This document shows, piece by piece, positions 1 to 64,000 of a stretch of DNA of 64,000 nucleotides (its first letter is position 1; each line of letters begins with the position of its first letter). The stretch is taken from the NCBI GenBank assembly GCA_013205245.1, contig JABMNH010000064.1, positions 1 to 64,000 of the forward strand, written 5' to 3'. A program made the position numbers and the translations under genes. Source of the DNA: Flavobacteriales bacterium (GTDB lineage Bacteria; Bacteroidota; Bacteroidia; Flavobacteriales; Flavobacteriaceae). Under the pieces are notes generated by a model, which was not told where the DNA came from, did not search any database, and saw only the letters and a program-made list of their open reading frames with translations.

Positions 1-612
1 AACTAAATCTGCGCCAACATCAGCAGCTTTGGTATAAATACCACCACCAACGCGCGCAAAAAGTGCGATTGAAGAAGCCCCTAATGAAAATCCAGAAATA
101 ATATTCAAAATGGTTGTTAAACCGTCTTTATCGGTTGATCCATAAAGATTATCATATAATATAAATAAAACACTTAATCCGAATACGCCTAAAGATACAA
201 CGCCAATACCCATTACAGCACCTCCAGAAAAAGCAACTTCGAGCGCTTTATTAAGAGATGTTCTGGCGGCATTTGTTGTTCTTACATTTGCTTTTGTAGC
301 TATTCTCATGCCAATAAATCCAGCTAAAGCTGATAAAAAAGCACCTACTACAAAAGAAACAGCTACCAACCAACTTGAATTAGCTTCTGAGTTTCCTTTA
401 AATACTAAAAGGACGGCTACAGCAACTACAAAGATTGATAAAACTTTGTATTCTGCTTTTAAAAATGCCATCGCTCCATCAGAGATATTCTTGGCTATTG
501 TTGCCATTTTTTCTGTTCCAACTTCTTGTTTTGTTACCCAAGCTGACTTGAAAATCATAAACAAAAAACCTAGCACACTGGCTAGGGGTAATAAGTAAAT
601 TAAGTTATTCAT
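1..612 (-). CDS. hppA: Membrane-bound ion-pumping pyrophosphatase, 5' end only
   Basis: The first 204 codons lie in the window and the gene runs off its left edge. The minus-strand translation starts [17 protein letters not shown] and has the family's N-terminal helices, an acidic/basic loop ([17 protein letters not shown]) and the start of the conserved core ([20 protein letters not shown]), which in complete proteins leads into the pyrophosphate-binding site. These enzymes hydrolyse PPi in the inner membrane to pump H+ or Na+. The residues that decide between K+-dependent and K+-independent types lie outside the window, so the ion cannot be stated. A TAGATTTG promoter element lies about 40 bases upstream. 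Family is clear; the truncation is a window artefact, not a pseudogene. Confidence 0.93.
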
Positions 613-650
613 TGTTTGTGTGTTAATTATTAGTTTTTTATTAATTTCTG

Positions 651-658
651 CAAATCTA
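651..658 (-). promoter_or_regulatory. -7 promoter element of hppA
   Basis: TAGATTTG on the minus strand fits the Bacteroidota -7 consensus TAnnTTTG and sits 38 bases before the hppA ATG. No good -33 TTG was found at the usual distance. Confidence 0.5.
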
Positions 659-727
659 AGAAAACAAAATTAATAATGAAATAAATTTTAAAATGTATCG
701 GTAATTATTAAAGGTACACGCTTTTTT

Positions 728-1231
728 TCAATTTAAAAAGAGGCTTTTATAACGCCAAAAAGCTTGAAGAAATAATCCGAAATATACCAAACTCACAGCA
801 AATTTTAATCCTGTAGAAAATAAAAAGCCTATAAACGACCCGAAGGCTGCTTTTAAGGCGCGGTTATTGTTACTGCTATCATGAATTAATTCGCCAATAA
901 ATGCGCCTACAAAAGGACCTATTATTATTCCTAAAGGCGGAAAAAATATTAAACCAAGTATGAGTCCGATGGTCGATCCTATAATGCCTTTTTTACTGCC
1001 ACCAAATTTTTTGGTTCCTAAAGCCGGAATAAAATAATCTAATAACCAAACCAATAAGGCTATGCTAAAAGTGATTGTTAAAAAAGACGTACTTAAATCA
1101 ACTGCTTTAGTAAATGATAATAGTAATAAGCCTGCCCAACTTGTCAATGGCCCAGGTAATACGGGTATAAAAGCACCTATTAAACCTAAAAGCATCAATA
1201 ATAAACCAAGAAGTAAAAAAAGTATGTCCAT
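728..1231 (-). CDS. DUF456 family membrane protein
   Basis: This 167-residue protein is almost wholly hydrophobic, with about four to five membrane segments: residues 3-25, 28-45, 48-70, 80-110 and 130-155. Glycine/proline-rich helices (GLIGAFIPVLPGPLTSW near residue 16, GIIIGPFVGAFIGELIHD near 101) are typical of DUF456 proteins. The family has no firmly established function. The gene stands alone between hppA and the divergent blaI-like gene. A TATCTTTG element ends only five bases before the ATG, so the mRNA may be leaderless. Confidence 0.82.
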   Translation of the reverse strand: MDILFLLLGLLLMLLGLIGAFIPVLPGPLTSWAGLLLLSFTKAVDLSTSFLTITFSIALLVWLLDYFIPALGTKKFGGSKKGIIGSTIGLILGLIFFPPLGIIIGPFVGAFIGELIHDSSNNNRALKAAFGSFIGFLFSTGLKFAVSLVYFGLFLQAFWRYKSLFLN

Positions 1232-1235
1232 AACA

Positions 1236-1243
1236 CAAAGATA
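1236..1243 (-). promoter_or_regulatory. -7 promoter element of the DUF456 gene, probably leaderless
   Basis: TATCTTTG on the minus strand matches TAnnTTTG. The start codon is at 1231-1229, where transcription would be expected to begin, so little or no 5' leader is predicted. Confidence 0.5.
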
Positions 1244-1295
1244 TTAATCGGTTCTTGATAATTTATTAATTCATATTAAATTATTAATTTTATTT

Positions 1296-1329
1296 AACTA
1301 ATAAATTAGTTTAAACTAAATATTTAGTT
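1296..1329. promoter_or_regulatory. Two tandem palindromic operators for the BlaI-type repressor
   Basis: Two 16-bp palindromes of near-identical sequence lie side by side. 1296-1311 is AACTAATAAATTAGTT (7-base arms around AA). 1314-1329 is AACTAAATATTTAGTT (perfect). Shared form AACTA-N6-TAGTT, centres 18 bp apart. The second touches the -7 element of the downstream gene, which suits autorepression by a BlaI dimer. The palindromes are seen; the binding protein is inferred from position. Confidence 0.7.
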
Positions 1330-1336
1330 ATATTTG
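1329..1336 (+). promoter_or_regulatory. -7 promoter element of the blaI-like gene
   Basis: TATATTTG matches TAnnTTTG and lies 22 bases before the ATG. It overlaps the last base of the downstream operator palindrome, so bound repressor should block RNA polymerase. Confidence 0.6.
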
Positions 1337-1358
1337 TCTCGGTAAAACTAAAAAACAT

Positions 1359-1733
1359 ATGGTTATGACGAAACAACTCACCAAAGCAGAAGAACAATTT
1401 ATGCAGGTTTTATGGGAATTAAATCTGGCGTCGGTTAAAGATATTATTGAACAATTACCCAATCCTAAACCCGCTTATAACACCGTTTCTACCATTATCA
1501 GAATTTTAGAAACCAAAGGTATTGTGGCGCATAAAAAGTTTGGAAAAGGGCATAAATATTATCCTCTGATAGAAAAAGAAACCTACTCCAATCAAAGTTT
1601 AAATAAACTGGTTAATGGCTATTTTGAAGGCTCTTTTAAAAGTATGGTGTCGTTTTTTGTCAAACAAAACGATATTGATATGGCCGAATTAGAAAGTATT
1701 TTAAAAGATATAGACACAGATAATAAAAAATAA
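1359..1733 (+). CDS. BlaI/MecI/CopY family transcriptional repressor
   Basis: A 124-residue winged-helix repressor. The N-terminal DNA-binding half (LTKAEEQFMQVLWELNLASV, then KPAYNTVSTIIRILETKGIV) is the family signature; the C-terminal half (about residues 80-120) is the dimerisation helix region cleaved or displaced on induction in characterised members. It starts 12 bases before the BlaR1-like peptidase gene with which it forms a regulatory pair. The second methionine (1365) is an equally possible start. Probable targets are its own promoter (twin palindromes upstream) and genes not identifiable here; no beta-lactamase lies nearby, so an antibiotic-resistance role should not be assumed. 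Confidence 0.9.
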   Translation: MVMTKQLTKAEEQFMQVLWELNLASVKDIIEQLPNPKPAYNTVSTIIRILETKGIVAHKKFGKGHKYYPLIEKETYSNQSLNKLVNGYFEGSFKSMVSFFVKQNDIDMAELESILKDIDTDNKK

Positions 1734-1745
1734 AAACATTTCATT

Positions 1746-3119
1746 ATGGCAAACTATCTTATTCAAGTTGTGTTATTTCAGTTTTTCTTTATCATCATTT
1801 ATGATGTGTTTTTAAGAAAAGAAACTTTTTTTAATTGGAATCGGGCTTATTTATTGGTCACACCAATTATGTCATTTACGCTTCCTTTTATCAGAATAAA
1901 TGCTTTTGAAAAGGCCAGTCAAAACAATTTTGTAGCGTATTTACCTGCGGTAATTCTCAATCCACAAGAAAGTATTGGCAAAGTGATGCCTATTTCGTTT
2001 ACCGATTATATGCCAATAATATTGTTATTAGGGATGTTCATTATGCTAGGCTTATTTTTATATAAACTAACATCACTTTTTATTTTACGTCATCAAAGTA
2101 AAACAGAGAAACATGCCTCGCACACGCTTGTAATTATTGACAAACCCGGCGTTATATTTTCTTTTTTTAAAGAAATTTTTATCGATAAATCCTTTTTAAA
2201 TCAAACGCATCAGCATATCATAAAACACGAATTAATTCACATCACTCATTATCACAGTGTGGATTTATTACTATTCGAAATCTTAAAAATTGTGAGTTGG
2301 TTTAATCCTGCCATTTATATTTTTCAAAATCGCATAACCGAACTTCACGAATTTATTGCCGATGCCAAAACCATAGAACCACATAATAAATCCGACTTTT
2401 TTAACAGCCTCCTAACCACAACCTTCAAAGTCACAAAAGTTGATTTTATCAACCAATTTTACAAACATTCATTAATTAAAAAACGTATTATGATGACAAA
2501 CAAAAACAAATCGAAACAAGTACTTAAATTAAAGTATTTGTTGTTAGTACCCGTGTTAGGAAGCATGTTATTATATGTTTCTTGCAATGCCTCAAGAAGT
2601 TCAATAACAAAAAATGCCACTGCTCTCAAAAAAAGTATTGCAAAAAAAGATTCCCTTTCTAAAAAAGACATGAAAGAAATCTTTGAAATCACAGAACAAG
2701 CAGTTAAAAAGCTTAAAAAAAACAAACCAAATAACTTTGAAACACTAGAAGTTGAAGCTGTTGATTATGTCCCTTTTTCAGAAATTGAACAAGCGCCCAT
2801 TTATCCGGGCTGTGAAGATGCACAAAATCAAAAAACGTGTTTTAGCGGTAAACTAACCACGTTAGTAGCAACTTATTTCAATCAAAATTTAACTAAAAAT
2901 TTAGGATTAACTCCCGGGAAAAAACGCATTTTCATCATGTTTAAAATTGATAAAACAGGTAAAGTTGTTGGTATTAGAGCGCGCGCACCTCATAAAGAAC
3001 TTGAGGTAGAGGCCATCCGTGTTATCAATTTAATACCTCAATTAATTCCCGGAAAACAACAAGGTAAAACGGTTGCGGTTAAATACAGTTTACCCATTGT
3101 TTTTAATGTAGATAAATAA
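1746..3119 (+). CDS. BlaR1-like M56 membrane metallopeptidase with C-terminal TonB-like domain
   Basis: 457 residues. Helices near 1-23, 33-52 and 88-110 precede a cytoplasmic zinc-protease domain with HELIH at 161-165 and a downstream ELHEFIADA zinc-ligand segment near residue 199. Another membrane segment follows near 258-278 (LLLVPVLGSMLLYVSC). The C-terminal part (about 345-455) resembles TonB C-terminal domains (KIDKTGKVVGIRARAPHKEL). In BlaR1/MecR1 systems the peptidase transmits a periplasmic signal and inactivates the BlaI repressor. Many Bacteroidota have this M56-TonB architecture, whose signal is unknown. A strong terminator follows the gene. Confidence 0.88.
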   Translation: MANYLIQVVLFQFFFIIIYDVFLRKETFFNWNRAYLLVTPIMSFTLPFIRINAFEKASQNNFVAYLPAVILNPQESIGKVMPISFTDYMPIILLLGMFIMLGLFLYKLTSLFILRHQSKTEKHASHTLVIIDKPGVIFSFFKEIFIDKSFLNQTHQHIIKHELIHITHYHSVDLLLFEILKIVSWFNPAIYIFQNRITELHEFIADAKTIEPHNKSDFFNSLLTTTFKVTKVDFINQFYKHSLIKKRIMMTNKNKSKQVLKLKYLLLVPVLGSMLLYVSCNASRSSITKNATALKKSIAKKDSLSKKDMKEIFEITEQAVKKLKKNKPNNFETLEVEAVDYVPFSEIEQAPIYPGCEDAQNQKTCFSGKLTTLVATYFNQNLTKNLGLTPGKKRIFIMFKIDKTGKVVGIRARAPHKELEVEAIRVINLIPQLIPGKQQGKTVAVKYSLPIVFNVDK

Positions 3120-3136
3120 TCAAAAACAAATTATAG

Positions 3137-3163
3137 AACCGAGCCAAAAGGCTCGGTTTTTTT
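3137..3163 (+). terminator. Rho-independent terminator of the blaI-blaR1 operon
   Basis: AACCGAGCC / GGCTCGGTT form a perfect 9-bp stem with an AAAA loop (3137-3158), followed by a run of T to 3163. Confidence 0.9.
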
Positions 3164-3168
3164 ATGAT

Positions 3169-3176
3169 TATTTTTG
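3169..3176 (+). promoter_or_regulatory. -7 promoter element of the small lipoprotein gene
   Basis: TATTTTTG just after the terminator and 13 bases before the GTG start at 3190, indicating that the next gene has its own promoter. Confidence 0.5.
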
Positions 3177-3189
3177 TTACTTTCACATT

Positions 3190-3687
3190 GTGAAATCAGC
3201 CCAATTATACAAACACATTATTTTACTAATTTTTGGTGCACTTATTTTAACTTCTTGTGATTATTTTTTTCCACAAAACAACAAAGTTGAATCGCCCAAC
3301 ATTGACACCTTAATAGATTATAATACTGTTGATGCATTTCCGCTATTTCCAGAATGTAAAGACATTCCGTCAAGAGACAAACAAAAAATCTGCTTTCAAA
3401 TAAAAATGGCAGAGCACATTAATACTTTATTAAAAGAAGGTGTTATTAAAACCACGTCTCAAAACAATGATACTTTAATGGTGTTACTTAAAGTATTACA
3501 AACGGGCAAAACACAAATAGTTTCGGTAAAATCGAAAAGTAATAACAAAGCTTACATCCAATTTTTAGATAGCATTTTGCGCGGCAACATTGTAAATATG
3601 CCCACATTACAACCCGCTATAAAACGCGGCATACCCGTAACAACACAATTTGAATTACCGATTATTATAAAAAGTACTACTTTTTAA
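3190..3687 (+). CDS. Small lipoprotein related to the TonB-like tail of its BlaR1 neighbour
   Basis: 165 residues with a GTG start. A lipoprotein signal peptide (hydrophobic IILLIFGALILTSC, Cys at 23) predicts membrane anchoring. The segment FPLFPECKDIPSRDKQKICF has the same P-x2-P-x-C ... C-F pattern as APIYPGCEDAQNQKTCF in the upstream peptidase. The following stretch (LLKVLQTGKTQIVSVKS) parallels FKIDKTGKVVGI. It thus looks like a free-standing, diverged copy of that domain. Function unknown; being next to the sensor suggests it may modulate signalling. Its end overlaps the convergent glycosyltransferase gene by 11 bp. Confidence 0.7.
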   Translation: MKSAQLYKHIILLIFGALILTSCDYFFPQNNKVESPNIDTLIDYNTVDAFPLFPECKDIPSRDKQKICFQIKMAEHINTLLKEGVIKTTSQNNDTLMVLLKVLQTGKTQIVSVKSKSNNKAYIQFLDSILRGNIVNMPTLQPAIKRGIPVTTQFELPIIIKSTTF

Positions 3688-4798
3688 AAGTCCTTTTTTT
3701 CCATTGATACGAAGAGGTAAATCCTAAAATCACACTGGCAACACTAAAAAACGGATACAAAATACTGCTAAACACATAACTTTTTAGCACCGATTCTTGT
3801 TTGAAAAACTTGGCGATTGAAAATAAAATAAAAGCATCAATATTAAATTTTACCAAAAATAGAAGCAAGAAAAACTTGGCACTAAACAATCCGAAAAGGC
3901 TTAAAACTGCCGTACTTACCAACACTAAATTCATCGCAAAAACAATGAAGCCCACTATCTTGATATGTAAATTATTGTAAGAAGTTGCCTTGGCTGCCCA
4001 ACGCATACGTTGCGATAATAAAGCTTTAAAAGTGGGCTCTGGTTTTGTTGCTACAACAGCGTCTAAACTATTTATTACCACAACCTTATCGGGATGTTTT
4101 TTAACAGCTTCTTCCAACAAAAAAACATCATCGCCACTGGCAATATTTTGATGACTTTCAAATCCGTTAAGTTCATAAAACAAAGATTTGGCATAACACA
4201 AATTAGCACCATGACAGAGCATGGGTTTTTTTAGACCAAAAGTTCCCAAAAGAGTGGCTTGCAAACTCAATAAATCTAAAGCCTGAAACTTGTCTAAAAA
4301 ACTTGAAACTGGATTAAAGCTTACCAACCCTACAACAAGCAATGGTTTATCATTTGTAATTTTTTGATGAAAGGCTTTTAACCAGGTTTTGGGCACAATA
4401 CAATCGGCATCTGTGGTGATAATCCAATCGTATTTTGCTTTAGAAATACCCAAACTTAAGGCTGCTTTTTTTGGCGACATGTTTGATTCTATAGCATCGA
4501 TACGACTCAAATTTGGAAGCAAATCTTTATACTTAGTGATGATTTCTAAAAAATTATCTGATGAAAAATCGTTCACCAAAATAATTTCAAACAAGTCTTT
4601 TGGATAATCTAAGTTTTGAAAACTATTTAATAAAGCTTCTAAATTATGGGCTTCATCCCGAAAAGGGACAATTACAGAAAACTGTGTGATACTTTTTGAA
4701 GATCCTAAAATAAATGGGGCTAACTTGTTCTGACCTCTTTTTAAAAGCAACATCAAAAACACGTATAAAGCAGTTATAAATAGACTTCCAAAAATCAT
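3677..4798 (-). CDS. Family 2 glycosyltransferase, membrane-anchored
   Basis: 373 residues. An N-terminal membrane helix (1-19) leads into a GT-A fold: FSVIVPFRDEAHNLEALL (nucleotide-sugar binding), ILVNDFSSDN, the DAD metal-binding motif in ITTDADCIVP, and Q-x2-RW in SQRMRWAAKA. Two to three C-terminal helices (about 280-365) follow. It probably transfers a sugar to a lipid or membrane acceptor; substrate unknown. It overlaps the upstream flippase-like gene by 4 bp (ATGA), so the two are translationally coupled and likely act together. Confidence 0.88.
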   Translation of the reverse strand: MIFGSLFITALYVFLMLLLKRGQNKLAPFILGSSKSITQFSVIVPFRDEAHNLEALLNSFQNLDYPKDLFEIILVNDFSSDNFLEIITKYKDLLPNLSRIDAIESNMSPKKAALSLGISKAKYDWIITTDADCIVPKTWLKAFHQKITNDKPLLVVGLVSFNPVSSFLDKFQALDLLSLQATLLGTFGLKKPMLCHGANLCYAKSLFYELNGFESHQNIASGDDVFLLEEAVKKHPDKVVVINSLDAVVATKPEPTFKALLSQRMRWAAKATSYNNLHIKIVGFIVFAMNLVLVSTAVLSLFGLFSAKFFLLLFLVKFNIDAFILFSIAKFFKQESVLKSYVFSSILYPFFSVASVILGFTSSYQWKKRTFKK

Positions 4799-5745
4799 AA
4801 ACTTGGCGCGAGGGCTTTTGATGTTTTATATTGAAATACAAAAACGCTTCCTATTAAAGCAGGGATGGCAAAATTTAACGCCCACATTAACAAACTTATT
4901 TCTAAAATCAAAAAGGTGTTTGCATGTAAAAATCCAAAAACAAATACAGCTACCGAACCTTTTACAGCCCAATCTAAAATAGCTAAAGTCGGCACAATTG
5001 ATGCCAATAAATACATGCTAAAAATGGCCATCATACTTGGCAAATAAACAATTTTCAAACCGAAAATGAGCATCAATAAATAAAATTGATGGCTAAATAC
5101 CACATAGCGAAGCAATGAAATTCCCAATACTTTAAGATGTGATAAAAGCGGTATAGAGATGTAAAATTGCTTTACGCGATTGATATAAAAACGGCCATAT
5201 TTACTCATAGAAAGTATTAAAATTACAGCAACTAAAATCCAAATAAAATTCAAATTAATTGAAGCGTTTAAGCCAAAGTTTAAGTACATATAAATTAACC
5301 CCATTATGCCAAAAACTAGGGTTATAAAAAGCTGGGAAAATTGCCCAATGGCATTTAATCCAACAATTTTTTTAGCTTTATCTTTAGGATAATAAATGGC
5401 TTTTGCCACATAATCTCCCACCCGATTTGGTGTGATCAAAGATGCTGTTAAGGCGCTTAAACATTGTTTTAAAGCCGATTTATAATTTAATTTTTGTTGT
5501 GTATTTACTAAGACTTTCCACTTTAAAATCTCAAGCAGCCAATTGATTGCAGATAAGATAAAAACAAAGATAATGATCAAAAATCCTTTATCAAAAATCA
5601 GCTTTAAGCTGTTGCTAAATTCGTTCCAAGAAACAGAAGTGTTCGTCGCCAGTTTTAGATAAATAAAATAAAAACATCCCGCCACAACGGCAAGCTTTAT
5701 CATTGGCTTAGCAACCTGTTTAAATGTGTGTTTTAAATTGTACAT
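4795..5745 (-). CDS. Lysylphosphatidylglycerol synthase transmembrane region/UPF0104-like membrane protein
   Basis: About 316 residues with seven to eight hydrophobic segments. The family signature appears in RVGDYVAKAIYYPKDKAKKIVGL (starting near residue 105) and QFSQLFITLVFG. Homologues lacking the synthase domain are regarded as membrane flippase-like proteins. I chose the ATG at 5745 (MYNLKHTF) over the one 18 bases upstream because the alternative lies nearer the divergent ruvC start and adds only MLICSQ. Coupling to a glycosyltransferase suggests work on a glycolipid, which is inference. Confidence 0.75.
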   Translation of the reverse strand: MYNLKHTFKQVAKPMIKLAVVAGCFYFIYLKLATNTSVSWNEFSNSLKLIFDKGFLIIIFVFILSAINWLLEILKWKVLVNTQQKLNYKSALKQCLSALTASLITPNRVGDYVAKAIYYPKDKAKKIVGLNAIGQFSQLFITLVFGIMGLIYMYLNFGLNASINLNFIWILVAVILILSMSKYGRFYINRVKQFYISIPLLSHLKVLGISLLRYVVFSHQFYLLMLIFGLKIVYLPSMMAIFSMYLLASIVPTLAILDWAVKGSVAVFVFGFLHANTFLILEISLLMWALNFAIPALIGSVFVFQYKTSKALAPSL

Positions 5746-5748
5746 TTG
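5741..5748 (+). promoter_or_regulatory. -7 promoter element of ruvC
   Basis: TACATTTG matches TAnnTTTG and is 19 bases before the TTG start of ruvC. It overlaps the start codon of the divergent membrane-protein gene. Confidence 0.5.
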
Positions 5749-5767
5749 ACTACAAATTAACAACTAT

Positions 5768-6310
5768 TTGGCTTCAGAAAAAATCATATTAGGCATAGAT
5801 CCCGGAACCACCATTATGGGTTTTGGGTTGATTAGCGTAAAAGGCAAGCAAATGCAGTTTTTACAAATGAATGAATTGCTCTTAACAAAATACGACAATC
5901 ATTACGTAAAATTAAAGCTCATTTTTGAACGCACGCTCGAATTAATAGACACTTATCATCCTGACGAAATTGCGATTGAAGCGCCTTTTTTTGGTAAAAA
6001 TGTACAAAGTATGCTCAAATTGGGTCGTGCCCAAGGTGTGGCTATGGCAGCAGGATTATCGAGAGAAATTCCGATTACAGAATACCTTCCTAAAAAAATT
6101 AAAATGGCCATTACTGGTAACGGAAATGCCAGTAAGGAACAAGTAGCCAAAATGTTACAAAGTTTACTCGGTTTAAAAACGCTTCCAAAAAATTTAGATG
6201 CCACCGATGGTTTAGCCGCAGCTGTGTGTCATTTTTACAACCAAGGTAAAACTAGTGGCGAGAAAAAATATTCTGGATGGACTGCTTATGTAAAATCAAA
6301 AGCCCCCTAA
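5768..6310 (+). CDS. ruvC: Crossover junction endodeoxyribonuclease RuvC
   Basis: 180 residues. RuvC cuts Holliday junctions handed over by RuvAB. The catalytic acidic residues are visible: D11 in [13 protein letters not shown] in [12 protein letters not shown], and D in [14 protein letters not shown]. The start is TTG, giving [13 protein letters not shown]; no ATG lies in frame before the first catalytic motif. The last codons (AP-stop) and the stop come from the GC-rich end of the inserted repeat that follows, so the native C-terminus has probably been altered by a few residues. This should be harmless because the catalytic core is complete. Confidence 0.95.
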
Positions 6311-6502
6311 CCCCCGAAGGGGGAATTATAAACAGTGCTCAAAAAAACAATAAAACTTACTTGCTTTAAAAATAACTTAAACGATTTGAATTCCAGAACC
6401 TTTTCATTAAAAAAAACAGGTAATACTATTCTAAATATATCATCCTCAAAGGGTGATTTAAAGAAGGTCAATCCCTCCCCTTCGGGGAGGTTAGGAGGGG
6501 CC
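6302..6502. repeat. About 200-bp MITE-like repeat with GC-rich inverted ends
   Basis: The left end 6302-6323 (GCCCCCTAACCCCCGAAGGG and on) and the right end 6473-6502 (CCCTCCCCTTCGGGGAGG, then TTAGGAGGGGCC) are inverted copies of one another. Each is itself a hairpin around CGAAG/CTTCG. The interior is AT-rich. These ends contrast sharply with the low-GC surroundings. The element reaches into the last codons of ruvC and ends directly at the first conserved codon of hemW. No transposase is inside, so it is either mobilised in trans or a palindromic repeat family. Confidence 0.75.
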
Positions 6503-7672
6503 ATCTACCTCCACATTCCCTTTTGCAAACAAGCATGTTGCTATTGCAATTTTCATTTTTCGACATCGCTAAAGCGGAAAGAAGAGATGTTAAACGCCAT
6601 GGTAAAGGAGTTAATTTTGCGTAAAAATGAGATTTCTGAACCTGTTGAAACCATTTATTTTGGTGGTGGCACACCTTCGTTATTGACGATTGATGAATTG
6701 CAATTATTGATTGATACGGTTTATCAAAATTACCCCATAATTGATAATCCAGAAATTACTTTAGAAGCCAATCCAGATGACTTAAGTCAGCTGTCATTCC
6801 GAACAAGTCAGACAGAAGGTCTGACGCAGGTGAGGAATCTCTATGATGCTTACCGTCAACTAGGCATCAACCGTTTAAGCATTGGTATTCAATCTTTTTT
6901 TGAAGAAGATTTACAATTTATGAATCGCGCACATACTGCCCACGAGGCTTTAAATTGTCTTAAAGAAGCCACACAATATTTTGACAATATTACAGTCGAT
7001 TTAATCTATGGTATTCCGAATTTATCCACAGAAAAATGGCGAGAGAATCTGCAAATGGTCTTCGATTTAGGCATAAATCATTTGTCGAGTTACGCCTTAA
7101 CCGTTGAACCAAAAACGGCTTTGGCTAATTTTATTAATTCAGGAAAATATCCTCCCATTGATGAAGCCTTGGCTTTAGAACACTTTAACATTCTGGTTGA
7201 AGAATCTAAAAAACAGGGATTTATCCAATATGAAATATCAAATTTTGGCAAAGAAAATTACTTTTCAAAACACAACACAGCTTATTGGCAAGGGAAACCT
7301 TATCTAGGCATTGGCCCATCGGCGCACTCGTTTAATGGAAAAACACGCAGTTGGAATGTTTCAAATAACGCCTTATATTTAAAATCGATTGCTCAAAATG
7401 AGCTGCCAAGTGAAAGCGAAACTCTATCAAAAGAGGAACTGTTTAACGAAACCATTATGACGGGTTTACGCACCATTTGGGGTGTCGATTTAAATAAGAT
7501 TGAATCTGATTTTGGCATCATTTATAAAACCCAACTTTTAAAACAAGCAGAAAAACACATCCGCCAAGGCACTTTAGAAATTATCTTAGATAAAAAAACT
7601 TCTATCCTTAAAATTACCCAAAAAGGCCTGTTTTTATCCGATGGTATTGCAGCCGATTTGTTTGTACTTTAA
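6335..7672 (+). CDS. hemW: HemW, radical SAM heme chaperone (coproporphyrinogen oxidase-like), with two repeat insertions
   Basis: The radical-SAM cluster motif is FCKQACCYCNFHF, preceded by IYLHIPF. EANPDDL, GINRLSIGIQSF and GIGPSAHS are also family motifs. HemW proteins resemble oxygen-independent coproporphyrinogen oxidase but work as heme chaperones. The usual N-terminus (Met then Gly-Ile-Tyr-x-His-Ile-Pro) is missing its start. The frame is open through the preceding repeat to a GTG at 6335, with an in-frame TTG near 6380, and no ATG precedes the core; the true start is uncertain. About 16-18 residues (near 153-170, FRTSQTEGLTQVRNL) are encoded by a second palindromic repeat between DDLSQL and DAYRQLGINRLS. 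The frame is intact. Confidence 0.88.
   Translation: MLKKTIKLTCFKNNLNDLNSRTFSLKKTGNTILNISSSKGDLKKVNPSPSGRLGGAIYLHIPFCKQACCYCNFHFSTSLKRKEEMLNAMVKELILRKNEISEPVETIYFGGGTPSLLTIDELQLLIDTVYQNYPIIDNPEITLEANPDDLSQLSFRTSQTEGLTQVRNLYDAYRQLGINRLSIGIQSFFEEDLQFMNRAHTAHEALNCLKEATQYFDNITVDLIYGIPNLSTEKWRENLQMVFDLGINHLSSYALTVEPKTALANFINSGKYPPIDEALALEHFNILVEESKKQGFIQYEISNFGKENYFSKHNTAYWQGKPYLGIGPSAHSFNGKTRSWNVSNNALYLKSIAQNELPSESETLSKEELFNETIMTGLRTIWGVDLNKIESDFGIIYKTQLLKQAEKHIRQGTLEIILDKKTSILKITQKGLFLSDGIAADLFVL
6793..6841. repeat. Palindromic repeat inserted in frame inside hemW
   Basis: 49 bp starting GTCATTCCGAAC and ending GAGGAATCTC, with an inner stem GTCAGAC/GTCTGAC around a short loop. The outer ends are imperfect inverted repeats (ATTCC/GGAAT). 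The inserted codons keep the hemW frame. The GTCATTCC...GGAATCTC form resembles short interspersed repeats I know to be widespread in Bacteroidota; that recognition is from memory. Confidence 0.7.
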
Positions 7673-7699
7673 GTTACATTAAAATCGAATAAGTGGTCG

Positions 7700-7707
7700 T
7701 ATTTTTG
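7700..7707 (+). promoter_or_regulatory. -7 promoter element of the OsmC-family gene
   Basis: TATTTTTG lies 27 bases before the ATG at 7735 and rules out an upstream GTG at 7693 as start, because transcription would begin after it. Confidence 0.5.
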
Positions 7708-7734
7708 TCCTTCATTAATAATAAAAATGAAAAA

Positions 7735-8112
7735 ATGAAAATACTTATAAAATTTGACGAAAACAATCAAATTGTTCCTTACGCTAAGGATAAAAAAATA
7801 ACCATAAACGATTCTCCTTTTTTACTTTTTTTAGCATCAGCAGGCATGTGCGCTGCTTATTACGCTAGAGAGTTTATTCAAAATCGCAATATATCTTTAG
7901 AAGGTGTTTCAATTGTTGAAACTGTTTTTTATAATAAAGAAACCCATATGGCAGAAAATATTAATATTCATGTTGAATTGCCAGAAATTTTTCCAACAAA
8001 ATATAAAAACGCCATTAAAAGTGCCATATCACAGTGCACTGTAAAAAGACATTTAGGCAATCCGCCAAGTTTTGAAATTCAAACATCATTAGATTTGGTT
8101 ATGACTACCTAA
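7735..8112 (+). CDS. OsmC family protein
   Basis: About 125 residues from the ATG giving MKILIKFDENN. OsmC/Ohr enzymes reduce organic peroxides with two cysteines. Here they can be seen as AGMCAAYYARE and SQCTVKRHLGNP, in the order and spacing of the family, together with the DSPFLLFLAS segment. The N-terminal half has the family's small beta-sheet lead-in. Subtype (OsmC, Ohr or YhfA-like) cannot be assigned by eye. It is a single gene with its own -7 element and a following terminator. Confidence 0.78.
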   Translation: MKILIKFDENNQIVPYAKDKKITINDSPFLLFLASAGMCAAYYAREFIQNRNISLEGVSIVETVFYNKETHMAENINIHVELPEIFPTKYKNAIKSAISQCTVKRHLGNPPSFEIQTSLDLVMTT

Positions 8113-8143
8113 TTAAGTAGGTTTAGTAGTTTAGTTTAGTTTT

Positions 8144-8178
8144 AAAGCGGTTTCTTTATTTAAAGGAACCGCTTTTTT
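8144..8178 (+). terminator. Rho-independent terminator after the OsmC gene
   Basis: AAAGCGGTT (8144-8152) pairs with AACCGCTTT (8167-8175), loop of 14, followed by T to 8178. Confidence 0.85.
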
Positions 8179-8195
8179 AGTTAAATTTACCCTCT

Positions 8196-8558
8196 ATGAA
8201 TGCAGAAGTTTTAAGAACCTATTGTCTCCAAAAAAAAGCAGTAACTGAAAGTTTTCCGTTTGATAAAACCACTTTGGTCTTTAAGGTTGCCAATAAAATG
8301 TTTGCCTTAACGGGATTAGATGAATTGGAATTCAAAGTCAATTTGAAATGTAATCCAGAACGTTCACTAGACTTACGCGAAGCATACGCATGTATTAAAC
8401 CAGGCTATCACATGAATAAACAATTGTGGAATACTGTAGCGCCACAAGGTTGTATATCGCCCGAATTATTCTTTGAATTGGTAGATCATTCGTATGATTT
8501 AATTGTTGAAAGTCTGCCAAAAAAAGTAAAAATTGAATTCAAATTTATTTCAGCATAA
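8196..8558 (+). CDS. MmcQ/YjbR family protein
   Basis: 120 residues, the full length of the family. Recognisable segments are FPFDKTTLVFKVANKMFAL, VNLKCNPERSLDLRE, and GYHMNKQLWNTV. The fold resembles CyaY-type double-wing DNA-binding proteins, but no biochemical role is settled. It stands alone between a terminator and the aldehyde dehydrogenase gene. A weak TAAATTTA element lies about 10 bases before the start. Confidence 0.85.
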   Translation: MNAEVLRTYCLQKKAVTESFPFDKTTLVFKVANKMFALTGLDELEFKVNLKCNPERSLDLREAYACIKPGYHMNKQLWNTVAPQGCISPELFFELVDHSYDLIVESLPKKVKIEFKFISA

Positions 8559-8570
8559 AAATTTTAATTG

Positions 8571-10154
8571 ATGATAACAGGGAAAAATCAGATTGGATTC
8601 TCGCAAAGTGCGCTTGGTAAAACCACTTTTAAAACTTTTAATCCCATTTTAAATACTGAAAACAAAACCTTGTTTTTTGAAGCAAGTGATGATGAAATTA
8701 ACCAAGCTGTAGCATTAGCCTCTCAAGCTTTTGAAACTTACAAAACTATTGATGGGGCTAAAAAAGCAATATTTTTACGCGCCATAGCAGATGAAATTTT
8801 AGATTTAGGTGATGCCTTAATCAAAATGTATTGTTCCGAATCTGGTTTAACCGAAACGCGCGCCATCAGTGAGCGCGGACGCACCATTTTTCAATTACAA
8901 TCTTTTGCAGATTTGGTAGCCGAAGGTTCTTGGGTAGAAGCGAGTATTGATACCGCCATTCCAAACCGTCAACCCATTCCAAAAGTAGATTTACGCAAAA
9001 TGTTTGTCCCACTTGGTCCCGTTGTGGTTTTTGGTGCCAGCAATTTTCCGCTGGCCTATTCAACTGCTGGTGGCGATACCGCCGCCGCTTTTGCCGCTGG
9101 TTGTCCTGTGATAGTTAAATCGCACCCAATGCATGCTGGCACTGGCGAATTAGTTTCACAAGCCATAACCAAAGCAGCTCAAAAAACTGGCATGCCCAAA
9201 GGTGTTTTTTCTAATTTAAACAGTAGTAATTATCAAGTTGGCAGCAAGTTGGTTTCGCATCCAAATATTAAAGCAGTTGGTTTTACCGGAAGTATTAACG
9301 GCGGTCGTGCCTTGTTAAATTTAGCTTCGCAGCGCCCCGAACCCATTCCCGTTTTTGCCGAAATGGGCAGTGTGAATCCGGTGGTTATGTTGCCACAAGC
9401 TGCCAAACAGCAAGCGCAAAAATGGGCTAAAGCTTACGCCGATTCAATCACTTTAGGTTCGGGACAATTTTGCACCAATCCCGGATTAATTTTGGGAATA
9501 AAAAGTGAGGATTTATCAAAATTTATAAAAACCTTGGCGGATGAAATTGTAAAAATAAAACCTACTTGTATGCTGCATCCCAATATTATTGGCGCTTACG
9601 AAAGTAAAAAAACTTCTGCCTTGGCTCAAGACGGTTTACGGGAAGTTGTTAGTTTTAGCGATGCTATTCCTAAAAATTACGGACGTCAAACCGTTACAAC
9701 TGTTGAAGGTGTTGCTTTTTCAAACAATCCTAAATTGCATCAAGAAGTCTTTGGCCCTTTTACGATGGTAGTACAATGCGAAAACAGCACGCAGCTAGAA
9801 ACCATTATTTCAAAACTCGAAGGACAATTAACAGGCACTATTTTATCTGAAAATAACGACATAGAAAGCCATCAAAATATTGTGAGTGCCCTTCAAAATC
9901 GTGTCGGCCGATTGATTTTTAACGGTGTTTCTACTGGTGTAGAAGTTTGTCCGTCTATGCAACATGGCGGTCCTTATCCGGCCTCAACCGATAGCCGATT
10001 TACGGCAGTTGGCATCCATGCCATCAAACGCTGGGTACGCCCAATAAGTTTTCAAAACTGGCCAAATAACTTATTACCAGACACGTTGAGAAATGAAAAT
10101 CCCCTAAATATTTTGAGATTGGTCAATAATCATAACACTCGAAAAACACTTTAA
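8571..10154 (+). CDS. NADP-type aldehyde dehydrogenase, likely 2,5-dioxovalerate (alpha-ketoglutarate semialdehyde) dehydrogenase
   Basis: 527 residues from the ATG at 8571. Catalytic Cys301 lies in GSGQFCTNPG and the general-base Glu264 in FAEMGSVNP; the cofactor segment is VFGASNFPLAYSTAGGDTA. The GSGQFCTNPG and AEMGSVNP variants are typical of the alpha-ketoglutarate semialdehyde dehydrogenase subgroup, which completes pentose or hydroxyproline breakdown to 2-oxoglutarate. No other gene of those routes lies next to it, so the in vivo substrate is open. A VOC protein gene starts two bases after its stop, suggesting one transcript. Confidence 0.82.
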   Translation: MITGKNQIGFSQSALGKTTFKTFNPILNTENKTLFFEASDDEINQAVALASQAFETYKTIDGAKKAIFLRAIADEILDLGDALIKMYCSESGLTETRAISERGRTIFQLQSFADLVAEGSWVEASIDTAIPNRQPIPKVDLRKMFVPLGPVVVFGASNFPLAYSTAGGDTAAAFAAGCPVIVKSHPMHAGTGELVSQAITKAAQKTGMPKGVFSNLNSSNYQVGSKLVSHPNIKAVGFTGSINGGRALLNLASQRPEPIPVFAEMGSVNPVVMLPQAAKQQAQKWAKAYADSITLGSGQFCTNPGLILGIKSEDLSKFIKTLADEIVKIKPTCMLHPNIIGAYESKKTSALAQDGLREVVSFSDAIPKNYGRQTVTTVEGVAFSNNPKLHQEVFGPFTMVVQCENSTQLETIISKLEGQLTGTILSENNDIESHQNIVSALQNRVGRLIFNGVSTGVEVCPSMQHGGPYPASTDSRFTAVGIHAIKRWVRPISFQNWPNNLLPDTLRNENPLNILRLVNNHNTRKTL

Positions 10155-10155
10155 T

Positions 10156-10548
10156 ATGACAAAACACATCGCTCACATGGCTTTATTGGTAAAAAATTAC
10201 GATGAAGCAATTAATTTTTACGTCAACAAACTAAAGTTTAATCTAATAGAAGATACGGTTTTGAGTCCCGATAAACGTTGGGTTTTGGTATCTCCAGATA
10301 CTGAAAGTGGTTTTGCTTTATTATTGGCTAAAGCCGATGACAAAGAACAAGAAAGTTATATCGGAAACCAATCTGGTGGCCGTGTGTTTTTATTTTTAAA
10401 AACAGATAACTTTAAAAAAGACTATCAAAACTTATTAGATAATCACATTAAAATTATAAGAGAACCCATTGAAGAAGTGTATGGCACAGTAGCCGTATTT
10501 GAAGATTTGTATGGCAATAAATGGGATTTAATTGAACCCAAACAATAA
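10156..10548 (+). CDS. VOC superfamily (glyoxalase/bleomycin-resistance type) protein
   Basis: 130 residues with the paired beta-alpha-beta-beta-beta modules of the fold: IAHMALLVKNYDEAINFYV at the start and GTVAVFEDLYGNKWDLIEP at the end, containing possible metal ligands His6 and the Glu of the last strand. Such proteins are metal-dependent lyases, isomerases or binding proteins; the substrate is not predictable. The near-zero gap to the aldehyde dehydrogenase gene suggests a shared task such as aldehyde handling, which is inference. Confidence 0.85.
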   Translation: MTKHIAHMALLVKNYDEAINFYVNKLKFNLIEDTVLSPDKRWVLVSPDTESGFALLLAKADDKEQESYIGNQSGGRVFLFLKTDNFKKDYQNLLDNHIKIIREPIEEVYGTVAVFEDLYGNKWDLIEPKQ

Positions 10549-10578
10549 CGAATTTAAGAGTTATTAATATATTTTGGT

Positions 10579-10586
10579 TACTTTTG
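10579..10586 (+). promoter_or_regulatory. -7 promoter element of the MarR gene, probably leaderless
   Basis: TACTTTTG ends three bases before the ATG at 10590, so a leaderless or nearly leaderless message is predicted. Confidence 0.45.
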
Positions 10587-10589
10587 AAA

Positions 10590-11060
10590 ATGACTTTTAT
10601 CGAAATTTTAATAAAGCTTAGAAGAATTGTACGTTCCATAAATTTGGAAAGCAAACGTGTGGATAAAGAATTGGGCGTGAGCATACCTCAATTATTATGC
10701 CTTCAGTTTTTGGCTGAACAAGATGAATTCAGAACAAATGCTTCTAAATTAAAAGCATTTTTAAATTTAAATGCCAGTACCATTACAGGAATTATATCAA
10801 GATTAGAGAAAAAAAATCTAGTTGTAAAACTTCCTAAAACTATCGATAAGCGCATTACATTAATTTCTTTAACAGCTAAAGGAATGGAGCTTATCCAAAA
10901 TGCCCCAATTACTTTTCAACAAAAATTAAGTGAAAAACTACAAGCACTTCCGCCTGAAAAAATTAAAACTATTATGGAGGGAATTGATCTTTTAACAGAG
11001 CTCATGGAATTTGATGAAATTGATGCTTCACCTATTATTACTTCAGAAGAACTTCTTTAA
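10590..11060 (+). CDS. MarR family transcriptional regulator
   Basis: 156 residues. The winged helix spans about 35-100: LGVSIPQLLCLQFLAEQ, NLNASTITGIISRLEKKNLV (recognition helix) and the wing PKTIDKRITLISLTAKG. Flanking helices form the dimer interface. MarR proteins bind palindromes of 16-24 bp and release them on ligand binding. Immediately downstream are two copies of TTTCTATAGAAA, one in a perfect 24-bp palindrome at the promoter of the bS21-racemase operon, which makes that operon the likely target. Ligand unknown; an amino acid or N-acyl amino acid would fit the operon. Confidence 0.88.
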   Translation: MTFIEILIKLRRIVRSINLESKRVDKELGVSIPQLLCLQFLAEQDEFRTNASKLKAFLNLNASTITGIISRLEKKNLVVKLPKTIDKRITLISLTAKGMELIQNAPITFQQKLSEKLQALPPEKIKTIMEGIDLLTELMEFDEIDASPIITSEELL

Positions 11061-11128
11061 AAGTCTCAACGTTGAGATAAGCTTTTGACTTTAGTCTGTT
11101 CTTTTTTTAAATCGAGAAGCTTAAGATG

Positions 11129-11140
11129 TTTCTATAGAAA
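11129..11140. promoter_or_regulatory. Distal MarR-type operator copy
   Basis: TTTCTATAGAAA is a perfect 12-bp palindrome, identical to the core of the larger palindrome 113 bp downstream. It may be an auxiliary site in the 240-bp gap between the marR gene and the operon. No other gene is visible in that gap. Confidence 0.55.
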
Positions 11141-11235
11141 ACACATGCACATTTGATTTTTTCGTTGGATTACCTCCTTTTTTTTAGCTTAAACGCGAAT
11201 TTATTACTAGCTTATTAAATTATTATAATCAATTT

Positions 11236-11259
11236 TAAATAGTTTCTATAGAAACTATT
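11236..11259. promoter_or_regulatory. Perfect 24-bp palindromic operator of the bS21-racemase operon
   Basis: The 24 bases are exactly self-complementary, with core GTTTCTATAGAAAC at 11241-11254. The site ends two bases before the -7 element and covers the -33 region, so a bound protein would block polymerase. The adjacent MarR regulator is the obvious candidate ligand, by inference. Confidence 0.75.
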
Positions 11260-11261
11260 TT

Positions 11262-11269
11262 GTATTTTT
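11262..11269 (+). promoter_or_regulatory. -7 promoter element of the bS21-racemase operon
   Basis: TATTTTTG lies 31 bases before the first ATG (11301) and directly abuts the 24-bp palindrome. Confidence 0.6.
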
Positions 11270-11300
11270 GCACAATAACTAATAAAAGAAAAACCGAAAT

Positions 11301-11492
11301 ATGCTCATAATTAGTGTGAAAGAAGGCGAGAATATAGATCGCGCTCTCAAAAGATTTAAAAGAAAAGTTAGAGACACAAAGTTGATTAATAATTTAAGAG
11401 ACCAAAAGCAATTCACCAAAAAATCTGTAAAACGAAGAAAAAAAATAGAAAAGGCCGTTTATAAGCAGACTTTACAAAATAAAGAAGAATAG
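11301..11492 (+). CDS. rpsU: Ribosomal protein bS21, probable paralogue
   Basis: 63 residues. The family pattern is clear: MLIISVKEGENIDRALKRFK, then R-K, a basic middle, and KSVKRRKKIEKAVYKQTLQ. bS21 sits near the anti-Shine-Dalgarno end of 16S rRNA in the 30S subunit and affects initiation. This copy heads an operon for transport and racemisation of amino acids under a palindromic operator, unlike a housekeeping gene. The short residues between positions 24 and 40 (DTKLINNLRDQKQF) differ from the Flavobacteriaceae housekeeping sequence as I remember it. No strong Shine-Dalgarno sequence precedes the start. The main rpsU is presumably elsewhere. Confidence 0.85.
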   Translation: MLIISVKEGENIDRALKRFKRKVRDTKLINNLRDQKQFTKKSVKRRKKIEKAVYKQTLQNKEE

Positions 11493-11497
11493 AACTT

Positions 11498-11944
11498 ATG
11501 GATATTTTAAAAATCTATACAAACGAAACAAAACCTTCAACCTCTGAAAAAGAAAAAATAGCCGACTTTTTATTTAAGCATTTAGATGAATTTGGTGATA
11601 AAAAAGAAGACATCCTTAAATGTTTAAATTTTGCCGTAAAAGATTCTAAAAATGCTTTGGGCGGTTTTGTATTAGTTCTTGAAGTTGATACAGCTATTCA
11701 AGGTGTGACTATTGTTAATAAAACAGGAATGGATGGTTATATTCCTGAAAACATCCTTGTTTATATTGCTGTTCATAAAAATGCCAGAGGCAAAGGTTAT
11801 GGAAAAACGCTTATGAATAAAGCCATTGAAGTAGCCGATGGTGATATAGCATTGCATGTAGAACCAAACAATCCAGCCAAATTTTTATACGAAAAATTAG
11901 GCTTTGAAAATAAATATCTAGAAATGAGACTTAAAAAACAATAA
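11498..11944 (+). CDS. GNAT family N-acetyltransferase
   Basis: 148 residues. The acetyl-CoA pyrophosphate loop is ARGKGYGKTLMNKAIE, preceded by the beta-4 strand ILVYIAVHK and followed by LHVEPNNPAKFLYEKLGFE, the C-terminal signature of the fold. The acceptor is unknown. It is five bases after the bS21 gene and eight before the symporter gene. Within this operon, acetylation of an amino acid or of a protein (such as bS21 itself) are both conceivable; neither is shown. Confidence 0.88.
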   Translation: MDILKIYTNETKPSTSEKEKIADFLFKHLDEFGDKKEDILKCLNFAVKDSKNALGGFVLVLEVDTAIQGVTIVNKTGMDGYIPENILVYIAVHKNARGKGYGKTLMNKAIEVADGDIALHVEPNNPAKFLYEKLGFENKYLEMRLKKQ

Positions 11945-11952
11945 TAAATACT

Positions 11953-13356
11953 ATGGCCTTTTTAGATATAGTTGTTTTTGTAGTTTATATGGCAGCCGTT
12001 TTGGGAATCGGGTTTTATTTTTTTAAAAAAAACGAAACTGTTAAGGATTACTACATTGGTGGGGGTGAAATGAAAAGTTTGCACGTTGGCTTATCCGTTG
12101 TTGCGACAGATGTAGGAGGTGGATTTTCAATTGGATTAGGTGGCTTAGGTTTTGTTATGGGAATATCAGGGTCGTGGATGTTATTTACAGGACTTGTTGG
12201 CGCCTGGTTAAGCGCCGTTTTTTTGATTCCAAAGGTGGTAAGATTAGGTAACATGCACGGTTTTTTAACATTTCCGGAATTTTTAAAACACAACTACGGA
12301 ACTACAGTTGCTTTGGTTGCCGGTGTTATTTCCTTTATTGGATATTTAGGCTTTACTTCATCACAATTTCTTGCTGGCGCAAAGTTGGCAGTTGGCACAT
12401 TTCCTTCTCTTGATTTGAATCAAGCTTTATTGATAATGGGAGGTGTGGCATTAATTTATACTGTTTTTGGCGGAATGAAAGCTGTCATTTACACAGATAC
12501 ATTTCAATGGATTATTTTAATGGCTGGGTTACTATTTGTTGGAATCCCTATTGCTTATAATTACTTAGGAGGTTATGAAGCGATTGTAAGTGTGCTTCCA
12601 GAAAAATATTTTTCATTACAAAATGTTTCTTGGGTGCAACTTGTAAATTGGTTTGTCATTATTGTGCCTATTTGGTTTGTGGGAATGACACTTTATCAAA
12701 GAATATATGCCTGCAAAGATGAAAAAACGGCAAAGAAAGCCTGGTTTATAGCAGGTCTTTTTGAATATCCTACTATGGCTTTTATGGGTGTCATTCTTGG
12801 GTTATTTGCAAGAGTTGCAGCTGCAAAAGGTATTTTTATTTCAGACGGATTTGAAAGTGAAATAGGAATGGATCCTGAGATGGGAATGCCATTACTTTTA
12901 AAACACGCATTGCCTGTAGGTCTTATGGGGTTAATGTTGTCAGCTTATTTTTCTGCAATAATGTCAACAGCAGACAGCTGCTTGTTGGCAGCATCCGGTA
13001 ATTTTGTAACCGATATTTTAGGACTTAAGCACCTTAACAAAAATAATATTAGAATTTCTCAAATTGTTACATTTATTGTTGGTGGAACCGCAATAATTAT
13101 AGCCACTACAATGCAAAGTGTACTGTCACTTATGCTGTTGTCCTACTCATTTATGGTTTCAGGATTATTAGTGCCCGTTTTAGGCATATTATTATCAAAA
13201 AAAAGGAAGCCTTTAGCGGCTTTGCTCTCAATGATAATAGGCGGATCGTCAACATTAATCTTAACATTCCTTGAGGTAAAAATCCCTTATGGTTTCGATC
13301 CAATTTTAATTGGGATTTCAATGTCATTATTAGCATACTTAGTCGTTAAAAAATAA
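11953..13356 (+). CDS. Sodium:solute symporter family transporter
   Basis: 467 residues with about twelve to thirteen membrane helices. SSS-family marks are GGGEMKSLHVGLSVVATDVGG near the second helix, SFIGYLGFTSSQFLAGAKL, and AYFSAIMSTADSCLLAASGN, the latter with the serines that contribute to the Na+ site. It imports an organic solute with Na+. The flanking amidohydrolase and racemases suggest an amino acid or N-acyl/peptide-like substrate, by inference. Confidence 0.9.
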   Translation: MAFLDIVVFVVYMAAVLGIGFYFFKKNETVKDYYIGGGEMKSLHVGLSVVATDVGGGFSIGLGGLGFVMGISGSWMLFTGLVGAWLSAVFLIPKVVRLGNMHGFLTFPEFLKHNYGTTVALVAGVISFIGYLGFTSSQFLAGAKLAVGTFPSLDLNQALLIMGGVALIYTVFGGMKAVIYTDTFQWIILMAGLLFVGIPIAYNYLGGYEAIVSVLPEKYFSLQNVSWVQLVNWFVIIVPIWFVGMTLYQRIYACKDEKTAKKAWFIAGLFEYPTMAFMGVILGLFARVAAAKGIFISDGFESEIGMDPEMGMPLLLKHALPVGLMGLMLSAYFSAIMSTADSCLLAASGNFVTDILGLKHLNKNNIRISQIVTFIVGGTAIIIATTMQSVLSLMLLSYSFMVSGLLVPVLGILLSKKRKPLAALLSMIIGGSSTLILTFLEVKIPYGFDPILIGISMSLLAYLVVKK

Positions 13357-13373
13357 GCGACACCAAAATTATT

Positions 13374-14534
13374 ATGACACATTCATCAGATGTTGAAGAA
13401 ATAAATTATTTAACAAATTTTCGAAAAAAATTGCATCAATTCCCTGAATTATCAGGAAATGAGCAACAAACAGCCCAAACTGTAGTAAATGAATTAAAAT
13501 TATGTAATCCTACAACAATTATAACCAAACTCGGAGGACATGGTGTTGCTGCTGTTTTTAATGGCGGTTTAAAAGGAAAGACCATACTCTTTAGAGCAGA
13601 ATTAGATGCTTTACCTATTATAGAAGAAAATACCTTTGAGCATAGGTCTAAATATGTAGGAATTTCTCATAAATGTGGTCACGATGGCCATGCTACCATA
13701 CTGATAGGTTTGGCTAGAATTTTAAAAACAAATCCACTTTTAAGTGGAAAAGTAATTTTATTATTTCAGCCAGCAGAAGAAAATGGCAATGGTGCAAAAG
13801 CGGTTTTAACCGATGAAAAATTTAAACCACTTAAACCCGATTTTGTTTTTGCTTTACATAATGTACCCGATTATGACCAAGGTACCATTATTGTAAAAAC
13901 CAATTCATTTACCCCTTCTGTTACGAGTTTGAAAATTACGTTGAAAGGAAAGACATCTCATGCAGCTGAACCAGAGAATGGTATCAATCCAGATATGGCT
14001 TTACAAGAACTGATATCTGCTATTAAATCTTTAGATGATAATAATACAGATAGCGAAACATTTTCGGTGATAACAACTGTTTATGCGACTTTAGGATCCA
14101 AAAATTATGGCATTTCTGCAGATTATGCAGAACTCCATTTTACAATAAGATGTTGGACAGCACATCAATTAAATGATTTAAAAGAAAAAATTTGTACCTT
14201 AACAAAAAGTATTAGTAAAAATCATCAGCTTAAACACACGTTAAATTGGTTTTGCGAATTTGATTCAAATAACAATGATAATGAAGCTGTAGATTATATT
14301 GTAAAAGCAGCCGCACATAATGCTTTTAAAGTGATTGAAAAGCAAACGCCATTTAAATGGGGCGAAGATTTTGGCGCATTTACCCAACAATTTAAAGGTG
14401 CCATGTTTGCCTTAGGTGCTGGTAAACAAACACCAGCCTTGCACAATCCAGATTATGATTTTCCTGATGAAATCATTGAAACAGGAATAAAAATATTTTA
14501 TGCTATTTATAAAAACATTTTAAACAATGATTGA
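13374..14534 (+). CDS. M20-family amidohydrolase (N-acyl-amino-acid hydrolase type)
   Basis: 386 residues. Metal ligands are seen in ISHKCGHDGHATIL and FQPAEENGNGAKA, with FALHNVPDYDQG and a dimerisation domain at about 180-290. The HxCGHDxH pattern and the QPAEE motif mark the M20D group, which cleaves N-acyl, indole-acetyl or hippurate-like amide bonds of amino acids. No signal peptide, so it is cytoplasmic and would act on what the adjacent symporter imports. The stop overlaps the start of the racemase gene by 8 bp. Confidence 0.88.
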   Translation: MTHSSDVEEINYLTNFRKKLHQFPELSGNEQQTAQTVVNELKLCNPTTIITKLGGHGVAAVFNGGLKGKTILFRAELDALPIIEENTFEHRSKYVGISHKCGHDGHATILIGLARILKTNPLLSGKVILLFQPAEENGNGAKAVLTDEKFKPLKPDFVFALHNVPDYDQGTIIVKTNSFTPSVTSLKITLKGKTSHAAEPENGINPDMALQELISAIKSLDDNNTDSETFSVITTVYATLGSKNYGISADYAELHFTIRCWTAHQLNDLKEKICTLTKSISKNHQLKHTLNWFCEFDSNNNDNEAVDYIVKAAAHNAFKVIEKQTPFKWGEDFGAFTQQFKGAMFALGAGKQTPALHNPDYDFPDEIIETGIKIFYAIYKNILNND

Positions 14535-15678
14535 CAATTCTTTAATAACGCTAAATGAAAATGCGGTTAAAAATAATGTCGCTTTTATAAGAAAAAAATT
14601 AGGTGGTAAAATAAAAATATCAGCCGTTGTTAAAGCCAATGCTTACGGGCATGGGATTGAGCAAATTGCGCCTCTTTTCGAAAAGTATGGCATTGAGCAT
14701 TATTCTGTTTTTTATTATAGCGAAGCTCTTAGAGTCTATAACTGTCTTGAAAAACCTGCAACAATCATGGTTATGGGTTGGTTGTGTGATGAAAGTATTG
14801 AAGATGCAATCAAAAAGGGAATCGAATTTTTTGTCTTTAATATTGAAAGGTTAAACGCTGCCATAAAATATGCCAAAGCGCATAATTTAATTGCAAAAAT
14901 TCATCTTGAAGCCGAAACAGGCATGAACCGTTCGGGTTTAAATGTTGATGAACTTGACCAAGCTATTACTGCCATAAAAAAGAATATAGAATATATTGAG
15001 ATAGCTGGGTTTTGTACACATCTTTCTGGAGCAGAAAGTGTTTCAAATCACCTTAGAATACAAAATCAGCTAAAAAAATACAGGAAAATGTTAGCTACGC
15101 TTGAAGCCAACGAAATGCATCCAAAATACAAACATGTAGCTAATTCTGCAGCAGCATTTGTGTATCCAAAAACGAGAATGGACTTGGTAAGAGTTGGAAT
15201 TATGCTTTACGGGTTTTGGTCGAGTACAGAAGTTTTTATTCACTATATAAATTCTAAAAATGACAATACAGACCCTTTAAAGAGAATACTTAAATGGCAA
15301 AGCCAAATTATGGCGATAAAACAAGTTAAAAGTGGTGAATTTGTGGGATACGGCATTTCTTATCTGGCACAATCAAACATTACAACGGCATTAGTCCCCA
15401 TTGGGTATTATTCAGGATACAGCCGTTCTTTAAGTAATAAAGGGCGCGTTCTTATTTGTGGTTGTAGTTGCAGTATCATTGGCGTTGTAAATATGAACAT
15501 GATAATAATAGATGTTTCTCATGTGAGTGATGCTAAAGTGAGTGATGAAGTTGTTTTGATTGGAAATCAAGGCAACTTAGAAATAAAAGTAAGTGCTTTT
15601 AGTGAGATAAGTGATGAACTCAATTATGAAATATTAGCGCATTTGCCAGAATCAATAATACGAACAGTAGAAAAATAA
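14527..15678 (+). CDS. Alanine racemase-type PLP enzyme
   Basis: 383 residues. PLP-binding Lys36 lies in SAVVKANAYGHG; the second catalytic Tyr is in EFVGYGISYLAQ; ETGMNRSGL and VANSAAAF are further family motifs, and the C-terminal beta domain holds GVVNMNMIIIDVSH. It interconverts L- and D-alanine or a related amino acid. A housekeeping Alr for peptidoglycan is probably encoded elsewhere, because this copy is embedded in a regulated catabolic-looking operon next to a second racemase; hence no gene symbol is given. Confidence 0.87.
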   Translation: MIDNSLITLNENAVKNNVAFIRKKLGGKIKISAVVKANAYGHGIEQIAPLFEKYGIEHYSVFYYSEALRVYNCLEKPATIMVMGWLCDESIEDAIKKGIEFFVFNIERLNAAIKYAKAHNLIAKIHLEAETGMNRSGLNVDELDQAITAIKKNIEYIEIAGFCTHLSGAESVSNHLRIQNQLKKYRKMLATLEANEMHPKYKHVANSAAAFVYPKTRMDLVRVGIMLYGFWSSTEVFIHYINSKNDNTDPLKRILKWQSQIMAIKQVKSGEFVGYGISYLAQSNITTALVPIGYYSGYSRSLSNKGRVLICGCSCSIIGVVNMNMIIIDVSHVSDAKVSDEVVLIGNQGNLEIKVSAFSEISDELNYEILAHLPESIIRTVEK

Positions 15679-15683
15679 TAATT

Positions 15684-16757
15684 ATGGCGTATATCACTTT
15701 AAACAGAAAATCATTAGCAATAAATTACAGTTATCTTCAACAATTGTTTAACAAAAACAGTATTGAATGGGCGCCTGTTTTAAAGATGCTTTGCGGAAAT
15801 AAAACGTATTTGGAATTTGTGTTATCTTTAGGTGATGAACAGGTATGTGATGCCAGATTATCAAATTTAAAAAAAATAAAATCAATAAACCCTAACAAAG
15901 AAACCATCTACATAAAACCGCCTGCAAAGAGAAGTGTTGCCAATATTGTAAAATTTGCCGATGCAAGTTTTAACACAGAATTCACAACTATAAAATGGCT
16001 GTCTCAAGCAGCTGTCAAGCAAAAAAAAATACACCGAATTATTATTATGATTGAATTGGGTGACTTGCGCGAAGGAATTTTGGGCGAGCATTTGATAGAA
16101 TTTTACAAAAAAATATTTGAGTTGCCTAATATTAAAGTGTCGGGAATTGGGGCAAACCTGAATTGTTTAAGTGGGATCATGCCAAGCAAAGATAAATTGA
16201 TTCAGTTGAGTTTATATGAACAATTGATTGAAGCAAAATTTGGAAAGAAAATTGATTTTGTATCGGGCGGATCTTCAGTGATGTTACCGCTTTTATTAAA
16301 AAAACAAATTCCTAAAGGCGTTAATCATTTCAGAATTGGAGAAACCCTATTTTTTGGCGTTGATTTATTTACGAACAAAACGATTCCTAAAATGAAGGAT
16401 AATGTTTTTTTATTGCATGCTGAAATTATTGAAATAACAGAAAAGTCTATTGTCCCTTATGGCGATTTAGAAGAAAATCCGTCAGGAGAAACCGTTGAAA
16501 TTAACACTGAAGATTACGGGAAAAATCACAGTAGAGGTATTTTGGATATTGGCCTTTTAGACATTTCTAAAACCGAATTTATTTTACCTGCTGATAAAGA
16601 TATTTCCTTTATTGGTGCAAGTTCTGATATGCTGGTTGTGGATTTAAGCAAAACAGCAAAAAAATATAAAGTGGGTGATTTGGTAAGCTTTAAAATAAAA
16701 TATATGGGCGCGTTGCGAATTATGAATTCTGAGTATATAGAAAAGAAACTGGTTTAA
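15684..16757 (+). CDS. Alanine/ornithine racemase family PLP enzyme
   Basis: 357 residues of the fold-type III family. The PLP Lys34 is in WAPVLKMLCGN, differing from the canonical Alr VVKANAYGHG. Other segments are IIMIELGDLREGI, GIGANLNCLSG, VSGGSSVMLPLL and FRIGETLFFGVDLFTN, which match the ornithine-racemase-like branch as I know it. Substrate may be ornithine, lysine or another amino acid. It is five bases after the alanine racemase gene. Having two different racemases together points to a substrate mix or to D-amino-acid use. Confidence 0.78.
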   Translation: MAYITLNRKSLAINYSYLQQLFNKNSIEWAPVLKMLCGNKTYLEFVLSLGDEQVCDARLSNLKKIKSINPNKETIYIKPPAKRSVANIVKFADASFNTEFTTIKWLSQAAVKQKKIHRIIIMIELGDLREGILGEHLIEFYKKIFELPNIKVSGIGANLNCLSGIMPSKDKLIQLSLYEQLIEAKFGKKIDFVSGGSSVMLPLLLKKQIPKGVNHFRIGETLFFGVDLFTNKTIPKMKDNVFLLHAEIIEITEKSIVPYGDLEENPSGETVEINTEDYGKNHSRGILDIGLLDISKTEFILPADKDISFIGASSDMLVVDLSKTAKKYKVGDLVSFKIKYMGALRIMNSEYIEKKLV

Positions 16758-16888
16758 TGTATTGTTTTATCTCTCGTTTATTTAGAATTGCACCTAAAGG
16801 AATAGAATTTTCTTCAAAAGTAATTTTAAAGACTAAAAACGCAACAATTAAGAAATACTTAGCAGTTCAAAAAAAACTAAAAATTTAG
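16757..16888 (+). CDS. 43-residue basic ORF coupled to the racemase operon
   Basis: The ATG overlaps the preceding stop as TAATG, an arrangement typical of translational coupling. The peptide begins MYCFISRLFRIAPKGIEF and is rich in lysine (ends KYLAVQKKLKI). It ends 4 bp into the convergent rsmG gene. I recognise no family. It could be a chance frame, but coupling, length and charge make it worth recording. The operon thus begins and ends with a small basic protein. Confidence 0.35.
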   Translation: MYCFISRLFRIAPKGIEFSSKVILKTKNATIKKYLAVQKKLKI

Positions 16889-17514
16889 ATTTTAAATTTT
16901 AAAGGCACATGCACTACTTTTTTGGTTTCAAAAAAGGGGTCTTCAAAATAATCTGACAAATCGAATTGTTTGGCGTTTGGAAAATTGGCGAGTTCTTCGG
17001 TTAAATCGCCACCCTTTAAATAGAGAATCCCATTTTTGAGTTCGTGACCTTGCTTTTTAGCGACTTTTTTTTGCGTCCATTTTACAAAGTTATCCATATT
17101 TGTTACAGCACGGCTCACAATAAAATCGAATTCGCCTTTAACTTGTTCGGCTCTTAAATGTGCTGCTTTCACATTTTTTAATCCGAGGGCATCGGCCACA
17201 GCCTGAACCACTTTAATTTTTTTAGCAATGGCATCTACCAAATAAAATCGGCTTTCTGGAAACAAAATAGCCAACGGAATTCCAGGAAATCCACCACCTG
17301 TACCCACATCTAAAATCTGAGATTTTGATGCGAACTTTTGCACTTTGGCAATCCCCAGCGAATGTAGTACATGCCTAACATACAGTTGGTCAATATCTTT
17401 GCGAGACACCACATTTATTTGCGCATTCCACTCATTATAAAGACCTTCTAATTTGGCAAACTGTGTGATTTGCGTTTCAGATAAGTAAGGAAAATGTTGT
17501 AAAATAATATCCAT
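16885..17514 (-). CDS. rsmG: 16S rRNA (guanine-N7) methyltransferase RsmG
   Basis: 209 residues. RsmG methylates G527 of 16S rRNA. The SAM-binding motif is ILDVGTGGGFPGIPLAI, with LYNEWNAQINVVSRKD near the N-terminus and FIVSRAVTNMDNFVKW as the family's later motif. Length is normal. A TAATTTTG promoter element lies 17 bases upstream of the ATG. Convergent with the preceding operon. Confidence 0.95.
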   Translation of the reverse strand: MDIILQHFPYLSETQITQFAKLEGLYNEWNAQINVVSRKDIDQLYVRHVLHSLGIAKVQKFASKSQILDVGTGGGFPGIPLAILFPESRFYLVDAIAKKIKVVQAVADALGLKNVKAAHLRAEQVKGEFDFIVSRAVTNMDNFVKWTQKKVAKKQGHELKNGILYLKGGDLTEELANFPNAKQFDLSDYFEDPFFETKKVVHVPLKFKI

Positions 17515-17530
17515 AAACTAAAATTCTCGA

Positions 17531-17538
17531 CAAAATTA
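17531..17538 (-). promoter_or_regulatory. -7 promoter element of rsmG
   Basis: TAATTTTG on the minus strand, matching TAnnTTTG, 17 bases before the ATG at 17514. Confidence 0.5.
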
Positions 17539-17643
17539 CGACTCTTATACTACATTTTAACACTTTAAAAAATGTTAATTTTATCACAATCGGCATTCCT
17601 TTGTAAAATTAATGTATTTCCTTTGCGGTTTAAAATATACTTT

Positions 17644-18750
17644 ATGACGCAGGCTAACATAACTTTTAGTAAAATTGACAAAGTCAAATTTTTTAGAACA
17701 CTCAACAAAAAAGTAAATACATATTTTAAAGAAAATAATATTAAGCGTACGGGTAATTGGAAACTCTACACCAAAGCTTCAATAATGTTTGCTGTTTTTT
17801 TAGCACCTTTAATTTTAATTTTGACGGTAGATATGCCACATTGGGTGTTGCTTTTATTAACAGTCGTTATGGGTGTTGGCATGGCTGGTGTTGGCATGAA
17901 TGTAATGCACGATGGTAATCACGGCACGTTTTCTAGTAAAAAATGGGTCAATAAACTAATGGGAAGCAGTATTTATATCCTTGCCGGAAATGTGTATAAT
18001 TGGAAAGTACAACACAACGTTTTACATCACACTTTTACAAATATTAAAGGCCATGATGAAGATATTGATGCCGGCCGTATTATCCGTTTTTCAAAACATT
18101 CTAAATGGCTTAAAATTCATAAATTTCAAAAATATTATTTTATTTTTCTTTACGGATTAATGACTATTAACTGGGCGCTTACTACCGATTTTATTCAGAT
18201 GCGTACGTATTTAAAACGAAAATTATCATATGGTAAGTTCCCGAACCCTATAACAGAGTGGTCGGTTTTAATAATTACCAAAATAGGGTATTATTTGTTT
18301 TGGATTGTGATTCCCATATTGGCTTTAGACATGGCTTGGTGGAAAGTACTGATAGGGTTTTTTGTGATGCATTATACTGCCGGTATTATATTAACCGTTA
18401 TTTTTCAATTGGCACATGTGGTGCCAAATACAGACATGCCCATGCCTGATGAAAAGGGAAATTTAAAAAACACCTGGGCCGTTCATCAATTATATACAAC
18501 TTCAAATTTTGCCCCAAATAATAAATTTATTTCGTGGTATTCTGGCGGTCTCAATCATCAGGTTGAACATCATATTTTCCCAAATATTTCGCATATTCAT
18601 TATAAAAAAATAGCTAAAATTGTAAAGGAAACGGCATTGGAGTTTAACCTCCCTTATCATGAGTATAAAACAACACGTCGTGCCATTATAGAACATTTTA
18701 ATTTACTAAAAACATTAGGCACAAAACCTACTTACGCAAAATTACTTTAA
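17644..18750 (+). CDS. Membrane fatty acid (acyl-CoA) desaturase, front-end type
   Basis: 368 residues from the ATG giving MTQANITFSKID; an upstream ATG at 17572 would add 24 residues not typical of the family. The three histidine boxes that hold the di-iron site are H89-DGNH, H124-NVLHH and Q306-VEHH. The Gln in the third box is typical of delta-6-like front-end desaturases. Four membrane segments are visible (about 40-85, 195-260). No cytochrome b5 domain is fused, so an external electron donor is needed; the ferredoxin at 23.5 kb is a speculative candidate. Confidence 0.9.
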   Translation: MTQANITFSKIDKVKFFRTLNKKVNTYFKENNIKRTGNWKLYTKASIMFAVFLAPLILILTVDMPHWVLLLLTVVMGVGMAGVGMNVMHDGNHGTFSSKKWVNKLMGSSIYILAGNVYNWKVQHNVLHHTFTNIKGHDEDIDAGRIIRFSKHSKWLKIHKFQKYYFIFLYGLMTINWALTTDFIQMRTYLKRKLSYGKFPNPITEWSVLIITKIGYYLFWIVIPILALDMAWWKVLIGFFVMHYTAGIILTVIFQLAHVVPNTDMPMPDEKGNLKNTWAVHQLYTTSNFAPNNKFISWYSGGLNHQVEHHIFPNISHIHYKKIAKIVKETALEFNLPYHEYKTTRRAIIEHFNLLKTLGTKPTYAKLL

Positions 18751-18754
18751 CAAA

Positions 18755-19948
18755 ATGAACACATCACTTTCTAACAGAATCAACAATTTACCAGTTTCTG
18801 CAACCCTTGCTATGGCTGCTCTTGGCAGGACTTTAAAAGAACAAGGCAAAGACATTATTAGCCTAAGTTTGGGCGAACCCGATTTTAACACACCCGACTT
18901 TATTAAAGAGGCCGCCAAGCAAGCCATCGACGATAATTACAATTCTTATTCGCCAGTAAACGGTTATTTAGATTTGCGTCAAGCCGTTTGTCTCAAATTT
19001 AAACGCGATAATAACTTAAATTATACCCCAGAACAAATTGTTGTCTCTACTGGAGCAAAACAATCACTAGCAAATGTGGTGTTGGCTATCGTAAATCCGG
19101 GTGACGAAGTTTTGTTGCCAGCGCCTTATTGGGTGAGTTATGATGCCATGGTAAATTTAGCCGAAGGTGTTTCTGTAGAAATTCCATCGTCAATAGATAC
19201 CGATTTTAAAATCACACCTGCACAACTCGAAGCGGCTATTACCCCTAAGACAAAATTGATTTTTTTCAATTCACCTAACAATCCTAGTGGGTCTGTTTAC
19301 AGCAAAGAAGAATATCGCGCTTTAGCGGATGTTTTGGCTAAACATCCTCAAATTTATATTATTTCTGATGAAATTTACGAACATATTATGTACAATGGCA
19401 CAGCTTTTAGTTTTGCTGCTTTTGACGATATGTACGACCGCACAATTACAGTAAATGGCCTCTCAAAAGCTTTTGCTATGACAGGCTGGCGTTTGGGTTA
19501 TATAGGTGCGCCTGCATTTATTGCCAAAGCTTGTACTAAAATGCAAGGCCAATCTACTTCTGGCACTAACAGCATTACACAACGCGCCGCAATTATAGCT
19601 TTAGAAGCGCCTGTATCTAGCATTTCTTATATGGTAGACGAATTTAAAAGACGTCGCGATTTGGTTTATCAATTGCTGTCAGAAATAAATGGATTTAAAC
19701 TCAACATGCCTGATGGTGCTTTTTACTTCTTTCCAGATGTTTCTTATTTCTTTGGCAAAACCATTAAAGGGAAATTAATTAAAAATTCATTTGGTTTCTC
19801 AATGCTTTTATTAGAAGACGTTTATGTAGCAACTGTTTCGGGTGAATCATTTGGTGCGCCAGACTGTTTACGCATGTCATACGCCACTTCAGAAGCACAA
19901 TTAAGAGAAGCTGTCAGTAGGATGAAAACATTGCTTGATGGTATATAA
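18755..19948 (+). CDS. Class I pyridoxal-phosphate aminotransferase (aspartate aminotransferase type)
   Basis: 397 residues. The PLP-binding Lys238 lies in VNGLSKAFAMTGWRLGY; SPNNPSG (substrate/PLP), ISDEIYEHI and the C-terminal LRMSYATSE, whose Arg binds the substrate carboxylate, complete the family pattern. It probably transfers amino groups between aspartate and 2-oxoglutarate, with possible prephenate activity in this subgroup. It starts four bases after the desaturase stop and overlaps the thioesterase start. Confidence 0.9.
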   Translation: MNTSLSNRINNLPVSATLAMAALGRTLKEQGKDIISLSLGEPDFNTPDFIKEAAKQAIDDNYNSYSPVNGYLDLRQAVCLKFKRDNNLNYTPEQIVVSTGAKQSLANVVLAIVNPGDEVLLPAPYWVSYDAMVNLAEGVSVEIPSSIDTDFKITPAQLEAAITPKTKLIFFNSPNNPSGSVYSKEEYRALADVLAKHPQIYIISDEIYEHIMYNGTAFSFAAFDDMYDRTITVNGLSKAFAMTGWRLGYIGAPAFIAKACTKMQGQSTSGTNSITQRAAIIALEAPVSSISYMVDEFKRRRDLVYQLLSEINGFKLNMPDGAFYFFPDVSYFFGKTIKGKLIKNSFGFSMLLLEDVYVATVSGESFGAPDCLRMSYATSEAQLREAVSRMKTLLDGI

Positions 19949-20402
19949 AATTGCCTTCACTACAAAGTGGGCCGATTTTGACCCAAACAAACACATGCGG
20001 CATACCTCTTATAACGATTATGCCGCCGAGTGTCGCATTCGTTTTTTTAACGATTACGGATTAACAACAGCACTGTTTGAGACACAAAACATCGGCCCCG
20101 TTTTATTTAAGGAGGAAACCTCTTTTTACAGAGAGATAAAATTAGGAGAATCTATAAAAATAGATTTGCGTCTAAAAGCCTGTTCAGAAAATGCCGAACG
20201 TTTTAAAATGCTTCATCATATTTATAAAGACGATGGTGTTCTGGCTGCCGAAGTTCAGGTTTATGCAGCCTGGCTCGATTTAAAAAAACGCAAACTCATC
20301 ACACCTCCTGCTATATTTAAGGAAGTCTTTAATCAGCTAGACCGCACAGAAGATTTTGAAGAAATTTTACTAAAGTCTAAAATTCAGAAGCCCATATATT
20401 AA
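19938..20402 (+). CDS. Acyl-CoA thioesterase, hotdog fold (4HBT type)
   Basis: 154 residues from the ATG at 19938, overlapping the aminotransferase end by 11 bp. The start KIAFTTKWADFDPNKHMRHTSYNDY has the family Asp (WADFDPNKHM) that acts in thioester hydrolysis, followed by the hotdog helix ECRIRFFNDYGL and ETSFYREIKLGESIKIDLRL. It would hydrolyse an acyl-CoA or acyl-ACP. Position after a desaturase fits fatty-acid metabolism. Confidence 0.85.
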   Translation: MVYKIAFTTKWADFDPNKHMRHTSYNDYAAECRIRFFNDYGLTTALFETQNIGPVLFKEETSFYREIKLGESIKIDLRLKACSENAERFKMLHHIYKDDGVLAAEVQVYAAWLDLKKRKLITPPAIFKEVFNQLDRTEDFEEILLKSKIQKPIY

Positions 20403-20440
20403 GATTTTATCTTTTTTTGATTGGGTGTTTTAAAGAAAAT

Positions 20441-21409
20441 TTAATAACCTAGTTTGGCTCGTGTGCGCGCTAAAACAACATCTGCTACAGCTTTGGCTTT
20501 TACAGCACCTAGCGCTAAGGCCTTGTCAATTTCGGACAGGTTTTCCATATAATACCAATAGCGCTCGCGTTCTTCTTTATACTTAGAAATTACCAATTCG
20601 AAAAAAGCCTGTTTGGCATGGCCATAGCCATAGTTTCCAGCCACATAGTTTTGGCGCATGGTTTCGGTTTCTTCAGTACTGGCTAGTAATTTATAAAGCG
20701 CAAATAAGTTACAAGTATCAGGGTTTTTAGGTTCTTCTAGTGGCGTAGAATCTGTTTTAATGGCCATAATTTGCTTGCGCAATTGCTTATCTGGCAAAAA
20801 TAAATTGATGATGTTATTTTTAGATTTGCTCATTTTATCGCCATCTGTTCCTGGCACATACATGGTGTCTTTTTGTATTTCTGCCAGAGGCAAAACAAGC
20901 GTTTCGCCTACTTGATGATTTAATCTTGATGCCACATCGCGTGTCATTTCTAAATGTTGCAATTGGTCTTTACCAACCGGCACAACTTCGGCATCATACA
21001 ATAAAATATCGGCTGCCATTAACATCGGGTAATTAAATAAACCCGCATTGACATCTTCTAATCTGTCGGCTTTATCTTTAAAAGAATGTGCTAAAGTCAA
21101 ACGTTGATACGGATAAAAACAGCTTAAATACCAAGCCAATTCTGTTACTTGCGGAATGTCGCTTTGGCGATAAAATACTGTTTTATTAATATCTAATCCA
21201 AAAGCCAACCACGTGGCAGCTGTACTGTAAGTGTTTAATTTTAAAGTTTCGGCATCTTTAATTTGGGTTAACGAATGCATGTCTGCAATAAACAAAAATG
21301 ATTCGTTTTCTGGCTGATTTGCCAATTTTATAGCAGGTATAATTGCCCCTAAAAGATTTCCTAAATGTGGTGTGCCTGTACTTTGAACGCCAGTTAAAAT
21401 TCGTGCCAT
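20441..21409 (-). CDS. trpS: Tryptophanyl-tRNA synthetase
   Basis: 322 residues, normal length for the bacterial enzyme. Class I signatures: TGTPHLGNLLGA (HIGH equivalent) and GDKMSKSKNN (KMSKS). GVQSTGTPHLGN, FRQSDIPQVTELAWYLSC and YPMLMAADILLYDAEVVPVG are typical TrpRS segments. It charges tRNA-Trp. The gene has its own -7 element and is divergent from plsC. Confidence 0.96.
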   Translation of the reverse strand: MARILTGVQSTGTPHLGNLLGAIIPAIKLANQPENESFLFIADMHSLTQIKDAETLKLNTYSTAATWLAFGLDINKTVFYRQSDIPQVTELAWYLSCFYPYQRLTLAHSFKDKADRLEDVNAGLFNYPMLMAADILLYDAEVVPVGKDQLQHLEMTRDVASRLNHQVGETLVLPLAEIQKDTMYVPGTDGDKMSKSKNNIINLFLPDKQLRKQIMAIKTDSTPLEEPKNPDTCNLFALYKLLASTEETETMRQNYVAGNYGYGHAKQAFFELVISKYKEERERYWYYMENLSEIDKALALGAVKAKAVADVVLARTRAKLGY

Positions 21410-21427
21410 TTGCTGTATTTAAAGACA

Positions 21428-21435
21428 CAAAAATA
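21428..21435 (-). promoter_or_regulatory. -7 promoter element of trpS
   Basis: TATTTTTG on the minus strand, 18 bases before the trpS ATG. Confidence 0.5.
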
Positions 21436-21473
21436 CATAATTAATACCCAAATCTAATTACAATTTAAATCAC

Positions 21474-21481
21474 TATTTTTG
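21474..21481 (+). promoter_or_regulatory. -7 promoter element of plsC, probably leaderless
   Basis: TATTTTTG ends six bases before the ATG at 21488; transcription should begin at or next to the start codon. It also overlaps the alternative TTG start at 21479, ruling that out. Confidence 0.5.
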
Positions 21482-21487
21482 GCACTT

Positions 21488-22234
21488 ATGAATTTTTTGA
21501 AAAATCTTTTTAGGCTCGTTTGGCGCTTATGGTTTTATGGTGTGTTTTTAGTCACCATAATTGTTATTTTTCCAGTGCTTATCATTGTTACTTCTAGCGA
21601 TAGTTTATATCCCATCTTTTTTAAAATTGCAAGATTTTGGGCAAAAACCATTTTATTTTTAATGGGATTCAAAGCTAAAATAGCCTGTGCTGATAAAATT
21701 CATCCAAAAGAAAGCTACATGTTTATTGCCAATCATACCTCTATGATTGACATTATGCTCATGTTGGTTATTGCAAAAAATCCTTTTGTATTTGTAGGAA
21801 AAGTTGAGTTGGCTAAAATTCCCATTTTCGGATTTTTCTATAAACGTACCTGTATTTTGGTTGATAGAAGCAGTCTGAAAAGCAGAAAAGAGGTCTATGC
21901 GCTTGCTCAAAAACGCCTGAATGATGGCGTGAGTATTTGCATTTTTCCCGAAGGAAAAGTGCCTGATGATGAAAGTATTGTTCTGGACGTCTTTCAAAAC
22001 GGCGCTTTTAGACTAGCTATAGAACATCAAATACCGATTGTTCCTATAAGTTTTTACGATTGTAAAAAACATTTTTCTTACACCTTTTTTAGTGGAGGCC
22101 CAGGTAATTTACGTGCTAAAGTGCATCCCTTTATAGATACAAAAAACTTAACTTTAAAAGATAGAGAAGTTTTAAAATCAAAAGCATTTAATCTTTTACA
22201 CGATGATTTGTTGGCAGATTTAGGGGCTTCTTAA
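21488..22234 (+). CDS. plsC: 1-acyl-sn-glycerol-3-phosphate acyltransferase
   Basis: About 248 residues. Two N-terminal membrane segments (15-40, 50-65) precede the acyltransferase motifs: ANHTSMIDIML (NHxxxxD), VGKVELAKIPIFGFFYKR, and IFPEGKVPDDE (FPEG). It adds the second acyl chain to lysophosphatidic acid in phospholipid synthesis at the inner membrane. Confidence 0.93.
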   Translation: MNFLKNLFRLVWRLWFYGVFLVTIIVIFPVLIIVTSSDSLYPIFFKIARFWAKTILFLMGFKAKIACADKIHPKESYMFIANHTSMIDIMLMLVIAKNPFVFVGKVELAKIPIFGFFYKRTCILVDRSSLKSRKEVYALAQKRLNDGVSICIFPEGKVPDDESIVLDVFQNGAFRLAIEHQIPIVPISFYDCKKHFSYTFFSGGPGNLRAKVHPFIDTKNLTLKDREVLKSKAFNLLHDDLLADLGAS

Positions 22235-22263
22235 AGTTTATTCTACATATTACAAAAACAAAA

Positions 22264-23421
22264 TTATGCTTCTGCTTTTTGATGTAATAACCGTGTTAAT
22301 TTTATAGACAAGTCTAATAAAATTATTTTGGCATTGCCATTGCGTTCAATATGGTAACTGGCAGTTTCAATTTCTGAAGTAATTTCTAAAATATTGGCAT
22401 GGTTTACAAAAGGGGCAAATTTCTTTAAAGAAAAATTGGCCGTTTTGGGTTGTAAATAAACCAAGGCATCGGTTTTATAATTTTGAAGTAAAGCCTGTCT
22501 AAAAAACGACAAACAGTACGCTAAAAATTGTTTTTGCGTTTCTCTACCTGTCCCCGCAATAGTAGTACTCCACCCAATTAGATCGTTAATAACAGCGGCG
22601 TTTCCTTTGGCTCTAAAAGCCGTGCGAATCCATAAAATAAACCACTCTTCAAAAACGGTTTCGCTGGTGTCTTGACTTACAAGCTGACAGGCTTTATGCC
22701 AATTTCCTTGCGCTTGTACCGCAATTTGATGCGCTTCTTGGGGCGATTTATCAAAGTTATCTTGAAGTCCTTTGCGAATAATTGTTTCGGGTAAAGGTAA
22801 AAACCGAAGTGTTTGACAACGCGATGTGATGGTCTTTAAAAGCTGGTCTTCGTTTTCGGTTATCAGAATTAAAACGGTATTTTTTGGTGGCTCTTCAATC
22901 AATTTCAATAATTTATTCGCCGCCGATGTATTCATTTTTTCGGCCATCCACACAATTAAAACTTTAAAAGTGCCTTCGTAAGCTTTGAGGCTTAATTTTT
23001 TTAGAATAAGTTGCGCTTCGTCAACACCAATCTGACCTTGTTTTTTTTCGATGCCTAAATATTGCATCCAATCAAACACATTCCGATACGGATTTTCAAT
23101 CACGAATTGGCGCCATTCTTCTATAAATAAATCGCTTACAGGTTTTGTTTTTATGCGATCGGTTGTGGTAACCGGAAAAGCGAAATGCAAATCGGGATGC
23201 ACCAATTTATCAAATTTCAAACGCGCCGACGGGTTTTCTGTCCACACACCGTTTTTATCAGAAAAACACAACAACTGTTTGGCGTAAGCTAACGCCATGG
23301 GCAAAGCGCCTGTACCTTGTGGCGCTACAAACAATTGCGCATGTGGAATACGCCCTTTTTGAAGGCTTGATAAAAGGTGTTTTTTAATATGTTGGTGTCC
23401 TATGATCGCATCGAAATCCAT
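22264..23421 (-). CDS. holB: DNA polymerase III delta' subunit-like clamp-loader ATPase
   Basis: About 385 residues from the ATG giving MDFDAIIGHQHIKKHLLSSL; an earlier ATG would add a hydrophobic stretch foreign to the family. AAA+ features are GRIPHAQLFVAPQGTGALPMA (degenerate P-loop, as in delta'), the sensor region VLIWMAEKM around KVLIVWMAEKMNTSAANKLL, EEPPKNTVLILITENEDQLL and TITSRCQTLRF, the arginine-finger SRC. It loads the sliding clamp as part of the replicase. Confidence 0.9.
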   Translation of the reverse strand: MDFDAIIGHQHIKKHLLSSLQKGRIPHAQLFVAPQGTGALPMALAYAKQLLCFSDKNGVWTENPSARLKFDKLVHPDLHFAFPVTTTDRIKTKPVSDLFIEEWRQFVIENPYRNVFDWMQYLGIEKKQGQIGVDEAQLILKKLSLKAYEGTFKVLIVWMAEKMNTSAANKLLKLIEEPPKNTVLILITENEDQLLKTITSRCQTLRFLPLPETIIRKGLQDNFDKSPQEAHQIAVQAQGNWHKACQLVSQDTSETVFEEWFILWIRTAFRAKGNAAVINDLIGWSTTIAGTGRETQKQFLAYCLSFFRQALLQNYKTDALVYLQPKTANFSLKKFAPFVNHANILEITSEIETASYHIERNGNAKIILLDLSIKLTRLLHQKAEA

Positions 23422-23466
23422 CTTACAAAGATTAAAAAAATAAACAAAATTAAGCGCTAAACTTAG

Positions 23467-23474
23467 TAGATTTG
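23467..23474 (+). promoter_or_regulatory. -7 promoter element of the ferredoxin gene
   Basis: TAGATTTG matches TAnnTTTG, 26 bases before the ATG at 23501. Confidence 0.5.
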
Positions 23475-23500
23475 CCAAAATAATTAGCAGAAAGTATTAA

Positions 23501-23731
23501 ATGGTTATCATAAGCTTACAACGCAAAAAATGTATTGGATGTAATTACTGTGTAGAATTGGCACCTAAAGAATTTAGGATGTCTAAAAAAGATGGCAAAG
23601 CGGTGCTGTTAAAATCGTTAGATAAGAAAGGCTTTTTTACATTAAAATCGCCAGATCACAGCATTTATGAAGAAGTAAAAAAGGCCTCAGAAGCTTGTCC
23701 TGCCAAAATTATTGACGTTAAAGAAACTTAA
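23501..23731 (+). CDS. Small 4Fe-4S ferredoxin
   Basis: 76 residues. Cysteines of one cluster: CIGCNYC near the N-terminus (C-x2-C-x2-C) and a fourth in SEACPAKII near the C-terminus. This is the layout of single-cluster ferredoxins. It carries electrons for an unnamed oxidoreductase. The next gene encodes another iron-sulfur-type protein (RicT-like). Confidence 0.88.
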   Translation: MVIISLQRKKCIGCNYCVELAPKEFRMSKKDGKAVLLKSLDKKGFFTLKSPDHSIYEEVKKASEACPAKIIDVKET

Positions 23732-23846
23732 AAGTAAGGCGGCTAAATCTTTTTTAAAAGATTGTAGTATATTTACAAATTAGTAGCATTTTAAAAACCA
23801 AAACGGGTACTATTTTTTTAGTGTCCGATAAAGATAAAAAAATAAT

Positions 23847-24992
23847 ATGGGTTGTGGTACATGTACTACGGAAGAAGGCGGCATACCTAAAGGTTGTAAA
23901 AGCAATGGTTCTTGCGGTACAGATAGTTGTAATAAATTAAGCGTTTTCGATTGGCTGTCTAACATGACATTGCCCAATCATCAAAAGCCATTTAACATCG
24001 TTGAGGTACGTTTTAAAAACGGCCGTAAACACTTTTATAAAAACACCAAAGATTTAAGTCTTTGTATAGGCGATGTTATTGCTGTAGAATCTTCTCCAGG
24101 GCATGATATCGGTGTGATTACCCTTACGGGCGAATTGGTTAAAATTCAGCTTAAAAAGAAAAATCTCACAGCAGACCACGAAGACGTTAAACAAATTTAC
24201 AGAAAAGCCTCAGAAAGAGATATAAAAATTTGGCAAGCATCTAGAGATAAAGAACAAGAAGTACAAAGAAAATCGCGGCTCATTGTTTTAAGATTGGGCT
24301 TAAAAATGAAATTATCTGATATCGAATTTCAAGGCGATGGTTCTAAAGCCACTTTTTATTACACAGCCGAAGAACGTGTAGATTTTAGAATGCTTATTCG
24401 CGAACTGGCCTCTACATTTAGCATTCGTATAGAAATGAAACAGGTGGGTTTACGTCAAGAGGCGGCACGCTTGGGAGGTGTGGGTTCTTGTGGCAGAGAG
24501 TTGTGTTGTTCTACGTGGTTAACCGATTTTAGATCGGTAAATACATCGGCGGCACGCTACCAACAATTGTCATTAAACCCGCAAAAATTGGCCGGACAAT
24601 GTGGCAAATTAAAATGTTGTTTAAACTACGAATTAGATACTTATATAGAAGCCTTAAGAAAATTCCCTAGAACAGATACCGTTTTAAAAACTGAAAGTGG
24701 TATAGCTTTCTTTCAAAAAATGGATATTTTTAAAGGACTCTTATGGTATGCTTATAAAGACAATCCGATTAATTGGCACGCCATCTCGGCCGAACATGCC
24801 AACGAAATTATTGCTGCAAATAAAGAGGACAAAAAAGGAAATAATTTAGAAGATTATACCATTGAGGTAGTAGATGAAAGTCCCATATTTAAAGATCTTG
24901 TGGGTCAAGAAAGCTTAACGCGATTTGACAAACCAAAACAGAACCGCAACAAAAAACATAGAAACAGAAAAAACAGAAATAATGCAAAGTAA
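23847..24992 (+). CDS. ricT: PSP1-domain protein, RicT (YaaT)-like
   Basis: 381 residues. The N-terminus is Cys-rich (MGCGTCTTEEGGIP...CGTDSC). The PSP1 region includes VGLRQEAARLGGVGSCGREL, CCSTWLTDF and GKLKCCLNYELDTY; these cysteines coordinate iron-sulfur clusters in the RicA-RicF-RicT complex of Bacillus, which affects RNA processing. The tail is a lysine/arginine/asparagine-rich stretch (KQNRNKKHRNRKNRNN), possibly RNA-binding. In Bacteroidota the gene commonly precedes gldH, as here, where the two overlap. Confidence 0.87.
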   Translation: MGCGTCTTEEGGIPKGCKSNGSCGTDSCNKLSVFDWLSNMTLPNHQKPFNIVEVRFKNGRKHFYKNTKDLSLCIGDVIAVESSPGHDIGVITLTGELVKIQLKKKNLTADHEDVKQIYRKASERDIKIWQASRDKEQEVQRKSRLIVLRLGLKMKLSDIEFQGDGSKATFYYTAEERVDFRMLIRELASTFSIRIEMKQVGLRQEAARLGGVGSCGRELCCSTWLTDFRSVNTSAARYQQLSLNPQKLAGQCGKLKCCLNYELDTYIEALRKFPRTDTVLKTESGIAFFQKMDIFKGLLWYAYKDNPINWHAISAEHANEIIAANKEDKKGNNLEDYTIEVVDESPIFKDLVGQESLTRFDKPKQNRNKKHRNRKNRNNAK

Positions 24993-25461
24993 ATGGTATC
25001 TTATAGGTGTCTTTTTAATGTTTTTTTCGTGTTCTAAGCAGACGTTTTTTAGTCAATATCAAAATATTGAAAACAATAAATGGGCATTGAATGCGCCCGT
25101 TAATTTTTCTGTTTCTGTGACAGATACAATCACACCCCGCGTTGTTTTTATAAATATTAGAAACACAAACCAATACGCTTATAGCAATCTTTTTTTGGTT
25201 GTTACCGCATCTTTTAACAATACTATTACACAAATAGATACGTTAGAATATGAGATGGCAGATGTCACAGGAAGATGGTTGGGCTCTGGCTTTACGGATG
25301 TCAAAGAAAATAAACTCATTTTTAAGACCAACTATGTGTTTTCTAAAAAGGGGATATATAACTTTAACATCGCTCAAGCGGTGCGTAAAAATGGCAACGT
25401 TTTGGGAGATGCCTATTTAGAAGGCATTTCTGATGTTGGGCTAAGTATAGAAAATCAATAA
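24982..25461 (+). CDS. gldH: Gliding motility lipoprotein GldH
   Basis: About 159 residues from the ATG giving MQSKWYLIGVFLMFFSCSK, with the lipobox Cys at 17; upstream in-frame starts lie within ricT and would spoil the signal peptide. Segments such as NKWALNAPVNFSVSVTDT and GRWLGSGFTD fit GldH as I know it. GldH is a lipoprotein needed for gliding in Flavobacterium, closely tied to the type IX secretion machinery that exports proteins such as the T9SS-tagged one at 43-45 kb. The start overlaps ricT by 11 bp. Confidence 0.85.
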   Translation: MQSKWYLIGVFLMFFSCSKQTFFSQYQNIENNKWALNAPVNFSVSVTDTITPRVVFINIRNTNQYAYSNLFLVVTASFNNTITQIDTLEYEMADVTGRWLGSGFTDVKENKLIFKTNYVFSKKGIYNFNIAQAVRKNGNVLGDAYLEGISDVGLSIENQ

Positions 25462-25482
25462 AACATAATTCAGCTTATTTAA

Positions 25483-27855
25483 ATGGCTACAAAAAAGAAA
25501 ACAAAAACCCCCGATTTTAAAAAATACAACCGCCTTATTTGGATTGGGTTTGGGTCTGGTTTATTGGCTATAATTTTACTGTTTGTACTTGCAGCAGCAG
25601 GTGTTTTTGGGCCATTACCAACTTTTGAAGAATTAGAAAATCCGGAAAATAATGTGGCTACCGAAGTCATTTCTATTGACGGAAAAACTTTGGGTAAATA
25701 TTATCATGAAAACAGAACACCTGTTAATTATCGTGATTTACCAGAAAACTTAATACACGCTTTAATTGCTACAGAAGACGAACGTTTTTATGACCATTCA
25801 GGCATTGACGCCAAAGGTACAGCCAGAGCTTTAGTTAAATTAGGAAAAGGTGGTGGTGCCAGCACCATTACACAACAATTGGCAAAAATGTTGTTTACCA
25901 AACGAGCTTCGGGAAATATTTTTAAACGCGTTATTCAAAAAGCGAAAGAGTGGGTTATCGCTATTCAGTTGGAGCGTCAATATACCAAACATGAGATTTT
26001 AACCATGTACTTAAATAAGTACGATTTTTTAAACTTGGCGGTTGGTATCCGTTCTGCTTCCAGAATATATTTTGGTAAAGAACCTAAAGATTTAAGAGTT
26101 GAAGAGGCCGCCATGTTGGTAGGGATGTTAAAAAACGCTTCTTATTTTAATCCTTTACGCAGAGCAGAACTTGTAGAAAAGCGTCGTAATGTTGTGCTTA
26201 ATCAGATGTTGCGCAATGAATTCATCAGTCAAAAAGAACGCGATTCTTTAAGTTTAATTCCGCTGACGCTCGATTTACACCGCGAAGATACAAACGACGG
26301 AACAGCCACATATTTTAGAGAATACATGCGTGATTTTATGAAAGACTGGGCTAAAACACATAAAAAACCCGATGGCTCTGACTATAATATTTACCGAGAT
26401 GGGCTAAAAATTTATGTTACTATAGATTCCAAAATGCAGCATTATGCAGAGTTGGCTGTGAATCGCCATATGGCGAATTTGCAAAAATCCTTTTTTAAAC
26501 AACAAAAAGAAAACGAATTTGCACCCTTTGTTTATGTGCCGTCTAAAGATTTAGAAAAAGCCATAAAACAAAAAATAGATACGGCTCAGCTAAGAATATT
26601 GAAAGAAGTTGAAGACTCTACTTTTGTAGCTTCAGCCGAACGTATTTTAAAAACAACCATGCGCCGTTCTGACCGATACAAAAGCATGAAACTCGCCAAG
26701 GCATCCGATAAGGAAATAGACAGTGCTTTTAATGCCAAAAGAAACATGCGTGTCTTTTCTTGGCAAGGCGAGAAGGATACTATTATGTCGCCTATAGATT
26801 CAATAAGATATTATAAATACTTCTTACAAACAGGTGTTTTAAGTGTTGAACCTCAAACGGGTCATGTTAAAGTTTGGGTGGGTGGTGTGAACTATAAATA
26901 CTTTAAATACGACCATGCCAAACAAGGCAAACGTCAAGTAGGGTCTACTTTTAAACCCTTAGTGTATGCTACTGTTATCAATCAATTAAAAATTTCGCCC
27001 TGCGAAAAATATCCAAATATTCCTTATACCATACCTGCTGGCACTTTTGGAATTCCTGAAGATTGGACACCAGGGAATTCTGGTGGAGAATACGGTGGTG
27101 AGCTTACTTTAAAACAAGCTTTGGCAAAATCTATCAATGCAATTACAGCCCGCATGATGTATAAAGTAGGTCCTAAAAATGTGAAACGATTGGCCAGAAG
27201 TTTAGGTATTACTAGTTATATTCCCGAAGTACCTTCAATTGCTTTAGGGACAGTAGATTTAAGTTTGTATGAAATGGTGGGTGCTTACAGCACTTTTGCC
27301 AATCAAGGCATGTATATTAAACCAATGATGGTCTTGCGTATAGAAGATAAAAACGGTACAGTCTTAGATAATTTTTCTCCAGAAACAAGAGAGGTGTTGA
27401 GTAAAGAAGCGGCCTACACTGTTTTAAATTTATTAGAAGGGGTGACGCATTTTGGTTCGGGTATTAGATTACGAACCACAACGGGCGTATATCCAGACAG
27501 CATTGCTACAGGTTATCCGTATGCTTTTACAAATCCAATTGCAGGAAAAACAGGTACCACTCAAAACCAATCTGATGGTTGGTTTATGGGTGTTGTCCCC
27601 AATTTAGCCACGGGTGTTTGGGTAGGTGCAGAAAACAGATCTGTCCATTTTAAGGGTATTACACGTGGTCAAGGCGCCTCAATGGCTTTGCCTATTTGGG
27701 CGCTTTACATGAAAGAAGTTTATAAAGACTCTACTTTAAATGTGAGTAAAGGTGCCTTTGAGCGTCCCGAAAACATATCTATAAACTTAGATTGTAACAC
27801 TTTTGATAAAGACCCCCAAATAAAAGAAGTGCCAAAAGACGATCCTGAATTTTAA
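25483..27855 (+). CDS. Bifunctional penicillin-binding protein 1A
   Basis: 790 residues. A membrane anchor at about 18-42 leads into a GT51 transglycosylase (ATEDERFYDHSGIDAKGTAR; GGGASTITQQLAKMLF) and a transpeptidase with Ser488 in STFKP, SIN in AKSINAITARM and KTG in AGKTGTTQNQSDGWF. It polymerises and crosslinks peptidoglycan in the periplasm. Starts 21 bases after gldH. Confidence 0.94.
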   Translation: MATKKKTKTPDFKKYNRLIWIGFGSGLLAIILLFVLAAAGVFGPLPTFEELENPENNVATEVISIDGKTLGKYYHENRTPVNYRDLPENLIHALIATEDERFYDHSGIDAKGTARALVKLGKGGGASTITQQLAKMLFTKRASGNIFKRVIQKAKEWVIAIQLERQYTKHEILTMYLNKYDFLNLAVGIRSASRIYFGKEPKDLRVEEAAMLVGMLKNASYFNPLRRAELVEKRRNVVLNQMLRNEFISQKERDSLSLIPLTLDLHREDTNDGTATYFREYMRDFMKDWAKTHKKPDGSDYNIYRDGLKIYVTIDSKMQHYAELAVNRHMANLQKSFFKQQKENEFAPFVYVPSKDLEKAIKQKIDTAQLRILKEVEDSTFVASAERILKTTMRRSDRYKSMKLAKASDKEIDSAFNAKRNMRVFSWQGEKDTIMSPIDSIRYYKYFLQTGVLSVEPQTGHVKVWVGGVNYKYFKYDHAKQGKRQVGSTFKPLVYATVINQLKISPCEKYPNIPYTIPAGTFGIPEDWTPGNSGGEYGGELTLKQALAKSINAITARMMYKVGPKNVKRLARSLGITSYIPEVPSIALGTVDLSLYEMVGAYSTFANQGMYIKPMMVLRIEDKNGTVLDNFSPETREVLSKEAAYTVLNLLEGVTHFGSGIRLRTTTGVYPDSIATGYPYAFTNPIAGKTGTTQNQSDGWFMGVVPNLATGVWVGAENRSVHFKGITRGQGASMALPIWALYMKEVYKDSTLNVSKGAFERPENISINLDCNTFDKDPQIKEVPKDDPEF

Positions 27856-27859
27856 ACCG

Positions 27860-29677
27860 ATGAATAACTACGTTTGGCATCCATCACAAAGTGTTATAGA
27901 AAAAAGCAATATCTATGGCATGATGCAAAAACATCAGTTTAGAAACTATACCGATTTTTGGCTTTGGTCTGTTACAAATCGCGCTGATTTTTGGGAGGAA
28001 ACCATCGCTCATTTAGATATAAAACTTGCTCAAAATTTCACTTCTGTTTTAGATGTCTCTGATGGCGTTGAAAGGCCGGTTTGGCTCAAAGATGCCCAAC
28101 TCAATATTGTGGACAGTTGTTTTAAAAGCAAGCCCGAATCTACTGCTATCATCTATCAAGAAGAAAGAGGAAAACTGATTAAAGTTACGCAACAAGAATT
28201 AGAAAATTTGGTCAACAAAATTGCGAATAGCCTCCGTAAATCGGGATTAAAACCGGGCGATGCCATTGCCATAGATATGCCGATGACACTTGAAGCTGTG
28301 GCCATTTATTTGGCAGGTATCAAAGCGGGAAATCCGATTGTTACCATTGCTGATAGCTTTACGCCGAATGAAATTGAAGTGCGTTTAAAAATTGCCAATC
28401 CCAAACTTATCTTTACCCAAGATTATCTGTTACGCGCAGGTAAAACATTGCCTTTATACGCTAAAGTTTGTGAGGCCAACGCCCCAAAAGCGGTGATTAT
28501 AAAAGCCACAAATCAAGCGATTGATTTACGCTTAGGCGATATTTATTGGGCCGATTTTTTGGTTGAAGACACAGATTTCGAAAGTGTCAAACAATCACCC
28601 GAAGATGTGATTACCATTTTGTTTTCATCGGGTACTACGGGCGCACCAAAAGCTATTCCATGGCATCACACCACGCCCATAAAAGCAGCTTCCGATGCTT
28701 ATTATCATCACGATATTCACAAAAATGATGTGGTTTGTTGGCCTACAAATTTAGGTTGGATGATGGGGCCTTGGTTGGTTTTCGCAGCACTTATCAATAA
28801 AGCAACTATTGGCTTGTATTACGGTGCGCCACTTGATGCAAATTTCGGAAAATTTGTGCAAGAAGCGCAAGTAACCATGCTTGGCGTGATTCCGAGTATC
28901 GTAAAACACTGGAAAAATTCTAGGTGTATGGAAGGGCTGAATTGGGATAACATCCGTTGTTTTAGTTCTACAGGCGAAGTTTCTAATCCCACCGAAATGA
29001 CCTATTTAATGCAACTCGCTAATGGCAAGCCTGTGATTGAATATTGCGGTGGCACCGAAATTGGTGGTGGTTACGTTACAAGCACCGTGGTACAAGATAA
29101 TTATCCAAGTACTTTTTCTACACAAGCTTTAGGAACCGCATTTGTCTTGTTAGACGATGACAATAAAGCTTCAAAAAAAGGCGAAGTCTTTATGATACCA
29201 CCTACAATGGGATTATCTAACACCTTGCTAAATCGCGATCATCATAAAGAATATTACAAAGGCACACCAAAATATAAAGGGCAGCTATTAAGACGCCATG
29301 GTGATGCCATGCAACAATTAGAAAACGGCTATTATAAAGCCCAAGGGCGCACAGATGACGCCATGAATTTGGGCGGTATAAAAGTGAGTTCTATTCAGAT
29401 TGAAGGCGTGATAAATACACTCGATTTTGTAAAAGAATCGGCTGCTATTGCAGTATCTCCAAAAGATGGTGGCCCAAGTTTGTTGGTGGTTTATTATGTT
29501 GACATAGAAAATGCTATTGTAGATACAGACCGTTTAAAACAAGCCCAAACCGTGGTTAGAAAACAATTAAACCCGCTTTTTAAAGTAAGCGATTTGGTTA
29601 AAATTGACGCCTTGCCAAGAACAGCATCCAACAAAGTAATGCGCCGTAAATTGCGTGCGGATTATGAAATGAAATAA
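27860..29677 (+). CDS. AMP-dependent acyl-CoA synthetase
   Basis: 605 residues of the ANL superfamily. The N-terminal acetyl-CoA-synthetase lead-in is FWLWSVTNRADFWEE; the phosphate loop is ILFSSGTTGAPKAIPW; YCGGTEIGGGYVTS and GRTDDAMNLGGIKVSS follow, and the catalytic Lys is in RTASNKVMRRKLR. It makes an acyl-CoA from a carboxylate, ATP and CoA. The layout is closest to acetyl/acetoacetyl-CoA synthetases; the acid is not determined. Four bases after the PBP gene and six before xth. Confidence 0.85.
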   Translation: MNNYVWHPSQSVIEKSNIYGMMQKHQFRNYTDFWLWSVTNRADFWEETIAHLDIKLAQNFTSVLDVSDGVERPVWLKDAQLNIVDSCFKSKPESTAIIYQEERGKLIKVTQQELENLVNKIANSLRKSGLKPGDAIAIDMPMTLEAVAIYLAGIKAGNPIVTIADSFTPNEIEVRLKIANPKLIFTQDYLLRAGKTLPLYAKVCEANAPKAVIIKATNQAIDLRLGDIYWADFLVEDTDFESVKQSPEDVITILFSSGTTGAPKAIPWHHTTPIKAASDAYYHHDIHKNDVVCWPTNLGWMMGPWLVFAALINKATIGLYYGAPLDANFGKFVQEAQVTMLGVIPSIVKHWKNSRCMEGLNWDNIRCFSSTGEVSNPTEMTYLMQLANGKPVIEYCGGTEIGGGYVTSTVVQDNYPSTFSTQALGTAFVLLDDDNKASKKGEVFMIPPTMGLSNTLLNRDHHKEYYKGTPKYKGQLLRRHGDAMQQLENGYYKAQGRTDDAMNLGGIKVSSIQIEGVINTLDFVKESAAIAVSPKDGGPSLLVVYYVDIENAIVDTDRLKQAQTVVRKQLNPLFKVSDLVKIDALPRTASNKVMRRKLRADYEMK

Positions 29678-29683
29678 ATACTT

Positions 29684-30448
29684 ATGAAAATAATCTCCTA
29701 TAATGTTAACGGTATCCGAGCTGCCATAAAAAAGGATTTTTTAGGCTGGCTGCAAGTTGCCAATCCAGATGTAATATTAATTCAAGAAACAAAAGCGCAC
29801 AAAGACCAACTCGATTTAAATCTTTTTGTAGAAGCGGGTTATCCCTATAATTATTGGTTTTCGGCACAAAAAAAAGGCTACAGTTCTGTGGCGGTTTTAT
29901 CTAAAATAAAACCCAATCATATTGAATACGGTACAGGTATTGAAACCATGGATTTTGAAGGCCGCAATTTGCGTGTCGATTTCGACAATGTATCCATCAT
30001 GAGTTTGTATTTACCATCGGGAACGAATGATGCGCGCTTGGATTTTAAACTCAATTATATGGATGAATTTCAGGAATACATCAGCAATTTAACCAAAGAA
30101 ATTCCGAATCTTATTATTGGTGGCGATTATAATATTTGCCATGAGGCGATTGATATTCACAATCCGACAGGTTTAAAAAACACCTCTGGGTTTTTACCCG
30201 TAGAACGCCAATGGATTCACGAGTTTATAGAAAGCGGTTTTATTGACAGCTTCAGATACTTTAACGCAGAACCACATAACTACAGTTGGTGGTCTTATCG
30301 TGCCAACGCTAGAAATAACAACAAAGGTTGGCGGATAGATTATTTAATGGCGAGTACACCTTTAAAAGAGCGTTTAAAACGCGCCTATATTTTACCTGAA
30401 GCCAAACATTCTGACCATTGCCCTATTGGTTTAGAAATAGCAGACTAA
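29684..30448 (+). CDS. xth: Exodeoxyribonuclease III
   Basis: 254 residues of the AP endonuclease family 1. Metal and catalytic residues are visible in SYNVNGIRAAIKK, LIQETKAHKDQ (metal Glu), IIGGDYNICHE (Asp and Asn), WRIDYLMAS and AKHSDHCPIGLE (Asp-His). It repairs abasic sites and removes 3' blocks. It overlaps the convergent peptidase gene by 4 bp. Confidence 0.94.
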   Translation: MKIISYNVNGIRAAIKKDFLGWLQVANPDVILIQETKAHKDQLDLNLFVEAGYPYNYWFSAQKKGYSSVAVLSKIKPNHIEYGTGIETMDFEGRNLRVDFDNVSIMSLYLPSGTNDARLDFKLNYMDEFQEYISNLTKEIPNLIIGGDYNICHEAIDIHNPTGLKNTSGFLPVERQWIHEFIESGFIDSFRYFNAEPHNYSWWSYRANARNNNKGWRIDYLMASTPLKERLKRAYILPEAKHSDHCPIGLEIAD

Positions 30449-31734
30449 TCAATTTTTATTGACAACCATTTCTCTAAAGTAACAATCAGTTTTTCTTTTT
30501 CAGAAGCGGTCATATTGGCGATTCTAGCCGTTCCATGATGTTTTCCAGATAGAAAAAACCATTCGGAATCAACATTTTTATTTGGCGGAACAGCCGTTGC
30601 AGACCATGTGTCTAAAGCGCCATTGATATAAATCATTTTATGAGCATCGGCTTTAATCCATTCGTTCACGTTTTTTAAAAGTGTGCCATCAAACTTAGCC
30701 GTCATTTTGTTGGGCATAAATGTTGCGTGCGGATTGGTAAAGGTTGGCAATGCCTTTAAAAGATTTTTGAATTCTTTTGTTTGGTAACCATAATACCCCA
30801 TCTCTGCAGCAGCTTGATAATAATGAGAACCATAATTTTTAATTAAGTCATCACCAAAAAAAGTAATGTCTGAAACAGAGGTTAGGTAGGTAACAATATC
30901 TTCGATTGATGCTTTGTTATTTGGAATTTTATCACAGTCTTGGCCGTATTGCCAGAAAGAAAAAGGATATTCTAAAACGGTATATTCAAAAGCTTGCGCC
31001 AATGTTAGGTAAGTGTATTTTGCCCCAGCACCCATGCTATAAAATTTTAGTAATGGCAATATCTTATCTCTGTTTTTAAGCAGTCTTATTTGGAAAGATT
31101 TAATTTTTTTACGGCAATCGTCTGTACCTGTTGTATTTAAAAATTTATAGATGCGTTGGTCTTCAAAAGCGTTGTTAATAGGCGCCACATAAGGCACGCT
31201 CACATCAACATCATTTGGATAAAAGTAGCGGTAAAATACAGTTGTAGAACCGCCTTTACTGATGCCTGTGCTCACCCATTTTTTCAGATAAATGGTACTA
31301 AATAATTGTTTTATATGATGTAAATCTGCCGAGGCTTGTTTTAAATTTAAATAATTATAGTTAAGACTATCTGGCATACTTTCGCCAAAAAATCGATGTT
31401 CAACATCAATTTGATTGGCATTTAATAATTGGGTTAGTTCGTAAACGCGGTTTCTATTTCTACTGTATCCTTCTGTGATTATAACTGTTGGTTTATCAAA
31501 ACCACTGTGTGTGAGATATGCTTTTTGATAGAAATATCCTTTTGATAAATCGGAATGATCTATGGGTTGTTTTACTTTTAATTCGTAAGCCGATTCAAAA
31601 CCTTGTGCTGTTTCAATCTTTTTAAAAATGACATCTGGCAGGTTAAATAATAACTTTTCAAGATTATCGTTTTGGGCATTTATAGTGTTGAAAAATCCTA
31701 TAAAGAATACAATGAGAAGCAGTTGTTTTTTCAT
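30445..31734 (-). CDS. Secreted serine peptidase, S28/S37 (PS-10) type
   Basis: About 429 residues with a signal peptide ending in INAQ. The alpha/beta-hydrolase nucleophile is in TGISKGGSTTVFYRYFYP; DVEHRFFGESMP is the typical S28/S37 lead; Asp and His candidates are in NGALDTWSAT and SGKHHGTARI. Such peptidases remove prolyl or tripeptidyl units from peptide N-termini, here in the periplasm. It lies after the laminarin locus on the same strand but has no obvious link to it. Confidence 0.82.
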   Translation of the reverse strand: MKKQLLLIVFFIGFFNTINAQNDNLEKLLFNLPDVIFKKIETAQGFESAYELKVKQPIDHSDLSKGYFYQKAYLTHSGFDKPTVIITEGYSRNRNRVYELTQLLNANQIDVEHRFFGESMPDSLNYNYLNLKQASADLHHIKQLFSTIYLKKWVSTGISKGGSTTVFYRYFYPNDVDVSVPYVAPINNAFEDQRIYKFLNTTGTDDCRKKIKSFQIRLLKNRDKILPLLKFYSMGAGAKYTYLTLAQAFEYTVLEYPFSFWQYGQDCDKIPNNKASIEDIVTYLTSVSDITFFGDDLIKNYGSHYYQAAAEMGYYGYQTKEFKNLLKALPTFTNPHATFMPNKMTAKFDGTLLKNVNEWIKADAHKMIYINGALDTWSATAVPPNKNVDSEWFFLSGKHHGTARIANMTASEKEKLIVTLEKWLSIKID

Positions 31735-31794
31735 AATAAAAAGCATTAAATTATTAACTATTGCGTGTGTGCTAATTTATTTCAAATATACTTT

Positions 31795-33045
31795 TTATCG
31801 GGTAAATAGTGGTGGCGAAAACACATCTTTAAATAAGGCTTCTTTATCGCCATTATATGTTTTGGTAATGGGAAGACCATTTCTTGTTAACCCTTTAAAA
31901 AATCCAGCATCAACTAAATCCCAAATTGCGAATTTCGCTTCACCCTTTAAATTGATTAGTCCAAAATGATTTTCACTGCCTTGCGGGTTATTGGCATCTT
32001 TCCATTGTTCATCAAAAGCTTCAAAATAAAAACAAGCCATTTTTGCCGAATTTGTCCAGTCACGCATATGTTTGTAATAAAGTCCTTGTTTGTATTCATC
32101 GGCAGCTTTAGATCCTGTGCTGCTATAAAGCCCATCCGACGTACTTGCCCAGCCCGTTTCGCCAATATGTATTGGTTTGTCTATACCCAAACTTTTTATA
32201 TAATCTGCCGTTGATTGATATTGAGATATGGCGTAGTTTTTAGCTCTTAACATGGCGGTATCTATTTTTTCTAGATCTGAAAACTCTTGTTCTTCATAAG
32301 GAACACGCCAAAAATCCGAATTATAATGTGTGTCATGAAACGGATATGTATGCAAAGAAATATAGTCTACTGCGTTAATAAGCGCCACTAAGTCTTGTGT
32401 TTTATAACTGTCGTCTCCGCCACCCCAAGAGGCAAAATTATCTGAACTCGTGATCCATATTTTGGCTGGTAGTTTGCCAGATTTTTTTAAGTCTTGTAAA
32501 TGATTAACCCATTTTAAAATCACCCAAGGTTGCACATAATAACTGGCTGCCCAATGCACCATAGCTTCGTTGCCCACAGCAATAATTTTAACGATATCTG
32601 GATATTTGTTGGCCAAAGCAACAGCTCTTTCAACTTCGCCAGTATTGGCTTCCAAGCTTTCGGCATTGTGATTTGGTTTATCTGTCCAAGCATTTTCACA
32701 ATCAATCCAAGCACCTACCATTACATACATTTCAAACTCTGGATCTTCATTTTTTAATTGACTGATGGCTTCTAACAAATTTGACACTTGTTTCAGTTTG
32801 GTGTTATAGGTACGCAACAATTTGATATGCATTGCCGCCAAAATCTTCATATCTTCTTTAATCTGAACAACAGATGGCTGAATATCTCGTGTGATTTCGC
32901 GATAGCCACCATAAGAAATGGCCAAATATTCTGAATTTCCTAAAATAGCTTCCGCTGATAAGCCTTGCTTTTTGTGACTTGAGGAACATCCAAAAATTGA
33001 GATTACAAAAATTGCCAATAATGCTGATTTGAAATTAACTATCAT
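31795..33045 (-). CDS. GH17 beta-1,3-glucanase/glucosidase lipoprotein
   Basis: 416 residues with a lipobox (IFVISIFGCSSS). The acid/base Glu160 is in AVGNEAMVHW and the nucleophile Glu296 in HIGETGWAS, the two hallmark motifs of GH17. GH17 enzymes cut beta-1,3-glucosidic bonds of laminarin; short members in marine Flavobacteriia act on laminarin oligosaccharides or the backbone. Membrane-anchored, last hydrolase of the operon; six bases after the GH3 gene. Confidence 0.92.
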   Translation of the reverse strand: MIVNFKSALLAIFVISIFGCSSSHKKQGLSAEAILGNSEYLAISYGGYREITRDIQPSVVQIKEDMKILAAMHIKLLRTYNTKLKQVSNLLEAISQLKNEDPEFEMYVMVGAWIDCENAWTDKPNHNAESLEANTGEVERAVALANKYPDIVKIIAVGNEAMVHWAASYYVQPWVILKWVNHLQDLKKSGKLPAKIWITSSDNFASWGGGDDSYKTQDLVALINAVDYISLHTYPFHDTHYNSDFWRVPYEEQEFSDLEKIDTAMLRAKNYAISQYQSTADYIKSLGIDKPIHIGETGWASTSDGLYSSTGSKAADEYKQGLYYKHMRDWTNSAKMACFYFEAFDEQWKDANNPQGSENHFGLINLKGEAKFAIWDLVDAGFFKGLTRNGLPITKTYNGDKEALFKDVFSPPLFTR

Positions 33046-33051
33046 CCTGTT

Positions 33052-35349
33052 TTATTTTTTATAATAGAAACTTTTTTTAATCAATTTTTGTGGATTGCCA
33101 CCAATTTGCAATTCAAAATCACCTTCCTCAGTCAGCCATTTATTTTCTATCCCAACACTTGCTAAATCTTTTGATGTTAAGCTAAAATGAAGGGTCTTCA
33201 TTTCGCCAGGTTTTAAATTTACTTTAGTAAACCTAACTAATTTTTTTGAGTCTGGCGATACTTTAGCTACCATATCTTTAACAAAAACTTCAACAATTTC
33301 TTTGCCTTCTAAGTCGCCTGTATTTTTAACGCCTATAGAAATATTAAATTGTTCTGCACCTCTTAATGTGTCTTTACTTATCTTTAAATCAGAATATTTG
33401 TAGCTCGTATAAGACAATCCAAAACCAAATTCGTATTGCGGATAAAAACCATCAAATCCCCAATTGACATCTCTTATATCCGTTTTTTTATGATAATAGG
33501 TTAAGAAATTTCCTGAATATTTTGGATAGGTATATGGCAGTTTTCCACTCGGGTTTAGTTTGCCAAATAGCACGTCAGAAATGGCACGCCCACCTTCTTG
33601 ACCTGGTAAATATCCCATAACAATGGCGTCTGCTAAAGGTTCTATTCCGCGTATAATTCTAGGGCGTCCTTCTACCAAAACTAAAATAATTGGCTTGCCT
33701 GTTTTAGCAAGTTTTTTAACCAATTCTTGCTGCGCTTTTGGCAATTCTAATTCATTAATATCCGATGGTTTTTCTGTTGCAGGAATCTCGCCTACACAAA
33801 CAATTATATAATCGGCATCATTGGCTTTTTTAACAGCTATATCAGAATTTATATCTTTTAAATAATCTGTCCCTTGAATAAATTCAACATTATTTTTACC
33901 CACTTGCTTTTTGATGGCTTCTAAAATTGTCAGTTTTGTTGGATCATTGAATTTTGTGTCTGTGCCGAGGAACGACCGTGACCAAGCCCCATTCAATGCG
34001 TTTATAGAGTTGGCTGTATATCCTGTAAGCAATATTTTTTTAGCAGTTAAAAGAGGTAAAATGTTCTTCTTGTTCTTTAACAAAGTTATCGCTTCGCCCG
34101 CTGTTTTATAATTTGCTTCTATATGTGCTTCGCTTGCAAATTCGGTATAATTTTCAGGATTATTATATGGGGTTTTAAAAAGATTTAAATAAAATTTAAG
34201 ACGTAAAACTCTAGTAACGGCATCATCAATTCGACTCATTGGCACATCGCCACTATTAACTAAATCAACAATAATAGCAACAATATCGGCATTATAAGGA
34301 TTCATAATAATGTCTAATCCGGCATTTACCGCCATTTTAGTTGCTTCTCGTTTATCTTTTGAAGAAAGATGTGCGCCAACCAGAAATTCAACATCGCTAA
34401 AATCTGAAATTACCACACCTTTAAAATTCAATTCATCTTTAAGGATATCTGTGATGTATTTTTTATTGATATGACACGGAATACCATTTACCGCATTAGA
34501 GCTAATCATTACGCCCATGGCGCCATTTTTAATTGCTTTTTCAAAAGGCGGCAAAAAATACTGTCTCAGGCTATTTTCTGGAATAAGTGCATTGGCCCTA
34601 TCTTTGCCGTTTCTGCCAGCACCATAACCTATAAAATGTTTCAAACAAACAGCTGTACTTGTTGTGTCTTGCAATCCGTTTTGTTGTGATCCTTGAATAT
34701 ATGCGGCTGTCATTTCTGAAATTAGATAAGGGTCTTCGCCAAAACTCTCGCCAATTCTTCCCCAAAGAGGAGACATAGCCACATCTGCATTTGGATTGAA
34801 ATTCCATGGCAATGATGCGGCTCTTGATTCATAAGAAGTAATTTTGCCTCCAATTCTTGACAACTCAGTATTCCAAGTTGCAGCCACCGCAATTTGATGC
34901 GGAAAAATAACTGAACCATTTACATAATTAGCGCCATGAATATTATCAATGCCATACAAGACAGGAATCCCCAAACGGGTTTTCCCCATAGCCGAATCTT
35001 GTATTTCTTTAATTATTCTGTACCAATCTTCTTTTGCTGCTGGATAGCCTGGTGTGTTATGAATGGAGCCAACAGCATTATCAATAATAAATTTTTTAAA
35101 CCTTTCTCCATCAAAAACAGCGCTGTCTCTTGCATCCCAATAACCTCCTGTTAAAATAGAAGGCAAACCAATATTTAACATTTGACCCGCTTTTTCTTTT
35201 AGGGTCATTTGACTTAAAATATCTTTGATTTTTTGCTCCGTTTTAACAGATTCTAAAGTGCTAATTTCGACCGTTTCATTTTGTTGAATTGGTGTTTTAC
35301 AACTCCAAATAAAAATAATAATTATGACTAATTGAGTTGCTCTTTTCAT
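33052..35349 (-). CDS. GH3 beta-glucosidase lipoprotein
   Basis: About 765 residues from the ATG giving MKRATQLVIIIIFIWSCK, with lipobox Cys; an earlier ATG at 35376 overlaps the preceding gene and breaks the signal. The GH3 nucleophile Asp is in GVVISDFSDVEFL; DNIHGANYVNGSVIFPHQ is the family's substrate loop. A C-terminal fibronectin-III-like domain (about 660-760) is present. It releases glucose from beta-linked gluco-oligosaccharides in the periplasm. Confidence 0.93.
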   Translation of the reverse strand: MKRATQLVIIIIFIWSCKTPIQQNETVEISTLESVKTEQKIKDILSQMTLKEKAGQMLNIGLPSILTGGYWDARDSAVFDGERFKKFIIDNAVGSIHNTPGYPAAKEDWYRIIKEIQDSAMGKTRLGIPVLYGIDNIHGANYVNGSVIFPHQIAVAATWNTELSRIGGKITSYESRAASLPWNFNPNADVAMSPLWGRIGESFGEDPYLISEMTAAYIQGSQQNGLQDTTSTAVCLKHFIGYGAGRNGKDRANALIPENSLRQYFLPPFEKAIKNGAMGVMISSNAVNGIPCHINKKYITDILKDELNFKGVVISDFSDVEFLVGAHLSSKDKREATKMAVNAGLDIIMNPYNADIVAIIVDLVNSGDVPMSRIDDAVTRVLRLKFYLNLFKTPYNNPENYTEFASEAHIEANYKTAGEAITLLKNKKNILPLLTAKKILLTGYTANSINALNGAWSRSFLGTDTKFNDPTKLTILEAIKKQVGKNNVEFIQGTDYLKDINSDIAVKKANDADYIIVCVGEIPATEKPSDINELELPKAQQELVKKLAKTGKPIILVLVEGRPRIIRGIEPLADAIVMGYLPGQEGGRAISDVLFGKLNPSGKLPYTYPKYSGNFLTYYHKKTDIRDVNWGFDGFYPQYEFGFGLSYTSYKYSDLKISKDTLRGAEQFNISIGVKNTGDLEGKEIVEVFVKDMVAKVSPDSKKLVRFTKVNLKPGEMKTLHFSLTSKDLASVGIENKWLTEEGDFELQIGGNPQKLIKKSFYYKK

Positions 35350-35365
35350 ACGTTTTAATCCTTCT

Positions 35366-38300
35366 TTAAAATCCATTTTTATCTAATGAAACCAGAATTT
35401 GTGCTACTACACCAGCTCTTTCAAAAATTTGCTTGCTTGTTTTTTCGTCAATATTTAAATTACTTGAGTCTCGTTTTTCACCATTTTTAAAAATAACTGA
35501 AAGGCCCTCTTTATCTGAGAGATTATATATGATTGGAATTTGACAATAGGTAAAACAAAGTGATTCTTTTTTTAACTCAATTTCTTTTAGATCATTATTA
35601 ACATCGGTATATTTAAATGAAATTGATGCCTTTAAAAACTCTTCCCTTCTCAACAAACTAGGTTTAAACTGTAAGCTTCCATCTTTTACAAAAACGCCTA
35701 ATTCTCCAAACCGACTTAAAATATCTTCTTTCACTTGTCCTGTCATACCCGGTTGTTGTGCGCCTTTTTCTGCAGGTGTATGAGAGTACGGATCGGTTGG
35801 GAATGCGCCATATAATTTGGGCGATTTATGCACACCAATACCTTCGTTAATTTCGTAATAATGTTCTAAAAGGCGTCCAATTAATTCTTTATTTTCTTTA
35901 GTATTTATGGCATTAATACAGGTTTCTTGAACTGCCAACAGCAATTTAGAAACCATGTGCCAATAAATAGAACCCAAACCTTCGTAACCGTAAAATGTAC
36001 CCGACCTACCTGTAAAAGATTTATGATCGAACATATCTTCAAAAACAGAAAACACAAATTCTGTATCTTCTTCTATAAGTGTTTTAAATTTTTCAGGAAG
36101 TTTGTAAAGTGCCTCGTTAAGACTTTGCGCATTATTAAAATTACCATTAAAATGACAATTGCCCTCTACATCTTTTTCTATAATTTGGGTATTGCCCTCT
36201 TTTAAAAGTTGCTTGAACAAAACCGATTTTTCAACACTTTCTTTTGGGATATTGTTTTTATCTACAAATCTTAAAAGTTCTTTATTTGGATACAATAAAT
36301 AACTGTATTGGTCTGGTCTGAATAAAGCACTATTTTTTAAATTATCTAGAAGTTTTAAACTTTCGGGTACAGAAAGATACCCAGAACTCAAAACAGCCAC
36401 TTGACCTTCTAACATCTCTGGTAAATGGGCAATTGTTATCTTGTGCTCACTTTCTAATGTTATTAAATTATAAGCATGGTATAAATTATCTTTGCGTTTA
36501 TTACAATCTATTGCGTGTTCTAAAAACTGTAAGGATATGTCAAAAAAGGAAAGTAATCTTGTTTTAGAAATCGCTTTTCTGGTATCAGAAAAACCTTCAT
36601 TGTAAACTGTATTTCTATAATCGCTACCCGCATTACCAAGTTCATCAGCAATATTTTTTCTGTCGGTGTCAGAAATATTACTGGCAAGACTCTTTTTGAA
36701 TTTTAAAAATGACTTGTGTAAACTGCTGAAAAAAGTTTCCATTTCGGCAGAAACCAAAATAAACTCATTTTCTGATTTTTGAATTATGCTTTTAAAGAAA
36801 CTTATAAATCGTCTTAAATAATACAACGTAACCATAGAAACGCCATTACCAACCAATGCATTATTTGCATCGTTCCATTCTGGGCGTTGGGTATTCATCC
36901 AAATACCGGTTTCGGGAATGAAATTAGCGCATTTTGACAAAACTGTTGCTAATAATTTTTCAAGTAAATTAACGTTATAAATACGGTTGTCTTTACTTAA
37001 AAGCAAAGCCCCATCTGCACCTATTTGTTTTTTTCTTTCACTAATTTTTTTATCTAAATCGGCATCAAAAACAATGGTGTCTTTAGGGTTTTTAAGGGTC
37101 TCTTTATAACTCTTAATTTTATAAGGCACATTGGCATACACAAAAATTTCTTCACTTAAATTTTGTGTCAATTTATTGGGATAGTGATTTTCGAAGTTTT
37201 CTAAAAATTTTAAAAGATAGATAATCTGATGGTCTCCCCAATAACCTATATATGACCATGGATCATTTGGGTCAATTACTTCCCAATCAAAACCATCTTT
37301 GGTTATCCGATAAGGATTATAACCCTCAAAAGTTGACGCATTTAAAAATTTATGAATCATACTTTCTAAAAACTCTGGATAAGAATGCCCTAAAGTTTCC
37401 CAATTTTGAAAAATATCACGCCAATTACCTTCGTAGTTTAGGATTTTTGAGCCATCAATTTCACTGCGTGTCTGTATAGCAAATTTATTCCATGGCCGGC
37501 TTGGGTCACCATGACGGCGGCTAAATTTTAATGGTAAATATTCTAAAACCAACCTTTTAAAATCACTATTAGCAATTTCAACTACGGCGTCAGTAAGTAT
37601 ATTTTTTGAAAATATTTCAGGTAGTTGTTCTAAGAATTTTTTATTTTGCGTATAAACATTCTTATTTGCCTTAGAAATGTATTTGATAAAATCTGCAGAA
37701 TCAATCTGGTAATTATCGTCAAAAACGCCCCCACGCATAATGTTAAAAAGCGTGTTTGAAAAGTGTCTTGACGAACGTAAATTATCTGAAGTTATTTGTA
37801 ATCCATCAGCAGTAGCCACCAAATCAATTAAATTTTTAGACCCTAATTCAATATCATTTATTATTTGCGATTTTAAATTGACATCAGATTTTAAAAGATT
37901 AATCATTTCTACAACTGCAGAAGACCCTTGGTTGACATTGGCTACGATGAGCCAACTTTTTTTATTTTGGGGAAGTAAATTTAAATCTGTTGACACAAAA
38001 TAGGCGCCTTTTTCTGCTTTTATATCCTTTTCTTGTTTTAAAGAAATCCCTTTTCTAAAGTCATTAAGTTGTAATGAAGAAATTAAATGTTTGGGAGTTT
38101 CTAAACCAATAGACCATGCTATATTGGTTTTAAGTGCCTCGCTAGGCTCGGCTTTATCAACAATTATAGCGCTGAGCTTGTAAATTCCCAATCCTATTTC
38201 TGCTTCTAGTTCACTCTTTTTGTAGGCATCAACTAAATTACTTTTACTGTTTTGTAATTCGGCAGAAATACCATAAGGAAGAATATTTTGAATGCCATCT

Positions 38301-38833
38301 ACTAAAGTAACTTTGATGATTTCTTTAGTATTATTGATAAGTGTCGCTTTTTTAACAAAGCCAAATTTATTACTTGAGCTCCATTGATAACTGTAAGTTA
38401 ATCCTAAATCGTGATTAATTTCTTCGAATATTATTTTGTTTCCTAAACTGTTTTTATATAAATTTCTATTAATATTATAAATGCCTTCGTACCTATCTGA
38501 AAAAGGCTCCCAAAGAAAAATTTTATTCTTGGTATGAATTTGTAAAATGGTTTTGCTACCTGTAATTTCTGTAGATTCCGTTATCTTATCATCTGTATAA
38601 TAAGGGAAAAGTGCCAAGTCTCGGTCTTTTCTGCCGGCACTAATACCACCATTGCTTGATATAAATAACCAGTGATTAGAATCACTTACTATACTCATAA
38701 AAAATGGCCGTAAATTGTTGCTGTTGGCAATTTTGTAATAAGAATCACCCTCAATATCTACATAGCTACCTTCAACTTTTTGTGGCTTAAAATTAGCTTC
38801 AACTTTACCTAAATATATTGGTTTAAAACTCAT
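35366..38833 (-). CDS. GH149 beta-1,3-oligoglucan phosphorylase
   Basis: 1155 residues without signal peptide, so cytoplasmic. The general acid is Asp655 in RPEWNDANNALVGNG, the counterpart of the WND motif of GH94 phosphorylases; GMTGQVKEDILSRFGELGV near residue 1030 fits the phosphate-site loop. Length and N-terminus (RPFFMSIVSDSNHWLFISSN) suit GH149, founded on beta-1,3-oligoglucan phosphorylases, rather than the shorter GH94. It would convert beta-1,3-glucan oligomers and phosphate into glucose-1-phosphate, saving one ATP per glucose. The assignment rests on motifs, size and setting. Confidence 0.85.
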   Translation of the reverse strand: MSFKPIYLGKVEANFKPQKVEGSYVDIEGDSYYKIANSNNLRPFFMSIVSDSNHWLFISSNGGISAGRKDRDLALFPYYTDDKITESTEITGSKTILQIHTKNKIFLWEPFSDRYEGIYNINRNLYKNSLGNKIIFEEINHDLGLTYSYQWSSSNKFGFVKKATLINNTKEIIKVTLVDGIQNILPYGISAELQNSKSNLVDAYKKSELEAEIGLGIYKLSAIIVDKAEPSEALKTNIAWSIGLETPKHLISSLQLNDFRKGISLKQEKDIKAEKGAYFVSTDLNLLPQNKKSWLIVANVNQGSSAVVEMINLLKSDVNLKSQIINDIELGSKNLIDLVATADGLQITSDNLRSSRHFSNTLFNIMRGGVFDDNYQIDSADFIKYISKANKNVYTQNKKFLEQLPEIFSKNILTDAVVEIANSDFKRLVLEYLPLKFSRRHGDPSRPWNKFAIQTRSEIDGSKILNYEGNWRDIFQNWETLGHSYPEFLESMIHKFLNASTFEGYNPYRITKDGFDWEVIDPNDPWSYIGYWGDHQIIYLLKFLENFENHYPNKLTQNLSEEIFVYANVPYKIKSYKETLKNPKDTIVFDADLDKKISERKKQIGADGALLLSKDNRIYNVNLLEKLLATVLSKCANFIPETGIWMNTQRPEWNDANNALVGNGVSMVTLYYLRRFISFFKSIIQKSENEFILVSAEMETFFSSLHKSFLKFKKSLASNISDTDRKNIADELGNAGSDYRNTVYNEGFSDTRKAISKTRLLSFFDISLQFLEHAIDCNKRKDNLYHAYNLITLESEHKITIAHLPEMLEGQVAVLSSGYLSVPESLKLLDNLKNSALFRPDQYSYLLYPNKELLRFVDKNNIPKESVEKSVLFKQLLKEGNTQIIEKDVEGNCHFNGNFNNAQSLNEALYKLPEKFKTLIEEDTEFVFSVFEDMFDHKSFTGRSGTFYGYEGLGSIYWHMVSKLLLAVQETCINAINTKENKELIGRLLEHYYEINEGIGVHKSPKLYGAFPTDPYSHTPAEKGAQQPGMTGQVKEDILSRFGELGVFVKDGSLQFKPSLLRREEFLKASISFKYTDVNNDLKEIELKKESLCFTYCQIPIIYNLSDKEGLSVIFKNGEKRDSSNLNIDEKTSKQIFERAGVVAQILVSLDKNGF

Positions 38834-38912
38834 TTTTAAAATTGGACTTTTTTAATATAAAAACCTCAATAAAATCTATTTAAAAGGTTTTATTAACTAA
38901 ATATTTTTTTAA

Positions 38913-40223
38913 TTATTTAACCATAAATGGAATATTTGCTGTAGCTGCATGACCATGACCATCATCGGCATAAACAAATAAACGGTAAACGCCGCTATGT
39001 GGTGCTTTAAACGTTAATGAATTATTTGCTTGACTAAAATTCAAATTTTCTATATTTTCAGGTTTTAATTCCTTGTCTCCACCATCTTGCAAGTCGGTAC
39101 TTTCACGAGAAACCTCCCAAGTATAATTAATAGAGTCATTTTCTATATCATCGATTTTTACTGATGCAGCATATGATTTTCCCGCCTTTAAAATTACATT
39201 ATCATAAGCCGTTTTATTATCTAATGTATAAGATATTACTTGAGGTGTTCTGTTTTTTGGCCATTGTTTACTCCAAAGATAATGCATTACATCAACAGAT
39301 TCTGTCTCTTTTCCATTTTCTAAAAAGACACCATACCACGTTGGTGTGCGTTCTTGTTTTTGCCCCCATAAAAAAACATAAGAGCCTATGCATTGTGTCG
39401 AGTCCGCTTGAATGGCACTTTGATATCTATTTAAATAATTAGTAGCTTTTAAAGTGCTGTTTTCTTCAATAGGTGCTCCCCAGTTTGTTTTAGGCACTTC
39501 CCAATGGCCAGTAGCACCCCATTCTGTTACCATATAAGGGCCCGTCCAACCAAATTTTCTAACCAATTTTGGTAAATTGGGTAAATCGCCATACATCTGT
39601 AAAGATAAGATATCTAAATCGGGGCATCTTTCTTTAATCAATGTTACTTCCTTTTTTGAGATTCCTGCCAAACTTGTTGTTGTTAAATGATTTGGATCTA
39701 CCTCGTGAATCATTTTAGAAATATTATTTACCGCATCCCAAACTTTAGGATTGGTATAACGTAAATTAAGTTCATTGCCAATCCCCCAAATAATTAGGGC
39801 TGGATGGTCTTTTAATACAATAACTTCTTTCTTAATTCTCTCAAATTGTTTTTTAACTGCAAGGCTGTCATTATAGTCAAAACCATGGCGTTCTTTGGCT
39901 ACTTCAATACCCATTGTTACCATCAATCCATTTTTAAGCGCTTCGTCTAAAACTTCTTTACCACTTTGCTTGCCGTTTTCTATCCGCCAAGTTCTAAAAG
40001 AATTGCCATGATGCTTGGCTACTGCAGCCATATTTCCATATTCTAATCCTGCGCCTTTTATAAAAAACGGTTTGTTATTTACCATCAATTTGTAATTGCC
40101 ATTATTATTTACTAAAGTAACCTTAACGGGATGGTTATTTGGTATGGATTTTTCTTTAAGTTGGTCATTCTTGCATCCGTAAAGGCAAACGGCACAAAAT
40201 ATAAGGGTGATAATATGTTTCAT
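38913..40223 (-). CDS. Clan GH-A glycoside hydrolase lipoprotein, family not settled
   Basis: 436 residues with a lipobox (FCAVCLYGCKND). A short N-terminal strand domain (NGNYKLMVNNKPFFIKGAGLE) leads into a TIM barrel with acid/base Glu151 in WGIGNELNLRY and nucleophile Glu234 in MVTEWGATGHW. The C-terminal 80 residues form an Ig-like domain (about 345-436). It resembles GH2/GH5-type barrels but lacks the GH2 sugar-binding domain. In this locus a beta-1,3- or beta-1,6-glucanase role is likely; GH158 is one family to test. Confidence 0.7.
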   Translation of the reverse strand: MKHIITLIFCAVCLYGCKNDQLKEKSIPNNHPVKVTLVNNNGNYKLMVNNKPFFIKGAGLEYGNMAAVAKHHGNSFRTWRIENGKQSGKEVLDEALKNGLMVTMGIEVAKERHGFDYNDSLAVKKQFERIKKEVIVLKDHPALIIWGIGNELNLRYTNPKVWDAVNNISKMIHEVDPNHLTTTSLAGISKKEVTLIKERCPDLDILSLQMYGDLPNLPKLVRKFGWTGPYMVTEWGATGHWEVPKTNWGAPIEENSTLKATNYLNRYQSAIQADSTQCIGSYVFLWGQKQERTPTWYGVFLENGKETESVDVMHYLWSKQWPKNRTPQVISYTLDNKTAYDNVILKAGKSYAASVKIDDIENDSINYTWEVSRESTDLQDGGDKELKPENIENLNFSQANNSLTFKAPHSGVYRLFVYADDGHGHAATANIPFMVK

Positions 40224-40239
40224 TAATTTATATGATATT

Positions 40240-41778
40240 TTAATTTTTAACCAATTCTAATTCAATTTGCTCTAATGATTTTCCTTTAGTTTCTGGTAAT
40301 ATTTTAATCAGAATAAAGAATCCAAATAGTGCAATGACCCCAAAAATTAGGAAACTCATGGCATTACCTAGGTTTGATAACTCCCAAGGGAAAATTTGTT
40401 GTATGCCCCAGCTCACAAAAGAATTTACAAAACCAATAGCGCCAATGGCAAGTCCTCTGTATTTTATTGGATACAATTCGGATAATAAAACCCACATTAC
40501 CGGGCCTAATGAAAAGGCAAAACAGGCTATAAATCCTAAAATACCAAGCAATACTAAAGGCGCGTTTATAGTTGTTGCAGCTTCTAAAATAGCGCCTTCG
40601 TTTTTGGCGTAAACTTGATTCCCTAAAGCCGATTTCATGTCGTTTTTAAAATCCAAATCATTGTCATAAGTTTTATTTGCAAAAACTTCTAGTTTGCTGT
40701 TTTCTATATTCTCAAGTTGGGTAATTTTTTCTGAAGAAAGTTGGTAAGTAGCTTGACTAAATCCGTAAGCACAAACCAACAAACTAATTGATATCCCTGC
40801 TATTCCTATTAATAATAAGGGTCTTCTGCCCATTCTGTCAATCAAAAAGATAGCAATAATGGTAAATACAACCGTTGTTAAACTCAATAATATTCCTGAG
40901 GCAAATGAGGCGTCTGTACCAATTCCTGTTTGTTTAAAAATTGATGTGGCATAAAAATAAACAGCATTAATACCTGTAATTTGTTGCAATACACCAATTA
41001 CTAATCCCACAATAAGTATAAAGCGCAAAGATGGTTTTAAGAGTTCTTTTATGGATACTTTTTTGTTAACCTCTTCGGTTTTAATATTCTTTTCTATAGA
41101 TTCAATTTCTATCTCGGCTGTTTTTGAGCCATGAATTTCATTCAATACATTTCTGGCTTCTTTAATTTTATTTTGAGCATACAACCAACGTGGACTTTTT
41201 GGCACAAAAAACATAGAAATAAAATAAAGTACTGCTGGAATCATTTCTAAACCTAACATCCATCGCCATACGTTTTCATCGGTAAAAAAAGAATCACCAG
41301 AAGTGTTTAGTTTATTTAAATAATAGTTACTTAAAAATGCCGCAAAAAAACCAAGTACAATATTCAATTGCTGAATAGAAACCAACTTGCCGCGGTTTTC
41401 TGCTGTAGAGATTTCGGCAATATATGTTGGTGCTAAAATAAGGGCTGCCCCAAAGGCTATTCCGCCAATCATTCTGGCTATATAAAGCATTTCATAAGAA
41501 CCTGCATATGCAGAAAGCAAAGCAGAAATGGCATATAAAAATGCCACTATAATGAGTATTTTTTTTCGTCCAACAACATCACTTAACCTACCAGAAAAAA
41601 GCATCGCTATCATGGCTGCAAAAGAAGGAGAACTTACAACCCAACCTAATTGGCCATCGGTTAAATTAAATTCGGGTCCGGCATACGACATAACGCCCGA
41701 AATAATGCCTGCATCAAATCCGAATAAAAACCCTCCCAATGATACTACAAATGCTATAAGTGTTAATTTTCTTGACAT
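40240..41778 (-). CDS. MFS sugar porter (sugar:H+ symporter)
   Basis: 512 residues, twelve membrane segments. Sugar-porter signatures: SGRLSDVVGRKK, PKSPRWLYAQNKIKEA, IDRMGRRPLL and LPETKGKSLEQIELE. A loop insertion of about 50 residues follows the ninth segment (QLSSEKITQLENIENS region). It imports glucose or short gluco-oligosaccharides across the inner membrane, linking periplasmic hydrolysis to the cytoplasmic phosphorylase. Confidence 0.9.
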   Translation of the reverse strand: MSRKLTLIAFVVSLGGFLFGFDAGIISGVMSYAGPEFNLTDGQLGWVVSSPSFAAMIAMLFSGRLSDVVGRKKILIIVAFLYAISALLSAYAGSYEMLYIARMIGGIAFGAALILAPTYIAEISTAENRGKLVSIQQLNIVLGFFAAFLSNYYLNKLNTSGDSFFTDENVWRWMLGLEMIPAVLYFISMFFVPKSPRWLYAQNKIKEARNVLNEIHGSKTAEIEIESIEKNIKTEEVNKKVSIKELLKPSLRFILIVGLVIGVLQQITGINAVYFYATSIFKQTGIGTDASFASGILLSLTTVVFTIIAIFLIDRMGRRPLLLIGIAGISISLLVCAYGFSQATYQLSSEKITQLENIENSKLEVFANKTYDNDLDFKNDMKSALGNQVYAKNEGAILEAATTINAPLVLLGILGFIACFAFSLGPVMWVLLSELYPIKYRGLAIGAIGFVNSFVSWGIQQIFPWELSNLGNAMSFLIFGVIALFGFFILIKILPETKGKSLEQIELELVKN

Positions 41779-41788
41779 AATTATTTTT

Positions 41789-43303
41789 TTAAATCTTAGT
41801 ATTTAAAATAATGGTTTGTATGGAGTGTGGCAATATGTTTGATGTTGCTGTTTTTGAACCAATGGTAAGGGTGTAGCTTACTTTTTTATCACTCTGATTC
41901 ATAGCTACAATAACAATACTATTATCTTTATTAATAAAAGCTGTTGTTAATAAATTGTTTGAACTTGACACACTGCTGATTCTCTTTGCGCCTTGTCGGA
42001 TAAATTTTGAGAAATGGCCTATATAATAATAGGAATTTGTAAAGCTTAGTTCTCCTGTTTTTGTGTTGCCATGTACAGGGGCAAAGCATAAATTCCCTAC
42101 ATGATTTGGGCCCCCATTCTCATCTAACAAAATATTCCAATCTGTCCATCCAACAGTGCCATTATTAAAATCGTTTATCATTGAACGGCCATAGCGTTCG
42201 GCTAATTTTGGATCGCTATTTTCAATACGGTTTAAATCGTAACTTTCATTACAACCTTCTGTAAATAATAAGTTTTTATCTGGGTATGCTTCGTTTACAG
42301 CATTTACGGCATTAAACATTGGTTGTCCGTCTTTCCAATCTTCATACCAATGAAAGCCACTTCCCCAAGCATATTTTGAGGCTTCAGGATCGCTAAAGAT
42401 GGTGTTTGCTCTTCGAAAAAGTAAATCACGGTTATGATCCCAAACAATAATTTTTTTATCACCCAAACCCTCTTTTTCAAGAGTTGGCCCCAGATAATTT
42501 TTTAAAAAATCGCGTTCTTCTTGGGCTGTATAAATACAAGACTCCCAGCGTTGGGTAGCCATTGGTTCATTTTGAATTGTTAAGCCCCAAATAGGGATGC
42601 CTTCTTTTTCGTAAGCTTTAATAAATTTAGAAAAGTAGTTAGCCCAAGGTTGGTAAAAATCTGCTTTTAATTTTCCGCCTTGAAGCATATTATTATTGGT
42701 TTTCATAAAAGCTGGTGGGCTCCACGGACTTGCGTACATTGTTAATTTTCCACCGGCAGCAGCAATGGCTTTTTTAGTAAACGGAATTCTAAATTTTCTA
42801 TCGTGTTCAATATTGAATGTTTTTAAAGCAACATCGCCTTCTTCAATATAAGTATAACTCTCAGTTGAAAAGTCACAACTGTGAATAATTGTGCGTGCCA
42901 AAGTATACCCTATACCTTTATCGGGGTTAAAATAGGCATCCATAAACACCTCTTGCTTGGCTTTTGGAAGCTTGTAAAAGGTTTCGGCTGAAGCATCCGT
43001 TAAGGCAGCGCCAATGCCTAAAAAATCTTGAAAAGTTTTTGATGGATTTATTACAATAGCCGACTCGGTTTCTAATGGCTGTTTAAAACCTTTAAAATTT
43101 ATACTGCCTGTAAGGCTTAGTTTTAAATTAGTACTGTGTGCCGTTGTATAAACCCGACTATTAAATACTGAATAGTCTTGGCTATTGCTGTCTGTTTTAT
43201 TTAAAATATTACTTTTTTTATTTGTGCAATTAGTAAATAGCATCAATAACAGCAGCATACTTGCTGCTGTTATTGTGGATGCTGTTTTTTCTAATGATTT
43301 CAT
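41789..43303 (-). CDS. GH30 glucosylceramidase-like beta-1,6-glucanase lipoprotein
   Basis: 504 residues. Lipobox in MLLLLMLFTNCTN. Catalytic Glu246 in TIQNEPMATQRW and Glu349 in LLFTEGCNES; DFLGIGAALTDASAETFYKL and YASPWSPPAFMKTN are GH30 motifs. A C-terminal beta domain completes the fold. In laminarin loci GH30 removes beta-1,6-linked glucose branches, leaving a linear backbone for GH16/GH17 and the phosphorylase. Confidence 0.92.
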   Translation of the reverse strand: MKSLEKTASTITAASMLLLLMLFTNCTNKKSNILNKTDSNSQDYSVFNSRVYTTAHSTNLKLSLTGSINFKGFKQPLETESAIVINPSKTFQDFLGIGAALTDASAETFYKLPKAKQEVFMDAYFNPDKGIGYTLARTIIHSCDFSTESYTYIEEGDVALKTFNIEHDRKFRIPFTKKAIAAAGGKLTMYASPWSPPAFMKTNNNMLQGGKLKADFYQPWANYFSKFIKAYEKEGIPIWGLTIQNEPMATQRWESCIYTAQEERDFLKNYLGPTLEKEGLGDKKIIVWDHNRDLLFRRANTIFSDPEASKYAWGSGFHWYEDWKDGQPMFNAVNAVNEAYPDKNLLFTEGCNESYDLNRIENSDPKLAERYGRSMINDFNNGTVGWTDWNILLDENGGPNHVGNLCFAPVHGNTKTGELSFTNSYYYIGHFSKFIRQGAKRISSVSSSNNLLTTAFINKDNSIVIVAMNQSDKKVSYTLTIGSKTATSNILPHSIQTIILNTKI

Positions 43304-43326
43304 TTAAATTACTTATTGTAAAGTAT

Positions 43327-45480
43327 TTAATTTTTGACTAATTTTCTACTACTTGTCCCTTTTTCGGTTGTAATTTTTGATAAATATACACCTGTTGCTA
43401 ATCTAGAAGCCTCTATTATAACTTCTTGTTTATTAGGTTTTAGAGAAATTATCCTTCTACCAAGTAAATCGTAAACATCAACAGAAATAATTTTATCATT
43501 TTTAGATGATACTGTCCATCTATTATTTGAAGGGTTTGGATAAACATCTAACCCAAGTATTTTGAAATTCTTTACAGCTAAAGTACCACAATCATCTCCT
43601 ACGGTGTAAGTAAAATATTTTGTCACACCAAATCCTCCAGCAGCCCAAGCAAATTTAACGCCATAACTAATAACATCTCCTGATGCATATCCCGAGAGGT
43701 CTATGCTAGCTGTATTCCCTGTAACTGTCATTCCGGTTTCCCCAAAAGGACTCTCTTTCCACGAAAAAGCAACAACACCAACTGCACCTGCCTCCAATAA
43801 TTCGAAAGTCATTCTAACATCTCCATTACCCAAAGTTTCGAACTTATAACTATAACCTCCATTGGTAAATGCTCCTTGTTGCGCATCAGACGAAACACCT
43901 TCACAAGCTGTATTTGTATTTACTGTAAAATTTAAAGTGTAGGTTTCAGTTGTACTCCCGTCTTGAGCAGTTACAAGTACTGTGCTTGTTCCTGGTAATG
44001 AACCAGCGTCTGTAGTAACAGCTGTAGCAGGAGATGACTGAGTAGGTGTTCCTACTACCGTTGGTACAACCGTTGTTCCTTTTGGCAATATAACATCATA
44101 AGTTAATGTAGTAGCATCAAAACCAGTTACTGTTGTACCATCCACGGTTAAATCGCTTAATGTAGTATCTGTTGATGGATCTACAGCTTCTTTCCAGAAA
44201 TATAAATTATCATACCAAACAACATTATTTAAGTTACTAGTAATCCCAACTTGTTTGATATCTGATCCAGCAACAGTAATCGGTGCATCATATGAATACC
44301 AAGTACCTGGAACTGGAGCTGGGCTTAGTCCATTAATATCGATGTTAAAAGATGTCTCACCACCAGCATTATAAACTATTTTAATATTAAATACTTTTCC
44401 TACCAAATCAGTTCCTGCTGCAATAAATAGATCAACATGTAGATTCGTTAAACCCGTTACATCCTGCAAATCGTCAGCAAAGCCAATACCTTGACAAGCC
44501 TGACCATTATATGCAAAAACATTATCTCCCCCAGCTGTAGTTGCTGTTACAGCACCTGCTCCACACCATGCTTGATCATAATTAATAGGTGATATAGCTG
44601 CGTAAGCATCACTATAAATAGACACAACATCACTAGCATTTCTAGCAGGAGGCGTTGGAGCTGCAACTAAAGGCACATCTGACACTACTAAATCAGCGGT
44701 TACGCTACCTGCAATATAAGCTCCTGATGCAGCTTGATTTGCTGTAATGGTTGACGTTCCTGCGCCAACTACTGTTACTGTATTACCTGAAATTGTAGCT
44801 ACTGAATGATTGCTACTAGTGTATGAAAAAGCACCTGGGCTATCACTTGTTGGGGCTGTTAAATCAAAAGGGGCATCTCCTATATTTTTTGCAGGCACTG
44901 TTAGAGAACCGATTACAGGTGTTCCTGCTGCTGCTGGAGCTTTCCAAAAATAAACATTATCTATATAAATATTTGAAGGATTTGCACCAGCTTGTCCATC
45001 AAATTTCATTTGAAACAATGAATTCCAAGTCATATTAGTAAAAGTACTTTTTGGAAGATCGACTGAACTCCAACCATTATTAACAAGTGTAACATCTACA
45101 AGAAATTCACCTGCTCCTGTTCCGTTATTAATAGGGCTAAATTTTAAAACAGTTGCATTAGCAGTCCATATATCAATATGAACAAATTCCATTGTGCTAG
45201 CATCTTGTGCCGCAAATTCAGTTCCTTGATAGTTAAAATTAGTATAGGCTAAAACAACGTTAGTGCCACTTCCGGTTGGTTTGAATGTTGCATCTACTGA
45301 ACCTGATTGACCCCAACCTGGATTAAAATTTGTTACATTAATATTAGCGTAAGCATCGCTAAAAACAGAAATAACATCCCCAGCTTCTCTAACTGGTGGT
45401 GTAGGAGCGTTGGTAGTTGGTGATTGTGCATATCCAAAAGACACTGTCAAAAGGAAAAGTAATAAGGTAATTTTTTTCAT
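43327..45480 (-). CDS. Multi-module carbohydrate-binding protein with T9SS sorting domain
   Basis: 717 residues, no catalytic module seen. After the signal peptide (SFGYAQ) come: binding-like module 1 (about 26-182, DVISVFSDAYANINVTNFNP ... NIYIDNVYFWKAP), a bacterial Ig-like domain (185-265), module 2 (272-432, DVVSIYSDAYAAISPINYD ... VVWYDNLYFWKEA), a cadherin-like beta sandwich (437-520), another beta domain (525-630, GVVAFSWKESPFGETG) and a T9SS tail (DVYPNPSNNRW ... GVYLSKITTEKG). The repeated module recurs in the 887-residue lipoprotein. Likely laminarin capture at the cell surface or in secreted form. Confidence 0.8.
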   Translation of the reverse strand: MKKITLLLFLLTVSFGYAQSPTTNAPTPPVREAGDVISVFSDAYANINVTNFNPGWGQSGSVDATFKPTGSGTNVVLAYTNFNYQGTEFAAQDASTMEFVHIDIWTANATVLKFSPINNGTGAGEFLVDVTLVNNGWSSVDLPKSTFTNMTWNSLFQMKFDGQAGANPSNIYIDNVYFWKAPAAAGTPVIGSLTVPAKNIGDAPFDLTAPTSDSPGAFSYTSSNHSVATISGNTVTVVGAGTSTITANQAASGAYIAGSVTADLVVSDVPLVAAPTPPARNASDVVSIYSDAYAAISPINYDQAWCGAGAVTATTAGGDNVFAYNGQACQGIGFADDLQDVTGLTNLHVDLFIAAGTDLVGKVFNIKIVYNAGGETSFNIDINGLSPAPVPGTWYSYDAPITVAGSDIKQVGITSNLNNVVWYDNLYFWKEAVDPSTDTTLSDLTVDGTTVTGFDATTLTYDVILPKGTTVVPTVVGTPTQSSPATAVTTDAGSLPGTSTVLVTAQDGSTTETYTLNFTVNTNTACEGVSSDAQQGAFTNGGYSYKFETLGNGDVRMTFELLEAGAVGVVAFSWKESPFGETGMTVTGNTASIDLSGYASGDVISYGVKFAWAAGGFGVTKYFTYTVGDDCGTLAVKNFKILGLDVYPNPSNNRWTVSSKNDKIISVDVYDLLGRRIISLKPNKQEVIIEASRLATGVYLSKITTEKGTSSRKLVKN

Positions 45481-45516
45481 AATTTATTATTTAAGTTAAT
45501 ATTCTATTTTTTAATT

Positions 45517-46638
45517 TTATTGATATATGCGTACATAATCTATATCCATAGATGATTCTGTAAAGTTTGGATCTATAGCTCCTCCAAAAGTGCCTCCCAT
45601 AGCAACATTTAAAATAAGAAATTGAGGCGCATCATAAGGCCAAGTGCTGCTATTTTTAGTTGATGGATTGTATGTGTAATGCGTAACACCATCTACAGCA
45701 AATACCATTTTTTCTGACGTCCATTCAAGCGTATATACATGAAAAGCTGTTGAAACATCTGACAAAAATTGGTCTCCATGATTTACGGTATTTCCAAAAC
45801 TAGAAGGTGTGTGCATGGCGCTTTGAACAGTTCCTTGTCTATTTCCAGCATGTTCCATAATATCTATTTCGCCTGTTGCAGGCCATCCAACTGTTGAGAA
45901 GTTTACACCGAGCATCCATATTGCAGGCCAAGTGCCATTTCCTGCAGGAAGTTTGGCTCTTACCTCTACACGTCCATAGGTGAAATCGAATTTCCCCATT
46001 GTTAACATACGTGTTGAAGTATATTCAGCACCTAAGTAACTTTCTTTTTTTGCTATAATTTTTAAAAATCCTCCTGCTACAATAACATTATCTGACCTAC
46101 TGGTATAGTATTGAGATTCATTATTTCCCCAACCGCCACTGCCAGTGCCAATATCATAACCCCACTTAGAACTCTCTGGACTTCCATCTGTGTCAAATTC
46201 ATCAGAAAAAATTAACGTTGAAAAGGAATCTGGTGTTACTGTAACTGTAATATCTTGTGAAGTATTAATTGAATTACCTGTTGAAGAATATGCAAATACA
46301 GAAACGGTGTAATTATTAGTTCCAACATCTGTATATGTAAAATCTATGTCTCCAGTTGAACTTGTAATTTCAGATCCAGTACCAAACCTGTAACCATAAG
46401 AAATGGCCTTTGTAGCTGAAGCGCTACACTGAATTGTTCCAGAACCGTCACCATTTGGGTTATTTGCATCTGCTCCTACAATACTTATGGTTAAAGACAA
46501 ATTACTAGGTATAATTTCTACTGGTTCTACCGGAGGGTCAATAGGTTTTGTGCCTCCGCCTCCAGAGCAAGAAGTCATAAAAAATAATAAAACTCCTGTA
46601 GAAATAGTTGCCTTTTTAAATTGAATATAATTAAGCAT
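45517..46638 (-). CDS. GH16 endo-beta-1,3-glucanase (laminarinase) lipoprotein
   Basis: 373 residues. Lipobox in LLFFMTSCSGGGG, whose glycine-rich run after the Cys suits surface-exported lipoproteins. A PKD-like domain (about 45-135) precedes the GH16 domain (140-373) with the active-site motif GEIDIMEHAG, nucleophile Glu257 and acid/base Glu262. Other marks: LIFSDEFDTDGSPESSKWGY and AKLPAGNGTWPAIWMLG. It cuts the laminarin backbone at the outer surface. Confidence 0.94.
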   Translation of the reverse strand: MLNYIQFKKATISTGVLLFFMTSCSGGGGTKPIDPPVEPVEIIPSNLSLTISIVGADANNPNGDGSGTIQCSASATKAISYGYRFGTGSEITSSTGDIDFTYTDVGTNNYTVSVFAYSSTGNSINTSQDITVTVTPDSFSTLIFSDEFDTDGSPESSKWGYDIGTGSGGWGNNESQYYTSRSDNVIVAGGFLKIIAKKESYLGAEYTSTRMLTMGKFDFTYGRVEVRAKLPAGNGTWPAIWMLGVNFSTVGWPATGEIDIMEHAGNRQGTVQSAMHTPSSFGNTVNHGDQFLSDVSTAFHVYTLEWTSEKMVFAVDGVTHYTYNPSTKNSSTWPYDAPQFLILNVAMGGTFGGAIDPNFTESSMDIDYVRIYQ

Positions 46639-46717
46639 AAGATGTAAATTATTAAAATATATATTGAAAAAGGAAGGGCGCTACAAATAAACACCCTTCC
46701 TTTAAACAAAAATCACT

Positions 46718-47605
46718 CTATTCTGCTACTAAAATTACGAACCAACCAAGGCCACCAGCCCCAACAGTTCTTAAACTCATCTCGTTTTCAGATCTTGATA
46801 AGATTGTATAGCTATGTGAAGCGCCTACATAAAATCCTAGATAACCAATTCCTGAAAGTTGTAATGTTTCCTGACCTCCTGGTGCAGATAACGACCAATT
46901 TTCTGAATAATCGGGCAATGGATAATTTTCAAACTCAGCATCTCCATTTGCGGTAAGACCTTGGTCTCCTATCAAATCTTGAGTCATAGGATCGGCTTTC
47001 CCGTAAGCTGTAAGGTTAGTTACATGCGTAAATGTGCCATCTAAATTAAAGGTAAATCTATCATCATAAGCACCTTTACCAGCTTTATCGTTAGGGACTG
47101 CTCCCCACCAAATTGGCGAATCTGCATCTGCTGGACCCACACCAAAATGGCCAGAACCTTCGGCTTTTATCCGCCAAGTTCTTGAGCTATCAGCGGTAAG
47201 CATGGTTAATAAGTCTGCTGGAGCTGCATACAGTGCCAAGACTTCAACTTCTATAGTTGCACTAGAACTAATGCCTCCTGTACCTATAGCCAAAACGGTT
47301 ACAGCATAAGTATGTGTTCCTGTTGTTCCAAAATTATAAGTTTTGGTTCCAGCAGGTGCCATTGACTCTTCGCCATTCTGAATAAATTTATAAGTAATTA
47401 CATTGCTAGATGTTGCGGTAAAATTTACCGTGCCGCTTCCATCCCCAAAAGGATTATCGGCATCTGCACCTACAATTTCTGCTATTATTTGCACATTAGA
47501 AGGTGCAATAATATCTCCGAAGCTATAATTAGCGTCATTACTACAACTACTGAATAACAGTATTGCTGCAAGGAAAAATCCTATTGTGTATTTAAAGTTT
47601 TTCAT
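46718..47605 (-). CDS. Surface glycan-binding lipoprotein with PKD domain
   Basis: 295 residues. Lipobox in FFLAAILLFSSCSND. A PKD-like domain (about 38-130, EIVGADADNPFGDGSGTVNF) is closely related to that of the neighbouring GH16 protein. The rest (135-295) is a beta-rich module opening LTADSSRTWRIKAEGSGHFG, reminiscent of the repeated domain in the next protein (tryptophan-rich, WWGAVPNDKAG). Position after SusD and the 887-residue protein suggests a SusF-like accessory binder. Confidence 0.72.
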   Translation of the reverse strand: MKNFKYTIGFFLAAILLFSSCSNDANYSFGDIIAPSNVQIIAEIVGADADNPFGDGSGTVNFTATSSNVITYKFIQNGEESMAPAGTKTYNFGTTGTHTYAVTVLAIGTGGISSSATIEVEVLALYAAPADLLTMLTADSSRTWRIKAEGSGHFGVGPADADSPIWWGAVPNDKAGKGAYDDRFTFNLDGTFTHVTNLTAYGKADPMTQDLIGDQGLTANGDAEFENYPLPDYSENWSLSAPGGQETLQLSGIGYLGFYVGASHSYTILSRSENEMSLRTVGAGGLGWFVILVAE

Positions 47606-47618
47606 GAATTTTTATTTT

Positions 47619-50282
47619 TTAATTACTACTAAAAGTGATATTGTCAAAGTAAACTACGTTATCAGAAGTTCTTCCTCCTAAATCAAAATCAGGGAAAATA
47701 ATTATTTGATCAATAATTCCTGTAACTCCTTTACCAATACTACCTGATAAATCAAAGGTTAATTCTTCCCATTCGTTTATTTTAGTATTAGCAACCTTTA
47801 CTTCAGGTTGTGCTTCAGCACCTACTCCAGCAGGAGCAAATTCTGCAAATTTAAGAGCAACATCACTGATTACTGATTTATAAACCCAAATTCTAACAAT
47901 TTTATTTGAAGCATCAAAACTAAATGACCCAATACCTTCACCGTGTGTAGATTCACATCCAACCCATGGCTGACCGCCTGTTAAAGCTGTAATTTTAGCA
48001 ACGGTAGCAGACGTGTTTCCAGTTGTATTTGGATTTGCAACAATTTCTACTGCAGGATTTGAAACATTTTCAAAAACAGTCCAAGTCCAATCAGCACCAT
48101 TACCACCTGCTTCAAAATCAATTGGGTTAAAAGGAGCTGTTCCAGTACCTGTCCCACCGCCCGAGTTTCCGCCACCGCCGGTATTGGTACCATCTCTAAC
48201 TAATTTGAAACTCCAGAATACTCCAGTACCAGCTTCTATTACCAGATTCATGGTATTATCATTATCAGATAATACTATATCATATGTTATAGATGCAGGA
48301 ACAGCAACATTTGGTAATTCTCCAGCATTGTTTGCTTTAGGTATTCCCAAATAGGCGCCAGCCCCATTAAGTGTAATTTTTCCTGCAGTTCCATCATAAG
48401 TATAAGTTGCAACAGCAGTTCCATCATACGGAGCTACTGGTGTTCCACAAGCATCTGCCGTTCCTTGCCATCCCTCAAGCCAAGTATCAGTACCAAGAAC
48501 ATTACTAAATGATCCATTAGAGAAAACATACGTGTCATCAAAAAAGCAAGCTCTATCAATTACAGCTTGTGCGTCGCTTGTCCACCAATTACCAGCGCCA
48601 TAGCTATCTCCTACTTTTAATACTCCTGCTTCTGGTGACATTTTCCATGTACCTTCTACTGGCGGTGTCATTTCAGCATCTCTTATAAGTTTGAAACTCC
48701 AGAATACGCCAGTACCAGTTTCAATAACCAAATTCATGGTGTTATCATTATCAGATAATACTATATTATATGTGATTGATGTTGGCACGGCAACATTTGG
48801 TAATTCTCCTGCATTGTTTGCTTTTGGAATTCCTAAATAAGCACCTGTGCCATTAATAGTAACAGTACCTGCATTTGCATCATAAGTATAATTACCAGCC
48901 GTACCATTATGAGGTGCTACAGGTACACCGCATGCATCTGCAGTTCCTTGCCAACCCTCGAGCCAAGTATCAGTACCAAGAACATTACTAAATGAACCAT
49001 CTGAATTAAAAACATACGTGTCATCGAAAAAGCACGCTCTGTCTATTACAGCTTGAGCATCACTTGTCCACCAATCACCATTCCCTGCGGATGGCCCTAC
49101 TTTTAAAGCGCCCGCTTCTGGTGCCATTTTCCAAGTACCGTCTAATACAGATGATGTTACTGTAGGTGCTTTATAGAAATATAGATTATCTATAAATACC
49201 GTTCCACCTGCCCAAGGAGCTCCTGTAAACTTAAATTGTTTTAGGTTATCCATTGGTAATCCTTGATCTGTAAAATCTGATAAAGGAATGTCAAAACTAT
49301 TCCACTGATTGGCAACAAGTACTTTTGTTACAAATCTCTCATCATCTGGCACAACACCATTTGGAAGAGGATAAATATCTATTGACATGTCGTCAGCAGT
49401 CCAAACATCAATATGAAGGAATTCCATAGAAGAAGCATTAATAGCTGAACCAATATCAATTCCTTGGTAACTTAAATTAATATAATTAAGCATTAAATTA
49501 CCATTTAAATCAAATTCGGCATAACTACTTCCCTGACCTGATTGACCCCAATCTGGATTATAATTTGAATCTGCTACATTTGTATAAGCATCGCTATAAA
49601 TAGAAATTACATCAACTTCTTGTCTAGAAGCTGGTGTTGCTACAGGTGCTAGCGGTTGCAAAATTGCAGTAACCACAAACTCTTGAGTAAACTCTGTAGT
49701 TTCAATAGCGGCGCCTTTTGCAACAACTCTAATAGTGTAGGTTCCTGCCGCTTGATAAATAAAAGAGGCTGTTTCGCCAATATTAGCTGTTACTGGCGTT
49801 TCGTCTGTTGTTTCACCAAAATAGACATCAAAAGAAGATGCAAAGTCAGCTGTTGCAGACACATTTACTTGTTTTGAAACAGCTAAATCGTTTGCAATGG
49901 TAACTTCTAAATTTTCTGGTGATTTGAATGACACCACTAAAGGTTGTGTAACTTCGGCTTTTAAGCCTGTTATACCATTTCCTATAATCTTTACATCATA
50001 ATTACCTTCGTTATAGGTATGTGAGATGGCTTCGCCTTGTTTTATATTTACAGGCGTTGTTGTGGTATCGCCAAAATAAATATCGTAAGTAATAACACCA
50101 TCGCCATTTGGTGTAATTGTTACAAAGCCCGTATTGTCTTGTGCAACGTTATATAGTGCCGATATATTTGCTGGTGCTTGAACTGTTTTGATAAAATCAA
50201 TATCTCCAAAATTATCTTTGGTACAACTCCAAACAACGCTTATTAGTAAAATGGCACTTAAAAAATATTTTAATGCTTTCAT
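47619..50282 (-). CDS. Large multi-module surface glycan-binding lipoprotein (SusE-position)
   Basis: 887 residues. Lipobox in LLISVVWSCTKD. Two PKD/Ig-like domains (about 30-205) precede a binding-like module (208-378, DVISIYSDAYTNVADSNYNP ... GTVFIDNLYFYKAP) homologous to those of the T9SS protein. Two near-identical 162-residue domains follow (382-543 and 544-700; GTWKMAPEAG / GTWKMSPEAG to FWSFKL). A glycine linker and a C-terminal module (718-887) rich in aromatic residues (GADWTWTVFENVSN, GGQPWVGCESTHG) end it. The gene follows susD, the place of SusE-type binders, so it likely holds laminarin at the surface. Confidence 0.8.
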   Translation of the reverse strand: MKALKYFLSAILLISVVWSCTKDNFGDIDFIKTVQAPANISALYNVAQDNTGFVTITPNGDGVITYDIYFGDTTTTPVNIKQGEAISHTYNEGNYDVKIIGNGITGLKAEVTQPLVVSFKSPENLEVTIANDLAVSKQVNVSATADFASSFDVYFGETTDETPVTANIGETASFIYQAAGTYTIRVVAKGAAIETTEFTQEFVVTAILQPLAPVATPASRQEVDVISIYSDAYTNVADSNYNPDWGQSGQGSSYAEFDLNGNLMLNYINLSYQGIDIGSAINASSMEFLHIDVWTADDMSIDIYPLPNGVVPDDERFVTKVLVANQWNSFDIPLSDFTDQGLPMDNLKQFKFTGAPWAGGTVFIDNLYFYKAPTVTSSVLDGTWKMAPEAGALKVGPSAGNGDWWTSDAQAVIDRACFFDDTYVFNSDGSFSNVLGTDTWLEGWQGTADACGVPVAPHNGTAGNYTYDANAGTVTINGTGAYLGIPKANNAGELPNVAVPTSITYNIVLSDNDNTMNLVIETGTGVFWSFKLIRDAEMTPPVEGTWKMSPEAGVLKVGDSYGAGNWWTSDAQAVIDRACFFDDTYVFSNGSFSNVLGTDTWLEGWQGTADACGTPVAPYDGTAVATYTYDGTAGKITLNGAGAYLGIPKANNAGELPNVAVPASITYDIVLSDNDNTMNLVIEAGTGVFWSFKLVRDGTNTGGGGNSGGGTGTGTAPFNPIDFEAGGNGADWTWTVFENVSNPAVEIVANPNTTGNTSATVAKITALTGGQPWVGCESTHGEGIGSFSFDASNKIVRIWVYKSVISDVALKFAEFAPAGVGAEAQPEVKVANTKINEWEELTFDLSGSIGKGVTGIIDQIIIFPDFDLGGRTSDNVVYFDNITFSSN
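48186..49139 (-). repeat. Tandem duplication of a 486-bp coding segment in the glycan-binding gene
   Basis: Copies start at 49139 and 48653, exactly 486 bp (162 codons) apart, and are highly similar at DNA level (for example both hold TCAGTACCAAGAACATTACT and CATTATCAGATAATACTAT). The duplication keeps the frame. Confidence 0.85.
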
Positions 50283-50300
50283 ATGTATAGTTTTTAATTT

Positions 50301-51755
50301 TTAGTATCCAGTGTTTTGCGTTAAACCTGAAATATCAACCTCCTGTTGAGGTATTGGGAAAACTTCGTTTTTCCCTGCCACAAAACCACTTATTTTACTA
50401 GCGGCTTGTCCGGTTCTTACTAGATCGAAAAAACGGTGTCCTTCCATAGACAATTCAAAATTTCTTTCATCCCAAATGGCTTCATTTGTTGCAGTTACTC
50501 TATGTAAATCATCGCCGAATGCTCTATCGCGAACTTGATCTAAATAGTTTTGTGCTTTTGCAACATTTGGTGACGCAGACCTAAGATTAGCTTCGGCTGC
50601 CATTAATAACACATCTGCATAACGCATAACTCTGTAATTTGTTAAATAATTTAACTCGGTTTGTGCACCACTTTCGCCTGCTCTTGGAATGTATTTATTG
50701 TTGAAATAGCCTGTGTCTTTATAACCTGGGGCATAAGAAGCACCTGTTGCAGTTGCAAAAGTCTCAAAATTGAGAATAGAGGCATCTCTACGTGAGTCTC
50801 CTGTTTCAAAAGAATTATATAAGTCTGCTGAAGGTATATTAAAACTCCAACCAGAAGCGTATGTAGGGCCATCAAAAGCTCTTGGCCCATTGTGGATTAC
50901 GCCAAAATTACCTTCTGTTCCTTGAGGTGTAAATCCCCAATCCCACCATTCTGATGTGTTGGTATATTGCACTTCGAATACTGATTCTGATCCGTTTTCG
51001 CCTGCTTTTAAAAATTGATCTTCATAGTTATTTACAAGACTGTAAACACCAATCACATTTTCGAGCATGTCAGCAGATTCAGTAAATTTATCTTGAAATA
51101 AATATACTTTTCCTAATAATGCTTGGGCTGCAAATTTAGTAGCGCGTCCTTTTTGAGATTGAGATCCCGGTAAAGTGGCAATAGCATTTTGTAAATCGAG
51201 TTCAATTTGTGCATAAACCTCGCTTTTTGGAGATCTTTGTAAAGTTCCCGAATCAGCTGCTGTAAGTCTAGTTTCTGTAAATAAAGGTACATCTCCAAAG
51301 AATTTAACCAATTCAAAATAATAATAAGCTCTTAAAAAGTAAACTTCACCATACAATGCGGCTTTAGAATCGAATTCTAATTTGCTTTTATTTTGCTCTA
51401 AATAATTAGCCCGATTAATCCCTTCGTATAAAAACTTATAAATAGAAGTTAGATTATCGTTATTTGGATTGTGAGTCATCTCATCAATTTGCTGTACGCC
51501 GATAACATCGGTTGCACTTTCTCCGCCACTAAAAGAATTGTCAGAAGCGATATCGCCAATAAGCACATCCATATATAGCCATTGTATAGGATCGTAAGTC
51601 CCAACTACAGCCGCTTCATAATCGCCAGGTGCTTGAAAATAAACATCGGCAGTGATTTCATAATTTTCGATAGCTTCGTAATTAACATAGTCTGTACAGG
51701 CTGATGTTAAGAAAAGTAACATGCTTACTAAAGTTATATGTTTAAAAAATTTCAT
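50301..51755 (-). CDS. susD: SusD-family glycan-binding lipoprotein
   Basis: About 484 residues from the ATG giving MKFFKHITLVSMLLFLTSAC with lipobox Cys; an earlier ATG overlaps the susC end. TPR-like helices (EVYFLRAYYYFELVKFFGDV, a hallmark) and the C-terminal NFELSMEGHRFFDLVRTGQA are typical. SusD caps the SusC pore and delivers bound oligosaccharide. Here, laminarin fragments are the likely ligand. Confidence 0.93.
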   Translation of the reverse strand: MKFFKHITLVSMLLFLTSACTDYVNYEAIENYEITADVYFQAPGDYEAAVVGTYDPIQWLYMDVLIGDIASDNSFSGGESATDVIGVQQIDEMTHNPNNDNLTSIYKFLYEGINRANYLEQNKSKLEFDSKAALYGEVYFLRAYYYFELVKFFGDVPLFTETRLTAADSGTLQRSPKSEVYAQIELDLQNAIATLPGSQSQKGRATKFAAQALLGKVYLFQDKFTESADMLENVIGVYSLVNNYEDQFLKAGENGSESVFEVQYTNTSEWWDWGFTPQGTEGNFGVIHNGPRAFDGPTYASGWSFNIPSADLYNSFETGDSRRDASILNFETFATATGASYAPGYKDTGYFNNKYIPRAGESGAQTELNYLTNYRVMRYADVLLMAAEANLRSASPNVAKAQNYLDQVRDRAFGDDLHRVTATNEAIWDERNFELSMEGHRFFDLVRTGQAASKISGFVAGKNEVFPIPQQEVDISGLTQNTGY

Positions 51756-51765
51756 AGTATATATT

Positions 51766-54700
51766 TTAAAATTTAACATTTATACCCATTGACCAAATTC
51801 TTGGTTGTGGATAGGACCCTCTATCAATACCTGTGTCTAGGACTCCTGAAGATATTTCGGGATCGTACCCAGAATACTTAGTGAAAGTAAAAGCGTTTTT
51901 TACTTGTGCATAAAACCTGACTTGAGTCAGCCCAGTTTTTTTGTAGAAGGATTCAGGAAGTGAATACCCTAACTGAATATTTTTTATTTTCAGAAAGCTG
52001 CCATCTTCAACATATCTATCTGATGCGCGTCTGTTATTGTTACTGTCAATAAAAGTAACTCTTGGTTCTGTATTGCTTGTGCCTTCACCGTGCCATCTGC
52101 CTAAAGTAGAAGCAAAGCGGTTTGTGTAATTTAAATTTCTTTCGTAAGCTCTAAAGATATCTCCACCAATTGAAGCATATGTAAATACGTTAAAATCGAA
52201 ATTTTTATAATCTAAAGATAAATTCCATCCTACAGTAAATTTTGGGAACGGATCTCCAATTTGTGTTCTATCTTCTGCATCAACTTTACCATCACCATTA
52301 ATATCTACAAATCTAATATCGCCAGGTTGTGCGCCATCTTGTGTGGCATGTGCATTAACTTCGCCTTGATTTTGGAAGATACCATTGGTTTTATATCCAT
52401 AAAAATAACCTGGAGAAAAACCTTCTTCAAAGCGGGTTAAAGTAGTCCAAGGAATGCCATATCCGCCACCCCAAATAAATTTATCGCCGTTATTAATTTG
52501 TTCTACTTTATTTGTTGAAGTTGTAAAACTAACATTTGTATTAATATTAAAATCTTCTCCATAAGTATCATGATATCCTAATGAAAGATCAATACCATAA
52601 CTCTTTGTTTTACCAATATTTGATGCTGGATAAACAGGCGTTCCTAAATATAAAGACAAAGTAGGATTAAATAATAAATCGTCTACAGTTTTTTGGAAGT
52701 AATCTGCTGTAAGCGAAATTTTACTATCTAGTAATTTAAGATCGAAACCTACATTGTATTGAATTTGATTTTCCCAAGTAACATTATCATTTGGAATAGA
52801 CTGTAAGGCAGATCCGCTTATAATAGTGCCATCAAATGTATATTTTGGAAAAGTTGTAATTCTTGAAAACTGAGGGCTAATATTATCATTCCCTACAGAA
52901 CCATAACTACCTCTTATTTTTAAGAAATTAATGGTTTTTGAATCAAAAAAGTCTTCTTCGGTAACTACCCATCCAATAGATGCTGATGGGAAAAAGGCAA
53001 ATTTATTATTTTTTCCAAAACTTGTAGAACCATCTACACGACCTGTAAAAGAAAATAAGTACTTCCCTTTATAATCGTAATTAATTCTTGTAAAATAAGA
53101 AAGGTTTCTATTTTCATATTGCCAAGAACCTGATGTTTGAGATGCGGCATCTCCGGTTGCTGAACTAACATCGGCATATTCCCATGAATTGAAAGGAATG
53201 TCTTGGCCGTTTGCCGTAACATTTTCTCCTTGATTTTTACCTATAGATAAACCTAAAACTGTTTGAAATGTATGGTCCTCACTAATTTTAAAATCATAAT
53301 TTCCATAAAGTTCATAAGTATAGCTAAAATAGTTGGTTTTAGATTCTGACACTCTGTTATGTGTTGATGTTGTTACACCTACGCCATCTGTAGTTACAAT
53401 TGGTGACAAATCTGCGTGTGCATTTGTACTATTATGTCCCACACCGTAAAAAACTAAAGGAGAGAAATTTTTTGAATAAACATCTGTATAAGTATAACCA
53501 AAACGAGAGGTTATTTTAAAATCCTTCAATATATCATATTGCAATTCTAACTTACCAGAAAGTTTGTTTGTATTCCCTTTATTATAAGTATCGTTAATTT
53601 GTGCTAACGGATTTTTTATTTCTTGTGTAATGGTGTTGCTAACGCCAAAATTACCCTCGGCATCATAAGGTGATACGGTAGGATCAAAATTTAAGGCATT
53701 TGAAAGAACACTGCCAATATTATTTTCTGATAAACCGCTATTCTTAATATTTGCATAGCTTGTGTTAAGAATAAATGTCATTTTATCAGTAAGGCTGGTA
53801 TTGAAATTACCAGTAAAATTAGTGCGATCGAAAAATGATTTATTGCCACCGCCAACAACGCCTTCTTGTCCTAAAAATCCTGTAGATAAAAAATATGAAG
53901 TGTTTTCGCTACCACCAGATGCAGTGAAATTATGTGAAATAATATCAGCATTACTTATAACCTCTTTTTGCCAATTGGTTCCAAAACCTTGATCTATATT
54001 TGGAAAGACCAATCCAGCGCCAGTAGCAGCACTAGCTTCGTTTAAAATAGATACATACTGACTTGCATTTAAAACATCAATTGTTTTGGTAACTTCTTGA
54101 GTGCCGTAATAAGAGTCAAAACTAAATGTGGTTTTCGTATTCCTTTTACCAGATTTTGTTTTTACTACAATAACACCATTACCTCCTTTTACACCATATA
54201 TAGCAGAAAGAGCAGCGTCTTTTAAAACATTTATAGATTCAATATCGCTGGGATTTAATGAGTTTAAATCGTCTAATGTTTGTGAAACACCATCAATCAC
54301 AACCAAAGGATCAGTTCCTGTATAAGAAGGTATGCCTCTTATTAATACAACTGGTTTAGATCCTGGAGATCCGCTAGAAATAACGTTAACACCTGCAGCT
54401 TGCCCCTGAAGTGCTTCTTCTGCCCTTACAGGTTTAAGAAGTTCGATGCTTTTTTTACTCACACTTGATACTGATCCTGAAATTTTACTCACTTTTTGAG
54501 TTCCATAACCAATAATTACAACTTCTTCAAGACTTTGCATGTCTTCGTTAAGCGTTACATTTAAGAAGATGTTATCATTGAGAACAATTTCTTTAGTTGT
54601 AAATCCAAGATAAGAAAATACAAGTATTTCTCCTTTTTGAACATTGGCGATAGTAAAATTGCCATCAAAGTCTGTAGATACACCTTTAGTTGAATTTTTA

Positions 54701-54828
54701 ACAACTATGGAAACTCCTGGTAAAGGAGCGCCATCTGTACCTACTACAATTCCTTTTATTTCATAGTTTTGAGAATATCCGAAAATACCTACAAAACACA
54801 GAAAAAATGATAATAGAAATGATTTCAT
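51766..54828 (-). CDS. susC: SusC-family TonB-dependent outer-membrane transporter
   Basis: 1020 residues. Signal peptide (LCFVGIFGYSQ), a carboxypeptidase-regulatory-like domain (about 23-95, GIVVGTDGAPLPGVSIVVKN), a plug domain (LEEVVIIGYGTQKVSKISGS; LVVIDGVSQTLDDLNSL) and a C-terminal 22-strand barrel. It imports oligosaccharides with TonB energy and pairs with the SusD protein encoded 11 bases downstream. A candidate promoter and inverted repeat precede it. Confidence 0.95.
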   Translation of the reverse strand: MKSFLLSFFLCFVGIFGYSQNYEIKGIVVGTDGAPLPGVSIVVKNSTKGVSTDFDGNFTIANVQKGEILVFSYLGFTTKEIVLNDNIFLNVTLNEDMQSLEEVVIIGYGTQKVSKISGSVSSVSKKSIELLKPVRAEEALQGQAAGVNVISSGSPGSKPVVLIRGIPSYTGTDPLVVIDGVSQTLDDLNSLNPSDIESINVLKDAALSAIYGVKGGNGVIVVKTKSGKRNTKTTFSFDSYYGTQEVTKTIDVLNASQYVSILNEASAATGAGLVFPNIDQGFGTNWQKEVISNADIISHNFTASGGSENTSYFLSTGFLGQEGVVGGGNKSFFDRTNFTGNFNTSLTDKMTFILNTSYANIKNSGLSENNIGSVLSNALNFDPTVSPYDAEGNFGVSNTITQEIKNPLAQINDTYNKGNTNKLSGKLELQYDILKDFKITSRFGYTYTDVYSKNFSPLVFYGVGHNSTNAHADLSPIVTTDGVGVTTSTHNRVSESKTNYFSYTYELYGNYDFKISEDHTFQTVLGLSIGKNQGENVTANGQDIPFNSWEYADVSSATGDAASQTSGSWQYENRNLSYFTRINYDYKGKYLFSFTGRVDGSTSFGKNNKFAFFPSASIGWVVTEEDFFDSKTINFLKIRGSYGSVGNDNISPQFSRITTFPKYTFDGTIISGSALQSIPNDNVTWENQIQYNVGFDLKLLDSKISLTADYFQKTVDDLLFNPTLSLYLGTPVYPASNIGKTKSYGIDLSLGYHDTYGEDFNINTNVSFTTSTNKVEQINNGDKFIWGGGYGIPWTTLTRFEEGFSPGYFYGYKTNGIFQNQGEVNAHATQDGAQPGDIRFVDINGDGKVDAEDRTQIGDPFPKFTVGWNLSLDYKNFDFNVFTYASIGGDIFRAYERNLNYTNRFASTLGRWHGEGTSNTEPRVTFIDSNNNRRASDRYVEDGSFLKIKNIQLGYSLPESFYKKTGLTQVRFYAQVKNAFTFTKYSGYDPEISSGVLDTGIDRGSYPQPRIWSMGINVKF

Positions 54829-54851
54829 ATATATGAATAATTAAGTTTTGA

Positions 54852-54859
54852 TAAAGGTA
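54852..54859 (-). promoter_or_regulatory. Candidate -7 element of the laminarin operon
   Basis: TACCTTTA on the minus strand is one base off TAnnTTTG, 23 bases before the susC ATG; a TTTG at 54881-54884 lies 21 bases further upstream, about the -33 spacing. Confidence 0.4.
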
Positions 54860-54921
54860 TGTTGCAAATCAAGTAATTACCAAAAAAAGCACCTCAACAA
54901 AAAACATACATCAGTAAGGTA

Positions 54922-54949
54922 GTAAATATTGTTAATAAAAAATATTTAC
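54922..54949. promoter_or_regulatory. Inverted repeat upstream of susC, candidate regulator site
   Basis: GTAAATATT and AATATTTAC are perfect 9-base arms separated by 10 bases, and lie 38 bases upstream of the putative -33 element. A palindrome AAACGTTT follows at 54952-54959. Two ATGTTGTG direct repeats, 11 bp apart, lie at 55049-55067. The rest of this 263-bp gap is AT-rich with no gene visible. Binding by the adjacent regulator is inferred. Confidence 0.45.
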
Positions 54950-55091
54950 GAAAACGTTTGAGTAGTGGGGTTTCTTGTGTCTTTTACAATAAAAATAAAT
55001 CAATAAAAAATGTAAAAATAAATTAAAATATAAAAAAGAAAAAGGTTAATGTTGTGTCTATGTTGTGGTAAAAAATATTTTGTAGGGGTAA

Positions 55092-57908
55092 TTACACTTC
55101 CAAAATATAGCTAACAAGACTCTTTTGGTGAGATAAGTTCATTTTTTTACGCAAACGGTATCGTTTTATCTCTACACTTCTTACAGAAATGTTAAGTAAA
55201 GGCGCTATTTCTTTTGATGATAAATTCAACCTTAAATAAGCACAAAAACGTAAATCGTTTGGCGTTAAATCTGGATGCAATTCTTGAACTTTATTTAAGA
55301 AGTTTTTATCGGCATTATTAAAGGCTTCTTGAAAGAATTCCCAATCATTATTATTGTTTAAATTTTTATCAATTATTTTAATAACCGATTGAGCTTCTGG
55401 TTTTGATTCGATATGTAACAATTCCTTTTTTAAGCTATTCAACAACTCATTCTTTTTAATTAGACTCATTGTAGAAACTGCCAACTCTCTGTTTTTACCT
55501 TCAATATCTTGCCTTAACTTACTGTTTCTTAAGAACATTATTTCTTTATCACTTTCTAATTGCGTGTGTTCTAAGTGTTTTCTATTTCCTTCTACTAACT
55601 TTTCTCTTTGATTGGCATAATATTTCTTATAAGTTCGGTGTACTAAAGTTAGTATCAAAATAAATATTAAACAATATAAAATAACGGCGGTGGTTGATAA
55701 AAACCACGGTTTATTAATAATGAATGAATATGTTGCTTCATTTTTAGTTAATGTATTGCCAACCTTTGCCCTTACAAGAAATTTATAATCTGTAGGCGGA
55801 AGATTTTCAAAAAACACAGTCGTATTTTTACTCCAGTCACTCCATCTGCTATAATTTAAACCCTCAAGTTTATATTGATATTGTATAACAGTAAATTTAT
55901 CGTATTCAGGGACACTATAGTTGAATTTAAAACTGTTTTGTTGATAATTAAACTCTTGTGAGTCAATAGCATTTAATTTTAAATCTAATTTATTTTTATC
56001 ATTATTGATAAGTTTTGCGCCATTGATAAATATGCTATGATCATGTTCTTTTAATTTAGAAATATCTAAATTAATATAACCATTAGCAATACCTATTAAA
56101 TAAGTGCTTTTTGATAGACTCATAATGCTCTCATAACCAGTCATTGTTTTTCGTAACGATGCTGGTATGGGTATTTGAACAACATTGGGTTTGTTATCTA
56201 TTTGATTTGATGTTATATAATTGATGTTGTTCTTAGAAAAAGCCCATAGTTTTTGATTGTCGTCTAAAACCAACTTACCAGATAAGTATTCATCGGCAGT
56301 AAGCAATTGGCTGTACAAAGAATCTTTACTAAAAGAAGTGTCTTTTAAACTATATTTAAATAATCCATCTTTATAAGCATAAAATAATTGGCCTTTATAT
56401 TTTACCAGACTAGAATTTTTACCTTTTGGTAAAAACTGACTTTTAGAAACCTTTAAGAAAGAACGATAGTCATCTGACAGTGTCAATTTAAAAACGCCTT
56501 TATATTCATGATTAACCCAAAGCTCGTTGGGAGAAATGAACTCAAAAAACCGAGCCGAGTTTTCAAATCCTTTGATCTTATTTCTTTGTACCCACGTATT
56601 GTTAACTTTTTGAAGCATATTCAAACCTGTATAGTTTCCCTGAATAATTAAATCTTCATTATCCTTTATAGGCTTTATTTGCCATGCCCCTTGCCAATCC
56701 GAAATTAATTGTACTTTCCCTTTATCAACTATAAAAGTGCCTAAATTATGACCACAAAACAGTTTATTGTCAATAACCTCAAGACACCAAACTTGCCCAT
56801 TTGTATTTTCAATAAAATTAAATTTTTCGGATTTACTGTCAATTTCTCTATAAAATAAGCCCTGATTTGTGCCTAAATAAAGATTGTTTTTATAAATTTT
56901 AGACGCATAAACTGTACCTAGAAGTCCTTCTTTGTCTTTAAATATCCGTAAAGGGGATTTTAAATTAATACAGTTAATGCCGTTATCTAAACCTGCCCAT
57001 ATATTACCATCATCATCTTCTAACAGAGATAGAATGGTATTGTTGGTTAGCCCGTTTTTAAGATTTATATGTGATAGCATTTTGCCATTAGAGCTTATAT
57101 GAATCAAACCATGAGAAATAGTGCCAATTAAAAAACTTTTATCTTTTAACTGAATGCCGCTATACACACTCAAATTAGAAAATAATGGCGAACATTCTTT
57201 CCAATTATTAAAACCTTTACCGTTAAGTATATAAAAACCATTGTTCTCTGTAAGAAACATTAAACCCTTATCAGAATCAATAATATCTATAATCAAATCG
57301 CTTTTAAAATCTTTAGCGTTTATAATCAATTTTGGACTTCCTTCTTGAAGTTTAAAAACACCTTTATTTGTTTCTTGGTAATAAATCTCGTTTTTAACCT
57401 TAAAAATCTTAGTTATTGGGTTTTCTCCTGTGATGACTTTAAATTGATTGCTGTTTTTATTAAACATATAAATTCTACCCAAAGTCTGAAAAAGAATCCA
57501 TTCGTCAAAAGAAATAATATTCCATATTTGCTCATCTTCAACCATTTTTTGATTGACTAATGGCACTAAAGAAGTATAAATTAAATGTCCAAATTTATTT
57601 TTTAACCAATAACCAAACCCCATATAACAGCCTGTATAAATTCTATCATCAACCACTTTTACAGATCGCATAATAGTATTATTTGGCGAATTATAAAGCC
57701 GCCAATCGGCCCCATTATATTCTAATAATCCAGCATTATTCGCCACATAAATATACCTGTTTGAAGCTTGAGAAATCATCCAATTTTGATTTTCTCCGCC
57801 ATAAACTTCTGGTGTAAATATTTGGATAGGCGGTCTCTCTTGAGCGTTTAAATTAATGAAAAGCATCCCACAAAAAATAATATGAAGTAAGCGAGATGTA
57901 AATTTCAT
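55092..57908 (-). CDS. Membrane-spanning one-component regulator (sensor beta-propeller, Y_Y_Y, LuxR-type HTH)
   Basis: 938 residues. Signal peptide (FINLNAQ), a long periplasmic region with propeller-like repeats (NNAGLLEYNGADWRLY; EDDDGNIWAGLDNGINCI), a Y_Y_Y domain near 640-725 (YQYKLEGLNYSRWSDWSK), a membrane helix at 734-757, a coiled coil to about 850 and a C-terminal helix-turn-helix (878-938, LTPNDLRFCAYLRLNLSSKE; SVRSVEIKRYRLRKKM). No histidine-kinase or receiver domain, so ligand binding outside is coupled directly to DNA binding. It sits next to susC and very likely controls the laminarin locus. Confidence 0.87.
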   Translation of the reverse strand: MKFTSRLLHIIFCGMLFINLNAQERPPIQIFTPEVYGGENQNWMISQASNRYIYVANNAGLLEYNGADWRLYNSPNNTIMRSVKVVDDRIYTGCYMGFGYWLKNKFGHLIYTSLVPLVNQKMVEDEQIWNIISFDEWILFQTLGRIYMFNKNSNQFKVITGENPITKIFKVKNEIYYQETNKGVFKLQEGSPKLIINAKDFKSDLIIDIIDSDKGLMFLTENNGFYILNGKGFNNWKECSPLFSNLSVYSGIQLKDKSFLIGTISHGLIHISSNGKMLSHINLKNGLTNNTILSLLEDDDGNIWAGLDNGINCINLKSPLRIFKDKEGLLGTVYASKIYKNNLYLGTNQGLFYREIDSKSEKFNFIENTNGQVWCLEVIDNKLFCGHNLGTFIVDKGKVQLISDWQGAWQIKPIKDNEDLIIQGNYTGLNMLQKVNNTWVQRNKIKGFENSARFFEFISPNELWVNHEYKGVFKLTLSDDYRSFLKVSKSQFLPKGKNSSLVKYKGQLFYAYKDGLFKYSLKDTSFSKDSLYSQLLTADEYLSGKLVLDDNQKLWAFSKNNINYITSNQIDNKPNVVQIPIPASLRKTMTGYESIMSLSKSTYLIGIANGYINLDISKLKEHDHSIFINGAKLINNDKNKLDLKLNAIDSQEFNYQQNSFKFNYSVPEYDKFTVIQYQYKLEGLNYSRWSDWSKNTTVFFENLPPTDYKFLVRAKVGNTLTKNEATYSFIINKPWFLSTTAVILYCLIFILILTLVHRTYKKYYANQREKLVEGNRKHLEHTQLESDKEIMFLRNSKLRQDIEGKNRELAVSTMSLIKKNELLNSLKKELLHIESKPEAQSVIKIIDKNLNNNNDWEFFQEAFNNADKNFLNKVQELHPDLTPNDLRFCAYLRLNLSSKEIAPLLNISVRSVEIKRYRLRKKMNLSHQKSLVSYILEV

Positions 57909-58023
57909 TTCAAAAATTTAAATTAGATATAAGTATCGTAAAAATATAGATTTTTTAATTAACTATATTACTTATCTCAAAAACGACTTGAAATCGATTG
58001 TAAGCTTCAGATTGATGGCTCAT

Positions 58024-59562
58024 TTATTCTTCTAAAAAAATGGTTTTATAATTCGTTTCGATATCCTTAATTTCTTTCTCTTTTAACGCCGAAAATTCCT
58101 TTTTTAAAGCTCTTTTTGATAATACACCATTATTTTGATCTAAAAAGCGAACTAATATAGCAACCATCTTATCCGGCATTTCAAAATTGTTATCTATATA
58201 TTTTTTAAAATCATCATAGTTTTGCAAATAGGTTACTTCTTCCGGAATAACACGTTCTAAAGTATCTTCCACACAGTCATATAAAAACTCTGCTTGTTTA
58301 GTTGCGTCAAAATAACGGTAAAGATCTATAGTATCGTTTGTAACTTCTACATTATGATCTTCGGTTTCTTTCCATTGAATATGGTCCAATAAGGGATGTG
58401 AATAAGTTTCTAAAACACTTTTATAATCATCAATGTGGTCTAGTATGGATGACGATACGGGAAAGATAACGCCTTGTTGTGTAAATTCTTTTTTTGCCAA
58501 AATATGATGAATAATATAACGATGTAAACGGCCATTTCCATCAACAAATGGATGAATAAACACAAAACCAAATGCTATGGTAGCTGCTGCTAGTACAGCA
58601 TCGTAGGTTTGATCTTGCAATGATTCATTGGTGGCAATTAATCCTTTTAATAATTGTTCAACATTATCTTCTTTGGCAGAAATATGGTCCGGAATTGGTT
58701 CGCCTGTGGTACGGTCATGTTCGCCAACAAATCCTCCTTTTTTTCTTAGACCCATATCTATAAACCTACTGTTTTCTATTACTATTTGCTGTAATCGAAT
58801 TAATTCTTCAATGCTTAATACTTTTTGACCTGCTTGACCAATGGCCTTTCCCCAACGCATCGCTCTATTATTTTCGGGATTTTCGCCTTCTATGGTAAAT
58901 GAAGCTTTAGAATCTTTTAACAACAAAAAAGAAGATGCTCTTTGTAAGACATCTTTATGGATACTGTTTAGGAATGTGTTTTTCTTTCCTGAGATATTTG
59001 CATTTATATGTGTTTCTAATTTTTCGGTTTTAAATATTAACGGACAATAATCTCTGGTTCCAGGAAGATTGTTTACAATGCGATGTCTCGAAGATCGTAC
59101 ACCTTTTATTGTGTATTGTAGTTTTTCGTCCAGTAATGGTACATAATTACCACTTTCTAAATCTTGAATATTTAATTTAGTTTGTAAAAGCCATTCATAT
59201 AAAAACCAAATTCTACGACTATATTGACCTAATGTTTCTAATGTAATAATACTTTCTATCTCTGATTTTGGTGTAATTTCAAATAGTTTTTTGAGCACCA
59301 ACAAATTGACACCTTCATATTTTAATGCGAATATTAATTGTTTATAAAGGGAGTCTTCTGGTTGATGTCTAGAAGTTAAGACCCTCCAATTTTCTGTGGT
59401 GTATTTTCGTTTTTTAAAACTAATAAGTGCTAATTTATTTGGTATTGGAACAGCCAATTTATAGGCTTCAATTATAGCACCATAACCCACCAAATTACCT
59501 TCCTCTGGCGCTTTTATGCCGTGAAAAACAGTTATTTTGAGTGAAAAATGATTATAATTCAT
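58024..59562 (-). CDS. Fic family protein, class II self-inhibited AMPylase type
   Basis: 512 residues. The Fic motif HPFVDGNGR is at 337-345 with catalytic His337. An inhibitory motif [ST]xxxE[GN] is present N-terminally: SFTIEG with Glu225, as in class II Fic proteins, which block their own ATP site until activated. A C-terminal wing-like region (about 450-512, FLDQNNGVLSKRALKKEFSAL) may bind DNA or partner. Fic enzymes transfer AMP to target hydroxyls; the target is unknown. The first codons and upstream DNA carry six phased repeats. Confidence 0.88.
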   Translation of the reverse strand: MNYNHFSLKITVFHGIKAPEEGNLVGYGAIIEAYKLAVPIPNKLALISFKKRKYTTENWRVLTSRHQPEDSLYKQLIFALKYEGVNLLVLKKLFEITPKSEIESIITLETLGQYSRRIWFLYEWLLQTKLNIQDLESGNYVPLLDEKLQYTIKGVRSSRHRIVNNLPGTRDYCPLIFKTEKLETHINANISGKKNTFLNSIHKDVLQRASSFLLLKDSKASFTIEGENPENNRAMRWGKAIGQAGQKVLSIEELIRLQQIVIENSRFIDMGLRKKGGFVGEHDRTTGEPIPDHISAKEDNVEQLLKGLIATNESLQDQTYDAVLAAATIAFGFVFIHPFVDGNGRLHRYIIHHILAKKEFTQQGVIFPVSSSILDHIDDYKSVLETYSHPLLDHIQWKETEDHNVEVTNDTIDLYRYFDATKQAEFLYDCVEDTLERVIPEEVTYLQNYDDFKKYIDNNFEMPDKMVAILVRFLDQNNGVLSKRALKKEFSALKEKEIKDIETNYKTIFLEE

Positions 59563-59660
59563 TGGTTTTGGTGAAAAATGATTATTAAAACATTGGTGAA
59601 AATCACTTATGATTGGTGAAAAATATTTATATTTTATGCTAATTGGTGAAAAACACTTAT
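59521..59660. repeat. Six-copy GTGAAAA-N4-TTAT repeat array at the fic start
   Basis: Copies begin at 59521, 59541, 59571, 59596, 59616 and 59646, spacings 20, 30, 25, 20, 30. The first three and last three form two diverged 75-bp units. The first two lie in the fic coding region; the other four lie upstream and carry an extra TTG in front. Likely an operator array. Confidence 0.8.
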
Positions 59661-59893
59661 CAAATATAATATAAAAATAGGTTTTATTTGCTTTTTTTAC
59701 GGAAAAACAGATTTTTGATATTGGTTTTTTAGGTTTTATTTTGGTTTTACAGGTGTTAATTATCTAAGTAATGGAAAAATAGGTTTAAAAACGTGCGCAA
59801 AACAAAAATTAATATGAAAACCCTGCGCAATAGTCTTTCACATTTTAAACAAACATTTGCTGCAACAGCCCTTTTTTAAAGGTTTGATCTATG

Positions 59894-60061
59894 TTATATT
59901 ATTCCATTTTTTACAGTTAGAATAAAACTCATCCAATTCTGTTTTTCGCCACCATAAACTTCGGGTGTAAATATTTGGATAGCCGGGCTCTCTTGAGCAT
60001 ATAAATTAGAGAAAAGAATCCCACAAAAAATAATATGAAGTGAGTGAGATGTAAATTTCAT
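59894..60061 (-). pseudogene. Truncated 5' relic of a second membrane-spanning regulator
   Basis: The frame starts MKFTSHSLHIIFCGILFSNL and continues with IQIFTPEVYGGEKQNWM, matching the first 44 residues of the regulator at 57908 (MKFTSRLLHIIFCGMLFINL...), then leaves homology and stops after 55 codons. Upstream DNA to about 60165 also matches the intact gene's upstream DNA (57909-58003). The remaining roughly 890 codons are absent. The rest of the 650-bp interval 59563-60214 holds the repeat array and an AT-rich stretch (59661-59893) in which I see no gene. Confidence 0.85.
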
Positions 60062-60214
60062 TTCAAAAAAGTTAAAATCTTTAGATAAAGGAATAAGTAT
60101 TGTAAAAATAAAGATTTTTTAATTAACTATATTACTTATTTTAAAAACGACTTGAAATTGATGTATCTAAAATAAAAAAAATCCCAACTACAAAAGTAAT
60201 GGGGATTCTTTTTG

Positions 60215-60296
60215 TGCGGGCGGAGAGACTCGAACTCTCACACCTCGCGGCACCAGATCCTAAGTCTGGCGTGTCTACCAATTCCACCACGCCCGC
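60215..60296 (-). tRNA. tRNA-Leu (UAG)
   Basis: 82 nt. Acceptor strands GCGGGCG and CGCCCGC pair; the anticodon stem CCAGA/TCTGG encloses CTTAGGA, giving anticodon UAG. A long variable arm and the T arm (GAGAGTTCGAGTCTCTC) fit a class II leucine tRNA. The 3' CCA is not encoded. Confidence 0.95.
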
Positions 60297-60309
60297 ATTT
60301 TACCTATTA

Positions 60310-60399
60310 GCGTGTCTATCTCCCGATACTTCGGGACCACCACGCCCGCTTTTGCTTTCTGCGTGTTACCTCCCGACACATCGGGGGCACCACGCCCGC
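60310..60399 (-). repeat. Two partial tRNA-Leu 5' copies carrying hairpins
   Basis: 60310-60349 and 60361-60399 each repeat the tRNA's first twelve bases (GCGGGCGTGGTG) and its later ACACGC, but the D-arm between is replaced by a hairpin: TCCCGA-TACT-TCGGGA in the first, TCCCGA-CACA-TCGGGG in the second. They lie immediately upstream of the real tRNA. Neither can fold into a tRNA. The following DNA to 60490 is AT-rich with no gene. Confidence 0.8.
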
Positions 60400-60490
60400 A
60401 TTGTTTTGATTGCTTAGGACTATTTAATCAAACAAGGGTGCAAATATAAACAATAATATAAAATGCAAAGCAGTTAGGGTATAAATTTAT

Positions 60491-60498
60491 TATCTTTG
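60491..60498 (+). promoter_or_regulatory. -7 promoter element of the dipeptidase gene
   Basis: TATCTTTG matches TAnnTTTG, 24 bases before the ATG at 60523, and overlaps an upstream TTG start at 60496, ruling that out. Confidence 0.55.
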
Positions 60499-60522
60499 AT
60501 TTCCAAAAAAAAAACACCTTAC

Positions 60523-61917
60523 ATGACCGATATAAAATCTTACGTTAATCAAAATAAAGAACGCTTTTTAAATGAGCTTTTTTCGCTCCTTAAAATACCC
60601 TCAATAAGTGCCGATAAAGCTTATAAAACCGACATCCTTAAAACAGCCGATTTTGTAAAAGAATCATTACTTAAAGCTGGTTGTAGTCTTGCCGAAGTAT
60701 GTGAAACTCCTGGAAATCCCATCGTTTATGGCGAAAAAATAATAGATGTCAATTTACCAACTATTTTGGTTTATGGTCATTACGATGTACAGCCTGCAGA
60801 TCCTATTAATTTATGGGATTCTCCACCTTTTGAGCCAGTAATAAAACCAACCGATATCCACCCCGATGGGGCGATTTTTGCACGTGGCGCTTGCGATGAT
60901 AAAGGGCAAATGTACATGCACGTAAAAGCTTTAGAATACATGACGGCTACCAACAATTTAACCTGTAACGTTAAATTTATGATTGAAGGCGAAGAAGAAG
61001 TGGGTTCACCAAGTTTAGAGTGGTATGTAAAACGCAATCAAGAAAAATTGGCCAATGATGTGATTTTGATTTCGGATACGGGTATGATTTCTAATCAGCA
61101 ACCCTCTATCACAACAGGCTTACGCGGATTGAGTTATCTTGAAGTTGAAGTTACGGGGCCAAATCGCGATTTACACTCAGGTTTATACGGTGGCGCTGTG
61201 GCAAATCCTATCAATATTTTGATTAAAATGATTGCATCGTTACACGATGAAAATAATCACATTACCATTCCCGGATTTTATGATAATATAAAAATCTTTA
61301 CAGATGCCGAACGTACAGAAATGGAAAAAGCACCCTTTTCATTAGACGCTTATAAAAAAGCCCTCGCTATTGATGATGTTGATGGCGAAGTGGGTTATTC
61401 AACAAACGAACGCAGTTCTATTAGACCAACCTTAGATGTTAATGGTATTTGGGGCGGCTATACGGGCGAAGGTGCTAAAACGGTTATCGCTTCAAAAGCT
61501 TATGCTAAAATTTCAATGCGTTTGGTGGTTGGTCAAGACAACCAAGTTATTTCTGAATTGTTCGAAAAACATTTTAAATCTATTGCCCCAAAATCCGTTA
61601 CCATAAAAGTAACCAACCTTCATGGTGGTATGGCTTACGAAATGCCCACAGACAATATTGGGTACCAAGCAGCGGCAAAAGCTTTACAAGAGAGTTTTGG
61701 TGTGCCTTCAATACCACAATATTCTGGAGGCAGTATTCCCATTGTCGCGCTTTTTGAAAACGAATTAAAAAGCAAGTCCATTTTAATGGGATTTGGCTTA
61801 AACAGTGATGCCATTCATTCGCCTAACGAACATTTTGGCGTGTTTAATTTCCTTAAAGGGATAGAAACCATTCCGCTATTTTATAAGTATTACGCCAAAT
61901 TGTTTAAAGAAAGTTAA
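60523..61917 (+). CDS. M20-family dipeptidase
   Basis: About 464 residues from the ATG giving MTDIKSYVNQNKERF. Metal ligands: VYGHYDVQPADP, RGACDDKGQMYMH and EGEEEVGSPSLEW; the dimerisation domain (about 200-370) starts near TGPNRDLHSGLYGGAVANP, and the final His is in DAIHSPNEHFGV. This is the CNDP-type dipeptidase family, cytoplasmic, cutting dipeptides with two metal ions. Own promoter; unrelated to the flanking accessory genes. Confidence 0.92.
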   Translation: MTDIKSYVNQNKERFLNELFSLLKIPSISADKAYKTDILKTADFVKESLLKAGCSLAEVCETPGNPIVYGEKIIDVNLPTILVYGHYDVQPADPINLWDSPPFEPVIKPTDIHPDGAIFARGACDDKGQMYMHVKALEYMTATNNLTCNVKFMIEGEEEVGSPSLEWYVKRNQEKLANDVILISDTGMISNQQPSITTGLRGLSYLEVEVTGPNRDLHSGLYGGAVANPINILIKMIASLHDENNHITIPGFYDNIKIFTDAERTEMEKAPFSLDAYKKALAIDDVDGEVGYSTNERSSIRPTLDVNGIWGGYTGEGAKTVIASKAYAKISMRLVVGQDNQVISELFEKHFKSIAPKSVTIKVTNLHGGMAYEMPTDNIGYQAAAKALQESFGVPSIPQYSGGSIPIVALFENELKSKSILMGFGLNSDAIHSPNEHFGVFNFLKGIETIPLFYKYYAKLFKES

Positions 61918-61966
61918 GTTTTAAAGGTTTATGAAAGGGCTACTGGTATTAGCTTCTAACATTTTT

Positions 61967-62767
61967 TTATCCAAGATTCCCGCCAATTCTATTATAAATG
62001 TTTGACAGAAAAATGGGTCTTTTTCTTCCCAATCTCATTCGTTTTGCCTTAGCAGATATCTTGTAATTATTATGACTCATAAACGCTGTAGCTATTAAGT
62101 TATCTGAAGGAAAAACAGCATTTTCTTTCGTTAATAGTCGCAATTTCATAAGCTCAATACCTGCCGAATCTGTCATTGCGATTATCAAACCATCTCCAAA
62201 GGAAGGTAAATAAAAACCTTCAACCAGATTGTCTTTTTTATAAACATAACCATTCTTTAGATGGCTTTCTATGTGAAAAAATCTGTCTTCTCCTGAGACT
62301 AATTTATCTAGATTAATTATTTGATCTTTTAGGTCTTCACTGAATAAAGAAATGTTTTTTGATTTAGTCCAATGGCTATTGCTTTTTATATCCTTAAAAA
62401 ACAGATATTCTGTATCGGTTTCAAAACCTAACTTTTCATAAACTATAGCTCCCAAATCAGTTGCGATTAAGTAAATGCTGTCACATTTTTTATTTCTCGA
62501 ATTATTTACCAATGTTTGTGTAAGCAATTTTCCAATCCCATTATTTCTGTAATCTTTATGGACAATTATATGGGCTAGCCAACTTATATCATTGTGAATA
62601 ATTGTAGTGCCAACGCCAACAATCTTATTATCTACGATTACTTTAATTGGAAAACAAAATTCGGAATTGGTATAAAATTCAAAATTCAGTAAAATATCTG
62701 ACCAATCTGTAGGCTGTAAGTCAATTATTGACTTAAGATCATTCTGTTTTAAATCTTGTATTGTCAC
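61967..62767 (-). CDS. GNAT acetyltransferase with extra C-terminal domain
   Basis: 266 residues. The N-terminal GNAT domain shows IIVHKDYRNNGIGKLLTQTL (CoA loop) and YLIATDLGAIVYEKLGFE. The C-terminal part (about 130-266, ENGYVYKKDNLVEGFYLPSF-like region) resembles the second domain of two-domain GNAT proteins. Substrate unknown. It precedes the Mmy pair in the gene order but is separated by about 120 bp and likely transcribed alone. Confidence 0.82.
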   Translation of the reverse strand: MTIQDLKQNDLKSIIDLQPTDWSDILLNFEFYTNSEFCFPIKVIVDNKIVGVGTTIIHNDISWLAHIIVHKDYRNNGIGKLLTQTLVNNSRNKKCDSIYLIATDLGAIVYEKLGFETDTEYLFFKDIKSNSHWTKSKNISLFSEDLKDQIINLDKLVSGEDRFFHIESHLKNGYVYKKDNLVEGFYLPSFGDGLIIAMTDSAGIELMKLRLLTKENAVFPSDNLIATAFMSHNNYKISAKAKRMRLGRKRPIFLSNIYNRIGGNLG

Positions 62768-62886
62768 TTTTTTAATATTTGATTTTTAATCTTGTTGGTA
62801 ACGTTAAGAATAGTTTGGGGGTTGAAAATGTACTAAATTTTACTTATTTACAACAATTAAGCAATTTACTATATGCAGTATTTACT

Positions 62887-63483
62887 TTAGCTTAGAGCAA
62901 ATTCTATTAATGGTTTAATATTTCCATTGTCAGCTTCTCTTAATGTTTCAATATATGTTATTCTTACTTCATCTGCTTTAACCATATTTGATTGATGCCA
63001 AGTAAATATTTCCTTTCCAAAAATAGACTCCATTATTATATCAGCCATCATTCTAGAATGTCTACCGTTTCCATTTGGGAAACAATGAATCTGAACTATT
63101 CTGTGTTTAAACCTAATGGCTATTTCTTCAGGAGAATAAGTTTTGTTTTCTATCCAATATTTGGTGTCATCAACAAGACTTTTTAATTCTATTCCAATTA
63201 GAGTCCATTTAACTCCAATATTTTTCTCAGTTTTCCTAAACTCACCTGCCCATTTCCAAACGTCGCCATACATTTTTTTGTGTAAATCTTTTATAAATTT
63301 CTCGGTCAATAGTTTATCTAATTTAAAATTTGCATGAATTGTCCATTCAACTGCTTTTTCAATGTTTAGTTGTTCAAATTCGTCTAATTCTTTTTGTAGG
63401 GTAATTGTTTTTATTTTTAAGCCCCTTTTTTTTTCTTCATTTAAAGGCGTTTGTCCTTCTTCATATTTTAAATTTAATCCCAT
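62887..63483 (-). CDS. Mobile mystery protein B (Fic/DOC domain)
   Basis: 198 residues. The Fic-type motif is HCFPNGNGRHSR, with Asn where many Fic proteins have Asp/Glu. The N-terminus MGLNLKYEEGQTPLNEEKK and the segment KMYGDVWKWAGEFRKTEKNIG match the mobile mystery protein B family. The start overlaps the upstream mystery protein A gene by 10 bp, so the two are coupled, like toxin-antitoxin pairs. Activity toward a nucleotide and target is unknown. Confidence 0.87.
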   Translation of the reverse strand: MGLNLKYEEGQTPLNEEKKRGLKIKTITLQKELDEFEQLNIEKAVEWTIHANFKLDKLLTEKFIKDLHKKMYGDVWKWAGEFRKTEKNIGVKWTLIGIELKSLVDDTKYWIENKTYSPEEIAIRFKHRIVQIHCFPNGNGRHSRMMADIIMESIFGKEIFTWHQSNMVKADEVRITYIETLREADNGNIKPLIEFALS

Positions 63484-63935
63484 AACGATTTTCTCATTTC
63501 TCTTTTAATTTCTGCAGCTAAGTCAATAATAGATTGGTTTATTTTTTCATCATTTATTCCTTGGTTCTCTAATTTCATGTTTTGATTGGTTCTTAATACA
63601 ATTTTTTTGGCCATTGTTTGAACTTTTATATTAATTAAATTGTCGATAGTTCCATCCTTTGGGACAAATCCATAAACAAATTGCATGTCCAATGCCTTAC
63701 CAACATCCTTTAGTTTGTTGATTGAAATTTGGCCTGCAGCCTCACGTTCTTCAATTTTTTGGATAGCTCCTTTTGTTAACCCTAGTTTGGCTCCTAATTG
63801 GCTCATCGTCATGTTAAGTGCCGTTCTAATATTATTTATCCATCCCTTCTGTGGAGACAAGACCGTTTCGGTGCCTTTAAATACAGCTAGTTTCTGGTCC
63901 AGTTGTTCTATTAGTAGTTTTTTTTTGTTCCTCAT
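63474..63935 (-). CDS. Mobile mystery protein A (HTH regulator)
   Basis: 153 residues. A helix-turn-helix of the XRE type (NMTMSQLGAKLGLTKGAIQK) lies at about 42-62, with the family's IEEREAAGQISINKL and KALDMQFVYGFVPK. It is paired with mystery protein B and probably represses their shared promoter and perhaps neutralises the Fic partner; this is inference from arrangement. Confidence 0.85.
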   Translation of the reverse strand: MRNKKKLLIEQLDQKLAVFKGTETVLSPQKGWINNIRTALNMTMSQLGAKLGLTKGAIQKIEEREAAGQISINKLKDVGKALDMQFVYGFVPKDGTIDNLINIKVQTMAKKIVLRTNQNMKLENQGINDEKINQSIIDLAAEIKREMRKSLWD

Positions 63936-63946
63936 GACTTAAGATT

Positions 63947-63996
63947 TTATACATATATCTATATTAGATACTTCAAAAGTATACAAATATGTATAA
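63947..63996. promoter_or_regulatory. Operator/promoter of the mystery protein A-B pair
   Basis: TTATACATAT (63947-63956) and ATATGTATAA (63987-63996) are perfect 10-base inverted arms 30 bp apart. Between them lies the minus-strand -7 element TACTTTTG at 63974-63981, 38 bases before the ATG. A self-repressed promoter is suggested. Confidence 0.5.
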
Positions 63997-64000
63997 TAAA

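Follow-up and report, generated by a model that had tools for sequence, protein, structure and literature searches.

A class II Fic gene from a member of the Flavobacteriales carries six direct repeats across its start region, and these repeats probably constitute an autoregulatory operator of a self-contained Fic system (AMPylase-type, PADLOC candidate PDC-S24) with a swappable N-terminal reader domain. Very little is known about the control of class II Fic enzymes. Sequence comparison shows five features of the loci: conservation of the array, its geometry, a DNA-level constraint on codons, covariation with the N-terminal domain of Fic, and exchange as a cassette. Binding, repression, and a defensive role are inferred. 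The gene lies in a stretch of 64,000 nucleotides (contig JABMNH010000064.1, positions 1 to 64,000) that we call the window. The gene, its proposed reader domain, and the putative operator copies are as follows.

58024 to 59562, minus strand: fic gene, 512 aa, class II Fic with the motif HPFVDGNGR (Pfam Fic, E = 2.2e-12; alignment)
58993 to 59562, minus strand: N-terminal domain (residues 1 to 190), proposed operator reader (AF2 pLDDT 93; the motif tracks the domain)
59646 to 59660, minus strand: operator copy 1 (triplet 1), ATAAGTGTTTTTCAC on the fic strand (exact match; PWM score 21.1)
59616 to 59630, minus strand: operator copy 2 (triplet 1), 30 bp beyond copy 1 (exact match, PWM)
59596 to 59610, minus strand: operator copy 3 (triplet 1), 20 bp beyond copy 2 (exact match, PWM)
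59571 to 59585, minus strand: operator copy 4 (triplet 2), abutting the start codon (exact match, PWM; at -23 in most orthologs)
59541 to 59555, minus strand: operator copy 5 (triplet 2), within fic, coding for ..H-F-S (exact match, PWM)
59521 to 59535, minus strand: operator copy 6 (triplet 2), within fic, coding for I-T-V-F-H (exact match, PWM)

On the plus strand, GTGAAAANNNNTTAT occurs exactly six times (59521, 59541, 59571, 59596, 59616, and 59646) at spacings of 20-30-25-20-30, with no further exact match within the 64 kb; the fic-strand reading is ATAANNNNTTTTCAC. Dinucleotide shuffles of the window contained a mean of 0.22 matches (maximum, 2), and shuffles of the local 600-bp stretch a mean of 0.0034. 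The six-copy GTGAAAA-N4-TTAT array of the original prediction is thus present as described, every copy exact, and a repeat (D1) of 69 nt that is 72% identical and 75 bp apart was likewise confirmed. Copies 1 to 3 are upstream of fic, and the open reading frame contains just two copies, 5 and 6. These lie 20 bp apart and are therefore read in different frames (TTT-TCA, Phe-Ser; TTT-CAC, Phe-His), which makes inapplicable the earlier argument that 75 bp, as 25 codons, would keep copies inside the gene in frame.

One scan of 84,980 species genomes yielded 80 fic orthologs. A search for the array in other genomes with this gene, proposed along with the prediction, found the repeats upstream of orthologs from Flavobacteria, Bacteroidales, Cytophagales, Proteobacteria, Spirochaetes, and Ignavibacteria, on chromosomes or plasmids. 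A position matrix (consensus xTAAYCRTTTTTCAYG) gave a mean of 4.6 sites per locus between -300 and +70; the corresponding means were 0.14 for the opposite strand and 0.04 within genes. At least three window-type sites occur in 71 of 81 loci, and the loci below this number mostly carry variant motifs in the same geometry. This result contradicts the refuting condition stated with the prediction, a lack of the repeats at orthologous fic loci. Since the matrix was refined on the very regions that it scored, an unsupervised test matters, in which any three similar 15-mers were sought at any spacing in strictly upstream (noncoding) sequence. The spacing pair (30,20) was found in 38 loci, (20,26) in 16, and (29,20) in 9; the (20,26) pairing is probably the same array read across the gap between triplets. 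As (30,20) was the commonest, the conserved unit by this count is a direct-repeat triplet spaced 30 and 20 bp and not a 75-bp block. Two triplets per locus are usual, placed around the promoter and start codon: the second has its sites at -23, +7, and +27 from the start, and the first varies in position, approximately 22 to 112 bp farther upstream. Given this variable distance and the constant 30-20 spacing within the triplet, we rejected the 75-bp repeat unit as locus specific. Three more distant homologs (L143, L155, and L159) keep 30-20 or 31-20 spacing with unrelated-looking motifs. In L143, whose Fic is 44% identical, the 30-20 triplets consist of a very different motif (TTGGAACC), and position 138 is Val. 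Among the most distant homologs (Pseudomonas, ~28% identity), no clear array was seen in the one examined. Our literature searches found no publication on PDC-S24 and none describing operator arrays of this type.

The copies inside the gene are biased in codon usage. Ser7, in copy 5, is encoded by TCA in 70 of 83 cases (background, 25%), and in copy 6 the codons are GTT for Val12 (54 of 57; background, 38%) and CAC for His14 (52 of 76; background, 29%), codon choices that show constraint at the level of DNA. Conservation of codons alone was ruled out as the cause of the array, given that noncoding sequence also contains the triplets and that the motif falls in two reading frames.

The window Fic matches the PADLOC PDC-S24 model (PDLC04966; E = 1.1e-199) over residues 22 to 510, near full length; PDC-S24 is a candidate phage-defence system of PADLOC, its name marking a candidate only. 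The catalytic motif HPFx[DE]GNGRxxR is present as HPFVDGNGRLHR, invariant or nearly so among 70 sequences, and the class II inhibitory helix ([ST]xxxE[GN]) as SFTIEG at residues 221 to 226, N-terminal to the Fic core and conserved in the alignment. The 50 matches listed in a fold search with the whole model were all Fic-core proteins. In four Dyadobacter loci (L073, L075, L081, and L088), Fic is extended at its C-terminus by ~190 residues that contain two H-x-T/S motifs (such as HITIF and HMTIG), an extension that we take to be reminiscent of 2H phosphoesterases.

To ask which part of Fic the motif follows is to compare distances: motif distance correlates with distance in the N-terminal domain (residues 21 to 185) given the C-half (partial Mantel r = 0.39, p = 0.0005), and the partial correlation with the C-half given the N-terminal domain is -0.28. 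By this measure the motif tracks the N-terminal domain (residues ~16 to 190) and not the C-half, and we define this domain, which has no Pfam match, as the proposed DNA-reading domain. L031 and L126 are fic copies from a single genome. Their identity is ~91% from -240 to -180, 30 to 78% from -180 to +480, and 88 to 100% over the remainder of the gene (mostly 90 to 100% beyond codon ~165); their operators are ACC and GCGCACG, respectively. The reciprocal case is the pair L042 and L120, in which identity is mostly 68 to 90% across the array-proximal part and codons 1 to ~160, and 50 to 75% elsewhere. When operator class is scored as three states, its changes number at least 14 on the C-half tree and 5 on the N-domain tree. 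These comparisons show that array and N-terminal domain have been exchanged between loci as one cassette, presumably by recombination, with ends placed near codons 160 to 165. The significance of fic loci lies partly in this exchange of putative regulator and operator as a single cassette. Lambdoid phage immunity regions, in which repressor and operators are likewise exchanged as one unit, belong to another protein family and function.

Within the N-terminal domain, two stretches covary with the operator.

59146 to 59151, minus strand: codons 138 and 139 (Gly-Asn), candidate for reading the motif's 5' half (98/98 class match)
59356 to 59373, minus strand: codons 64 to 69, candidate loop for reading the 3' half, CAC / CCA / TTT (covariation of residue 68)

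Operator class (TAA, ACC, or GCG) and residue 138 match in all 98 loci of a table in which classes were assigned partly by eye and loci with unclear or other motifs were excluded: all 77 TAA loci have Gly at this position, and all 21 ACC or GCG loci have Lys (ACC) or either Lys or Arg (GCG). In the first locus set this position ranked highest among 512 columns, and four GCG-operator loci sampled later all have Lys138. The change to Lys or Arg is a single split on the N-domain tree, so the role of this residue is not independently replicated, and a phylogenetic sign test, with too few supported independent pairs, was not significant. Residue 68 is Phe in 4 of 4 TTTTTCCA loci and Pro in 47 of 47 TTTTTCA loci. 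From these comparisons, the N-terminal domain is well supported as the reader, and residue 138 is a strong candidate for a specificity position. Counting against the explanation that we favor, the ACC-type loci L031, L115, and L068 have TAA-like in-gene copies despite an upstream ACC triplet. The correspondence between residue 138 and operator class amounts to a code that can be read from sequence and makes control by Fic directly testable.

We propose that Fic protomers would bind head to tail on the 30/20-bp triplets, roughly on one face of the helix, such that one triplet would usually cover the promoter's upstream portion and the second the transcription start and first codons. Fic bound there would shut off its own gene. 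The position of the promoter bears on this proposal.

59661 to 59668, minus strand: Bacteroidota -7 box TATATTTG, at this locus 5' of triplet 1

That the repeats are bound as DNA by several copies of Fic, as the original prediction had suggested in speaking of a multimeric repressor, possibly Fic itself, appears most likely. The prediction's further suggestion, recognition through a C-terminal winged region, was not supported, and a C-terminal reader now seems very unlikely. It has a precedent in CccR, which employs a C-terminal HTH (PMC9755527), and the C-terminus of the window Fic is helical; however, near-identical C-halves occur with different operators (L031 and L126), diverged C-halves occur with the same class, and the partial correlation with the C-half is negative. 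The C-half could add nonspecific DNA contacts. A host regulator unlinked to fic might instead bind the array, a reading left some room by the fact that Fic as the reader is argued from sequence comparison. We consider it improbable, since in different phyla and on plasmids the array shares no neighbor but fic, and the array sequence changes jointly with the Fic N-terminal domain; fic is the only constant gene, the neighbors vary, and plasmid copies sit beside unrelated genes. Least probable of all is that the repeats act in an mRNA leader, through control of translation. Both T-type triplets follow the -7 box in the window (box at -106) and in L033 (box at -104), a placement that also counts against the explanation that we favor and by which all six copies in the window are possibly transcribed; but direct repeats at helical spacing suit DNA, and in most loci with a recognizable box (TAnnTTTG) triplet 1 is upstream of it. 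At 38 of 90 loci the triplets flank the box, which then sits at -29 to -34 and leaves triplet 1 untranscribed.

The closest known systems resemble the proposed one in part. CccR of Yersinia is a class II Fic protein that represses its own promoter (PMC9755527), and the window system resembles it in the enzyme with an inhibitory helix and in the predicted repression of its own promoter. In contrast to the palindromes and C-terminal HTH of CccR, the window has direct-repeat triplets, a putative N-terminal reader, and swappable specificity that follows the N-half. A Foldseek search with the N-domain model returned nothing significant (best E = 0.077, to Rv2827c). With a second structural aligner, the model matched Rv2827c with Z = 7.1 over 153 residues (next best, 3.6) and AbiEi with Z = 3.3, values below 8 that may reflect a mere common arrangement. 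The model opens with strands at residues 8 to 13 and 16 to 25, aligns only to Rv2827c residues 82 to 293, and contains no AbiEi-type N-terminal winged helix. The established DNA-binding domain of Rv2827c is its winged helix, and the Fic domain matches its C-terminal domain (PMC7319586), a part usually not credited with base reading; we treat the modeled resemblance as a lead only. Rv2827c and AbiEi are autoregulating DNA-binding antitoxins (PMC7319586), similar to the proposed system in autoregulation through several promoter sites and in this weak fold resemblance, but they are separate proteins with an N-terminal winged helix and inverted repeats, whereas the window's putative reader is fused to Fic and faces direct repeats. 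RptR, the repressor of type I restriction-modification (RM) islands (PMC12255303), shares three direct repeats at a defence promoter linked to type I RM, yet it is a separate 79-aa protein acting on TAGCTA palindromes, without Fic; we found neither such palindromes nor such a repressor, the motif here being the matrix consensus given above. SoFic and EcSofic are class II Fic toxins with reported anti-phage activity that differ by low similarity outside the Fic core; the parts of the two reports available to us (PMC12249575 and PMC11514479) do not describe an operator array.

Arrays of the same kind also occur in viral sequences. In IMG/VR, where some stretches are near-duplicates and independent cases therefore fewer, the TAA-class dimer was found in 73 stretches at 20 bp versus 5 at a control spacing of 23 bp, the TTTTTCA triplet in 16 at 30-20 versus 2 at 27-23, and the GCGCACG dimer in 4 versus 0 at the control spacing; the ACC dimer was counted 10 times, without a control spacing. 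By a simple ORF call, 49 of the 73 dimers are intergenic. No Fic relative was detectable in any of the 73 TAA-dimer stretches and no N-domain match in 20 array-bearing viral records, both fic-bearing controls being positive, although the records may be fragments. Five large phages (L163, L172, L183, L214, and L228) have tRNA-Lys and tRNA-Tyr genes adjoined by arrays of three to four sites, some of which mix ACC-like and TAA-like sites. An RNA ligase-like gene lies near the array in some of these phages, and no fic was found in them. Among 50,697 named phages we found no fic, and blastn gave no convincing array match; fic is present on 258 plasmids. The assembly to which the window belongs includes, binned with its genome, an 11-kb contig that has genes for terminase and tape measure. 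This contig carries a TAA dimer (G000:C47 385-417; L263), two sites 20 bp apart of the same class as the window array, and the dimer was absent from all 98 other genomes searched. We discarded a second regulon in the window's genome, as the one further exact dimer is on this phage-packaging contig. In L205 (492 to 653) and L223, the first ~20 residues of a 54-aa ORF are the fic start (MDNKRFSFEISIFHGIQAP) with operator triplet 2, after which the ORF diverges.

From their motifs and spacing, the viral arrays probably mimic the host fic operator. We tentatively suggest that reader-less phage arrays are DNA decoys or baits against Fic and that this pressure drives the swapping of operator and reader cassettes in bacteria; such an array could soak up Fic, change its expression, or employ it as a repressor. 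Were this true, it would represent counter-defence by operator mimicry, played out on operator sequence and not on proteins, and the arrays would provide a means to find phages that meet the Fic system. That the viral arrays are instead operators of an unrelated phage repressor, not directed at host Fic, has an appreciable probability but seems less likely than not. Some do lie near promoters or start codons (L250 and L205), but viral arrays share geometry and three motif classes with host arrays, L205 and L223 contain the fic gene start itself, and the 20 array-bearing records, possible fragments, lack a reader homolog that was detected in the controls.

Around the window fic, traces of earlier sequence are recognizable.

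59669 to 59802, minus strand: decayed ACC-class array and one GCGCACGTTTTT copy (59787 to 59798) (73 to 75% identical to the L031 ACC-array region)
59845 to 59886, minus strand: hsdS 3'-end remnant (..QTFKKGLLQQMFV and stop), upstream of fic (sequence)
58003 to 58023, minus strand: hsdR 5'-end remnant (MSHQSEA..), directly after the fic stop (sequence)

The decayed ACC array and the GCGCACGTTTTT copy, both upstream of the six-copy array, are likely leftovers of earlier alleles or cassettes. Around the gene there is no intact hsdM, hsdS, or hsdR but just the end of hsdS and the start of hsdR, which would fit the loss of a type I RM system there; hsd sequence occurs near fic in ~13 of 81 loci. 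HsdS target sites were excluded as the nature of the repeats, given that hsd sequence was undetectable near most of the loci and that the motif goes with the Fic N-terminal domain. Near fic, tandem 50-bp repeats of a tRNA 3' end (60284 to 60402) lie beside a tRNA gene (~60218 to 60297) and resemble scars of repeated integration. A second, short Fic gene (62887 to 63935, minus strand) overlaps an HTH gene, a pair presumably similar to the "mobile mystery protein" B/A pair. At 48191 to 49144, a 486-bp unit is present in two copies with 82% matches, probably within a gene.
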